NCBI GenBank assembly: GCA_017475265.1
Contig: JAFVFY010000024.1
Coordinates: 1 to 42,321 of the forward strand
Direction: 5' to 3'
DNA length: 42,321 nucleotides
Source of the DNA: Prevotella sp.
Lineage (GTDB): Bacteria > Bacteroidota > Bacteroidia > Bacteroidales > Bacteroidaceae
The notes under the pieces were generated by a model. The model was not told where the DNA came from. It did no database searches and saw nothing but the letters and a program-made list of their open reading frames with translations. Both the position numbers and the translations under genes were made by a program. Positions 1 to 42,321 of the stretch are shown here, in pieces (the first letter of the stretch is position 1; each line of letters starts with the position of its first letter).

Positions 1-473
1 ATGATGTGGTCCTCGGGCACTTGCTTGGCCCAGTAGCGGGCAGCCTCGTCGTCGCGGGGGATGTTTTCTTCGGGTGAACCCTCGAACACGGTCACGTAGA
101 GGTCTTCGGGGTTGAGCTTCAGCACGTCGACCAGATATTCCCATGCCATGTCGATGGCTCCCTCTTTGAAATAGTCACCAAACGACCAGTTGCCGAGCAT
201 CTCGAACATGGTGTGGTGGTAGGTGTCGTGGCCCACCTCTTCGAGGTCGTTGTGCTTACCGCTGACGCGGAGGCATTTCTGGGTGTCTGCACGGCGGCGG
301 GGCTCCGGGTCGCGGGTGCCCAGGATAATGTCTTTCCACTGGTTCATGCCGGCATTGGTGAACATCAGTGTGGGGTCGTCTTTGACTACCATCGGTGCGG
401 ACGGCACGATGGCGTGGCCTTTCGACTCGAAGAACTGTTTGAACGAGTCGCGGATTTCTTTTGCTGTCATCAT
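1..473 (-). CDS. alaS: Alanyl-tRNA synthetase, N-terminal part (runs off the window)
   Basis: The reverse strand reads [15 protein letters not shown] from 473 and stays open to position 1, so about 157 residues of the N-terminal catalytic domain are present and the rest lies beyond the left edge. Class II alanyl-tRNA synthetase signatures are clear: [11 protein letters not shown], the [18 protein letters not shown] block and [18 protein letters not shown]. The enzyme charges tRNA-Ala in the cytoplasm. Two adjacent ATG codons (473 and 470) could both start it. The gene lies downstream of corA on the same strand with a 42-bp spacer of AT-rich AAATCGTAAAT-type repeats, so the two may be co-transcribed. 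The identification is firm. Confidence 0.96.
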
Positions 474-475
474 TG

Positions 476-515
476 TTATTTACGATTTACGAATTTACGA
501 TTTACGGATTTACAA
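476..515. repeat. AAATCGTAAAT-type spacer repeat between corA and alaS
   Basis: The spacer consists of degenerate copies of TTACGATTTACGAATT. The same low-complexity motif fills other intergenic spacers in this window (about 4393-4437, 24800-24880, 36613-36664). It usually sits just upstream of a start codon on the transcribed strand. No function is known to me. Confidence 0.6.
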
Positions 516-1442
516 TTACACCAGTCGTTTGTGTCGTAGGAACCACCACGCCGCACCCGAGACCATGAGTGAAATAGCCAGGGCGAGGCCGAAGCCGTAG
601 GGCGTCTCCTCCATGCCGTTGACGAGGTTCATGCCGAAGAGCGAAGCCACGAGCGTGGGGAACATCATGATGATGGTCACCGAGGTAAGGGTACGCATCA
701 CCGTGTTCATATTATTATTAATGATAGAGGAGTAGGTGTCCATCGTCGACTCCAGGATGTCCGAGTAGATGTTGGTGGTTTCGCGGGCCTGGGTCATCTC
801 GATGTTTACGTCCTCGATGAGGTCAGCGTCCAATTCGTCTATCTGCAGCTTGAACTTCAGCTTCGATAGCAGCGTCTCGTTGCCACGGATGGAAGTCTGG
901 AAATAGGTGAGCGAGTCTTGCAGTCGTGAGAGCGAGATGAGGCTCTCGTTGTTCACGTTCTGGTCAAGGTTTCGCTTCGCCTTATCTATGAGCGAGTTAA
1001 TCTGCTTCAGCCGCTTCAGGTACCACACCGCCGAAGAGTAGAACAGACGGAAAATCATGTCCACATAGTCGGTGAAACCCACGCCACGACGCTGCTGGTA
1101 GGAGACGAAGTCAATCATCATGTTCGTCTCGTAGTAGCACACGGTGATGGTTACGTCACGCTTGTGAATGATGCCCAGAGGCACGGTGGTATAGGGTGTT
1201 CGTGAGCGCACCTCCTTGACGTAGGGTATGCGGAGGATGATGAGCATCCATCCGTCGTCATACTCATAACGCGCACGCTCGTCGGTATCGCTGATGTCGG
1301 TGATGAAATAGTCGGGAATGCCGAAGCGCTCCTCCAGTTCGCGCTGGTCGTCGTCCGTGGGACACGTCACCTGAATCCAGCAATTGGGCTGCCACTCCTG
1401 AAGCTGGCTAAGCCCGCCAATGGTGTTCCAGTAACTTTTCAT
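516..1442 (-). CDS. corA: CorA-family divalent cation (Mg2+/Co2+) transporter
   Basis: The 308-residue protein has the CorA plan: a soluble N-terminal alpha/beta domain, a long helical stalk (roughly residues 130-245) and two C-terminal transmembrane segments. The first membrane segment ends in the diagnostic GMN triplet (LFGMNLVNGMEE, near residue 268). The tail after the second segment is short and basic (FLRHKRLV), as in the family. CorA proteins are homopentameric inner-membrane channels for Mg2+ and other divalent ions. The ATG at 1442 gives a normal family N-terminus. A promoter-like box lies about 200 bases upstream, which leaves a long leader holding two matching hairpins (separate entry). 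alaS follows on the same strand. Confidence 0.92.
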   Translation of the reverse strand: MKSYWNTIGGLSQLQEWQPNCWIQVTCPTDDDQRELEERFGIPDYFITDISDTDERARYEYDDGWMLIILRIPYVKEVRSRTPYTTVPLGIIHKRDVTITVCYYETNMMIDFVSYQQRRGVGFTDYVDMIFRLFYSSAVWYLKRLKQINSLIDKAKRNLDQNVNNESLISLSRLQDSLTYFQTSIRGNETLLSKLKFKLQIDELDADLIEDVNIEMTQARETTNIYSDILESTMDTYSSIINNNMNTVMRTLTSVTIIMMFPTLVASLFGMNLVNGMEETPYGFGLALAISLMVSGAAWWFLRHKRLV

Positions 1443-1640
1443 TGTTGCCTTTCCTCGTTAAAATGTTTGCGGACATGCTCAAGGCAAGTCCATACCGTGG
1501 TTTACGGAGCCGGAGGATGGGCAACACGAATGTCGATTCCTCCGCCTCAAGGTCTGCGGACATACTCGTAGTAAGTCCCTGTTGCCGCCGGATAATCGTC
1601 CATAATTGTTTACTAATTTGTGAATAATTCTGTTTTTGCG
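1443..1640 (-). promoter_or_regulatory. corA 5' leader with two similar hairpins
   Basis: The untranslated region between the promoter-like box and corA contains two matching stem-loops, at 1558-1578 and 1471-1491. On the reverse strand the arms are GGACTTAC/GTATGTCC (loop TACGA) and GGACTTGC/GCATGTCC (loop CTTGA). Both keep one T-T mismatch at the same place, and an A-U pair in one is a G-C pair in the other. Both are followed by GCA. A third stem (CGGAGGA/TCCTCCG, about 1511-1544) lies between them. This suggests a conserved RNA fold, possibly regulatory for the ion transporter. It does not resemble the M-box that I know. Confidence 0.45.
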
Positions 1641-1644
1641 GGTG

Positions 1645-1652
1645 CAAAGGTA
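1645..1652 (-). promoter_or_regulatory. Promoter -7 box for corA
   Basis: The reverse strand reads TACCTTTG, the Bacteroidetes -7 consensus. I see no good -33 box at the usual distance, so the call rests on the -7 element and position. Confidence 0.45.
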
Positions 1653-1734
1653 CGAATATTTGGTGAAATAGCCGTCTGTTGGCCGATTAATGTGGGTTAA
1701 TAATCCTTAATTCAGTCTTATCAACACCCTGACC

Positions 1735-1767
1735 TTGCTAATAAACAGAAAATAATTAGTAATTTTG
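1735..1767 (+). promoter_or_regulatory. Promoter for ruvB
   Basis: TTG at 1735-1737 and TAATTTTG at 1760-1767 are separated by 22 nt. The expected transcription start (about 1772) is only about 7 nt before the ruvB ATG, so the mRNA would be nearly leaderless. Confidence 0.6.
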
Positions 1768-1778
1768 CACCCTTGATT

Positions 1779-2822
1779 ATGATGGATGACACATTTGACA
1801 TACGCGAGGAGCGGCCTACGAGTCAGGGCGAGAAGGACTTTGAGAACGCGCTGCGACCGCTAACATTCGGCGATTTCAGCGGACAGCTGAAGATTGTCGA
1901 GAACCTGCGGGTGTTCGTAGAGGCTGCCAAGTATCGTGGCGAGCCACTCGACCACACGTTGCTGCATGGTCCTCCCGGACTGGGAAAGACGACCCTGAGC
2001 AATATCATCGCCAATGAGCTGGGTGTGGGATTCAAGATTACGAGCGGCCCCGTGCTCGACAAGCCCGGCGATTTGGCAGGTATCCTCACCTCGCTGGAGC
2101 CTCGCGACGTGCTCTTCATCGATGAGATTCACCGTCTGTCGCCCGTCGTCGAGGAGTATCTCTACTCGGCCATGGAGGACTATCGCATCGACATCATGAT
2201 TGACAAAGGCCCGTCGGCCCGGAGCATACAGATAGACCTCAACCCGTTTACGCTCGTCGGCGCCACCACGCGCAGCGGTCTGCTTACGGCTCCGCTCAGG
2301 GCACGCTTCGGCATCAACATGCACTTAGAGTACTATGACCCGGAGACGCTGGCCCGCATCATAGAGCGGTCGGCGGCCATTCTGCGGGTGCCCATCACCG
2401 AGGATGCTGCGATGGAAATCGCCAGCCGGTCACGTGGAACGCCACGTATCGCCAACGCCCTGCTGCGCCGAGTGCGCGACTTTGCCCAGGTAAAAGGCAC
2501 GGGGCGCATAGACACCAAGATTTCGCAGGTGGCGCTCACGGCGCTGAACATCGACAAGTATGGCCTGGACGAGATAGACAACAAGATTCTGCTCACCATC
2601 ATCGACAAGTTCCGTGGCGGCCCCGTCGGCGTGACCACCATAGCAACCGCCATCGGCGAGGACAGCGGCACCTTGGAGGAAGTATACGAGCCCTTCCTCA
2701 TCATGGAGGGTTTCATCAAGCGCACTCCCCGCGGCCGTATGACCACCGAACTGGCCTACAAGCACTTCGGCCGCAACCCATACGGCGGCAACATCATGCA
2801 ACCTGACTTGTTTAACCAATAA
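1779..2822 (+). CDS. ruvB: Holliday junction branch migration ATPase RuvB
   Basis: The 347-residue AAA+ protein matches RuvB over its full length. Visible motifs are Walker A (GPPGLGKTT), Walker B ([11 protein letters not shown]), the sensor/arginine-finger region [18 protein letters not shown] and the C-terminal winged-helix segment [19 protein letters not shown]. RuvB hexamers drive branch migration of Holliday junctions with RuvA. I start it at ATG 1779; a TTG at 1773 is also open, but it falls on the predicted transcription start. gpmI follows 27 bp downstream on the same strand and is probably co-transcribed. ruvA and ruvC are not nearby. The identification is firm. Confidence 0.97.
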
Positions 2823-2849
2823 ACATCAAACAATAAACAATAAACTACA

Positions 2850-4394
2850 ATGGCATCAAAGAAAGCACTTCTGATGATTCTCGACGGATGGGGAATCGGT
2901 CAGCACGGCAAAGGCGACGTGATTTACAATACGCCTACTCCTTTTCTTGATTATCTGACAGCCGTTTCGGCACATTCACAGTTGGCAGCCAGCGGCGAGG
3001 ACGTGGGTCTGCCCGACGGACAGATGGGCAACTCGGAGGTCGGTCACCTCAACATCGGTGCCGGACGCATCGTCTATCAGGACCTGGTGAAGATTAACCG
3101 CGCATGTAAGGACAACAGCATCGTGGAGAACCCACAGGTGAAGGCCGCCTACACCTACGCCAAGGAAAAGGGCAAGAAGCTGCACCTTATGGGACTGACG
3201 AGCGACGGCGGCGTGCACTCCAGCCTCGACCACCTTTTTAAATTAATAGAGGTGGGCAAGCACTACGGCCTGAAGAACCAGGTCTTTGTGCATTGCTTCA
3301 TGGACGGCCGCGACACCGACCCGAAGAGCGGCAAGGGCTTTATCCAGCAGGTTACTGACGTTTGTGCAGCCAACGACGCAGCCATCGCCAGCATCGTGGG
3401 CCGCTTCTACGCAATGGATCGCGACAAGCGTTGGGAGCGTGTGAAGGAGGGTTACGACCTCCTAGTCAGCGGTACCGGTAAACAGGCCACCGACATGGTA
3501 CAGGCCATGCAGGAGAGCTACGACGAGGGAGTGACCGACGAGTTCATCAAGCCCATCCACAACGCATCCTTAGTAGGCCACGCTTCCCAGCGTGGCGGTC
3601 TAATCGAGGAGGGCGATGCGGTCATCTTCATCAACTTCCGCAACGACCGCGCCAAGGAGCTGACCATCGCACTCACCCAGCAGGACATGCCCGAGGCTGG
3701 AATGAAGACCATCCCAGGACTTCAGTACTACTGCATGACACCCTACGACGCCAACTTTACAGGCGTACATATTCTTTTCCCCAAGGAGAACGTGGAGAAC
3801 ACCCTCGGCGAATATCTTTCACAGAAGGGTCTGAAGCAACTGCACACCGCCGAGACCGAGAAATACGCCCACGTGACGTTCTTCTTCAACGGCGGCCGCG
3901 AGGCTCCTTACGAGGGTGAAGACCGTATCCTCGTGGCAAGCCCGAAGGTGGCTACCTACGACCTGAAGCCCGAAATGTCGGCCTACGAGGTGAAGGACAA
4001 GCTCGTCGCCGCTATCAGCACCCAGCAGTATGACTTCATCGTGGTGAACTTCGCCAACGGTGATATGGTGGGCCACACCGGTGTCTACAACGCCATCGCC
4101 AAGGCCGTATGGGCCGTCGACAAGTGCGTGGAGGCCGTCATCAGGGCTGCCAAGCGTAATGGTTACGAGGCTATCATCATTGCCGACCACGGCAACGCTG
4201 ACAACGCCATCAACCCCGACGGCACACCCAACACCGCCCACTCCCTGAACCCCGTGCCCTTCATCTACGTTACCGACAACAACTCGGCAACGGTGAAGGA
4301 CGGTCGCCTGGCCGACGTGGCTCCCAGCATTCTCCACATCCTCGGACTGGAGCAGCCCAAGGACATGACCGGCGAGTGCCTCATCAACGATTAA
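2850..4394 (+). CDS. gpmI: 2,3-bisphosphoglycerate-independent phosphoglycerate mutase
   Basis: The 514-residue enzyme interconverts 3- and 2-phosphoglycerate in glycolysis using two Mn2+ ions. It belongs to the alkaline phosphatase superfamily. The first metal ligand Asp12 lies in LDGWG, and the phosphorylated serine is Ser62 in [15 protein letters not shown]. Further family motifs are [12 protein letters not shown], the substrate-site region [16 protein letters not shown] and the C-terminal metal site IADHGNADN. Length is normal for the family. It follows ruvB by 27 bp and precedes a sugar permease by 43 bp. Confidence 0.97.
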
Positions 4395-4437
4395 ATCGTC
4401 AAATCGTAAATAGTAAAATAGTAAATCGTCAAATAGT
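4395..4437. repeat. AAATCGTAAATAGT-type spacer repeat
   Basis: The whole gap between gpmI and the permease is degenerate copies of AAATCGTCAAATCGTAAATA. It belongs to the same spacer family as 476-515. Confidence 0.6.
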
Positions 4438-5742
4438 ATGTCTGCTCCCCTCGTGCCTCGTAAATACCTGGTCACGTTCATTATTATTACGTCACTGTTC
4501 GCGCTCTGGGGCTTCGCCAACGACATCACCAACCCGATGGTGGCAGCCTTCCAGACCGTAATGGAGTTGTCGGCGGCAAAGGCTTCACTGATTCAGTTCG
4601 CCTTCTACGGCGGCTACGCCACGATGGCCATTCCTGCAGCCCTCTTCATCCGACGCTACAGCTACAAAAGCGGTGTGCTGCTCGGACTGGCCCTCTATGC
4701 CATCGGAGCCTTCCTCTTCATTCCGGCGGCACAGTTCCAGCAGTTCTCATTCTTCTGTGTCTCACTCTACATCCTCACCTTCGGACTGGCGTTCCTCGAG
4801 ACAACGGCCAACCCCTTCATCCTTTCGCTTGGCGACAAGGAGAACTCCACACGCCGTCTGAACATGGCGCAGGCCTTCAACCCCGTGGGGTCGCTCACGG
4901 GAATGGCCGTGGCTTCGTTTATCGTGCTGCCGCAGCTGTGGAGTGACCGCCGCGACGAGGCCGGAAAGATTCTCTTCTTCGCACTATCCGACAGCGAGAA
5001 GGCTTCCATCAGGCTCCACGACCTGGCCGTCATCCGCGACCCCTACGTGGCTTTGGGCCTCATCGTGCTATGCGTCTTCGTGGTCATCGCTTTGACAAAG
5101 ATGCCGAAGACAAAAGGCGAGGAAATGAAGGCCGACGGACAGACGCACAGCATAGGTTTGACGCTCAAGAACCTCTGGGGTAACTCCATCTACCGCGAGG
5201 GTGTGTTCACGCAGATGTGCTACGTCGCCGCACAAATCATGGTCTGGACGTTCATCATCCAGTATGCCGACAACCTGGGAATCAACAAGGCCCGCGCACA
5301 GATGTTCAATATCTGCGCCATGTCGCTCAACCTCATCGGACGCTTCGTAGGCACCTACTTCATGAAGTACGTCAACACACGCCTCATGCTCACCGTCTTT
5401 GGCTGTTGCGCCACCTTCTTTACCCTTGGTGCCATCGTCATCAACGGCATGTGGGGACTTTACTCTCTGGTGGCCATCAGCCTGTTCATGTCCATCATGT
5501 TCCCCAGCATCTACGGCATTGCACTTGAGAACGTCGACGCCCGCGACACGTCGCTCGGCGCAGCCTTCCTCGTCATGGCCATCGTCGGCGGAGCCCTCAT
5601 GCCCCCGCTTCAGGGAATGGTCATCGACCAAGAAGTAATCCTCGGCCATCCCGCCGTCAACGTCTCGTTCTTCATCCCCCTGCTCTGCTTCATCGTCATC
5701 ATCATCTACGGACTGCGCACCTACCGCAGCATGCAGTCTTAG
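4438..5742 (+). CDS. fucP: Major facilitator sugar permease, FucP/GluP type
   Basis: The 434-residue inner-membrane protein has the 12-helix major facilitator layout. Its N-terminus (SLFALWGFANDITNPMVAAF) and the FLETTANPFIL segment are typical of the L-fucose:H+ symporter and glucose/galactose permease group. The substrate could be fucose, glucose or galactose; no fucose catabolic genes lie nearby to decide. It follows gpmI on the same strand, which links it loosely to glycolysis. The 3' flank holds the long CACAGAAAT repeat array, which could act as a terminator. Family assignment is firm; the gene symbol is by similarity only. Confidence 0.85.
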   Translation: MSAPLVPRKYLVTFIIITSLFALWGFANDITNPMVAAFQTVMELSAAKASLIQFAFYGGYATMAIPAALFIRRYSYKSGVLLGLALYAIGAFLFIPAAQFQQFSFFCVSLYILTFGLAFLETTANPFILSLGDKENSTRRLNMAQAFNPVGSLTGMAVASFIVLPQLWSDRRDEAGKILFFALSDSEKASIRLHDLAVIRDPYVALGLIVLCVFVVIALTKMPKTKGEEMKADGQTHSIGLTLKNLWGNSIYREGVFTQMCYVAAQIMVWTFIIQYADNLGINKARAQMFNICAMSLNLIGRFVGTYFMKYVNTRLMLTVFGCCATFFTLGAIVINGMWGLYSLVAISLFMSIMFPSIYGIALENVDARDTSLGAAFLVMAIVGGALMPPLQGMVIDQEVILGHPAVNVSFFIPLLCFIVIIIYGLRTYRSMQS

Positions 5743-5743
5743 T

Positions 5744-5923
5744 CACACAGAAATCACAGAAACCACAGAAAGGCTTCCATTGTTGTCACACGGAAATCAC
5801 AGAAACCACGGAAAGGCTGCGCCGACAAACCTTCCGCACGGATTATTTCTGTGATTTCCGTGATTTCTGTGTGACCCTATCCCATCGCGCAGCCTTTCTG
5901 TGATTTCCGTGATTTCTGTGTGA
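5744..5923. repeat. Four-copy CACAGAAATCACAGAAA repeat array (two direct, two inverted)
   Basis: Two copies in one orientation (5744-5773 and 5785-5818) are followed by two in the opposite orientation (about 5845-5875 and 5886-5923). Each has a 9-bp internal period (AAATCACAG). The second and fourth copies are inverted repeats over about 37 bp, including the GGCTGCGC end, and the first and third pair likewise. A transcript would fold into nested hairpins. The array fills the gap between the convergent permease and HTH genes. Confidence 0.8.
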
Positions 5924-5925
5924 CA

Positions 5926-6111
5926 TCAACCATCCACGTCAATGCAGAACTTGTCTGCGAGGAACATCACGACGTGCGGCGGCAGCACCTTCATCCTCGG
6001 GGTCACGCCCATTTCCTGTAGTTCACGCTGATAGGGCCTGCACCAGCTGTTCAGTGTCCTGACCGACACCCCGGCGCGGTCGGCCAACTGTTGTTTGCTC
6101 ATTGCTTTCAT
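5926..6111 (-). CDS. Small helix-turn-helix protein
   Basis: The 61-residue protein carries a plausible helix-turn-helix near the N-terminus (MSKQQLADRAGVSVRTLNSW). A conserved-looking C-terminal stretch (VLPPHVVMFLADKFCIDV) follows. Short proteins of this kind are often found beside VirE-type ATPase genes in Bacteroidales, as here. It lies downstream of the VirE-type gene on the same strand. The intervening 221 bp contain four 22-bp iterons and an inverted repeat that it might bind. An internal ATG at 6102 is an alternative start. The DNA-binding role is inferred. Confidence 0.6.
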   Translation of the reverse strand: MKAMSKQQLADRAGVSVRTLNSWCRPYQRELQEMGVTPRMKVLPPHVVMFLADKFCIDVDG

Positions 6112-6131
6112 AACTATATTTTTTTTGGTTA

Positions 6132-6219
6132 CTAAGTATCATGTTTACGTGTGCTAAGTATCATATTTACCTATGTTAAGTGCCATACTTACGAGGTCTA
6201 AACATGATACTTGCGGCTC
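6132..6219. repeat. Four tandem 22-bp iterons
   Basis: Units begin exactly every 22 bp at 6132, 6154, 6176 and 6198. They share the form yTAAgTatCATxxTTAC; units 1 and 2 differ at only a few positions and units 3 and 4 are more diverged. The spacing is about two helical turns, which fits binding sites for a protein on one face of the DNA. They lie between the small HTH gene and the VirE-type ATPase gene. Confidence 0.75.
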
Positions 6220-6231
6220 GCAAGTATCGTG
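6203..6231. promoter_or_regulatory. 13-bp inverted repeat overlapping the last iteron
   Basis: The arms CATGATACTTGCG and CGCAAGTATCGTG match at 12 of 13 positions around a 3-base centre. The site could be an operator, or form a tight hairpin in RNA. It overlaps iteron 4. Confidence 0.65.
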
Positions 6232-6238
6232 TTCTTCT

Positions 6239-6350
6239 GGGACAGTAGGACAGTAAAGACAGTAGAAAATGAAAACATTTCCGCGTACACTCGCACACAC
6301 GTACGCGAGAAAAGTTTAAAAGTTACTGTCCTTTACTGTCTACTGTCCCT
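6239..6350. repeat. Inverted GACAGTA-rich repeats downstream of the VirE-type gene
   Basis: Copies of GGACAGTAGGACAGTAAAGA (from 6239) and its inverted counterpart (ending about 6350, overlapping the ATPase stop codon) face each other across about 60 bp. Inside lies a further 7-bp inverted repeat, CGCGTAC at 6282-6288 and GTACGCG at 6301-6307. The unit could act as a terminator for the ATPase gene. Confidence 0.5.
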
Positions 6351-7706
6351 CTCAGGTTTCGCTTCGTCGGCCATGATGCGCTGTGCTGCAGCCATCTCTT
6401 CGCCTGTGCGCTGCACCACGATGTAGCCCCTCTGACTGCCATGTTTCACCCTCTTGTAGCCCAGGTCGTTGAAGGCCCTGCCAAGATGGACGGCACTGAG
6501 CTTCTGCGAAATGTTCGCGCTCACTATCTGCATGGCACGGGCCACAGGCATGAAGATGCCGCCCTCTATGCCAACGGGCTTACGGAAATAGAGATGCACC
6601 AGTTCCTTCTCCAGCCTTGGTGCTTCGAACTGGCTGTTGTGCTGCTGCAGCCGCACAATCTCCTCCTGCGTGAACCAGTAGCGGAAGCCCTGCTGGTAGA
6701 GCGCATACGCCTGAGAGTAGATGCCAGTATAGTCGAAGGGATGCTCACGGGGCGACTCTATCGACTCCACCTCAAACGGTAGCCAGCGGCGGTTGCCCGT
6801 GGGGTCAGAGAGGAACTGCACGTTGTTGCCCGTTCCGCAGAACGACGCGATGTGCTTGCGGTGCTCATGGAAGTGGGCATACGCCGCCCGCTCGTCAATC
6901 GACGGCATGGTCACCGCCGCCTTCAACTGGTTCAGCTCGCGGGCATTCATTGTGTCCAGCTCCTCGCAGCACACCAGACCGTACTGTGCCAAGGTCAAGA
7001 GGTCGTCGCGTCCCATCCTTTGGGCATTCGTTTTCGTGTAGAAATAGTTCGACAGCTCCGGCGGCAGCAGATAGTTGAACCACGTCGTCTTGTACGACCC
7101 CTGCTCACCAATCAGCACCAGGATGACGTTGTTCACCACCGACTCGTCCACCCATCCCGCCACCATGCCCACCAGCCACTTCGTCAGGTACTCAGCAAAG
7201 AGCATCTGCTCCTGCACGTGGCCCTTCACGCTCACCGAGACCGACATCGCCAGGATATGGTTCTGCCCGTCCCACTTCGGCAGGTGCTTCAGGTAATAGC
7301 GGAACGGATGGAACTCCGGCACGAAGTCCGACTCTATCACTCTGTACATGTCCTGCACCCGCACCACCTTCGTAGCCGACAGTTCGGCCCATAGCGAATT
7401 GACGATACGGTCGCTGATGGGCTGCCACAAGCCCCCTAAGTTAGGGGGTTCTTTGCATAGCAAAGCGGCAGAGCCGAGCGGGGGGTCTGAACAAGCGCAG
7501 GACATTCCCTCGTTCAGACCCCTGTCGCCCCCTAACTTAGGGGGCATAGAGCCTGGCAGCCGGTATTCCACCCTCCCCGTAATCACATTATGCCGCAGCA
7601 GAATCCTGTCCATCAGGAAGTTCTGAATGTCTTCCACCGTGGCCATGTACTCCTTCCAGTTTGGCTTTCGCTCACCGGCGGTCTCAGTTTTTTTCTTTTT
7701 GCTCAT
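6333..7706 (-). CDS. VirE-family P-loop ATPase (replication/mobile-element type)
   Basis: The 457-residue protein matches the helicase-like VirE family found on Bacteroidales islands and phages. A Walker A motif (IGEQGSYKTTW, near residues 200-210) is followed by a Walker B-like ELDTMNARELNQLKAAV region. The family signature FCGTGNNVQFLSDPTGNRRW comes next. There is no primase domain before it, so this is the short, ATPase-only form. Residues about 54-92 do not look like the rest. They are encoded by a palindromic repeat element inserted in frame (7431-7545) and are rich in PPKLGG/PPNLGG. A small HTH gene and iterons follow. The substrate and role are unknown; a remnant replication module is one possibility. 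Confidence 0.8.
   Translation of the reverse strand: MSKKKKTETAGERKPNWKEYMATVEDIQNFLMDRILLRHNVITGRVEYRLPGSMPPKLGGDRGLNEGMSCACSDPPLGSAALLCKEPPNLGGLWQPISDRIVNSLWAELSATKVVRVQDMYRVIESDFVPEFHPFRYYLKHLPKWDGQNHILAMSVSVSVKGHVQEQMLFAEYLTKWLVGMVAGWVDESVVNNVILVLIGEQGSYKTTWFNYLLPPELSNYFYTKTNAQRMGRDDLLTLAQYGLVCCEELDTMNARELNQLKAAVTMPSIDERAAYAHFHEHRKHIASFCGTGNNVQFLSDPTGNRRWLPFEVESIESPREHPFDYTGIYSQAYALYQQGFRYWFTQEEIVRLQQHNSQFEAPRLEKELVHLYFRKPVGIEGGIFMPVARAMQIVSANISQKLSAVHLGRAFNDLGYKRVKHGSQRGYIVVQRTGEEMAAAQRIMADEAKPERDSRQ
7431..7545. repeat. Palindromic element (type A) inside the VirE-type gene
   Basis: The ends are CCCCCTAAGTTAGGGGG (7432-7448) and its mirror CCCCCTAACTTAGGGGG (7528-7544). Inside are facing GGGGTCTGAAC (about 7482-7492) and GTTCAGACCCC (7512-7522). 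The same parts in the same order make up the element between nusA and infB (26151-26276). Here the element is 115 bp and read in frame as protein. It shows no stop codon in the gene's frame. Confidence 0.85.
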
Positions 7707-7797
7707 ATTTTATCCCTGCTTTATAGCCGTCCCTTATCAAGGGACTCAAAACTTTTTATGTTTGTTCTCATCCATATTAATAAAGATTATTCGGTTA

Positions 7798-7805
7798 CAA
7801 AGATA
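7798..7805 (-). promoter_or_regulatory. Promoter -7 box for the VirE-type gene
   Basis: The reverse strand reads TATCTTTG about 92 bp upstream of the ATPase start. No convincing -33 box is visible at the right spacing. Confidence 0.4.
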
Positions 7806-7894
7806 CTGAAACCTCATGAGCTTTGCTACCTTTTTACCGCTGGGTTAAGAATTGGGGTAAGAATCCGAGCCTAAGTAAAAACGTGAGTAAAAGA

Positions 7895-7926
7895 TTTGGC
7901 TCATTAGCGTTTTATTTGTACCTTTG
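7895..7926 (+). promoter_or_regulatory. Promoter for the 149-aa gene; mRNA predicted leaderless
   Basis: TTTG (7895-7898), a 20-nt gap and TACCTTTG (7919-7926) match the Bacteroidetes promoter exactly. The ATG at 7935 lies 8 nt after the -7 box, so transcription should begin within a few bases of the start codon. Confidence 0.75.
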
Positions 7927-7934
7927 CATCCGAA

Positions 7935-8384
7935 ATGGACAAGCGAACATCAGAAGACTATTATAAGGAAAGCAAGCGCATCAGAGAAGAAGTCATGCAG
8001 CAAGCGGATTCTCTGATAGGAAATCCCTTACGCTTCACCATAACCAATGGCATTACGATGGATGTGGAGATTACCAAGTCTGACTTGAAAACCATCGTCA
8101 GCAAGGCCTCTCGTGACAACAAGTTCAATGCCATCAAAAATGCATTGGCAAAGGACATTCCTGGTTTCTTGAAGAAAAGTGAATACATCGGTTGGCGGAC
8201 GGTAAAAGAAGGGAAGCACGAGGAAAGTGCCTACTTTGCCTACTTTGACCGTGATCTCGGCGTACGAACAATACTTGCCATGCGAAAGATGAAGAACCAC
8301 GGCCCCTACAAGCCATACGCCATCATTGATAAGTTCTCTTTCGAAGCAACAATTGGTGAACTTAAAAAAGGAACTCCGCTTTAA
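7935..8384 (+). CDS. Small standalone protein resembling phage barnase/EndoU/RelE-type nuclease domains
   Basis: The 149-residue protein has a charged helical N-terminus (residues 1-30). A domain with the pattern ALAKDIPGFLKKSEYIGW, then GKHEESAYFAYFDRDL, then KPYAIIDKF follows. This order resembles the nuclease-like domains found at the ends of large phage and island proteins (barnase/EndoU/colicin E5-D/RelE fold). That is from memory of the family and not a search result, and I cannot assign catalytic residues. It has no signal peptide or membrane segment. It is expressed from a near-perfect promoter with almost no leader. Its stop codon lies at the edge of the terminal stem of a convergent RNA candidate (8364-8506). 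Confidence 0.6.
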   Translation: MDKRTSEDYYKESKRIREEVMQQADSLIGNPLRFTITNGITMDVEITKSDLKTIVSKASRDNKFNAIKNALAKDIPGFLKKSEYIGWRTVKEGKHEESAYFAYFDRDLGVRTILAMRKMKNHGPYKPYAIIDKFSFEATIGELKKGTPL

Positions 8385-8506
8385 TGGCCTTGCTTGCCGG
8401 ACCAACCGGGGCTATCCATCTGAAGCGGAGTTTAAAAGTGCTTCTATTTTAGCAAGTCGCTTGCCGGACCAACCGGGGCTCTTACCCTAAATAGGTTCCT
8501 TTCACT
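8364..8506 (-). ncRNA. Candidate structured RNA 1, convergent with the 149-aa gene
   Basis: A complete promoter (8510-8541) drives the reverse strand. The predicted RNA is about 140 nt and has two domains. Domain 1 is closed by CTATTT/AAATAG (8489-8494 with 8444-8449), and probably by AAAGTG/CACTTT outside it; inside is the hairpin GCAAG-CGA-CTTGC. Domain 2 is closed by AACTCCGCTT/AAGCGGAGTT (8372-8381 with 8423-8432) and followed by a six-U tract, as in an intrinsic terminator. Each domain displays the same 22-nt segment beginning AGCCCCGGTTGGTCCGGCAA (8459-8480 and 8392-8413, given on the reverse strand). No open reading frame is evident. Function unknown. Confidence 0.55.
8392..8480. repeat. 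22-bp direct repeat, two exact copies
   Basis: Positions 8392-8413 and 8459-8480 are identical (plus strand starts GCTTGCCGGACCAACC). They are 45 bp apart. Both fall in loops of candidate RNA 1. Confidence 0.9.
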
Positions 8507-8509
8507 TTG

Positions 8510-8541
8510 CAAAGGTAAGTGCTTTTTTCGTAACTTCCAAA
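8510..8541 (-). promoter_or_regulatory. Promoter for candidate RNA 1
   Basis: On the reverse strand TTTG (8541-8538), a 20-nt gap and TACCTTTG (8517-8510) form a consensus promoter. The sequence after the -33 box, GAAGTTACG, is shared in near-identical form with the promoters of candidate RNAs 2 and 3. Confidence 0.75.
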
Positions 8542-8604
8542 TATTTCTACCTTTTTTAGCATCTTACAGCCCATTTTCTTCTAAAATCTCTGAAACGGGT
8601 AGCA

Positions 8605-8871
8605 ATGGCTACCATACGATCAAATGGTATTTGGGCGTCCGTTGGCAACAGCCTGTTAGACTCTATAGGACAATGTGATAGCATTCTCATCAATATGACA
8701 ACGGAATATAACACCCGTCAACTGGCCCTTTCAATAAAAAAGTATTTTGAGGTAAATAAGAAAGCCATCGAAGTTATGATCTTCAAGGGAGGCAAACGCA
8801 TCATTGTCAAACGTGCCTTGGCAACAAACAGTGATTTCCTTCGAATGTTCATAAAAGTCTATGAACGATAA
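8605..8871 (+). CDS. Small unknown protein, similar in pattern to the C-terminal half of the 14495-15007 product
   Basis: The 88-residue protein is not recognised with confidence. Its pattern SNGI...QCDSILINM...LALSIKKYF...IEVMIFKGGKRIIVKRALA lines up by eye with SENGI...QGCKVVVLDF...ILKTKKIV...EECYVVHYSKAVVVKADAF in the 170-residue protein at 14495-15007. That order is seen in CdiA-type tRNase domains, so this may be a shortened relative. A TAG codon lies two codons before the ATG, so it cannot extend upstream. I find no consensus promoter directly upstream (TACCTTTT at 8548 is one base off). Its stop codon is embedded in a bidirectional terminator shared with candidate RNA 2. Confidence 0.5.
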   Translation: MATIRSNGIWASVGNSLLDSIGQCDSILINMTTEYNTRQLALSIKKYFEVNKKAIEVMIFKGGKRIIVKRALATNSDFLRMFIKVYER

Positions 8872-8899
8872 AAACCACCCCTTGCGAGATGGTTTTTAT
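8868..8899. terminator. Bidirectional terminator between the 88-aa gene and candidate RNA 2
   Basis: The arms ATAAAAACCA (8868-8877) and TGGTTTTTAT (8890-8899) are perfect over 10 bp with a 12-base loop. The A/T tracts give a U-run in either direction. The TAA stop of the 88-aa gene lies in the left arm. Confidence 0.85.
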
Positions 8900-9000
8900 A
8901 CAAATGGAGCAGGGGCGGTGATGTCTTACTCCTGAAGCGGTGTCAATTAAGTCCTGCAACCTCGGGATTCTACCCGGATAGTCAAAACTCATGTTCTGAC
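8868..9000 (-). ncRNA. Candidate structured RNA 2, convergent with the 88-aa gene
   Basis: A perfect promoter (9005-9036) reads leftward and the terminator at 8868-8899 closes the unit, giving an RNA of about 130 nt. The 5' end forms an 8-bp hairpin, GTCAGAAC-ATGA-GTTTTGAC, at 9000-8981 (one G-U pair). A CGGG/CCCG stem-loop follows (8973-8976 with 8963-8966). GCAGG (8957-8953) can pair with CCTGC (8913-8909) to close a larger domain. The start of the transcript, CACCGTCAGAA, is identical to that of candidate RNA 3. No convincing coding frame is visible. Confidence 0.55.
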
Positions 9001-9004
9001 GGTG

Positions 9005-9036
9005 CAAAGATAGGAACTTTTTCCGAAACTTCCAAA
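9005..9036 (-). promoter_or_regulatory. Promoter for candidate RNA 2
   Basis: On the reverse strand TTTG (9036-9033), a 20-nt gap beginning GAAGTTTC and TATCTTTG (9012-9005) fit the Bacteroidetes consensus. Confidence 0.75.
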
Positions 9037-9052
9037 TCTTTGTGCAATTATT

Positions 9053-9628
9053 TTATGTTTTGCCAGTGTTTTCTTCAATATCCGTAGAAAACAACCGCTT
9101 CAACTTGTCTTGGAAATCCAGTGACTGTCGCTGATTCATGGCACGCGTATAGTCACCGCGCATATTGTTCCGCTTCCACAAATCGCCATACACCTTCCAC
9201 TTCTCCTTGATGCCCAACCGCTCAGCCATCGCATCGGCCAGGAGTGCCGCCTGCGTCCGCGAGAGCAGGGGCTGGTAGTGCTCATCCACGTAGCCCGCCT
9301 GCTGCGCCTTCCGCCACAGCGCCATCGCTTCATCGGTGGCGAGAACTTCAGGCAGGCTCTTTGACGCTTCAGCACTATCTACTCCCCCCTCGCCTTTTGG
9401 AGAGGGGGTTAGGGGGTGAGGCTTGTGGGGCTGGGGGTAGGCTCCAATATTAAACTGTTTATCCACATACTGGCTGCCTGGGGCATAGATGAACACGGGG
9501 CTGCCTTGGTGATCCTTGTCTGCGCGGTGCAGTTGCTCCAGCAGTTCGTTCACCTTCTTCAGGACATCGGCGGGCAGCATATCGCCGAGGCCGCCCAGAA
9601 AGTCTGGGACTTCTTTATGTTGATTCAT
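9053..9628 (-). CDS. Unknown 191-aa protein with an in-frame repeat insertion
   Basis: I cannot name a function. The N-terminal third (DFLGGLGDMLPADVLKKVNE) and the C-terminal half (ALWRKAQQAGYVDEHYQPL, then LLADAMAERLGIKEKWK and NNMRGDYTRAMNQRQSLDFQ) look like conserved soluble helical segments of a Bacteroidales family. The two parts are joined by a proline- and glycine-rich stretch (PHPLTPSPKGEGG) encoded by a short GC-rich palindromic repeat (9382-9423), so the linker is probably recent. There is no signal peptide or membrane segment. The mRNA has an unusually long, strongly folded leader from a perfect promoter at 9855-9886. Promoter and leader suggest that its expression is regulated. 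Confidence 0.6.
   Translation of the reverse strand: MNQHKEVPDFLGGLGDMLPADVLKKVNELLEQLHRADKDHQGSPVFIYAPGSQYVDKQFNIGAYPQPHKPHPLTPSPKGEGGVDSAEASKSLPEVLATDEAMALWRKAQQAGYVDEHYQPLLSRTQAALLADAMAERLGIKEKWKVYGDLWKRNNMRGDYTRAMNQRQSLDFQDKLKRLFSTDIEENTGKT
9382..9423. repeat. Short GC-rich palindromic repeat inside the 191-aa gene
   Basis: The CCCCCTC...GAGAGGGGG core followed by TTAGGGGGTGAGGCTT resembles short palindromic repeats seen in many genomes. Here it is read in frame as PHPLTPSPKGEGG. It differs from the type A element. Confidence 0.7.
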
Positions 9629-9669
9629 ATTTGCTTTTTCTCAAAAGAATAAGATTGTTTTGGAGAAAA

Positions 9670-9826
9670 GGGGGCGCGGACTTGTTTACTGACAACAACA
9701 TCATTCCTTAAGGCTCGTTACACCTGTGCACAAATGCCATAGCCAAAGCTCACGCCCCCGTATGGAGGTGTGAGCCGGCAGACATTCTTTCCTGTGCATT
9801 AACTTGTGTAACGATTTTAAAGGAAT
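9670..9826 (-). promoter_or_regulatory. Strongly folded 5' leader with two competing structures
   Basis: The leader of the 191-aa gene can form one long nested fold. Its pairs are ATTCCTT/AAGGAAT (9703-9709 with 9820-9826), CGTTACAC/GTGTAACG (9716-9723 with 9806-9813) and TGCACA/TGTGCA (9727-9732 with 9793-9798). The apical hairpin at 9748-9775 has 12-base arms GCTCACGCCCCC and GGAGGTGTGAGC, pairing at 11 of 12 positions with one G-U. In the RNA, GGGGGCG in that hairpin (9759-9753) is also fully complementary to CGCCCCC further downstream (9676-9670), which is followed by TTTT. The two pairings exclude each other, as in a switch or attenuator, or form a pseudoknot. It is not a riboswitch class I recognise. 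Confidence 0.5.
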
Positions 9827-9854
9827 GGCAAGAAAGCTGTCAATGCTCTGGGTG

Positions 9855-9886
9855 CAAAGGTACTGCAATTCTCTGAGACACCCAAA
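9855..9886 (-). promoter_or_regulatory. Promoter for the 191-aa gene
   Basis: On the reverse strand TTTG (9886-9883), a 20-nt gap and TACCTTTG (9862-9855) fit the consensus. The -33 flank (TCCTCAAATATTTGGGTGTC) closely matches that of the promoter at 15012-15043, which suggests shared descent. Confidence 0.75.
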
Positions 9887-9985
9887 TATTTGAGGAATTA
9901 TATTACGGACTCATTGTATTTTCTTTGTTTTATGGGCACATTCAGAAGATTCCCGAGTTTATTACTCATTTTTATAGTACTAACA

Positions 9986-12900
9986 TTATTTCTTTTTAGG
10001 TTGCTTATTAAATCTATACACAACATGCAGCAGAGCATAGCAAGGCTGGACATTGGTAAAGGTTTCGGTGCGGCCTTGGGCGTTGACGATGCGGGTAACG
10101 TTGTCGAGCTGACCGAGGAGGTCGAAGCCGTCGAGCATCAGCAGTAGGCGACCTTTGAGGAAGGGGCGCGAGAGACGAGCATTCCATACAAGGTCGGTGG
10201 TGTTAAGCCTTGAGTCGGCATAGCCTGTACGGGTGTAGAGATTCAAGTCGGTATTGAGTTCCATCTTCCACGGAAGTTTCAGCAGGGCAGTCAGGCTGTT
10301 GGTGAGCGTGAGGGGCTGTTGCGTCTCGAAATCTGTGCGCTGACTGGTGTATCGCTGCCAAAGGGTGGTGTTCTTGAAGCTGAACGAGTGCTGTCCTAAC
10401 TTGTAGGAGAGTTTCAGCGTGTTGTTGAGCGAGAGGGTGTTGACGGTGCTACGCTCTTGGTCTACCAAATCGACGCTGTGCTGATAAGTGATACTCGGGC
10501 TAACATTGAGGCGGAGCGGATGCTTCTTGCCAATAGCAGTATTAAAGCTGTAGTTGACATCGGCATTCCAGTTGCCGTTCACGTTGTCGGCCTGCCAAGT
10601 GCGGACACCTGTGGCGCGGTCGTAGCGATAACCCATGGCAAGGGCGTTTTGGATGATTGAGTAGCCGAGCGAGTACCGATGACTAACCTCTTTTTGGTTC
10701 GCGTTTCCCCATTGGTGACTGAACGAAAACCGGTGGTTAACAGCATTGTGCAGACTGTTATTGCCCAGGCGGATGTTCAGCGGGTCGGTATCGTCGCGCA
10801 TATCCACAAGGTTCTGCAAGTCGGGTGTCGTGCTCGTGGCAATGTACTGGAGATGCAGTTTCTGGGCATGCCCCGTCACTTTATTGATGGTAGTATACTG
10901 GATAAAGCAGTCCCAGATGTTGATGGGCATGGTGTTGCGAGTGACGAGGGTGTCTATGCTGCCACGCTGGTAGTTAAGCTGTTGACGAACGAGTGTGACA
11001 GGGAAGCCGAGTTGTGACCACCACTTTTCCTGATATGACTCGTTGTCGGTGTAGGCGTTAAAGAACAGTCGAGGGCTGAATTCGTAGATATCTTCGGTGA
11101 AGTGGCTCGTATAACTGTTGCGACGATCAATGTATTGCTCATATTCATAAGCCGACGGCAATTGGCCGAGGGCGTAGGTGGTGTCAATGTCGAAGAGCGA
11201 TGACTCGCGTCGGCGGTCGTTGTGAGTATAGCTCGCATTCAATTGCAGTCGGATCAGTTGGGTGAAGTTGATTTGATAGGTGCCACCACCCCTGGCTTTC
11301 CATGAACGGTTGGGATGGTTGCGGTAGTAGCGATTGAAAGCTGCAGATGTTTGACTGGCATACTCAACAGACTGACGATGGTAGCGGTCTTCCTGCTGGT
11401 CGCGGAAGCTGGCTTCAGCATCGAGGGAAGCCCAGTCGGGACTATGGTGAAACTTAAAAGTACTGTTTAGGCGTATTGCACCGTCAATGCTGTGACCTTC
11501 TGTGAGACTTCGTTGCAAATTGCGGTTGATGAGGCTGTCGTTCTGATAGAAGGCTGAGGCAAGGCTGTATGTGCTGTTGTCAAACTTCTGATAGTTGAGC
11601 GATGGACGAACGTCAAGATTCCACATGCCGAAGTTATGGTAATAGTGGTGGCTGGTGTTCAGCTTCAAGTTCTTGTCGCGCTGAGTGTTGTGGATGCGGT
11701 CGTAAGTATCGCCTGTGAAGAGGTAGTTCTGTCGGAAGGTATTCGTCTCACGGTTAAGGTCGGTATGGGTCACTTGCACATTGCCGTCAACTTTCCACTT
11801 GCTGTTGCGGTCATCCACGTTGTAGTCTATACCTGCCTGTTGCTGAGTCAGTTGTCCACCGTCTTGCAATCTTTGCGGGTCCCAGCTGCCCGCTTCTCCT
11901 GGTTTGCCGTCGCCATTCATATTGTTGGCTGTAGCATAGGCCGCAAGGCGCGAGTGGTCGCTGAAGCGGAGAGCAAAGAGTCGGGCGAGCCAACGTTCCT
12001 TAGTTCCACCACCAACCTCTGCATTTGCCAACGTGCCAATATGGTATTCCTTCTTCAACTTTACGTCCATCACATAGCGGTTGTCACCCATGACGTGCTG
12101 ACCAAGAAACTCGCTTTGATCGCCCCACTTGTCGTAAATCTGAATGTCCTTCACAGTATAAGTCGGCAGATTGTCGAGCATAATGGTGTGGTCACCTCGG
12201 AAGAAGTCTTTTCCGTTCAACAGCAGGGCGTCGACATACTTGCCGTTGTGGTAGATGCGACCTCCCTCCTTCAATTCTACACCAGGCAGCTGACGTACCA
12301 GCGCATCAAGCATTGAGCCTTCGGCCAACTCGAAAGCGTCGGCATTGAACACGAGCGTATCGCCCTTATAGTAGAACTGCACCTTTGACGAGGTGACAAC
12401 CACTTCCTGAAGTATCTTAGTTTCACGTTTCATATAGACAGGAGGAAGTTCACGGCGCTGTTCTCGACGATAGATGTTGTTCAACTCAAAAGGCATTTCG
12501 GTGGGTTTGAAGCCTACGTAGGTCGCCTGAATGATATATTTGGCTGGTCGTGCGGGAACTCTGAAAGCAAAGTCTGCGTACTCAATGGGAGGATTATTGC
12601 CATACTGCATATATGAGATAGCTTCACAGGAGTCAATACGTACACCATCGGCAGTAAGCAGGCGAACATTGGAGTGTGGCAAGTCATTGTGTGTCAAGTT
12701 GTCTTTTACCTTGCCTGTGAGTACGATATAACGGTTGTCTGCCTTTGGCTTATATTGTACAAATATCTGCTTTCCTTTAGTCACCACCCGCACAGGCTGG
12801 TCTTTAGTCAGTTGTTTAACTGCCTTGGGAGCACTCATGCCCTCAATACCGGCCACCACTTGCAAGTGCTCCAGTTCGTTGTGAATGAAGGATATTTCGT

Positions 12901-13012
12901 AGTCGTCCTGTTGTTGATTCAGATGTTCCAAAGCGTCAGCCAAGGACAATGTCTGTGCCGATGCACTCAGCAATGAGCAAGCCCATAGAACAAAGAGGAT
13001 GAAATGTTTCAT
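9986..13012 (-). CDS. Outer-membrane beta-barrel receptor with STN signalling domain
   Basis: The 1008-residue protein starts with a signal peptide (MKHFILFVLWACSLLSASAQ). An STN-type signalling domain follows (TLSLADALEHLNQQQDDYEISF to about residue 87). A carboxypeptidase-like regulatory repeat (VLTGKVKDNLTHNDLPHSNV) and a plug-like domain (LVRQLPGVELKEGGRIYHNG) come next. The remaining 600 residues are rich in alternating aromatic beta strands and end in VVYRFNKQPKKK. It resembles the TonB-receptor-like barrels of Bacteroidetes that signal to FecR proteins. The start overlaps the stop of the anti-sigma gene by 4 bp (ATGA), so translation is coupled. No SusD-like partner lies nearby, and the ligand is unknown. 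Confidence 0.85.
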   Translation of the reverse strand: MKHFILFVLWACSLLSASAQTLSLADALEHLNQQQDDYEISFIHNELEHLQVVAGIEGMSAPKAVKQLTKDQPVRVVTKGKQIFVQYKPKADNRYIVLTGKVKDNLTHNDLPHSNVRLLTADGVRIDSCEAISYMQYGNNPPIEYADFAFRVPARPAKYIIQATYVGFKPTEMPFELNNIYRREQRRELPPVYMKRETKILQEVVVTSSKVQFYYKGDTLVFNADAFELAEGSMLDALVRQLPGVELKEGGRIYHNGKYVDALLLNGKDFFRGDHTIMLDNLPTYTVKDIQIYDKWGDQSEFLGQHVMGDNRYVMDVKLKKEYHIGTLANAEVGGGTKERWLARLFALRFSDHSRLAAYATANNMNGDGKPGEAGSWDPQRLQDGGQLTQQQAGIDYNVDDRNSKWKVDGNVQVTHTDLNRETNTFRQNYLFTGDTYDRIHNTQRDKNLKLNTSHHYYHNFGMWNLDVRPSLNYQKFDNSTYSLASAFYQNDSLINRNLQRSLTEGHSIDGAIRLNSTFKFHHSPDWASLDAEASFRDQQEDRYHRQSVEYASQTSAAFNRYYRNHPNRSWKARGGGTYQINFTQLIRLQLNASYTHNDRRRESSLFDIDTTYALGQLPSAYEYEQYIDRRNSYTSHFTEDIYEFSPRLFFNAYTDNESYQEKWWSQLGFPVTLVRQQLNYQRGSIDTLVTRNTMPINIWDCFIQYTTINKVTGHAQKLHLQYIATSTTPDLQNLVDMRDDTDPLNIRLGNNSLHNAVNHRFSFSHQWGNANQKEVSHRYSLGYSIIQNALAMGYRYDRATGVRTWQADNVNGNWNADVNYSFNTAIGKKHPLRLNVSPSITYQHSVDLVDQERSTVNTLSLNNTLKLSYKLGQHSFSFKNTTLWQRYTSQRTDFETQQPLTLTNSLTALLKLPWKMELNTDLNLYTRTGYADSRLNTTDLVWNARLSRPFLKGRLLLMLDGFDLLGQLDNVTRIVNAQGRTETFTNVQPCYALLHVVYRFNKQPKKK

Positions 13013-13617
13013 GGCTGTACCTCCTTATCCGCATTTACGAATATGGTATCCCGTTCGTCAACGAGTTGCAATCCTTCAAACTCATTCACATCGTTGAGGA
13101 ACGTACTGAGCGGTTGCACGCTATCCCATCCAATAGTAAAACGTAGCTGACGCAAAGTGTCGTTGCGGAAACAAATGGCATGGCCATAGTGGGCGCTCAC
13201 GACCGAAAGTACACTATCGAGTGGAGTGTTGGAGAAGTGGACTGCCTCCCCAAGCCCCTCCGATGGAGGGGGTGTTTGGGTACATGAAACAGGTGATTCG
13301 GCATCCCCTCCTTTAGAGGGGTTTGGGGAAGCTATCCATAGCATTGCAGCGATAGCGATGCCAGAGATCAGCAGGACGCCGATAAACATGGCAGCCACAC
13401 GGAGCCATTTATGACTAGAAGGCGTTGTCAGTCGCTTCCACTCGTCATCGATGGTCTCGTCATCAATATCCTTTTGGGCATCGAATGTACTTTTAGTCTT
13501 TGCCATCAGGGAATAGAGTTCACGGCATTCTTCATCCGATAATATCTCCTGCCACTGCTGCTCGGTATAAGCTTGGGGCTGTTCCATCATTTGGAACAAA
13601 AGGTCGGTCTTGTTCAT
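13009..13617 (-). CDS. FecR-like anti-sigma factor
   Basis: I start this at ATG 13617 (MNKTDLLFQMMEQPQAY), 4 bp after the sigma factor stop; the open frame extends further upstream but into the sigma gene. A cytoplasmic N-terminal sigma-binding part (about residues 1-68) is followed by one transmembrane helix (WLRVAAMFIGVLLISGIAIA). A periplasmic C-terminal domain of the STN-like DUF4974 type comes last (SNTPLDSVLSVVSAHYGHAI, then LNDVNEFEGLQLV). The usual FecR domain between helix and C-terminus is missing or very short. In its place is a linker made by an in-frame palindromic repeat (13246-13331). It should hold the upstream ECF sigma factor until the receptor signals. Confidence 0.82.
   Translation of the reverse strand: MNKTDLLFQMMEQPQAYTEQQWQEILSDEECRELYSLMAKTKSTFDAQKDIDDETIDDEWKRLTTPSSHKWLRVAAMFIGVLLISGIAIAAMLWIASPNPSKGGDAESPVSCTQTPPPSEGLGEAVHFSNTPLDSVLSVVSAHYGHAICFRNDTLRQLRFTIGWDSVQPLSTFLNDVNEFEGLQLVDERDTIFVNADKEVQP
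13246..13331. repeat. Palindromic element pair inside the anti-sigma gene
   Basis: CTCCCCAAGCCCCTCC-GAT-GGAGGGGG at the left and CCCCTCCTTTAGAGGGG-TTTGGGGAAG at the right form two hairpins that also pair with each other. Read in frame on the reverse strand they give ASPNPSKGGDA and TPPPSEGLGEA, separated by ESPVSCTQ. The site is exactly at the linker just after the membrane helix. Confidence 0.75.
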
Positions 13618-13621
13618 CTTG

Positions 13622-14116
13622 CTAATCTTTTTTAAGGTGATCACGTAATTGTTGAAGCGCATGGCGCAGATACTTATAGACGGTGGTCTCGCTGACACCG
13701 AGGCGAAGGGCTATTTCACGGAAAGTGAGACCATCGCGGAAATGCAGTTCCACCACTTCACGACAGGCGGGTGGTGCTAACAGGCTGATGCCCTCTGTAA
13801 GAGCATTCGTCTCTTCACGAAATAGGTCTGTCGGAATGATAGTGGTGTCGAGGTCGAGGAGGTAGAGCCGTTGGACTCGTTCCTGAATCTTCCTGCCACG
13901 TATCACGTTCAAACATCGGTTGCGTACACTGGTGAGTAAGAACGCTGCTGCCGTATTCTCATGCAACTCAGCTGATGAGGCAAGCAACTGAGCGAAGACA
14001 TCATGCACAATGTCCTTGCTCTCAGCATCATCGTGCAGAAGCATGGTTGCCAACCGATACATCTGCCGGTAATGCTGTCGGAACAGCGTTTCAAGTGTTT
14101 GTTTTCTTTTCGTCAT
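13622..14116 (-). CDS. ECF-family RNA polymerase sigma factor
   Basis: The product has about 164 residues from ATG 14116; a GTG at 14131 is possible. Region 2 is visible (LFRQHYRQMYRLATMLLHDD, ESKDIVHDVFAQLL). Region 4 ends with a clear helix-turn-helix (LTFREIALRLGVSETTVYKY). It is the FecI/SigW-like type that Bacteroidetes pair with FecR anti-sigma factors and STN receptors, and both genes follow directly. The cassette order sigma, anti-sigma, receptor implies that outer-membrane ligand binding switches on this sigma factor. A likely -7 box lies at 14206-14213. Confidence 0.9.
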   Translation of the reverse strand: MTKRKQTLETLFRQHYRQMYRLATMLLHDDAESKDIVHDVFAQLLASSAELHENTAAAFLLTSVRNRCLNVIRGRKIQERVQRLYLLDLDTTIIPTDLFREETNALTEGISLLAPPACREVVELHFRDGLTFREIALRLGVSETTVYKYLRHALQQLRDHLKKD

Positions 14117-14205
14117 ATACCTATAATACACATCAAAACCGATTTACTAAACCCTAAAGGCTAACTTTTTTCCATTTTTCTTTGTTCAAACACGATTTCA
14201 CGGTA

Positions 14206-14213
14206 CAAAGATA
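14206..14213 (-). promoter_or_regulatory. Promoter -7 box for the sigma/anti-sigma/receptor operon
   Basis: The reverse strand reads TATCTTTG about 90 bp upstream of the sigma start. There is no consensus -33 box, which would fit autoregulation by the ECF factor, but this is only suggestive. Confidence 0.4.
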
Positions 14214-14361
14214 GTCATTTCTTCCTATTATATAGTAGGTAGAAGGCGAAAATATTACAGGAGGAAATCAAGGATAAAGGAATGGAGAGTTAAGATTCCT
14301 TTGAGAAATGCAAACGTTTTTGTACCAAAACGTGCAATGAGAGAAAAAAGATGCCCGAAAA

Positions 14362-14393
14362 TTTGGAAGTTTCAATAATTATGTCTATCTTTG
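14362..14393 (+). promoter_or_regulatory. Promoter for candidate RNA 3
   Basis: TTTG (14362-14365), a 20-nt gap beginning GAAGTTTC and TATCTTTG (14386-14393) match the promoter of candidate RNA 2 in spacing and in the extended motif. Confidence 0.75.
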
Positions 14394-14397
14394 CACC

Positions 14398-14510
14398 GTC
14401 AGAATGTCGTCAGAGGGCGCGAAACGAACTGCTTTCGGAGCAATATTTCAAGCTGGACCTTTCTGACCACCATACGAGGACATAGCCCAGAGGGTTATGT
14501 CCTCAGTCGT
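14398..14510 (+). ncRNA. Candidate structured RNA 3, convergent with the 170-aa gene
   Basis: The RNA predicted from the promoter at 14362-14393 is about 110 nt. Its 5' GTCAGAA (14398-14404) pairs with TTCTGAC (14461-14467), closing a domain with an inner TGCT-TTCGG-AGCA hairpin. The 3' end is a GAGGACATA/TATGTCCTC stem-loop (14476-14504) with only a weak U-tract. The transcript begins CACCGTCAGAA, as does candidate RNA 2. The stop codon of the opposing gene lies in the 3' stem-loop. No coding frame is evident. Confidence 0.5.
14476..14504. terminator. Stem-loop shared by RNA 3 and the 170-aa gene
   Basis: The arms are perfect over 9 bp (14476-14484 and 14496-14504) with an 11-base loop. The TAA stop of the reverse-strand gene (14497-14495) is at the base of one arm. 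The T-tract is poor on both sides, so termination efficiency is uncertain. Confidence 0.55.
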
Positions 14511-15007
14511 TCTATCACGTCGTTGATCAGTTGCTTGATGGTTTCCTTGTCTGGCGCAGCGAAGGCATCAGCCTTCACGACAACAGCCTTGCTGTAATGA
14601 ACCACATAACACTCTTCAAGACTCCCCTCGCTGAAATCTTCATGGCGACCGAAGAGACCAGAGACAATCTTCTTCGTCTTCAAAATGCTTTCAGACATGT
14701 GCATGTCAAAGTCGAGTACGACCACCTTACAGCCTTGTTGCTTGGCCTTACGGAAAGCCGACTTGATGCCGTTTTCGCTTTCCACGCCCTTTCGGTCGCC
14801 CAGTTTCCCGTTGATGGTATATTCCGGATTCTTGTGGCCGATGACCAGCAGATGCTCATTGATACGGATGTACATGTCGTCGAAGCACCGCAACAGCACC
14901 CTTGCCACTCGGATGTTATCGCTAAGTTCTGTCTGGTCTGCACGAACGCTGATAAGCAAGCGTTCCCCGTATATCTCGTCTGTCAGGAAATCCTCATTCT
15001 GAATCAT
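14495..15007 (-). CDS. Small standalone protein resembling CdiA-type tRNase domains
   Basis: I start this at ATG 15007 (MIQNEDFLTDEIYGERLLIS), which gives 170 residues. The open frame runs further upstream, but the promoter at 15012-15043 lies there. The core NPEYTINGKLGDRKGVESEN followed by GIKSAFRKAKQQGCKVVVLD resembles the nuclease domains at the C-termini of CdiA-like toxins. In those, an Asp/Lys pair precedes a helix and a hydrophobic strand. This is family knowledge, not a search result. There is no secretion signal and no obvious immunity gene next to it. The predicted transcription start is at or next to the ATG, so the mRNA should be leaderless. Candidate RNA 3 faces its 3' end. Confidence 0.6.
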   Translation of the reverse strand: MIQNEDFLTDEIYGERLLISVRADQTELSDNIRVARVLLRCFDDMYIRINEHLLVIGHKNPEYTINGKLGDRKGVESENGIKSAFRKAKQQGCKVVVLDFDMHMSESILKTKKIVSGLFGRHEDFSEGSLEECYVVHYSKAVVVKADAFAAPDKETIKQLINDVIERLRT

Positions 15008-15011
15008 ACTG

Positions 15012-15043
15012 CAAAAGTAGTAAGATTCTTTGAAACGCCCAAA
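15012..15043 (-). promoter_or_regulatory. Promoter for the 170-aa gene; mRNA predicted leaderless
   Basis: On the reverse strand TTTG (15043-15040), a 20-nt gap and TACTTTTG (15019-15012) are followed after 4 bases by the ATG at 15007. The box excludes the longer open frame as the real start. Confidence 0.7.
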
Positions 15044-15086
15044 TAATTGAGGAAATTTCTTTCGGATGTTACAGGAAAACGGGGCG

Positions 15087-15177
15087 CTATTTTTTCGCTT
15101 CGAACGTGATATCCTTGCGGTAAGACACCGCCTCACGCTCGCAAAACTCACGCAGCACCTGAAGGTCAATACTGTTA
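15087..15177 (-). pseudogene. Possible coding remnant
   Basis: One reverse-strand frame reads NNSIDLQVLREFCEREAVSY and continues RKDITFEAKK to a stop at 15087. It is preceded within a few codons by another stop. It looks like the last 30 residues of a real protein with no start, so it may be what is left of a deleted gene. I cannot identify the parent. Confidence 0.3.
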
Positions 15178-15239
15178 TTGCTGAATTAGAACAAAAATGA
15201 TTTGTCTTGCCCAACCAATAAGACAACACCGATGTTGCG

Positions 15240-15282
15240 GAACATCCGCTTCTGTAGTCAAGTGCTACAGAAGCGGATGTTC
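15240..15282. terminator. 18-bp perfect hairpin after the VWA gene
   Basis: GAACATCCGCTTCTGTAG (15240-15257) is exactly repeated in inverted form at 15265-15282 with a 7-base loop. It lies 12 bp after the VWA stop codon. There is no U-tract, so it may be a processing or protection structure, or the trace of a palindromic repeat, and not a classic terminator. Confidence 0.6.
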
Positions 15283-15293
15283 TTATGGAGGGA

Positions 15294-15923
15294 TTAGCCC
15301 TCATCAAAGAATGAACCTGTGGGCATAGCGGCATCTGCGGCGACACAGCAGTTATAGCGCTCGCGACTGCGACGTTCACGGGCAAACATGGCCTTGGTGC
15401 CTACCTCGCTCTGCTGGAACTCCAAGTGCTCGTCGATGGCAAAGGAGTGGGCCATCGTCTCTACGTCGAGGTTGTCAGTACCGATAAGCGTGAAGGTCCA
15501 GTTCTGCTTCTTCAGCTTCTCAATCATCGTGCGAATCATCTTCAGCGACCATTCCTCGCTGCTGTTCTCCTCACCATCGGTGATGATGGTCACCAGCACA
15601 TGGTCGCCATCCTCAATCTGGGCATTGGTCTTCGAGATTCCCTTGCCGATAGCATCATAAAGAGGTGTGCCGCCACCAGGACGGTAAGCCTTCCATTCCA
15701 AGTCCTTGGTCTGTGCAGCAGGCAGGTTGTCGTAGTGCCAGGTAGTGTGGCCAGTATCGAAGGTGAGCAGGGTGACGAACTGCTGCTGGTCAGGAAACTG
15801 CTCCTGCATCTTGCGGACGGTCTGCAGGGTTTCGTTCATGCCCACAAAGGCTTGCTTGCGTATAACTTCCATAGAACCGCTCTCATCGACAATAATCAGG
15901 TTGTGAACTCTCTTGGTTTTCAT
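15294..15923 (-). CDS. von Willebrand factor A domain protein
   Basis: The 209-residue protein is a single VWA domain with a complete metal-ion-dependent adhesion site: DESGS at residues 13-17, the threonine in GGGTPLYDAIG and the aspartate of TIITDGEEN. It has no signal peptide, so it should be cytoplasmic, binding a protein partner through Mg2+. Proteins of this kind occur beside ATPases or stress systems, but no such partner is adjacent here. The divergent gene (16050) is a sigma-like protein fused to a macro-like domain. The C-terminus (ERYNCCVAADAAMPTGSFFDEG) looks unstructured. Function unknown. Confidence 0.8.
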   Translation of the reverse strand: MKTKRVHNLIIVDESGSMEVIRKQAFVGMNETLQTVRKMQEQFPDQQQFVTLLTFDTGHTTWHYDNLPAAQTKDLEWKAYRPGGGTPLYDAIGKGISKTNAQIEDGDHVLVTIITDGEENSSEEWSLKMIRTMIEKLKKQNWTFTLIGTDNLDVETMAHSFAIDEHLEFQQSEVGTKAMFARERRSRERYNCCVAADAAMPTGSFFDEG

Positions 15924-16024
15924 AATCGTAACTTTTAAATGGTGAATACTCTATTTCAAAGACGTCTTTTATCTCTTTAAAGAAGAAATTCAAGAAAAAT
16001 TAAGCGAGAATGAAAAATAAATTG

Positions 16025-16032
16025 TAATTTTG
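16025..16032 (+). promoter_or_regulatory. Promoter -7 box for the sigma/macro fusion gene
   Basis: TAATTTTG lies 17 bp before the ATG. I see no clear -33 box. Confidence 0.5.
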
Positions 16033-16049
16033 CCGAAAAATATCGAGTT

Positions 16050-17165
16050 ATGTTCTTCCAGCGACTGTCAGACGAAGAGATTCTGCGGGGTTTCCGCAAG
16101 GGCAATGCCAACATTATCCGTGAATATTTCTACGGGTATTGTATGGTGGGCTATAATATTTTCAACCAGCGGTATCAGCTGCGCGAGAAGGAGAACCTGG
16201 ACTTCATGTCGCTGGCTCACCAGTATGCGCTCTACCTGATGGAGCATGACTGGAAGCCTTTGGAGGACCATTCGCCCAACGTGAGCCTGAAGACATGGCT
16301 CATCAATGGCTTCCGCTATGTGGTGCTCGATGCCCTGAAATGGTACAAGAAGGAGTATGGCAGCATCACGTATGAGGACTATCTGATGTCGTTCGACGTA
16401 ACCAGCGACCTGCGCCTGCAGTTCAACCGTATGGTGGAGGATGTTTGCGACCATGCCCCCTTGAGCCGTGACGAACGGCTGATTATCGACATGTTGCTGT
16501 TGCAGGGCTTCAAATCGAAGGAGATAGCGGCGAAGATGGGGATAACGTCCTCGGCCGTCTCGCAGAAATTCAAGAGAGTGAAGGAGCAAATCATCGTGCC
16601 CTATTTCAGGAAGAACTTCGACATGGACCTGGACATGCCGGAAGTGATGGACGAGGTGACCATCCTGCACAGAGAGGTTTCCATGGGTGCGGCCAAGAGG
16701 TCGATATCTATCCCGTCTATGCCTGGTACGATGGCAGACAGGGCAGAGTCGATGGTTTGCGAGGATATGGATTTTATCAGAGAAACAGATATGGAACAGA
16801 AGAGAACGACACCAGAGTTTATAACCGAGTTGCAGCCGAACGAAATCTTTGTCTTCGGCAGCAACTTGAAGGGAATGCATGGCGGTGGGGCAGCATGGAT
16901 TGCCTACCGCAAGTTTGGAGCCATCATGGGTCAAGGTGTAGGACTGCAAGGCCAGAGCTACGGCATACCCACGATGCAGGGAGGCGTAGAGACCATCCGT
17001 CCGTATGTTGACGAGTTCATCCAGTTTGCCAAGGAGCATCAGGAGCTGACTTTCCTGGTTACACGCATCGGCTGTGGCATTGCTGGATTCACCGATGCTG
17101 AAATCGCCCCACTGTTTGAGAATGCCCACGACCTGGAGAATATCGTGCTGCCACCTAATTGGTAA
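16050..17165 (+). CDS. Sigma-like DNA-binding protein fused to a macro-like domain
   Basis: The 371-residue protein has two parts. Residues 1-190 look like an ECF-type sigma factor: a region 2-like segment (SDEEILRGFRKGNANIIREY) and a region 4 helix-turn-helix (GFKSKEIAAKMGITSSAVSQ). Residues from about 258 form a separate domain with NEIFVFGSNLKGMHGGGAAW, GQGVGLQGQSYGIPT and VTRIGCGIAGF. These are typical of phage-associated proteins with a macro (ADP-ribose-binding) type fold. An in-frame ATG at 16791 (MEQKRTTPEF) sits at the junction, so the second domain may once have been, or may still be, made on its own. Joining the two is unusual. Ligand and targets are unknown. Confidence 0.7.
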   Translation: MFFQRLSDEEILRGFRKGNANIIREYFYGYCMVGYNIFNQRYQLREKENLDFMSLAHQYALYLMEHDWKPLEDHSPNVSLKTWLINGFRYVVLDALKWYKKEYGSITYEDYLMSFDVTSDLRLQFNRMVEDVCDHAPLSRDERLIIDMLLLQGFKSKEIAAKMGITSSAVSQKFKRVKEQIIVPYFRKNFDMDLDMPEVMDEVTILHREVSMGAAKRSISIPSMPGTMADRAESMVCEDMDFIRETDMEQKRTTPEFITELQPNEIFVFGSNLKGMHGGGAAWIAYRKFGAIMGQGVGLQGQSYGIPTMQGGVETIRPYVDEFIQFAKEHQELTFLVTRIGCGIAGFTDAEIAPLFENAHDLENIVLPPNW

Positions 17166-17290
17166 TGTTTTTTTGATTTTAGGTTGACAGAGGTTGACAG
17201 AAAGGCAAATCCGTTCGTCGTAACAGCTTGAACTATTGTTGGTTAACAAAGGTGTGGCTTTTTCTGGAAGTTCCACCTAATTTCACCAAA

Positions 17291-17375
17291 GTAAAACAAG
17301 TTGTTTTACCTGAGAAAAAGCCGTTTTTTCTGAGGGTTTGGACGGACTTCTCTAAGGTAAAACAACTTGTTTTAC
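17291..17375. repeat. Two mirrored 19-bp palindromes flanking a hairpin
   Basis: GTAAAACAAGTTGTTTTAC (17291-17309) and GTAAAACAACTTGTTTTAC (17357-17375) are perfect palindromes that differ only in the central base, so they are inverted copies. Between them lies GAAAAA-GCCG-TTTTTTC. The plan, a palindrome at each end with opposite central base, is the same as in the type A element at 7431-7545. Confidence 0.75.
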
Positions 17376-17579
17376 TTTTCGAGATACTATTCTGTCAATC
17401 AGTTTGCTCGTCACTTTTGCTGTTCATGAACGGCTTTAACCTATAATATCGCTTGTATCTGCCCGTTTCTAACTTGCTATTTAGCCGAATAAATTACGAA
17501 TAAAGCACGTAACCATCAAATAAATTATGGAAATAATGGATATTCGTTTGAAATATTTGAAAAGATTTCAGGTCTTTCC

Positions 17580-17610
17580 TTTGCCAGTTTGGGAAAAGTG
17601 AGTACCTTTG
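17580..17610 (+). promoter_or_regulatory. Promoter for manA
   Basis: TTTG (17580-17583), a 19-nt gap and TACCTTTG (17603-17610) fit the consensus. The predicted leader before ATG 17629 is only about 14 nt. Confidence 0.7.
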
Positions 17611-17628
17611 TGCGCAAATACAGAAAAC

Positions 17629-18612
17629 ATGTCAAACCTATATAAATTTGAACCATTACTGAAGCAGACCCTCTGGGGTGGCAACCGTCTGGCGTCCTTC
17701 AAGCACTTGGACATGCCAATGGACGGTGTAGGCGAGAGCTGGGAGGTGTCTGGCGTGGAGGGCAGCGTGAGCATCGTTGCCGAAGGTCCTTACAAGGGAA
17801 AAAGCCTCACAGAATTGGTGCTGCAACTGAAGGGTGACCTCGTGGGCAAGAAGAACTTCGAGCGCTTTGGCAGCGAGTTCCCCTTGCTGGTGAAGTTCAT
17901 CGATGCGCATCAGGACCTCTCCATACAGGTACACCCCAACGACGAGGTGGCACGCCGTCATGGATATAGCCACGGGAAGACCGAGATGTGGTACTGTCTG
18001 GAAGGTGAGAAGGGAGAAGGGACTGGTGATAAATGGCCCATACTCTATTGTGGTCTGAAGCAGGTGATAACGCCAGAGGAATACGCCCGCATGGTGGCCA
18101 ACGACACCATCTGCGACGCACTTGCACAGTATGAGGTGCACGAAGGCGATATGTTCTTCATCCCTGCCGGGCGCATACACTCCATTGGTGCCGGTTGTCT
18201 CGTGGCTGAGATACAGCAGACGAGCGACGTCACCTACCGCATCTACGACTTTGGCCGCCGCGACAAGAACGGTAACCTTAGGCAGCTGCATACCCGCGAG
18301 GCTGCCGAGAGCATCGACTACACCGTGCTGCCCAACTACCGCACACTATACCGCCCACTGAAGAACGCACGCTGCGCCATAGCACGGTGCCCGCAATTCG
18401 CCACCGCCGTCTATGACCTCGACCGCCCTACCCTACTCGACTACCGCTGGATTGACTCTTTCGTCATACTCATGGGGCTGAAGGGCAGCGCGACGCTCAA
18501 CGCCGACGGACAGCGGACATCCCTTCGTGCAGGAGAGACGGTGCTCGTGCCCGCAACGGTGAAAGAGATAAAAGTGGAGGGAACCATCAAGTTCCTGGAG
18601 ACGTATATTTAA
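17629..18612 (+). CDS. manA: Mannose-6-phosphate isomerase, class I
   Basis: The 327-residue cupin enzyme interconverts mannose 6-phosphate and fructose 6-phosphate. Family features are LLKQTLWGGNRL at the start, GESWEVSG, the zinc-site run LVKFIDAHQDLSIQVHPND followed by KTEMWYCL, and the HSIGAGCLVAEIQQTSDVTY segment. I chose ATG 17629 because the upstream TTG at 17608 falls inside the -7 promoter box. A short EGEKGEGTGDKWP loop near residue 126 looks low-complexity compared with relatives I know. sufC follows after 11 bp. Confidence 0.92.
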   Translation: MSNLYKFEPLLKQTLWGGNRLASFKHLDMPMDGVGESWEVSGVEGSVSIVAEGPYKGKSLTELVLQLKGDLVGKKNFERFGSEFPLLVKFIDAHQDLSIQVHPNDEVARRHGYSHGKTEMWYCLEGEKGEGTGDKWPILYCGLKQVITPEEYARMVANDTICDALAQYEVHEGDMFFIPAGRIHSIGAGCLVAEIQQTSDVTYRIYDFGRRDKNGNLRQLHTREAAESIDYTVLPNYRTLYRPLKNARCAIARCPQFATAVYDLDRPTLLDYRWIDSFVILMGLKGSATLNADGQRTSLRAGETVLVPATVKEIKVEGTIKFLETYI

Positions 18613-18623
18613 ATTGTAAAGAG

Positions 18624-19376
18624 ATGTTAGAAGTACGCAACCTGCACGCCCGCATAGGCGACAAGGAGATATTAAAGGGTATAGACCTGGTCATCAACGA
18701 CGGCGAGACTCATGCCATCATGGGACCTAACGGTTCGGGGAAGTCGACGCTCTCAGCAGTCCTCGTAGGCAACCCGCTCTACGAGGTGACGGAGGGCGAG
18801 GCCCACTTCAACGGCAAGGACCTGCTGGCCATGAAGCCCGAGGAAAGGGCGCATGAGGGGTTGTTCCTCTCATTCCAGTATCCCGTGGAGATACCTGGTG
18901 TCTCGATGACCAACTTTATGAAGGCCGCCATCAACGAGCGACGCAAGGCTCAGGGCCTGGAGCCGATGAAGACCGCAGACTTCATTAAGATGATGCGCGA
19001 GAAGCGCAAAATCGTGGAGCTGGATCAGAAACTGGCCAACCGCTCGGTGAACGAGGGCTTCAGCGGCGGCGAGAAGAAGCGCAACGAGATTTTCCAGATG
19101 GCGATGCTGGAGCCGCGGCTGGCTATCCTCGACGAGACCGATTCGGGCCTTGATGTCGATGCCATGCGCATCGTGGCCGAGGGAGTTAACAAGCTGATGA
19201 CCTCCGAGACCTCCTGCATCGTCATCACCCACTATGACCGCCTGCTGGAGATGATTCGTCCGCAGTTCGTCCACATCCTCTACCAAGGCCGCATCGTCAA
19301 GACCGGCGGGCCCGAACTGGCCGTAGAGATTCAGGAGAAGGGATATGACTGGATTAAACAAAGCCCTCTAAGTTAG
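18624..19376 (+). CDS. sufC: Fe-S cluster assembly ATPase SufC
   Basis: The 250-residue ABC-type ATPase of the SufBCD scaffold has Walker A GPNGSGKST (residues 34-42), the Q-loop FLSFQYPVEIPGV and the signature FSGGEKKRNEI. The Walker B LAILDETDSGLD is the SufC-type form. Its last residues (SPLS) and its TAG stop codon come from a type A palindromic element (19362-19398) that starts within the gene, so the natural C-terminus has been replaced. sufB, the usual upstream partner, is absent; manA is there instead. sufD follows. Confidence 0.95.
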   Translation: MLEVRNLHARIGDKEILKGIDLVINDGETHAIMGPNGSGKSTLSAVLVGNPLYEVTEGEAHFNGKDLLAMKPEERAHEGLFLSFQYPVEIPGVSMTNFMKAAINERRKAQGLEPMKTADFIKMMREKRKIVELDQKLANRSVNEGFSGGEKKRNEIFQMAMLEPRLAILDETDSGLDVDAMRIVAEGVNKLMTSETSCIVITHYDRLLEMIRPQFVHILYQGRIVKTGGPELAVEIQEKGYDWIKQSPLS

Positions 19377-19398
19377 GGGGAAATAGGGTTCTGAACGA
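19362..19398. repeat. Half type A palindromic element, supplying the sufC stop codon
   Basis: AGCCCTCTAAGTTAGGGGG followed by AGGGTTCTGAACG matches the left half of the type A element at 26151 with a few changes. The TAG at 19374-19376 within TTAGGGGG is the sufC stop. Confidence 0.75.
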
Positions 19399-19424
19399 AA
19401 ACAGGCAACAGAACAAAAGTGTTT

Positions 19425-20771
19425 ATGAAAGAAAGCGAACTCCAATATATCGATTTATTTGAGCAGACGCGGCAGATGATTTGCGAACATTCATCGAAGG
19501 TGATGAATGACGTGCGCGACGAGGCTTTCAGACGTTTCAAGGCGCAGGGTTTCCCCTCGCAGAAAGTGGAGCGCTATAAATACACCAACATACAGAAACT
19601 CTTTGCACCAGATTACGGCCTGAACCTGAACCGTCTGACGATTCCCGTAGACCCTTATCAGGCCTTCCGCTGCGATGTGCCCAACCTGAGTACAAGCCTC
19701 TACTTCGTGGTGAACGATGCGTTCTTTGCACAGGCACTCCCTACCCCTCTGAGAGGAGGTGGTGGAGCATTGCCAGAGGGCGTCATCATCGGTTCGCTGA
19801 AAGAGTTCGCCTCGGCAAAATACTATAACCAGCTGGCAGGAAAGGCTGACGATGCCGTCACCGACCTGAATACCATGCTGGCACAGGACGGTCTCTACGT
19901 CTATGTGCCCAAGAATGTAAAGGTGGACCGTGCCGTACAGGTCATCAACATCCTGCGCTCCGACGTAGACCTGATGGTCAACCGCCGCGTACTTATCATC
20001 TTGGAGGCAGGTGCCGAACTGAAGATGCTCTTCTGCGACCATGCTGCCGACGATAAGAATTTTCTTGCCACACAGGTCATCGAGGCATACGTGGGAGAGG
20101 GGGCTACGCTGAATCTCTACTGCCTGGAGGAGACACATAATAAAAATGTACGCGTGAGCAATGTCTACATAGACCAGCAGCGAGACAGTCGCGTGAACCA
20201 CAACGTCATCACCTTGCACAATGGCATCACTCGCAACAAGCTCGACCTCACCTTCTCGGGCGAGGGAGCCGAGTGCCAGTGCTACGGCTGTGTCATTGCC
20301 GACAAGCAACAGCACGTGGACAATAATACACTCATCGTACACAAAGCACCTCATTGCACCTCTAACGAACTCTATAAATACGTGCTCGACGACAAGGCCA
20401 CAGGAGCCTTCGCCGGTCGTGTCTTGGTGGAACCCGGTGCACAGAAGACCACCTCACAGATGACCAATCAGAACTTGACGGCTACCAAGGAAGCTCGCAT
20501 GTACACCCAGCCGATGCTCGAGATTTATGCCGACGATGTGAAGTGTGCCCACGGCTCGACGGTCGGCCAGCTTAACGATGCCGCTCTTTTCTACATGCGT
20601 CAGCGTGGAATCTCGCTCAACGAAGCCAAGCTACTCCTGCAAAACGCCTTCATCAACGAGGTCATCGACCACATCCAGCTCGAACCGCTCCGCGACCGTC
20701 TGCACTACCTTGTGGAAAAACGCTTCCGCGGTGAGCTCAACAAGTGTGAAGGTTGTAAATTGTGCCGATAA
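19425..20771 (+). CDS. sufD: Fe-S cluster assembly protein SufD
   Basis: The 448-residue SufD subunit carries the right-handed beta-helix core (for example EAYVGEGATLNLYCLEETHN) and the conserved C-terminus (CAHGSTVGQLNDAALFYMRQ, then FRGELNKCEGCKLCR). It works with SufB and SufC to build iron-sulphur clusters. I start it at ATG 19425; a GTG at 19419 is also open. Around residues 104-117 the sequence ALPTPLRGGGGALPEG contains a short palindromic insertion flanked by a repeated ALP. sufS and sufB do not follow. Confidence 0.93.
   Translation: MKESELQYIDLFEQTRQMICEHSSKVMNDVRDEAFRRFKAQGFPSQKVERYKYTNIQKLFAPDYGLNLNRLTIPVDPYQAFRCDVPNLSTSLYFVVNDAFFAQALPTPLRGGGGALPEGVIIGSLKEFASAKYYNQLAGKADDAVTDLNTMLAQDGLYVYVPKNVKVDRAVQVINILRSDVDLMVNRRVLIILEAGAELKMLFCDHAADDKNFLATQVIEAYVGEGATLNLYCLEETHNKNVRVSNVYIDQQRDSRVNHNVITLHNGITRNKLDLTFSGEGAECQCYGCVIADKQQHVDNNTLIVHKAPHCTSNELYKYVLDDKATGAFAGRVLVEPGAQKTTSQMTNQNLTATKEARMYTQPMLEIYADDVKCAHGSTVGQLNDAALFYMRQRGISLNEAKLLLQNAFINEVIDHIQLEPLRDRLHYLVEKRFRGELNKCEGCKLCR
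19734..19774. repeat. Short palindromic insertion inside sufD
   Basis: ACCCCTCTGAGAGGAGGTGG lies between GCACTCC and GCATTGCC, which both encode ALP. The pattern suggests insertion of a palindrome with duplication of the site, kept in frame. Confidence 0.5.
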
Positions 20772-20869
20772 TACCTATAGGCTTAGAAAACAACGAATTA
20801 GACGAATTAAACGAATTACGCTTATTATTCTAAAAGCAATAGGATAAAGACGGTTTTACCAATTTACAG
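20772..20869. repeat. Spacer with ACGAATTA repeats
   Basis: ACGAATTAGACGAATTAAAC-type 9-bp tandem units fill part of the gap between sufD and the methyltransferase gene. No gene is visible. Confidence 0.5.
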
Positions 20870-21397
20870 ATGAGGAAGTGGCGGACGATAGAGATGAAGC
20901 GTCTCACGATTGAGGAATATCGTGAGGCAGAAAAGGTTCCTTTGATAGTAGTGCTGGATGACGTGCGGTCGATGCACAACGTAGGTTCTGTGCTCCGCAC
21001 CGCCGATGCTTTTCGTCTGGAAGCCGTATGGATGTGCGGCATTACAGGTACACCGCCACATGCCGAGATACATAAAACGGCCCTCGGAGCCGAGGACAAT
21101 GTGGACTGGCGCTATTTCGACAATGCCCTAGAAGCCGTAAAAAAGTTGAAGGAAGAAGGAGTTGAGGTGCTCGCCGTAGAACAGGCAGAAGGCTCAACAA
21201 TGCTGCAAGACTTCAAACCCAACCCGTCACGCCGATACGCCCTCGTCTTAGGCAACGAAGTGAAAGGCGTTCATCAGGAGGTCATCGACCTTTGCGACGG
21301 CTGCCTAGAAATACCCCAACGGGGCACAAAGCACTCAATGAATGTCTCCGTGGCCGCTGGGATTGTCATCTATCATTTTGTTTCTGTACAAATGTAG
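20870..21397 (+). CDS. SpoU/TrmH-family RNA 2'-O-ribose methyltransferase
   Basis: The 175-residue protein has the three SPOUT-fold motifs: NVGSVLRTADAF, the LVLGNEVKGV knot segment and IPQRGTKHSMNVSVAAGI. Family members methylate the 2'-hydroxyl of tRNA or rRNA with S-adenosylmethionine. The exact target cannot be read from sequence. The ATG at 20870 fits relatives; 20894 is an alternative. It follows sufD in the same direction and converges on the LruC lipoprotein gene with only 6 bp between stop codons. Confidence 0.9.
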   Translation: MRKWRTIEMKRLTIEEYREAEKVPLIVVLDDVRSMHNVGSVLRTADAFRLEAVWMCGITGTPPHAEIHKTALGAEDNVDWRYFDNALEAVKKLKEEGVEVLAVEQAEGSTMLQDFKPNPSRRYALVLGNEVKGVHQEVIDLCDGCLEIPQRGTKHSMNVSVAAGIVIYHFVSVQM

Positions 21398-21403
21398 TGT
21401 GGC

Positions 21404-24034
21404 TTACTGCCAACTACTGTTTGCAAGTACAAACACTTTGTCTCTAACAGGATTGGTATCTGTCGTCACATACCACTTCCTGGCATTCTCGTCGGCTTTC
21501 TCTACGTCTTTGGCAAATTCGATAAAATTGGGGTATGCTTCCTCGATATTCACCCCAGCTAATGGCCAAAGCCAATCACCAGGTATGGCCACGCCAAGTG
21601 GGGCCTCACCCTTCTTGGCAACATGAATACCTTCTGGCACTAGAGGCGACTTAACCCAGAAGTCGGCATCGGCAAAGGAGAAACCGTCAGGCTTATCAAC
21701 GTATGCAGGCTGCATCTTGGTGATGTCAACCTCAGGTCCTCCGCCACCAGTATTAATTAACACACCCCTAGCCTGTCCGAAAGCATCATGAATCTCTTTA
21801 CCGTAGAACAGTGCTGTTTCACCAAAATATAAATAGAGGTCGAAAGATGCACCAACGCAGCAAAGATAAACCTCGAGCTGACCAGGATCATCCGCGTTCT
21901 CAGATACCTTTATCACCACATCGTTCATGTCATAGTCACCAAGCGGAGTATCCTCAAAGGCGTATGTCCACACGGCGGGTTCATCGTAGATGTTGCGACC
22001 TTTACCGTTGTATCCAGGGGTACAGCCTTTCACGCCTTCCACAAAGTCACCATCGACAGGCACGAAGACGTTTGCACCGTTCTCCTCCACAAACACCGTT
22101 CCGCCGTTACCCATGTAGTTCTTATCGCCGCCCGTACCGTTGATAAGCAATACGTTCATCTTCTGATAGGCGGTCATGTCCTCACCGTATTCTGCAATCC
22201 TAACGTTATTCCCATCGCAGGTATTCTGCTTGTTGGACAAGGTAATAGCAATATTGTTGATGAAATATCCGTGCTTTGGAGTGTTTTGGAAGTCCCAATT
22301 AAGGTAGTTCACCTGACCAATTTCCAATACGGCGGTGCCATTGGTTGGGCCGATCCAGTCTGAGGCATTGTTATACAATGAGCCTAACCGCACGAGTGCG
22401 CCTTTTCCCAGTGCCACGTAGCTTGGATCATTAGTGCCATCTTTGCCGATACTCATCATCAGCTGGCCACCCACCTTGAAATAGCTTCCCATGGTGTTCT
22501 CCACAATATAAGCGCGCATATCATTTACGCAAATCCACTGGCAGGCATTGTAAATACGGGCATTAGCCGACACATCGTATGGTTGGTTTTGTTCATTGGT
22601 TTCATACGTGCTCAGTATTTGCGCCACCCCATGGTTGTAGAAATTGCTTTCTCCAGCACCTGCTGCATAGATACCGGCATATAGATTACCATAGTTGTGG
22701 AATTTACCAAAATTGTTGTTGAACTTTCCAACGTTGATAGTTCCGCCGTTGTAACCCTCCAATCCTACGGCGTTGCCGTTGGTAACTACGATAGTTCCTG
22801 CACCAGAAACCGTTCCTCCTGGCATCACCACGAGACGTGCCTCATTAACAAAGGTTAGCTGCTTGCCTTCAGGAATCACCAGTTCACCGCCTTCGTCAAC
22901 GACAATAACAGCACCTCCGCCAACTCGCTGCTCTGTAATCGGCTTGCCATCATTGCCAGTGCCAAGGTTGGAGAGCGACCATTTGCCACTAATATAGACG
23001 GTGCGTGCATCGCCATTCCCCTTCTCGGTAGCAAGAACATTGATAAGCTTGTCCCACGTGCCAGTAATCTTGAACTTTTTCACATAGGTCTCGTCATAGT
23101 TCCAATATCCTTCAGTTGACTCACCATCTCCCTCATAATGTCCTTTTGACCCTTCCTGCCAAACATTTATCCAGTCTGAATATCCCGCATTTCTAATCAA
23201 TGTAATGAGTTCTGTAACGGCATCGTTTTCATTGTCAGCATTATAGAAGGCCCAATCCTTGTTAACATAAGGCATACAATATGTCAGGAACCAGTCAAAC
23301 TGCTCTTTGGTCGCTCCATAGTCTTCATAATTAAACCAAGATTGACCAAAATTATTACTATTATAATAAAGTTTACCACCAACACTTTGACCGTTAAATC
23401 CCCATCCCCATAGATTTCCTGGCACATAAGTACCACCTGGGACATAGACTGAATCATCATAGTTATCCACCACATTTGCGTCTGTGGGTTCTTTGGCATC
23501 TGTAAGAAATGACTTAGCGTATTCAGAGGTAGGAATGGTAATATCAGGCACACTTGGCATTTCCCTACTTCGTGTGGTACGTGCACCGGCAGTTTCGTCA
23601 CCTCCGAAGGTAGTCTCCAACAGTCCGTCAACAATAGCGACAGACTTATAACTGGTGAAGCCCTTCGAGTCGGACACTCCCACCATGAGCCGTGATGATG
23701 CTGAAGGATAATCGAACTTCACCTCGAAGGTGCCGCCGCTCTCTACCTGACCACGCTTCAGCACGTAGCCCTTACCATCGACCAACGGGTCATTGGAGTA
23801 GATTTTTACTGTGTAGGTCTCACCAAAATTACCATTTACAGTGATGCTCGCCCGGGCACTCGCGGTCATGTTCCAGTCGAGGTCAGACGATATTTTCACG
23901 CCAAGAACGTCCTCGGCATTGGCCATCACCTCTTCTTCAGAGGGCTGGTAGGCCTCATTATCACGTGAACAACCTGTGGCCAACAAAACTAGCATAACCG
24001 ACGAGGCGAATATAAAATACAAACGCTGCTTCAT
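21404..24034 (-). CDS. LruC-domain surface lipoprotein
   Basis: The product has about 876 residues from ATG 24034, which is preceded by AAAGGA; 24052 is another in-frame ATG. The signal peptide ends in a lipobox, LLATG-C, with Cys22 as the lipidated residue. A beta-rich middle follows, with tandem low-complexity strands (residues about 390-560) that look like a parallel beta-helix. The C-terminal LruC domain is marked by YAFEDTPLGDYDMNDVVIKV, with the Asp/Asn-rich calcium-type loop. Such proteins are anchored on the Bacteroidales surface and several are thought to be adhesins or S-layer-like. The gene stands alone. Confidence 0.85.
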   Translation of the reverse strand: MKQRLYFIFASSVMLVLLATGCSRDNEAYQPSEEEVMANAEDVLGVKISSDLDWNMTASARASITVNGNFGETYTVKIYSNDPLVDGKGYVLKRGQVESGGTFEVKFDYPSASSRLMVGVSDSKGFTSYKSVAIVDGLLETTFGGDETAGARTTRSREMPSVPDITIPTSEYAKSFLTDAKEPTDANVVDNYDDSVYVPGGTYVPGNLWGWGFNGQSVGGKLYYNSNNFGQSWFNYEDYGATKEQFDWFLTYCMPYVNKDWAFYNADNENDAVTELITLIRNAGYSDWINVWQEGSKGHYEGDGESTEGYWNYDETYVKKFKITGTWDKLINVLATEKGNGDARTVYISGKWSLSNLGTGNDGKPITEQRVGGGAVIVVDEGGELVIPEGKQLTFVNEARLVVMPGGTVSGAGTIVVTNGNAVGLEGYNGGTINVGKFNNNFGKFHNYGNLYAGIYAAGAGESNFYNHGVAQILSTYETNEQNQPYDVSANARIYNACQWICVNDMRAYIVENTMGSYFKVGGQLMMSIGKDGTNDPSYVALGKGALVRLGSLYNNASDWIGPTNGTAVLEIGQVNYLNWDFQNTPKHGYFINNIAITLSNKQNTCDGNNVRIAEYGEDMTAYQKMNVLLINGTGGDKNYMGNGGTVFVEENGANVFVPVDGDFVEGVKGCTPGYNGKGRNIYDEPAVWTYAFEDTPLGDYDMNDVVIKVSENADDPGQLEVYLCCVGASFDLYLYFGETALFYGKEIHDAFGQARGVLINTGGGGPEVDITKMQPAYVDKPDGFSFADADFWVKSPLVPEGIHVAKKGEAPLGVAIPGDWLWPLAGVNIEEAYPNFIEFAKDVEKADENARKWYVTTDTNPVRDKVFVLANSSWQ

Positions 24035-24101
24035 AGGTGTTATTCCTTTCATAATGGATTTTATGATTATATATTTGTATACAATTCATATATTTAGGTT
24101 G

Positions 24102-24109
24102 CAAAATTA
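24102..24109 (-). promoter_or_regulatory. Promoter -7 box for the LruC lipoprotein gene
   Basis: The reverse strand reads TAATTTTG about 68 bp upstream of the chosen start. The -33 match is weak. Confidence 0.4.
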
Positions 24110-24212
24110 CTTAAAATGGGGGAAACAAGAAGCCTCTTTTTCGTTAAATTATTAAAAAACATTGTCAAAAGGCAGAAAAAAGGGGGTTAAGAGGAAAAAA
24201 TATTAAGAATTG

Positions 24213-24244
24213 TTTGCAAGGTTCAAGAAAAATACCTACCTTTG
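24213..24244 (+). promoter_or_regulatory. Promoter for the rimP-nusA-infB operon
   Basis: TTTG (24213-24216), a 20-nt gap and TACCTTTG (24237-24244) match the consensus exactly. Confidence 0.75.
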
Positions 24245-24256
24245 CACCGTTCAGAG

Positions 24257-24287
24257 GAATGAGGGGCTTCTCGAAAGCTCCTCATTC
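24257..24287 (+). promoter_or_regulatory. Leader hairpin upstream of rimP
   Basis: GAATGAGGGGCTT (24257-24269) pairs with AAGCTCCTCATTC (24275-24287) over 13 bp, with one G-U pair and a 5-base loop. It sits at the 5' end of the transcript, 11 bases before the rimP ATG, so it could control translation or stability of this operon for translation and transcription factors. Confidence 0.6.
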
Positions 24288-24298
24288 TTATTTAAAAG

Positions 24299-24772
24299 AT
24301 GAGCATGATAACAAAAGAAAACGTAAAGCAAATTGTGGAAGAATGGCTCCAAAGCGGAGAATACTTCCTGGTAGACATTCAGATGACCGACGATGACCGC
24401 ATCATCGTAGAAATTGACTGTGCCGACGGCGTATGGATAGAGGACTGCGCCGCCCTTAGCCGCACGCTCCAAGAGCGACTGGGCGACGAGCTGGGCGACT
24501 ATGAACTGGAAGTAGGTTCGGCAGGTCTGGGGCAGCCCTTCAAGGTGGAGCAGCAGTACAAGAACCATGTGGGCGACCAGGTGGAGGTCATTGACGCCGA
24601 TGGCAAGAAGCTCACTGGCACACTCAAAGAGGTCAATGGACGGAAATTTACTGTCACCACACAGGAGAAACAGGTGCCAGAAGGGAAAAAGCGTCCTGTG
24701 AAAGTGGACGTGGACAAAACCTTCGACATGGACGAAGTGAAGTCGACGAAGTATCTGATTAACTTCAAATAG
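24299..24772 (+). CDS. rimP: Ribosome maturation factor RimP
   Basis: The 157-residue protein helps mature the 30S subunit. Family features are the N-terminal alpha/beta domain with YFLVDIQMTDDDRIIVEIDC and DCAALSRTLQERLGDELGDY. The LEVGSAGLGQPFKV motif follows, then the C-terminal SH3-like barrel (GTLKEVNGRKFTVTTQEK). It is the first gene of the classic rimP-nusA-infB order. The start codon follows a leader hairpin. Confidence 0.93.
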   Translation: MSMITKENVKQIVEEWLQSGEYFLVDIQMTDDDRIIVEIDCADGVWIEDCAALSRTLQERLGDELGDYELEVGSAGLGQPFKVEQQYKNHVGDQVEVIDADGKKLTGTLKEVNGRKFTVTTQEKQVPEGKKRPVKVDVDKTFDMDEVKSTKYLINFK

Positions 24773-24885
24773 TTCATAATGAACGAATTGCGCAGCCAAA
24801 TCGTAAATCAATAATCGAAAATTCGTAAATACTTTTGCGTAACCAAATCGTAAATCGAAAATCAGTAAATAGAAAATAATACAAG
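24773..24885. repeat. AAATCGTAAAT-type spacer between rimP and nusA
   Basis: Repeated AAATCGTAAATC and CGAAAATTCGTAAA units fill the gap. It belongs to the same family as the spacers at 476-515 and 36613-36664. Confidence 0.6.
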
Positions 24886-26145
24886 ATGGTAACAAAAAAA
24901 CAAGCGAAAGGCCCCAGCATGTTTGAGACCTTTCAGGAGTTCAAAGAGACAAAGAACATCGACCGCACCACGCTCGTAAGCGTATTGGAGGAGAGTTTCC
25001 GCAACGTGCTGGCTAAGATTTTCGGCTCTGACGAGAATTTCGACGTTATCGTGAACCCTGACAAGGGAGACTTCGAGATTCACCGCCACCGCATCGTTGT
25101 CGAGGACGGCGCCGTGCAAGACGAAAACCGCGAGATTTCACTCTCAGAGGCACTGAAGATTGAGCCCGACTACGAGGTGGGCGAGGAAGTAAGCGAGGCC
25201 GTGGACTTCACCAAGTTTGGCCGCCGTGCCATCCTCAACCTGCGCCAGACACTGGCATCGAAGATTCTCGAACTGGACCACGACGCACTCTACCAGAAGT
25301 ACAAAGACCGCGTGGGAACCATCATCAGTGGCGAGGTCTACCAGATGTGGAAGCGTGAAGTGCTACTCATGGATGATGAGGGCAACGAGCTGCACTTGCT
25401 CAAGGGCGACCAAATTCCCAGCGACAGCTACCGCAAGGGCGAAACTATCCGTGCCGTGGTGAAAGAGGTGAACAACGACAACAATGTGCCCCGCATCATG
25501 CTCTCGCGTACCAGCCCGGAGTTCCTAAAGAGGCTGCTGGAGGCCGAGGTGCCCGAAATCAGCGACGGTCTCATCGCTATTCGCCGAGTGGCACGTATGC
25601 CGGGAGAAAGAGCAAAGGTGGCCGTGGAGAGTTTCGATGACCGCATCGACCCCGTTGGAGCCTGCGTAGGTGTAAAAGGTTCACGTGTGCATGGTATCGT
25701 GCGCGAGCTGCAGAACGAGAACATAGATGTCATTGCCTACACCAGCAACACATCGCTCTTCATACAACGTGCACTGTCTCCAGCAAAGGTCACCAGCATC
25801 ACCCTAGACGAAGAGAAGCACAAGGCTGAGGTCTATCTGCAGCCTGACGAGGTGAGCCTCGCCATCGGTAAGAGCGGTATGAACATAAAGCTCGCATCCA
25901 TGCTCACAGAGTACACCATCGACGTGTTCCGCGTGGTCAACGAGGGCGAGAACGACGAGGACATCTACCTCGACGAGTTTGCTGACGAGGTCGACCAGTG
26001 GGTCATCGACGCCATCAAGGCTCTCGGCTACGACACCGCACGTGAGGTGCTCAACGCACCGCGTGAACTGCTTATCGAAAAGGCTGACCTCGAGGAAGAG
26101 ACCGTCGACCACCTGCTCGAAGTGCTGAAAGCAGAATTTGAGTAA
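24886..26145 (+). CDS. nusA: Transcription termination/antitermination factor NusA
   Basis: The 419-residue protein carries the RNA-polymerase-binding N-terminal domain (about 1-130) and an S1 domain (VGTIISGEVYQMWKREVLLM onward). Two KH domains follow (RIDPVGACVGVKGSRVHGIV, and EVSLAIGKSGMNIKLASML). A short acidic C-terminal helical segment follows, in place of the long repeats of enterobacteria. NusA binds RNA polymerase and RNA to control pausing and termination. It lies between rimP and infB in the conserved order. The gap to infB is enlarged by a type A palindromic element. Confidence 0.95.
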   Translation: MVTKKQAKGPSMFETFQEFKETKNIDRTTLVSVLEESFRNVLAKIFGSDENFDVIVNPDKGDFEIHRHRIVVEDGAVQDENREISLSEALKIEPDYEVGEEVSEAVDFTKFGRRAILNLRQTLASKILELDHDALYQKYKDRVGTIISGEVYQMWKREVLLMDDEGNELHLLKGDQIPSDSYRKGETIRAVVKEVNNDNNVPRIMLSRTSPEFLKRLLEAEVPEISDGLIAIRRVARMPGERAKVAVESFDDRIDPVGACVGVKGSRVHGIVRELQNENIDVIAYTSNTSLFIQRALSPAKVTSITLDEEKHKAEVYLQPDEVSLAIGKSGMNIKLASMLTEYTIDVFRVVNEGENDEDIYLDEFADEVDQWVIDAIKALGYDTAREVLNAPRELLIEKADLEEETVDHLLEVLKAEFE

Positions 26146-26150
26146 CCTAA

Positions 26151-26276
26151 GCCCCCTAAGTTAGGGGGTTGGGGGTCTGAACGAGCCAACCAGCCTATCT
26201 GATGGGTAATTGCAGAAGAAATAGTTTTAACTTTAACGGGGGATGTTCAGACCCCCAACCCCTAAACTTAGGGGCT
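26151..26276. repeat. Full-length type A palindromic element between nusA and infB
   Basis: GCCCCCTAAGTTAGGGGG, then GGGGGTCTGAACG, and on the far side GTTCAGACCCCC and AACCCCTAAACTTAGGGGCT form an inverted repeat around about 60 bp. Transcribed, it makes a large hairpin in the middle of an essential operon. It is closely related to the element inside the VirE-type gene. Confidence 0.85.
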
Positions 26277-26283
26277 CAGAAGA

Positions 26284-29163
26284 ATGGGAATAAGATTAAA
26301 CAAAGTACTGACAGAACTGAACATAGGACTTCAAACGGCAGTTGATTTCCTGAAAAAGAAAACCAGCCTGGGTGAGATTCGCGACGACACCACCCCCAAC
26401 ACCAAGATTAGCGACGAGCAATACAAAGCCTTGGTGCAGGAATTCAGTGGTGACAAGGCCGTGAAGACCCAGGCCGACAAGCTTTTCCCTAAGAAACCAA
26501 AGGAGAAGAAGCCTGAAGAAATAAAGGCCATTACCAAGACCGAGGAGAAACTGGCACAGCGGCAACAGTTCAAGCCGTTGGGCAAGATTGACCTCGGCAA
26601 TGTGGGCAAGCCTAAAGCCGCCTCACCTGCAGCAAAGGAATCTGAAATCCCAGCTACCAAAACTGAGCCAAAGGCTGCTGCCGAGAGTCCGGTTCAGAAA
26701 GAAAAAACAGCACCCTCCAAAAAGACTGAAGATATTGTAGATCAGGTCATTAAAGAGAAGGAAGCAGAGATAATCGATGAGCCTCAGGAGATACAAGAGC
26801 CCCAAGTATCTCAGCAGCCACAGGGAGCACAGGAACAGCCCGAAGCCCCGGACAAGACTCCGCTTCCAGCTCCTGTAAAAGACATCTACACCCTGAAGAG
26901 CGAGGCTAAAATGGCTCCGAAGGTGAATGTGTTGGGCAAGATTGACCTCTCGTCCATCAACCAGAGCACTCGCCCGAAGAAGAAATCGAAGGAGGAGAAG
27001 CGCAAGCAGCGCGAGGAAAAGGCCGCACAGCAACGTGGCGCAACAGCTGTAGGACAAGCAAATGGCGAGAAGCGTAAACGTGAGCGCATACGCTCTGGAA
27101 AAGTAGACATCGAGGCCGCAGCACGTCAGCAGCAACAGCAGCAGCAAGGACAAGGAAAGAAGAAGAACAAGGGCGGTAACCAGAACTTCAACGAACAGGC
27201 ACAGAGCCAGTCGAAAAAAGGCAAGAACAAGAAACAGCCCGTGAAGCTTTTAGAAGCTAGCGAGGAGGACGTGGCACGCCAGGTAAAGGAGACGCTGGCA
27301 CGCCTCACCTCGAAGACGACACAGAACAAGAAGGGAGCAAAGTATCGCCGCGAGAAGCGCGACGCCGTGGCTGAGCGACTCAGCGAGGAGCTGGCAGCAG
27401 TGGCAGCACAGAGCAAAGTACTGAAACTCACGGAGTTCGTGACTGTCTCGGAGTTGGCTACGATGATGAACGTTCCGGTGGTAAAGGTCATCAGCACCTG
27501 TATGGCCATCGGAATCATGGCCAGCATCAACCAACGCTTGGAGGCCGAAACCATCAACCTCGTTGCCGAGGAATTCGGCTTCACTACTGAATATGTTTCT
27601 GCCGAAGTGCAGAACGCCATCCACGAGGAGGAGGATGACGAGAACGACCTCCAGCCGCGCGCGCCCATCGTGACCGTCATGGGTCATGTAGACCACGGTA
27701 AGACTTCTCTCCTCGACTACATACGCAAAACCAATGTTATTGCCGGCGAGGCCGGCGGCATCACACAGCACATCGGCGCCTACAACGTGGAGCTGCCCGA
27801 CGGGCGCGAGATTACTTTCCTCGACACCCCCGGTCACGAGGCTTTCACCGCCATGCGTGCCCGTGGTGCTCAGGTGACGGACATCGCTATCATCATCGTG
27901 GCAGCCGACGACAGCGTCATGCCTACGACGAAGGAGGCCATTGCTCACGCACAGGCCGCCAACGTACCTATGGTGTTCGCTATCAATAAGATAGACAAGC
28001 CTGGCGCCAATCCCGACAAGATTCGCGAAGACCTGGCTAACATGAACCTCCTCGTCGAAGAATGGGGCGGCAAGTACCAGTGCCAGGAGATTTCTGCCAA
28101 GAAAGGCATCGGCGTGGAGGAGTTGCTGGAGAAGGTGCTCCTCGAGGCTGAGATGCTCGACCTCAAGGCCAACCCCAACCGCAAAGCCAGCGGAAGCATC
28201 ATCGAGAGCTCGCTTGACAAGGGCCGCGGCTATGTATCCACCGTGCTTGTCAGCAACGGCACGCTGAAGGTCGGCGACATCGTCATTGCCGGCTCAAGCC
28301 ATGGACGCATCAAGGCCATGTTCAACGAGCGCAACCAGCGCATCAACGAGGCAAAGCCTGCAGAACCCGCCATCATATTGGGTCTCAACGGCGCTCCGAC
28401 AGCCGGCGATGCCTTCAACGTCATGGACACCGAGCAGGAGGCTCGTGAAATAGCCAGCAAGCGCGAACAGCTGCAGCGTGAGCAGGGTCTGCGCACACAG
28501 AAGACCATCGGTCTGGATGACATATCGCACCGCATTGCTCTGGGCGAGTTCCACGAGCTGAACATCGTGGTCAAGGGCGACACCGACGGTTCTATCGAGG
28601 CCCTCAGCGACTCATTCATCAAGCTTTCCACCGAGAAGGTGCAGGTCAACGTCATCGCCAAGGCCGTGGGTCAGATTTCGGAGAACGATGTCATGCTCGC
28701 CTCCGCATCGAAGGCTGTGATTATCGGCTTCCAGGTGCGTCCATCAGCAGGAGCACGCAAGCTGGCCGACACCGAGGGTGTGGAAATCAACACCTACAGC
28801 ATCATCTACGACGCTATCGAGGACGTGCGCTCTACCATGGAGGGCATGCTCGACAAGGTCATCAAGGAAGAAGTCACCGGACAAATCGAGGTCCGCGAGG
28901 TGTTCAAAATCTCGAAGGTGGGAACCGTGGCCGGTGCCATGGTCACCGAGGGCAAGGTTCACCGCTCGGACAAGGCCCGCCTCATCCGCGACGGTATCGT
29001 GCTCTTCACAGGTGCCATCAACGCCCTCAAACGCTACAAGGACGACGTCAAGGAGGTGTCCACGAACTTCGAGTGTGGTATCTCTCTGGTCAACTACAAC
29101 GACATTCAGGTGGGTGACATCATCGAGACCTTCCAGGAGATTGAAGTACAGCAGAAACTGTAA
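26284..29163 (+). CDS. infB: Translation initiation factor IF-2
   Basis: The 959-residue GTPase brings initiator tRNA to the ribosome. The N-terminal 370 residues are long, charged and low in complexity (runs of Lys, Glu and Gln, including a poly-Gln tract near residue 285), as is common in Bacteroidetes. The GTPase domain begins near residue 460 with G1 [15 protein letters not shown]. It continues with [17 protein letters not shown] (G3) and [14 protein letters not shown] (G4). Domains II-IV follow to the C-terminus ([20 protein letters not shown]). It is the third gene of rimP-nusA-infB. Confidence 0.97.
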
Positions 29164-29199
29164 GAAAACGGGCATTTAACGGCAGTTCAGACACCAAAA

Positions 29200-30231
29200 A
29201 TGGCAGAGGCAAAGAATGCAATTACCTTTGACAGCATCATGGCTGAGCTGCGCGAGCGCAACTTCAGGCCTGTATACTATCTCATGGGCGATGAACCCTA
29301 CTATATCGACCAAATAAGCGATTACATAGCTGAGCATGCTCTACAGCCTGAAGAGCGTGATTTCAACCAAACAATACTTTTCGGAAGCGACGTGACGGCA
29401 TCGGCAGTAGCTGATGCCGCCCGTCGTTATCCCATGATGGCCGAAAGGCAGGTGGTGATAGTGAAAGAGGCGCAAAATATACGCCAGACAGACGCGCTGG
29501 AGAAGTATATGAAGCAGCCCATGAAAACCACCGTGCTAGTGTTGTGCCACAAAAACGGCAAGATAGACGGTCGCAAACGCGAATATGCGAAGTCCATCCA
29601 GCAGGCAGGCATTCTCTTCGAGAGTACAAAGATGAAAGAATACCTCCTCCCAGCCTTCATAGAACGCTTCCTACGCGAGCGACAGGTGACTATCGACCCG
29701 AAGTCCACTCAGCTCATTGCGGAGGCCATAGGAGCCGATTTAACGCGTCTGACCAGCGAGCTGGAGAAGGTACTCATATCACTGCCCGAAAACGACCGCC
29801 GGGTGACCCCTCAGGTGGTGGAAGATCAGATAGGGGTGAGCAAGGATTTCAATGGCTTTGAACTGCGCAACGCAATCATAAATAGGGACGTTTTCAAGGC
29901 CAATCAGATTATCAATTATTTTGACAAAAACCCAAAAGCGGGAAGTATCTATTCCATTCTCCCATTGCTATTCAGCTTCTTCCAAAACATGATGGTGGCC
30001 TACTATTGCCCAAAGCGGCAGAGCCAAGAGGCGGTGGCCGAATGGCTGGAACTGAGGTCACCCTGGGCTGCCAAGGAGTACATGACAGGCATGAGAAATT
30101 ACACTGCCAGAAAAGTGATGGATATAATTGGTAAACTACGTGAGATAGATGGCAAAAGTAAGGGTCTGGACAACCCTAACACACCTCCTGAGGAGCTAAT
30201 GAAGGAACTAATTTTTTACATTTTGCACTAA
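29200..30231 (+). CDS. holA: DNA polymerase III delta subunit
   Basis: The 343-residue clamp-loader delta subunit opens the beta sliding clamp. It has the expected N-terminal segment (FRPVYYLMGDEPYYIDQISD), the ADLTRLTSELEKVLI helix region and the C-terminal collar domain. Length and pattern fit Bacteroidetes HolA. It lies 36 bp after infB and is probably co-transcribed. A good intrinsic terminator follows. Confidence 0.9.
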   Translation: MAEAKNAITFDSIMAELRERNFRPVYYLMGDEPYYIDQISDYIAEHALQPEERDFNQTILFGSDVTASAVADAARRYPMMAERQVVIVKEAQNIRQTDALEKYMKQPMKTTVLVLCHKNGKIDGRKREYAKSIQQAGILFESTKMKEYLLPAFIERFLRERQVTIDPKSTQLIAEAIGADLTRLTSELEKVLISLPENDRRVTPQVVEDQIGVSKDFNGFELRNAIINRDVFKANQIINYFDKNPKAGSIYSILPLLFSFFQNMMVAYYCPKRQSQEAVAEWLELRSPWAAKEYMTGMRNYTARKVMDIIGKLREIDGKSKGLDNPNTPPEELMKELIFYILH

Positions 30232-30263
30232 AACAAGCCCTCCGGCCACCTATTTTCTCCTAG

Positions 30264-30292
30264 AACGAGCACCTGCCAAGGGTGCTTTTTTT
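30264..30292 (+). terminator. Intrinsic terminator after holA
   Basis: AGCACC (30268-30273) pairs with GGTGCT (30281-30286), followed by a run of seven T. It ends the rimP-nusA-infB-holA unit. Confidence 0.85.
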
Positions 30293-31007
30293 ACGCCTAA
30301 ACACCGATAAAACCAAGGGGTTACATCCATTTAGACCCCTTCAAAACTCGCGTATTTTGATTCTTCCGTCCAGTTGTGCAGAATTTGCGAGTATTGGCGA
30401 TTTTTGGACTTTTAGGTACTCACAAATTTATGCTTCACATTTGTTTGCATTTAATTATGTTTGATTTAATTATCTAAATGCTATGTCACAAGAATAGAAA
30501 TCTAAATTTTGGCAACACTTTAATCATTTAAATCGCCATACATTACAATATAAAAAGTCAAATATTTAAATCTAAATATCCGAGATTAAATTTATAAAGA
30601 CATAAATATGCAAAGTTATTTTTTAGTTTATAAATGATTAAATATTAAACAGTTATATTTCTTTGTTAATATAATATGGTATCTAAAAAGCTGATAATTC
30701 CTTGCATGGTCCACCCTAGTGCTGAATAGGCCTATTAATTCTGTAAATATCTAAATTATTCCCAGTTATTTAGCTAAAAGGCCTATATTTAAGGTTCTGC
30801 ATGGTTTAGGGTAATAAATTCAAATTTGCAAATATAAAGTCAACCTTGTTTTACAATCCTAAATCCATTTTGCGCATTTACAATTATATCTGCAAACTTT
30901 AAATTTCCGAAAATAAATTTAATATTATTGGTAGTGTCAAGAATTCTATTTACCTTTGTAAATCGAAAGAAAAACCCAAAAACAGGGGCTTTCCCCTACC
31001 CATCATT
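30293..31007. other. Long AT-rich intergenic region with repeated ATCTAAAT motif
   Basis: This 715-bp stretch has no open frame worth reporting. It is far more AT-rich than its surroundings, from about 30400 to 30950. ATCTAAAT occurs near 30471, 30501, 30572 and 30749, with a shorter form (ATCTAAAA) near 30680. AGGCCTAT occurs twice (near 30727 and 30780). The region may be an operator or nucleoid-protein binding zone for the regulator gene that follows. Confidence 0.55.
30928..30958 (+). promoter_or_regulatory. Promoter for the XRE-type regulator gene
   Basis: TTG (30928-30930), a 20-nt gap and TACCTTTG (30951-30958) fit the consensus. The leader is about 45 nt. Confidence 0.65.
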
Positions 31008-31523
31008 ATGAAAGACAGAATTAAGACGCTCATGGAGAGCCAGCACATGACCCAGCAGTTGTTCGCCGACTTCCTCGGCATCAACCCTGCCACCCTCAGC
31101 GGCATCTTCAACGATCGCACGAAGCCCACCATCAACATCGTGGAGGCAGTGAAAAAGAAATTTCCTGACATCAGCCTAGACTGGCTCATGTTCGGAACAG
31201 GTAGTATGTACCAGAGTGCTGCCACTCCTGACGCTGTCGTCCCTCCCACTTCCCCCAACCCTACAGTCGCTCCCAACCAAGCACCGCCGAGATCAACCTG
31301 GACTCCTGAGCCGACGCTCGACTTTGGCGAATCTCTTGCCCCCACCCCGACGACTCATTACGCCACTCCGAGTAGTGGTCATTACAATGGCGCAAGAAAT
31401 ACCCGTCCAGAGGTCATCCGTGAGGAGGTAAAAATTATTGACAAGCCAGCAAGGCGAGTAACAGAAATCAGAGTGTACTACGACGACCAGACTTGGGAGA
31501 GTTTTGTACCCGCCAAGAAGTAA
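31008..31523 (+). CDS. XRE-type helix-turn-helix regulator
   Basis: The 171-residue protein has an N-terminal Cro/C1-type DNA-binding domain (MTQQLFADFLGINPATLSGI, then PTINIVEAVKKKFPDISLDW). A proline- and threonine-rich linker (about residues 75-125) follows, and then a short C-terminal strand-rich tail (RVTEIRVYYDDQTWESFVPA). This plan is common in single-copy Bacteroidales regulators. It stands alone after a 700-bp AT-rich region and may bind there, but that is inference. Target genes are unknown. Confidence 0.8.
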   Translation: MKDRIKTLMESQHMTQQLFADFLGINPATLSGIFNDRTKPTINIVEAVKKKFPDISLDWLMFGTGSMYQSAATPDAVVPPTSPNPTVAPNQAPPRSTWTPEPTLDFGESLAPTPTTHYATPSSGHYNGARNTRPEVIREEVKIIDKPARRVTEIRVYYDDQTWESFVPAKK

Positions 31524-31617
31524 CTTTTTGTGATGGTCGTATACATTGACGAAGCAACCAGCCTTGTCTGTCCTATACATTATTAATATATAATATACCG
31601 CAAAAAAAATATAAATC

Positions 31618-31649
31618 TTTGCTAGTCTCGTCATAAATGCTTAACTTTG
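31618..31649 (+). promoter_or_regulatory. Promoter for hisIE
   Basis: TTTG (31618-31621), a 20-nt gap and TAACTTTG (31642-31649) fit the consensus. The box overlaps an upstream in-frame ATG (31637), so that ATG cannot be the real start. Confidence 0.7.
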
Positions 31650-31684
31650 CGCTCAGATTTTGTAACCAGCGCATATATTTGATT

Positions 31685-32350
31685 ATGACGATAGACTTTG
31701 ACAAGATGGACGGCCTTGTGCCCGCCATAATACAAGACGCCGACACGCGGCAGGTACTCATGCTGGGTTTCATGAACCGCGAGGCATACGACAAGACAAT
31801 ATCCACCGGCAAGGTGACCTTCTGGAGCCGCTCCCGCCAGACTCTTTGGACGAAGGGTGAGACCAGCGGTCATTTTCTCGACTTAGTGAGTATTGCCAAC
31901 GATTGCGACAACGACACGCTGTTGGTAAAGGTACATCCCCATGGCCCCACTTGCCACACGGGCACCGATACATGCTGGGGAGAGGAAAACACGCCTATTT
32001 ACCAGGAAGGCTGTCCGCTGCAGTTTATCTCCGACCTTCAGGACTTCATTGAAAAGCGAAAAGCAGAGATGCCCGAAGGCAGCTATACTACCCGTCTCTT
32101 CCGCGACGGTATAGCGAAGATTTCGCAGAAAGTAGGAGAAGAAGCCCTAGAGACCGTTATCGAGGCTATCAACGGTCCTGATGACAAGCTTATCTACGAG
32201 GCTGGCGACATGATTTACCACCTCTTGGTGATGCTCACTGCCCGTGGCCTTCGCATAGAGGATATCGCCGAGGAACTGCGCCGCCGCCACGACCCGGAAT
32301 GGGACAAGAAGCGCAGGGCCGAGAAGGCCGCGAAATTAGCCCCTAATTAA
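31685..32350 (+). CDS. hisIE: Bifunctional phosphoribosyl-AMP cyclohydrolase / phosphoribosyl-ATP pyrophosphatase
   Basis: The 221-residue enzyme catalyses the second and third steps of histidine synthesis. The HisI half has SRSRQTLWTKGETSGHFL, NDCDNDTLLVKVHPHGPTCH and the zinc cysteines. The HisE half has KVGEEALETVIEAI and LIYEAGDMIYHLLVML. I start at ATG 31685 because the longer frame begins ahead of the -7 promoter box. No other his genes are nearby, so it is separate from the rest of the pathway. Confidence 0.94.
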   Translation: MTIDFDKMDGLVPAIIQDADTRQVLMLGFMNREAYDKTISTGKVTFWSRSRQTLWTKGETSGHFLDLVSIANDCDNDTLLVKVHPHGPTCHTGTDTCWGEENTPIYQEGCPLQFISDLQDFIEKRKAEMPEGSYTTRLFRDGIAKISQKVGEEALETVIEAINGPDDKLIYEAGDMIYHLLVMLTARGLRIEDIAEELRRRHDPEWDKKRRAEKAAKLAPN

Positions 32351-32370
32351 CAGTATATTTATCATTATTG

Positions 32371-32422
32371 AGGGTAAGAACAATTAATTTGTTCAGACCC
32401 CCACCCCCCTAACTTAGGGGGC
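32371..32422. repeat. Right half of a type A palindromic element
   Basis: AGGGTAAGAAC and GTTCAGACCC face each other, followed by CCCCCTAACTTAGGGGG. The left palindrome is missing. It lies 11 bp before ftsE. Confidence 0.75.
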
Positions 32423-32433
32423 TAAAACAGACC

Positions 32434-33102
32434 ATGATTATTAACTACAAAAACGCAACCATCACGCAGAAGGATGGCATCGAAGTGCTCAAGAATGTAG
32501 ACTTCCACGTCGACGACGGGGAGTTTGTCTACATCATCGGCCGCGTCGGTTCGGGCAAGAGCACGCTGTTGAAGACCATCTACTGCGAGCTGGACATCGA
32601 CGAGGCCGACGAGGCCACCGTTCTGGAACAGGACTTGCTAACACTGAAGCGCAAGCACATTCCCGCCTTGCGGCGCAAGATGGGTATTGTGTTTCAGGAC
32701 TTCCAGCTACTTGGAGACCGCAGCGTGGAGCAGAACCTGGAGTTCGTGCTGAAGGCTACAGGCTGGAAAGACCGTGCTGAGCGCAGCCAACGCATAGACC
32801 AAGTTCTCAGCGATGTGGGTTTGACTGGGAAGAAAGACAAAATGCCTCACGAGCTCTCGGGCGGCGAGCAGCAACGTGTGGCATTTGCACGTGCTATTCT
32901 AAATTCTCCCCGCCTCATCGTCGCTGACGAGCCCACTGCAAACCTTGACCACCAGACGGCAATCGGCATCATGAACCTGCTGCAGACCATCTCGAAGACG
33001 GGCACAGCCATTGTCATGTCTACCCATAATATTCCACTGCTCGACAAATATCCTGGACGCGTTTACCGCTGCAAGGAGGAGCATCTGGAGAGCGAAGAAT
33101 AA
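32434..33102 (+). CDS. ftsE: Cell-division ABC ATPase FtsE
   Basis: The 222-residue ATPase has Walker A GRVGSGKST (residues 36-44), Q-loop GIVFQDFQLLGDRSVEQNL, signature LSGGEQQRVAFARAIL and Walker B LIVADEPTANLD. FtsE pairs with the membrane protein FtsX to control peptidoglycan hydrolysis at division. ftsX is not adjacent, as is common in Bacteroidetes. A general ABC exporter ATPase (LolD-like) is the main alternative. It follows hisIE in the same direction. Confidence 0.88.
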   Translation: MIINYKNATITQKDGIEVLKNVDFHVDDGEFVYIIGRVGSGKSTLLKTIYCELDIDEADEATVLEQDLLTLKRKHIPALRRKMGIVFQDFQLLGDRSVEQNLEFVLKATGWKDRAERSQRIDQVLSDVGLTGKKDKMPHELSGGEQQRVAFARAILNSPRLIVADEPTANLDHQTAIGIMNLLQTISKTGTAIVMSTHNIPLLDKYPGRVYRCKEEHLESEE

Positions 33103-33154
33103 GGCCTAAGGTTAAAAGACTAAGGCCTAAAATACAAAACTGAATAATAACGAA

Positions 33155-34276
33155 ATGAACAAACTCAAATACATACTTACCACCCTATTCCTCCTGCTCT
33201 CGCTGGCCACAGGTGCACAAAAGATTACCCTTGGTTCCTGCACCACCAAGGACGGCGGCGAGTACTTCGGAGAGATGGCCGTAGGCATGCCCCACGGTAA
33301 AGGAAAGACAACTTGGAAGAACGGCAACACCTACGAAGGCCAGTACGAGAAAGGCAAGCGCAATGGCGAGGGCACCTACACCTTCTCCGATGGTGAGAAA
33401 TACGAGGGCCAATGGCTCGACGACCACCAACACGGATTGGGTACCTATTATTTCGCGAACAATAATAAATATGTAGGCCTGTGGTGGAAGGACTATCAGC
33501 AAGGCGAGGGCACGATGTACTACTTCAACGGCGACACCTACGTAGGGCTTTGGCGCGAGGACAAGCGCAACGGCAAAGGCAAGTACACCTTTGACAGTGG
33601 CGCCTGGTACGAGGGTGACTGGAAGGAAGACAAAAAGAGTGGTCGTGGCACCTTCGACTGGGGTGATGGTTCGAGATACGAAGGCCAGTGGCTCAACGAC
33701 AAGAAGCATGGCGAGGGTCGCTTTACATACGCCAATGGCGACCAGTACCGCGGCCAGTTCCAGAACGACCTCATGCACGGTAAGGGCATATACAAGTTTG
33801 CGAACGGTGACATCTACGAAGGTGACTACCAAAACGGACAACGCACGGGCACCGGCATCTTCAAATGTGTCAACGGCGACCGTTACACCGGCCAGTTCTA
33901 CAACGGCGACAAACAAGGTAATGGACGCTTCGTCTGGGCAAACGGCACGACTTACAACGGAGAGTGGAAGAGCGACAAGGCCAACGGGAAGGGCAAGCTG
34001 ACGACGAAGGCTGGCGACGTGGTGGAGGGTCAGTTCGTGGCCGGACAGCCCAGCGGTGAGTGCACCGGCAACCTTGCCGACGGCTCGAAGTTCAAGGCAT
34101 ACTACAAGAACGGCGTACGCCACGGACCTGCCATCGAGATAGACAAGGAAGGACTCCGCTTCGAGGGCAACTATAACGAAGGCCGCCGCGACGGAGAATT
34201 CCTCGAGAAAGACCGCAACGGGAAAGTAGTGCACAAGGGCACCTACACCAACGGACGCCGCAACGCAGAATTCTAA
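33155..34276 (+). CDS. Secreted MORN-repeat protein
   Basis: The 373-residue protein has a signal peptide (MNKLKYILTTLFLLLSLATGA). About twelve tandem MORN repeats of 23 residues follow, of the form YEGQWxxxxxHGxGxYxFxNGxx (for example NTYEGQYEKGKRNGEGTYTF). MORN repeats form an elongated beta structure that binds proteins or lipids. In Bacteroidetes such proteins are exported to the periplasm or outer membrane, with no firm role known. It sits between ftsE and a YhcH-family gene, but no functional link is evident. Confidence 0.88.
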   Translation: MNKLKYILTTLFLLLSLATGAQKITLGSCTTKDGGEYFGEMAVGMPHGKGKTTWKNGNTYEGQYEKGKRNGEGTYTFSDGEKYEGQWLDDHQHGLGTYYFANNNKYVGLWWKDYQQGEGTMYYFNGDTYVGLWREDKRNGKGKYTFDSGAWYEGDWKEDKKSGRGTFDWGDGSRYEGQWLNDKKHGEGRFTYANGDQYRGQFQNDLMHGKGIYKFANGDIYEGDYQNGQRTGTGIFKCVNGDRYTGQFYNGDKQGNGRFVWANGTTYNGEWKSDKANGKGKLTTKAGDVVEGQFVAGQPSGECTGNLADGSKFKAYYKNGVRHGPAIEIDKEGLRFEGNYNEGRRDGEFLEKDRNGKVVHKGTYTNGRRNAEF

Positions 34277-34324
34277 AATCTCAAACCTCAAATCTCAAAT
34301 CTCAATCCTCAAATCAATACTGCT
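34277..34324. repeat. AAATCTCAAACCTC-type spacer
   Basis: Degenerate copies of AAATCTCAAACCTCAAATCT fill the gap between the MORN gene and the YhcH-family gene. Confidence 0.55.
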
Positions 34325-34771
34325 ATGATTATTGACACACTAGAAAACCTGGCCAAGTACGAAGCCATCAACCCGCTCTTCAAGGACGTGGTAAAATTCA
34401 TCGCCGAAAATGACCTCGAAATGATGGAGGCCGGCAAGTATCCCATCAAAGGCAACGACCTCTTTGTCAACATCGCCATCGCCAAAGGCAAGGCTCCCGA
34501 CGAGGCCGTCCTGGAGACCCACGTCAACATGATTGACATCCAGATTCCCATCGACGGTCCCGAGACCTATGGCTACACACCCCTCTGCCGCCTGCCCGAC
34601 TTTCCTTACAACGTCGAGAAGGACATCACGAAGTACCCCGACCTCATGGCCGAGAGTTTCATCGACTGCCAGCCCGGCATGTTCGCTATCTTCTTCCCCC
34701 AGGATGGCCACGCCCCCTGCATCTCCATGGCCCCAGAAATCAAGAAGGCCATCTTCAAGGTAAAGGTGTAA
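34325..34771 (+). CDS. YhcH/YjgK/YiaL-family cupin
   Basis: The 148-residue protein matches the small metal-binding cupin family that includes EbgC and NanQ. Visible features are ETHVNMIDIQIPIDGPETYG and the CQPGMFAIFFPQDGHAPCIS segment, with His, Glu and Asp ligands. Members act as sugar anomerases or lyase-like enzymes for carbohydrate acids or sialic acid. The substrate cannot be read here. The gene lies in a run of carbohydrate-related genes (esterase, glgB). Confidence 0.88.
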   Translation: MIIDTLENLAKYEAINPLFKDVVKFIAENDLEMMEAGKYPIKGNDLFVNIAIAKGKAPDEAVLETHVNMIDIQIPIDGPETYGYTPLCRLPDFPYNVEKDITKYPDLMAESFIDCQPGMFAIFFPQDGHAPCISMAPEIKKAIFKVKV

Positions 34772-34808
34772 AGAGCATCTAATAGTTCCATACTAATAAA
34801 TTCCAGCT

Positions 34809-36611
34809 ATGAAACGTTCATTACTATTCATTTTCCATTTTTCACTTCTGTTCCTCTTCGCTTTCCAGGCTTCCGCCTACAAAAAGCAGTCGATTGACAT
34901 TACTGTAAATGGACAGAAGAGGAACATGGTGGTTTTCACCCCTAACTCACTTCCTGCCAAGTCACCGTTGTTCATCGTCACCCACGGTATGAACCAAAGT
35001 CCGGAATACCAATATGACAGTGACAAGATGTACGAAATAATCGACACGGCCAAGTTCGTCGTCACCTATCTGCGCAGCGATGGCAACACATGGGACACAG
35101 GCGGCACGAAAGACCAGAACTTCGTCACCAAGACGATTGAAGCAATGGCAGACAGTTTTGACATCGACAAAGAACGTGTGTATTGGTCAGGCTTCTCAAT
35201 GGGATCTATGCTCATCCATCATTGCATCGCCAACATGCAGGGCAAGATTGCGGCCTTTGCCCCTACGAGCGGCATCCAGTTCTCCGAACAGCCTTGGAAC
35301 AACTGTAAGAAGCCCGTCAACCTGTTGGAGTGCATTGCCTACGGCGACGATGTGTTCGGCTATGAGCAGTATGGTATTCACGCCTACATCGAGAATTATG
35401 CCAAGCACGACAAGCACACCCGTTACTCCAAGACGACCGGCTACAAGCCTGTCAGCAGCAGCTGGTATGACGGCGACCTGGAGAAATGGACGGGCGGTCC
35501 TAACGGCGGCGAAGTGTGGCTATACTCCTACAACAACGGCGGACACTGGCCCATGGATCTGAACCGCCACCTCATCTGGAACTTCTGCAAACGTTTCTCT
35601 CTGAATATGCCTTTAGCGAGCATCACCGAACCTTCAAGCGATGCCAATTATCTCTTCATGGCTCCGAAGGAAGAGGCAGTTTTTCCTGACCTCACATTGA
35701 CTGCGACAGCCAAAGCTACCAAAGGCGAGATTGTACAGATAGACTTCTATGATGGCAACACGCTGATAGAGTCACTGTCAGCCGCTCCCTACACCACGAC
35801 ATTGGCATCCCCTGCAACTGGCAAGCACGACATTCGCGCGGTGGCCACTGACAGCAATGGCAAGACAGCAGAAGCCTCGTGCGAGGTCAACTATGCTGTG
35901 TCACAAGCCACCTACACCTTCAATAAGTTTTTCAAAGAAGGCATGGTGCCACAGGGGTGGCACGTGAGCAACGGCTCCACGAAACGTGTGGGTGGAAGCC
36001 TCACATACACCGATGGCCCCCGCATCCTACGTTTCACGAATACCACCCGAGGATTTGGATATGGAATCCTCGTGCAGAACGCAACCATCAGGGCGAAAGC
36101 CGCGTATGCGAAATACGGCGACAACGAAGCCAATTCCCATCTGACCTTGCACGCAGGACATTATGTTGTCAAGTACAAACTCTGCAACTGGAATCAGCCC
36201 AACTTCAAGCCAGTGACTGTCGCCATAGAGAGTGTTAGCGGCGAGGAAGTGGTATCCCAGATTTACACGCCCACCGTCAATATTGGTGGCGACACAGGAA
36301 ATAAGTTCACCGACGTCATTCAGCAGACACTCGAGTTCGATATTCCTGAGAATGGTGACTATGTCATTGCCTTCTACACCGATGCCGCTCGTAATTCCGA
36401 CTTCGTACTGGGGCAGCTCAGCATCCAGCCTAAGGATTTTTTTGTCGTAGGCATCAAGGATATTGACGTTTCACAGATGTACGGTTCTCGATTTGGGGAA
36501 AGCACATGCTTTGACCTCAGCGGTCGTAAAATCACAAACGACAAATCGTCCAATCGCAGACTGTCACCAGGCCTATACATCATTGACGGCCGCAAGATGG
36601 TCATCCGATAG
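34809..36611 (+). CDS. Secreted alpha/beta-hydrolase (esterase) with C-terminal sorting tail
   Basis: The 600-residue protein has a signal peptide (to about residue 23). An esterase domain of the polyhydroxybutyrate-depolymerase/CE1 type follows, with nucleophile Ser130 in SGFSMGSM and a HGMNQ oxyanion region. An Ig-like domain (about 290-365) and a jelly-roll-like beta domain (about 370-540) come next. A short tail, CFDLSGRKI...LSPGLYIIDGRKMVIR, is typical of Prevotella proteins exported and sorted by the type IX system. It probably removes acetyl or feruloyl groups from plant polysaccharide outside the cell. The GH53 enzyme nearby fits a plant-polysaccharide diet. Confidence 0.82.
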   Translation: MKRSLLFIFHFSLLFLFAFQASAYKKQSIDITVNGQKRNMVVFTPNSLPAKSPLFIVTHGMNQSPEYQYDSDKMYEIIDTAKFVVTYLRSDGNTWDTGGTKDQNFVTKTIEAMADSFDIDKERVYWSGFSMGSMLIHHCIANMQGKIAAFAPTSGIQFSEQPWNNCKKPVNLLECIAYGDDVFGYEQYGIHAYIENYAKHDKHTRYSKTTGYKPVSSSWYDGDLEKWTGGPNGGEVWLYSYNNGGHWPMDLNRHLIWNFCKRFSLNMPLASITEPSSDANYLFMAPKEEAVFPDLTLTATAKATKGEIVQIDFYDGNTLIESLSAAPYTTTLASPATGKHDIRAVATDSNGKTAEASCEVNYAVSQATYTFNKFFKEGMVPQGWHVSNGSTKRVGGSLTYTDGPRILRFTNTTRGFGYGILVQNATIRAKAAYAKYGDNEANSHLTLHAGHYVVKYKLCNWNQPNFKPVTVAIESVSGEEVVSQIYTPTVNIGGDTGNKFTDVIQQTLEFDIPENGDYVIAFYTDAARNSDFVLGQLSIQPKDFFVVGIKDIDVSQMYGSRFGESTCFDLSGRKITNDKSSNRRLSPGLYIIDGRKMVIR

Positions 36612-36612
36612 C

Positions 36613-36664
36613 GGTATAAATCGAAAATAGTAAATCGAAAATCGTAAATCGAAAATCGTAAATA
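36613..36664. repeat. AAATCGAAAATAGT-type spacer
   Basis: Tandem degenerate copies of AAATCGAAAATCGTAAATCG fill the gap before glgB. Confidence 0.65.
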
Positions 36665-36703
36665 TAGGTGCGATAACCTTTTTAACCCAATTTCTGAATT
36701 TAT

Positions 36704-38764
36704 ATGAAAGAGACAACAAAGAAAGTGACAAAAAAGACCGCCGTTCCCGAAGCTCCACAACATATCGGCCTCGTGCAGAACGACCCGTGGCTTGAACCAT
36801 TTGAAGGTGCCATCAGCGGTCGTCACGACCACGCAGTATGGAAGCTGAACCAGCTGACCCGCAACGGCAAGAAGCCGCTCGGCGACTTTGCCAGCGGGCA
36901 TCTCTATTTCGGCTTGCACAAGCTGACGCGCGGATGGGTGTTCCGTGAGTGGGCGCCCAATGCCACCGAAATCTACCTTATCGGCGAGTTCAACGACTGG
37001 AAGGAAGATGAGAAGTACAAGCTGAAACGCATTGAGGGCACCGGCAACTGGGAACTGAAACTGAAGGAGAAGGACCTGAAGCACGGACAGCTCTACAAAA
37101 TGAAGGTGAAGTGGAACGGTGGCGAGGGCGAGCGCATACCCGCCTGGTGCCGTCGCGTAGTGCAGGACGACGTGACGAAGATTTTCAGCGCCCAGGTGTG
37201 GAACCCCGCCGTGCCTTACGTCTGGAAGAAAGCCAACTTCAAGCCGAAGAAGAACCCGCTGCTCATCTACGAGTGCCACGTGGGCATGGGTCAGGATGCC
37301 GAGAAGGTGGGCACCTACACCGAGTTCCGTGAAAACGTGCTGCCCCGCGTGGCCAAGGACGGCTACAACTGCATACAGGTGATGGCCATTCAGGAGCATC
37401 CCTACTACGGCAGTTTCGGCTACCACGTTTCAAGTTTCTTCGCCCCCAGCAGCCGATTCGGCACACCCGAGGAGCTGAAGGCCCTCATTGACGAGGCTCA
37501 CCGTCTGGGCATCGCTGTCATCATGGATATTGTTCACAGTCATGCTGTCAAGAACGAGGTGGAGGGCTTGGGCAACCTCTGTGGCGACCCCAACCAGTTC
37601 TTCTACCCTGGCGACCGCCACGAACATCCGGCATGGGACTCGCTCTGCTTCGACTACGGCAAGGATGACGTTGTCCACTTCCTGCTCTCCAACTGCAAGT
37701 ACTGGCTTGAGGAGTTCCGCTTCGACGGCTTCCGCTTCGACGGTGTCACCTCCATGCTCTACTACAGTCATGGTCTGGGCGAGGCCTTCTGCAACTATGC
37801 TGACTACTTCAACGGCCACCAGGACGACAACGCCATCTGCTACCTCACGCTGGCCAACAAGCTCATACACGAGGTGAACCCGCAGGCCATCACCATCGCC
37901 GAGGAGGTCTCCGGCATGCCCGGCCTCGCCGCCAAGTTCGAGGACGGAGGCTTCGGCTTCGACTACCGCATGGCCATGAACATCCCCGACTACTGGATTA
38001 AGACCATCAAGGAACAGAGCGACGAGAACTGGAAGCCCAGCTCCATATTCTGGGAGGTGAAGAACCGCCGACCCGACGAGAAGACCATCAGCTACTGCGA
38101 GAGCCACGACCAGGCTCTGGTGGGCGACAAGACCATCATCTTCCGACTCATCGACGCCGACATGTACTGGCACTTCGCCAAGAAGGACGAGAACGGCGTG
38201 GCCGAGCGAGGCATCGCCCTGCACAAGATGATACGCCTCGTCACCTGCGCCGCCATCAACGGCGGCTACCTCAACTTCATGGGCAATGAGTTCGGACACC
38301 CGGAATGGATTGACTTCCCACGCGAGGGCAACGGATGGAGCTACAAGTATGCACGCCGACAGTGGAACCTCGTGGACAACCACGACCTGTGCTACCACTG
38401 GCTCGGCGACTTCGACCGCGAGATGCTCCGCGTCATCAAGCTCGTGCGCAACTTCCAGGACAAGCCCGTCGTGGAGATATGGCACAACGACGGCGACCAG
38501 GTGCTGGCCTTCATGCGCGGCGACCTCCTCTTCGTCTTCAACTTCTCGCCCACGCAGTCCTTCACCGACTACGGCTTCCTCGTGCCCACAGGCTCATACG
38601 AGGTCGTGCTCAACACCGACGCGCAGCAGTTCGGCGGCCACGGATTCGCCGACGACACGATGACGCACTTCACCAACTTCGACCCCCTCTACGTGAAAGA
38701 CCACAAGGAGTGGCTGAAGCTCTACATTCCCGCTCGCTCAGCCGTGGTGCTGAAGAAGAACTAA
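36704..38764 (+). CDS. glgB: 1,4-alpha-glucan branching enzyme
   Basis: The 686-residue enzyme adds alpha-1,6 branches to glycogen. It has an N-terminal CBM48 domain (VFREWAPNATEIYLIGEFND) and a GH13 barrel. The catalytic nucleophile is Asp346 in FRFDGVTSM and the acid/base Glu lies near residue 400 in IAEEVSG. The CESHDQALVG and FMGNEFGHPEWIDFPREGNG motifs follow. It is the eukaryote-like GH13_8 form, which is usual in Bacteroidetes. No other glycogen genes are adjacent. Confidence 0.95.
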   Translation: MKETTKKVTKKTAVPEAPQHIGLVQNDPWLEPFEGAISGRHDHAVWKLNQLTRNGKKPLGDFASGHLYFGLHKLTRGWVFREWAPNATEIYLIGEFNDWKEDEKYKLKRIEGTGNWELKLKEKDLKHGQLYKMKVKWNGGEGERIPAWCRRVVQDDVTKIFSAQVWNPAVPYVWKKANFKPKKNPLLIYECHVGMGQDAEKVGTYTEFRENVLPRVAKDGYNCIQVMAIQEHPYYGSFGYHVSSFFAPSSRFGTPEELKALIDEAHRLGIAVIMDIVHSHAVKNEVEGLGNLCGDPNQFFYPGDRHEHPAWDSLCFDYGKDDVVHFLLSNCKYWLEEFRFDGFRFDGVTSMLYYSHGLGEAFCNYADYFNGHQDDNAICYLTLANKLIHEVNPQAITIAEEVSGMPGLAAKFEDGGFGFDYRMAMNIPDYWIKTIKEQSDENWKPSSIFWEVKNRRPDEKTISYCESHDQALVGDKTIIFRLIDADMYWHFAKKDENGVAERGIALHKMIRLVTCAAINGGYLNFMGNEFGHPEWIDFPREGNGWSYKYARRQWNLVDNHDLCYHWLGDFDREMLRVIKLVRNFQDKPVVEIWHNDGDQVLAFMRGDLLFVFNFSPTQSFTDYGFLVPTGSYEVVLNTDAQQFGGHGFADDTMTHFTNFDPLYVKDHKEWLKLYIPARSAVVLKKN

Positions 38765-38823
38765 TTTTAAAGGGAGTGAAAGGGGAGTGAAAAGTATCGT
38801 CCCTTTCACTCCCTTAAAAAATT
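38764..38823. terminator. Bidirectional terminator between glgB and the GH53 gene
   Basis: GGGAGTGAAAGGG (38772-38784) pairs perfectly with CCCTTTCACTCCC (38801-38813). Flanking TTTTAA and TTAAAAAA tracts give U-runs in both directions for the convergent genes. Confidence 0.85.
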
Positions 38824-38842
38824 AGTTCTTACTTCAGCTCTG

Positions 38843-39907
38843 TCACTGCGGTTTCACGTTATTTGTCTGCTTCTCTACAAATCCCTCCATAATGGCCGTT
38901 GGTGCAGCCTTGCTGTCGAAGGCTCCGAGCCTGTAGCCGCCGGGCAGGCATTGCGGTTCCCAGTAAAACACGCCGCGGCAGTGGCCCTCGGTCTCTGTCT
39001 GCGCCTCATGAATGATGCGGGTCAGCTGGCGCCGTCCTTCCTCCATCAGCTCAGGGTGCTGCTCGTCCACCTCGAAGCCAGTCTCCACAATCATCACATC
39101 GCAACCGTATTTTTTGCTGCAATAACGGATATTGCGCATGCAGTCGGTAATGATGCTGTCGGCATTCAGTTCCGGGTGGTCTTTACGAGCCCAGTATGGA
39201 TAGAGCGACATGCCTATCATGTCCCACTTGCCGCCGTATTTCTTCACAATGTCGAGGTTCCAGTCGTAGAGCGACTGCTTGTGACCGCGATCCAGGTGTA
39301 TGATGACAGTGGTCTCGGGAAAGACCTCCTTCACGGCATCGTAGGCAGCGCCGATGAAGCCAGCGTACTGACTGGGGTTCTTCTCGATATGTCCCATGGG
39401 CCACAGCATGCCGTTGGCTGTCTCGTTGCCCACCTGCACCCATCGGGGCGTGATGTCGTTCTGCTTGAGCAGGGTGAGCACGTCGATGGTATGTTCCCTC
39501 AGGTCGCACTTCATCTGCTCGAAGCTGTGCCCCTGCCAGGCGGCGGGTATGCCCTGCTTCTGGGGGTCGGCCCATGTGTCGCTGTAGTGGAAGTCCACCA
39601 TCAGATCCATGCCTAGGGCTTTCACGCGCTTGGCCATCGCCAGCAGTTCGTTCTTGTCACAGTCGCCGCCACGCGGATTCACCCAGACGCGCATCCGGAT
39701 GGCGGACATCTGATAGTCGTTCTTCAACAGTTCCAGGCACTCGCGCTCCCGTCCGTTGCGGTCGTGGAACACCACGCCCCGCCGCTCCTGTCCTTGCAGG
39801 AATCCAACGTCGGCGCCCTTTACGAAGTTGTTCTGTGCAGCCAGTCCGCCATAAAATGACTGGCCGATAATAAACAGCAAAAGAGTGATGATGTAGGTAC
39901 GTGTCAT
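38843..39907 (-). CDS. Arabinogalactan endo-beta-1,4-galactanase (GH53)
   Basis: The product has about 354 residues from ATG 39907; 39931 is another in-frame ATG, but the later start gives a clean signal peptide (MTRTYIITLLLFIIGQSFYG). GH53 motifs are RMRVWVNPRGG, DFHYSDTWADPQKQ, the acid/base Glu162 in VQVGNE and the nucleophile Glu275 in VETG, with GMSLYPYW between. It cleaves beta-1,4-galactan side chains of pectin outside the cytoplasm. It stands alone here, without SusC/SusD genes. A leader with repeated CCCGAATTT motifs precedes it. Confidence 0.92.
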   Translation of the reverse strand: MTRTYIITLLLFIIGQSFYGGLAAQNNFVKGADVGFLQGQERRGVVFHDRNGRERECLELLKNDYQMSAIRMRVWVNPRGGDCDKNELLAMAKRVKALGMDLMVDFHYSDTWADPQKQGIPAAWQGHSFEQMKCDLREHTIDVLTLLKQNDITPRWVQVGNETANGMLWPMGHIEKNPSQYAGFIGAAYDAVKEVFPETTVIIHLDRGHKQSLYDWNLDIVKKYGGKWDMIGMSLYPYWARKDHPELNADSIITDCMRNIRYCSKKYGCDVMIVETGFEVDEQHPELMEEGRRQLTRIIHEAQTETEGHCRGVFYWEPQCLPGGYRLGAFDSKAAPTAIMEGFVEKQTNNVKPQ

Positions 39908-40040
39908 AGTTATATTTTTTTCTTGTTCCATCGCTTATCAAAGAGGTTCAATTCGTCCATGTCCTCTCTCTTAGAAGATCTCACCGTTCCAAAGCATCTT
40001 CAGGAAGTCTTGTACATAAATCTATGAAATTTGAGAGTGT

Positions 40041-40090
40041 ACTCCCGAATTTCATAATAAAATCGGGAGTTTAGTCCCGAATTTTATAAC
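40041..40090 (-). promoter_or_regulatory. GH53 leader with alternative hairpins / repeated CCCGAATTT
   Basis: CCCGAATTTcATAA and CCCGAATTTtATAA flank an inverted copy, AAATCGGGAGT. ACTCCCGA (40041) can pair with TCGGGAGT (40063), or TCGGGA can pair with TCCCGA (40075), but not both. It could be a repressor site or a conditional hairpin in the mRNA leader. Confidence 0.45.
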
Positions 40091-40102
40091 TTTTTTCGTT
40101 TG

Positions 40103-40132
40103 CAAAGATACGAAACAACTACGACATACAAA
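40103..40132 (-). promoter_or_regulatory. Promoter for the GH53 gene
   Basis: On the reverse strand TTTG (40132-40129), an 18-nt gap and TATCTTTG (40110-40103). Confidence 0.6.
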
Positions 40133-40286
40133 AACAATTAAGAATCTTTATTACTATTACTTTCTGCACGCGAGCCTCTGAGACGATGGACATGCCTATC
40201 GTCACAATTACGGATTTCTCGCATAAACGTGTAAGATATGTAACAATCGCATGAAACAATGCAACAAACATAAATCTTCACGACTT

Positions 40287-40325
40287 CAGAAGCAGAACGA
40301 TGGTGCCATCACCGTTCACGTCGCC
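40287..40325 (-). pseudogene. Possible remnant of a dockerin-like tail
   Basis: One reverse-strand frame reads GDVNGDGTIVLLLKS and then stops; a stop lies just before it too. GDVNGDG is the calcium-loop motif of dockerin-type tails common in Prevotella secreted enzymes. The short length makes chance possible. Confidence 0.25.
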
Positions 40326-40384
40326 TTACATTTCTTCATCTCTTTCGCTTATCGTCGTTTTTCTTTGCCAAGATGTTTTATGTG

Positions 40385-40424
40385 TTATTGAATGATGATT
40401 GACAGGTCTTTTGTGATGTTTTGT
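40385..40424. repeat. 40-bp direct repeat, left copy
   Basis: Identical over 40 bp to 41937-41976 (begins TTATTGAATGATGATTGACA). The two copies flank the DUF4143-type ATPase gene, with 1512 bp between them. Confidence 0.95.
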
Positions 40425-40505
40425 GGTTGCAATATTAAGCATTTTCTGACAAAGTGCAAAGCAATTAGACAAAAAGTGTGAAACTCCGATAGTTTTTCTT
40501 TTGTT

Positions 40506-40539
40506 TTTGCAATTGTTAGACTATTATTTTCTAACTTTG
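40506..40539 (+). promoter_or_regulatory. Promoter for the DUF4143-type ATPase gene
   Basis: TTTG (40506-40509), a 22-nt gap and TAACTTTG (40532-40539). Confidence 0.55.
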
Positions 40540-40613
40540 CAGCAATATTTCGCTGTATAGGTATAAATAATTCATCAATAGTCAACAGTAAAGATTGAAA
40601 TAATTTCTGAAAT

Positions 40614-41885
40614 ATGGATAAACAGGTCATCAAAAACATTATTATGGAGCGGCATCGTGAGGTGCGCGAAAGGCAGCTTGTGGAGCGTCCTCAGTTGTTT
40701 GAGCGCAGGATGAACTACGTGCTGGTAGGCATCCGAAGGGCCGGCAAGTCGTGCCTGATGATTCAGGACATGCAACGACGCATTGCCGCAGGGGAAATCA
40801 CTTTGGAAGATTGCCTCTATATCAACTTTGAGGATGAGCGCATCCGCTATATGCCCGCCACGGAGTTAGGAGTTATCCTCGACTGCTATGCCGAGATGTT
40901 CGGAGACCATAAACCCTTGATATACCTCGACGAGATACAGATCATCGAGGGATGGGAACAGTTTGTGCGCCGTCTTGCCGACCAGCAGTACCGCATCATG
41001 GTGACGGGGAGCAACGCCAAAATGCTCAGTAGCGAGATAGCCACCACACTGGGTGGTCGTTTTGTCATTCGTGAAATCTGGCCTTTCTCCTTCCTGGAGT
41101 ACCTTTCCTATCGCGGAGTGACACTACGAAACAACTGGCAATATGACTCCAAACTGTTGCATGAGATTGCCCGTCGCATGGATGACTATTTCTATTACGG
41201 TGGTTTCCCTGAGTCGTTCGACCTCCTTGACAAACGTGAGTGGATAAACAGTCTCTACCAGAAGATTCTCTTGGGTGACATTGTTGCCCGGCATGGCATA
41301 CGCAACACCCGTTCCATCCGTCTGCTGGCAAAGAAGATGGCCGACAGCGTGATGCAGCCGACAGCCTTAACGCGGCTACAGCATATTGTCAAATCGACTG
41401 GCGAGAAGATAGGTCTGGCCACCGTCAAGGATTACCTTGAGTATTTTGAAGAGAGCTATTTGACGTTTTCCCTCTCCAATTTTGTGTCACCGGTCACAGA
41501 CCAAGAGACCATCAAGAAACGGTATTATTCAGATAATGGTATTCTGAACATCTTCCTTTTCAATGGAGAGACCAAACTGTTAGAGAACCTATGTGCCATC
41601 CACCTGATGAAACAATTCAGCAATACCGACGAACCACGCCTGTTCTACTACAATCGCAACATTGAGGTCGATTTCTACGTTCCAGAATCAAGGCTTGCCG
41701 TACAGGCTTCCTTCGACATCAACGACGAGGAGACCCGCCGCCGTGAAGTCTCCGACCTCGTGTCTCTTCACAAGGCCTTCCCCCTGCAAAGAGCCGTCAT
41801 CGTCACTCGAGACCACGAGGAGCAGATAACAGAATGCAGCCTCACCATCGAGGTTATCCCCGTCTGGAAATGGCTGCTGGAATAA
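40614..41885 (+). CDS. AAA+ ATPase with DUF4143 domain
   Basis: The 423-residue protein has Walker A GIRRAGKS (residues 39-46), Walker B LIYLDEIQ and sensor 1 IMVTGSNAKML. The C-terminal DUF4143 region (YYSDNGILNIFLFNGE, NIEVDFYVPESRLAVQAS) has a nuclease-like beta core with Glu/Asp residues. This family is widespread and variable in copy number in Bacteroidales, and its function is not established. It has its own promoter. It lies between two copies of a 40-bp direct repeat, which suggests that it entered as a unit. Confidence 0.88.
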   Translation: MDKQVIKNIIMERHREVRERQLVERPQLFERRMNYVLVGIRRAGKSCLMIQDMQRRIAAGEITLEDCLYINFEDERIRYMPATELGVILDCYAEMFGDHKPLIYLDEIQIIEGWEQFVRRLADQQYRIMVTGSNAKMLSSEIATTLGGRFVIREIWPFSFLEYLSYRGVTLRNNWQYDSKLLHEIARRMDDYFYYGGFPESFDLLDKREWINSLYQKILLGDIVARHGIRNTRSIRLLAKKMADSVMQPTALTRLQHIVKSTGEKIGLATVKDYLEYFEESYLTFSLSNFVSPVTDQETIKKRYYSDNGILNIFLFNGETKLLENLCAIHLMKQFSNTDEPRLFYYNRNIEVDFYVPESRLAVQASFDINDEETRRREVSDLVSLHKAFPLQRAVIVTRDHEEQITECSLTIEVIPVWKWLLE

Positions 41886-41936
41886 CTTTAATCCATACTC
41901 CCACTCCTTCATGAAATCGAGTATGTTGTCGTTGTT

Positions 41937-41976
41937 TTATTGAATGATGATTGACAGGTCTTTTGTGATGTTTTGT
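41937..41976. repeat. 40-bp direct repeat, right copy
   Basis: Identical to 40385-40424. On the reverse strand both copies encode QNITKDLSIIIQ and a stop codon in an open frame, so they may be duplicated 3' ends of one gene. Confidence 0.95.
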
Positions 41977-42218
41977 ATTTGCCAATAAGTCTGTGGCGAC
42001 AGGTCGTTAATCAAAACATCTTTCTTGAACGATAAGGAAGTGCCGCGACAAAGCAAATCACCGATGTAAGCTACAAGCTCGAAAAGATTGTGACCTCTGA
42101 CATGGAGATAGGCGTTTTGCTCGTTCACATTGAGAGTCTGATAATAACACCTCTCGGCCACGAAGTCAACGGACTTTGCAAAAGGTGCGTAATCCGCCCC
42201 ATACCCGTTCACTTTCCG

Positions 42219-42262
42219 GGGGCTATTTAAAGCCCCAATGAGGCATGAAAAAGCCTCGTTTT
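42219..42262. terminator. Two tandem hairpins near the right edge
   Basis: GGGGCT/AGCCCC (42219-42224 with 42231-42236) is followed by GAGGC/GCCTC (42240-42244 with 42253-42257) and GTTTT. The second looks like a weak forward-strand terminator. No forward gene between 41886 and here is known. Confidence 0.4.
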
Positions 42263-42321
42263 GATGTCCATTCATTCTGAAAAAGAACGAAAAAGTGGAC
42301 ATTATGGACATTGAAACGACA

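Follow-up and report, generated by a model that had tools for sequence, protein, structure and literature searches.

Convergent structured RNAs as probable antidotes of nuclease toxins in rumen gut bacteria and their phages

Background

On the usual view, every polymorphic toxin has an immunity protein as its partner. PD-(D/E)XK nucleases of the CdiA-CT type (CdiA_C, PF18451) are carried, as CDI toxins, by the large CdiA protein and are neutralised by the CdiI protein (PMC9086364). The MuF toxins of temperate phages, such as Bxa and Apk2, join a MuF domain to a C-terminal toxin near a portal gene. A small ORF follows 89.4% of 191 MuF toxins (PMC5576092), and a small ORF, presumed or shown to confer immunity, follows each MuF toxin identified in PMC11699363.

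RNA takes part in two other kinds of system. Type III toxin-antitoxin systems (ToxIN, CptIN and TenpIN) are described in PMC5086642 as one operon with one promoter in which the RNA lies upstream on the same strand as tandem repeats. In a Clostridioides difficile prophage, AbiF is reported to be neutralised by direct RNA-protein interaction with RCd22, an RNA that carries two motif copies (PMC12373285). RCd22 is encoded upstream of the AbiF gene, and co-transcription of the two has been suggested.

Here we describe modules in which a nuclease-like gene is faced by a small structured RNA on the opposite strand. Like the type III systems, these modules combine such an RNA with a nuclease-type candidate toxin, and no protein antitoxin is seen; in two of our classes some RNAs have two similar modules and others one. 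They differ in that the RNA follows the gene on the other strand and has a promoter box to itself, whether in the window, in genomes or in phages, and in that the proteins are CdiA_C PD-(D/E)XK or LPD3-like. By analogy the modules may work like type III systems, though their gene order falls outside the type III definition. With AbiF/RCd22 they share a phage-encoded toxin that has an RNA partner, whose binding is here proposed by analogy; the protein families are unrelated. Two of our classes, A and C, share the MuF and portal gene setting of the MuF toxins, but a facing RNA is found in place of the immunity ORF. In the open-access literature, bioRxiv aside, we found neither convergent RNA antitoxins nor RNA immunity to polymorphic toxins, though the candidate RNA tables of PMC8040213 may contain one as an unnamed entry; if our reading holds, these modules are possibly the first case of RNA immunity to polymorphic toxins.

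Results and discussion

Three genes, each facing a structured RNA

The window, meaning the whole stretch of 42,321 nt that was analysed, is a Prevotella-like Bacteroidales contig with three ORFs of interest, flanked by a VapE-like gene and housekeeping genes. Opposite each of the three lies a short transcription unit on the other strand, tail to tail with the gene. The features are as follows.

7895..7926, forward strand: promoter of the 149-aa gene (TTTGG, 19 nt, TACCTTTG; ATG at 7935)
7935..8384, forward strand: class B toxin candidate, 149 aa, weak LPD3 match
8364..8509, reverse strand: RNA1, class B, two AGCCCCGG...CCGGCAAG modules
8444-8494 and 8374-8430, reverse strand: the RNA1 modules, each AGCCCCGG...CCGGCAAG
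8510..8541, reverse strand: RNA1 promoter, exact TTTGG-19-TAnnTTTG
8605..8871, forward strand: 88-aa remnant of a class A toxin candidate, without a consensus promoter upstream
8865..9004, reverse strand: RNA2, class A, terminator at the remnant's stop; match to model R1 at 8934-9004
9005..9036, reverse strand: RNA2 promoter, exact TTTGG-19-TAnnTTTG
9886-9855, reverse strand: sixth exact TTTGG-19-TAnnTTTG pair, outside the modules
14362..14393, forward strand: RNA3 promoter, exact TTTGG-19-TAnnTTTG
14394..14508, forward strand: RNA3, class C; outer stem, CGCGA...TCAAG core, terminal stem-loop at the stop of the 170-aa gene
14495..15007, reverse strand: 170-aa toxin candidate of class C with an NPEY...DRK motif; match to PF18451 (CdiA_C) above the cut-off
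15012..15043, reverse strand: promoter of the 170-aa gene (TTTGG, 19 nt, TACTTTTG)

The window thus holds two intact nuclease-like genes and a truncated one, each with a convergent structured RNA that has its own promoter and ends at the stop codon of the gene it faces. An earlier note on this DNA had described three nuclease-like genes at these ORF coordinates, each tail to tail with an RNA that has a complete promoter with 20 nt between its boxes. The coordinates, the layout and the promoters are as it had them, and the spacing is 20 nt when counted from TTTG and 19 when counted from TTTGG. The number of nuclease-like genes holds for two, since the 88-aa ORF is truncated and without a catalytic motif.

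All three RNAs fold better than dinucleotide shuffles (z of -2.6 for RNA1, -3.4 for RNA2 and -3.3 for RNA3). A U-tract follows the last stem-loop of RNA1 and RNA2; there is none after that of RNA3, so its terminator is only presumed. Rfam gave no match in the window at gathering scores, and a permissive search of ten loci returned only matches below gathering. The three window proteins had no match in PHROGs, and none to the ToxN/CptN/TenpN family in Pfam, NCBIfam or PADLOC, which an unlisted family could escape. A single weak PADLOC match to these proteins was not accepted as real.

Homologues sort the modules into three toxin/RNA classes, A, B and C, with each toxin class having its own RNA class. 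Where related loci belong to named records, these are chiefly of uncultured Prevotellaceae and Prevotella, and many come from the rumen. Cultured carriers include Xylanibacter ruminicola D31d (L200) and Prevotella sp. ne3005 (L187 and L189). As judged from these sequences, the facing-RNA arrangement is real and conserved.

Promoters

The exact TTTGG-19-TAnnTTTG, which we take to be the Bacteroidota housekeeping promoter consensus, is found six times in the 42 kb: at the three RNAs, at two toxin genes (149-aa and 170-aa) and at one position elsewhere. A 19-nt spacing alone is ordinary for the phylum. As a control we took 239 unrelated ORFs. Five of them have such a promoter facing them (spacing 19, 60-260 nt), among them L220 and L228, which are themselves class A toxins that had slipped through the filter. 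Of 80 class A relatives, 63 have the facing promoter if the spacing is fixed at 19 and 65 if 18-20 is allowed, within a distance range (30-330 nt) that is wider than that of the control.

Class A: a truncated toxin candidate and its longer relatives

The 88-aa ORF lacks the N-terminal part with the PD...DxK catalytic motif. The full class A form is about 180 aa long, and a relative that is 97% identical to the ORF (L014) is full length; by this comparison the 88-aa ORF is an N-terminally truncated remnant. The class A structure model is a PD-(D/E)XK, CdiA-CT-like nuclease, and full-length class A proteins are accordingly predicted by the model to be CdiA_C-like PD-(D/E)XK nucleases. A PDB sequence search with classes A and C found no convincing relative. 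The nuclease-type fold that had been anticipated is thus predicted for class A, but as PD-(D/E)XK and not as BECR; the BECR/RelE label is equally out of place for the 170-aa protein with its PF18451 match, and could apply to the 149-aa protein only.

Class A RNAs open with a 5' hairpin, to which are added a variable hairpin, a core module that is either single or doubled in similar form (doubled in the window, L014, L023 and L029) and a terminal stem-loop. Across 18 of them, 95.9% of cells are paired and 8 of 18 pairs have double changes, with 24 double-change cells compared to 6.5 by shuffling. The idea of the variable hairpin as a mimic of the tRNA T-arm was dropped, as unrelated hairpins occupy that place in other class A RNAs.

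The protein-side scan of GTDB contigs kept 80 class A loci out of 165 relatives, and at every one of the 80 model R1 of the class A RNA matched the opposite strand just past the gene. One match, at L253, is marginal (E 0.087); there the toxin frame is open, with one change beside the motif, and the RNA is degraded, the sole such case seen. R1 is present in 81 of 299 genomes of the genus. It was found in none of 344 other genomes of the phylum under stricter filters, while diverged facing RNAs are seen in phages. Plasmids gave no class A match.

The earlier note saw no adjacent protein antitoxin in the window, and class A loci show no conserved neighbouring protein. Among 1003 non-toxin ORFs around the 80 toxins (72 of the 80 loci having at least 1 kb on each given side), none is common to more than five other loci, and the most widely common neighbours overlap the RNA itself.

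Class B: modules that vary with the toxin subtype

The 149-aa protein matches LPD3 at 24.8 bits, under the curated cut-off of 27 (E 2.6e-5), over residues 12-104 only; on this sequence match it could be BECR-like, alone among the three. Its RNA1 carries two modules, and the outer stem of the second covers the stop codon. Class B RNAs in general have one or two modules, the last of which has its outer stem at the stop codon. For 20 class B modules, 93.9% of cells are paired and 10 of 17 pairs show double changes (46 double-change cells vs 14.3 by shuffling). Covariation is thus seen in the RNAs of both class A and class B.

Of the 299 genus genomes, 37 carry class B; a search of viral contigs found none. 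The facing RNA is present, at least in part, at 29 of 29 class B loci among the matches listed (of 46), being partly deleted at L272 and L284 and cut by the contig end at L287. At L004, where the 3' end of the class B gene is altered, no RNA is seen within the 126 nt before the contig ends. Out of 32 rows, 26 were typed, and in all 26 the RNA subtype agrees with that of the toxin; L002/L261 and L003/L282 repeat places. Such concordance is also expected from linkage alone.

Class C: a conserved core in the genus and beyond

The 170-aa protein is a candidate toxin, and its sequence points to a CdiA_C-like PD-(D/E)XK nuclease. The class C RNA is a single module in which CGCGA and TCAAG are kept in 19 of 19 aligned RNAs, phage ones included, and the flanking stems vary in sequence around this core, beyond which a joint MAFFT alignment of the stems is unreliable. 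Class C is present in 22 of 299 genus genomes, with a facing RNA at 20 of 22 loci among the matches listed (of 24); the two loci devoid of it (L304 and L306) are both broken fragments. The facing RNA that the earlier note suggested seeking in homologues is found in all three classes.

Four PF18451 loci lie beyond the genus. At L309 and L310 a small co-directional ORF adjoins the gene, like a protein immunity gene, and there is no facing promoter, which argues that a facing RNA is not general to the fold. A third (L312) has an overlapping 81-aa ORF and no facing box; the fourth (L311) has a facing box.

Phages and MuF proteins

The window genes stand alone, as had been noted, with no MuF fusion, but class A and C domains also form the C-terminus of phage MuF proteins adjoining portal genes. 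Pfam identifies MuF over the cut-off in the phage or prophage relatives L255, L257, L298, L317 and L323 and just below it in L321; L258 has no match. A scan for class C-like phage CdiA_C domains gave 25 viral contigs, some of them near-duplicates, for three of which (L317, L321 and L323) MuF was checked by Pfam. The domain ends an ORF of 425-487 aa in 23 of the 25. In 24 contigs a TAnnTTTG (-7) box faces the stop at 46-93 nt and is followed by a short predicted RNA, with the -33 element weak, such that a lone -7 box could arise by chance at some loci; the remaining contig ends too early to show the box. In 21 of the 25 a further co-directional ORF (60 aa or longer) begins 2-139 nt on, smaller ORFs being possible in between, and by eye these ORFs mostly look like virion genes. 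A 33%-identical class A domain ends a 578-aa ORF after the portal gene of phage vB_RanS_PJN03, where the facing box is present and a MuF match is absent.

In phages, where the nuclease domain ends a MuF head protein whose gene lies in what looks like a late operon, we hypothesize that the RNA would be made in the lysogen from its own antisense promoter. It may protect the cell against leaky expression of the toxin, or against that of a related phage.

RNAs without a toxin

R1 matches 153 places, 148 of which could be evaluated, five being at contig ends. At 76 of the 148 the RNA faces an ORF whose match begins no later than position 75 of the 180-position profile; these include at least four partial ORFs (L049, L065, L025 and L028) and four places where the ORF is 201-385 nt distant (L025, L028, L035 and L132). 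Another 17 face a shorter toxin remnant, and 55 are without any facing toxin match. A pattern for the final codons of the toxin finds a match at 14 of these 55, and on inspection by eye 13 of the 14 are genuine.

A perfect TAnnTTTG box is present in 99% of RNAs facing a toxin ORF (72 scored), 94% of those facing a remnant (17) and 84% of those facing none (55), compared to a background rate of 0.16%. The -33 element is weaker in the solo RNAs (65% vs 90%). Promoters that are mostly kept but weaker at -33 suggest that some solo RNAs are decaying; the solo count starts from RNA matches and so misses RNAs that have decayed. In two cases (L108 and L273) a class A RNA is followed by a class B RNA in one apparent transcript that faces a class B gene. 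Where the toxin has been lost and the RNA kept, the RNA would be an orphan immunity gene.

What the RNA may do

Among the loci examined, toxins are seldom found without the RNA, RNAs are often found without a toxin, and two RNA classes can be strung together, which is the pattern of an antitoxin. We consider it likely, from comparative sequence evidence, that the module is a nuclease toxin gene with a small structured RNA (about 50-150 nt) on the opposite strand as its antitoxin or immunity factor. The open toxin beside a degraded RNA at L253 and the lack of an RNA at L004 count against this reading. The RNA would be made constitutively, fold into one or two compact modules and bind the nuclease, blocking its active site like the RNA antitoxins of type III. 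By analogy with those systems and with AbiF/RCd22, direct binding is the likeliest mechanism.

One alternative explanation is that the RNA represses synthesis of the toxin in a type I-like manner, whether it pairs with the toxin mRNA or acts through convergent transcription. The layout is indeed convergent, with an overlap at the terminal stem-loop, and this short 3'-end overlap is complementary to the toxin mRNA by position. However, the overlap is confined to the variable terminal stem-loop. For 54 class A pairs we compared the RNA core with the toxin start region (-50 to +40) and found own pairs no better than mismatched ones (mean rank 0.519; own best in 2 of 54). Interference would not keep core loops and covarying stems, and orphan RNAs would be left with no target; we regard repression as unlikely. 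The earlier note had a nuclease partnered, guided or inhibited by the RNA. The regular pairing fits partnership, and inhibition fits best; guidance finds no support because the RNA cores are conserved and paired, with no variable guide segment seen.

A role as cofactor or guide, activating or targeting the nuclease as in RNA-guided systems, would account for the tight linkage. Solo RNAs are nevertheless common, and the CdiA_C relatives L309 and L310 with no facing promoter indicate that the fold needs no RNA, making such a role very improbable. The many contexts of the modules and the truncated genes beside intact RNAs might instead suggest that the structure marks where a mobile cassette ends, for instance as a recombination site, and is transcribed incidentally. 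A near-universal promoter at a fixed position, RNA families that differ by toxin and compensatory changes all speak against this, as does the recurrence of the layout next to phage head genes in which the toxin forms part of a MuF protein, and we hold it to be the least probable of the explanations.

Returning to the RNA as antitoxin, the loci taken together lead us to lean, with some reserve, towards a broader proposal: in Bacteroidota phages and bacteria, RNA may replace protein immunity to polymorphic nuclease toxins. Several unrelated families of small RNA, convergent with the toxin and sharing a stem-loop with it, would guard lysogens from MuF-delivered nucleases, and would have been domesticated in Prevotella-like bacteria as standalone modules and, after toxin loss, as multi-RNA 'poly-immunity' transcripts.

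Conclusions

On the sequence comparisons presented here, the RNA is probably the antidote of a nuclease toxin, both in gut bacteria of the rumen and in the phages that infect them; proteins normally fill this role. If true, a family of toxins paired with RNA would explain phage toxins that have no obvious immunity ORF, and would add to toxin-antitoxin biology convergent RNA antitoxins with CdiA-CT-type nucleases. The modules would supply families of compact RNAs that are candidate nuclease inhibitors, and a promoter facing the stop codon of a toxin gives a search rule for further cases.

A sixth exact promoter

The promoter pattern search of the window (TTTGG, 19 nt, TAnnTTTG) returned a sixth exact match, and folding indicates that the 215-nt stretch running from it, which precedes a 191-aa ORF, is strongly structured (z -4.3).

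9886-9855 (-), sixth exact promoter
9640-9854 (-), structured stretch
9702-9723 / 9806-9827, arms of the structure
9053-9628, 191-aa ORF

The structured stretch may be either a leader of the 191-aa ORF or a separate RNA.

Inverted repeats

The VapE-like ORF at 6333-7706 contains a perfect 18-nt inverted repeat, GCCCCCTAAGTTAGGGGG (window 7431-7545), that looks like a mobile or REP-type insert accommodated in-frame. The inverted-repeat search also found a perfect 18-nt hairpin at 15240-15282; a further inverted-repeat region spans 6134-6349, with GACAGTA units repeated at 6239-6349.

Variation among related loci

Class A RNAs, the putative antitoxin RNAs, are grouped by two or three within a few kb at four related loci (L175, with three, L041, L132 and L078), and the toxin is missing from some of these clusters. 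Two class A RNAs, those of L033 and of L018 (which coincides with L164), have an enlarged variable central part of ~90 nt that carries its own hairpins.

At L311, in a genome of the same taxonomic class and another family, a 145-aa CdiA_C (PF18451) ORF is faced by a TATTTTTG box, followed by a short GC-rich hairpin and then a shared stem-loop. This arrangement perhaps represents another RNA class.
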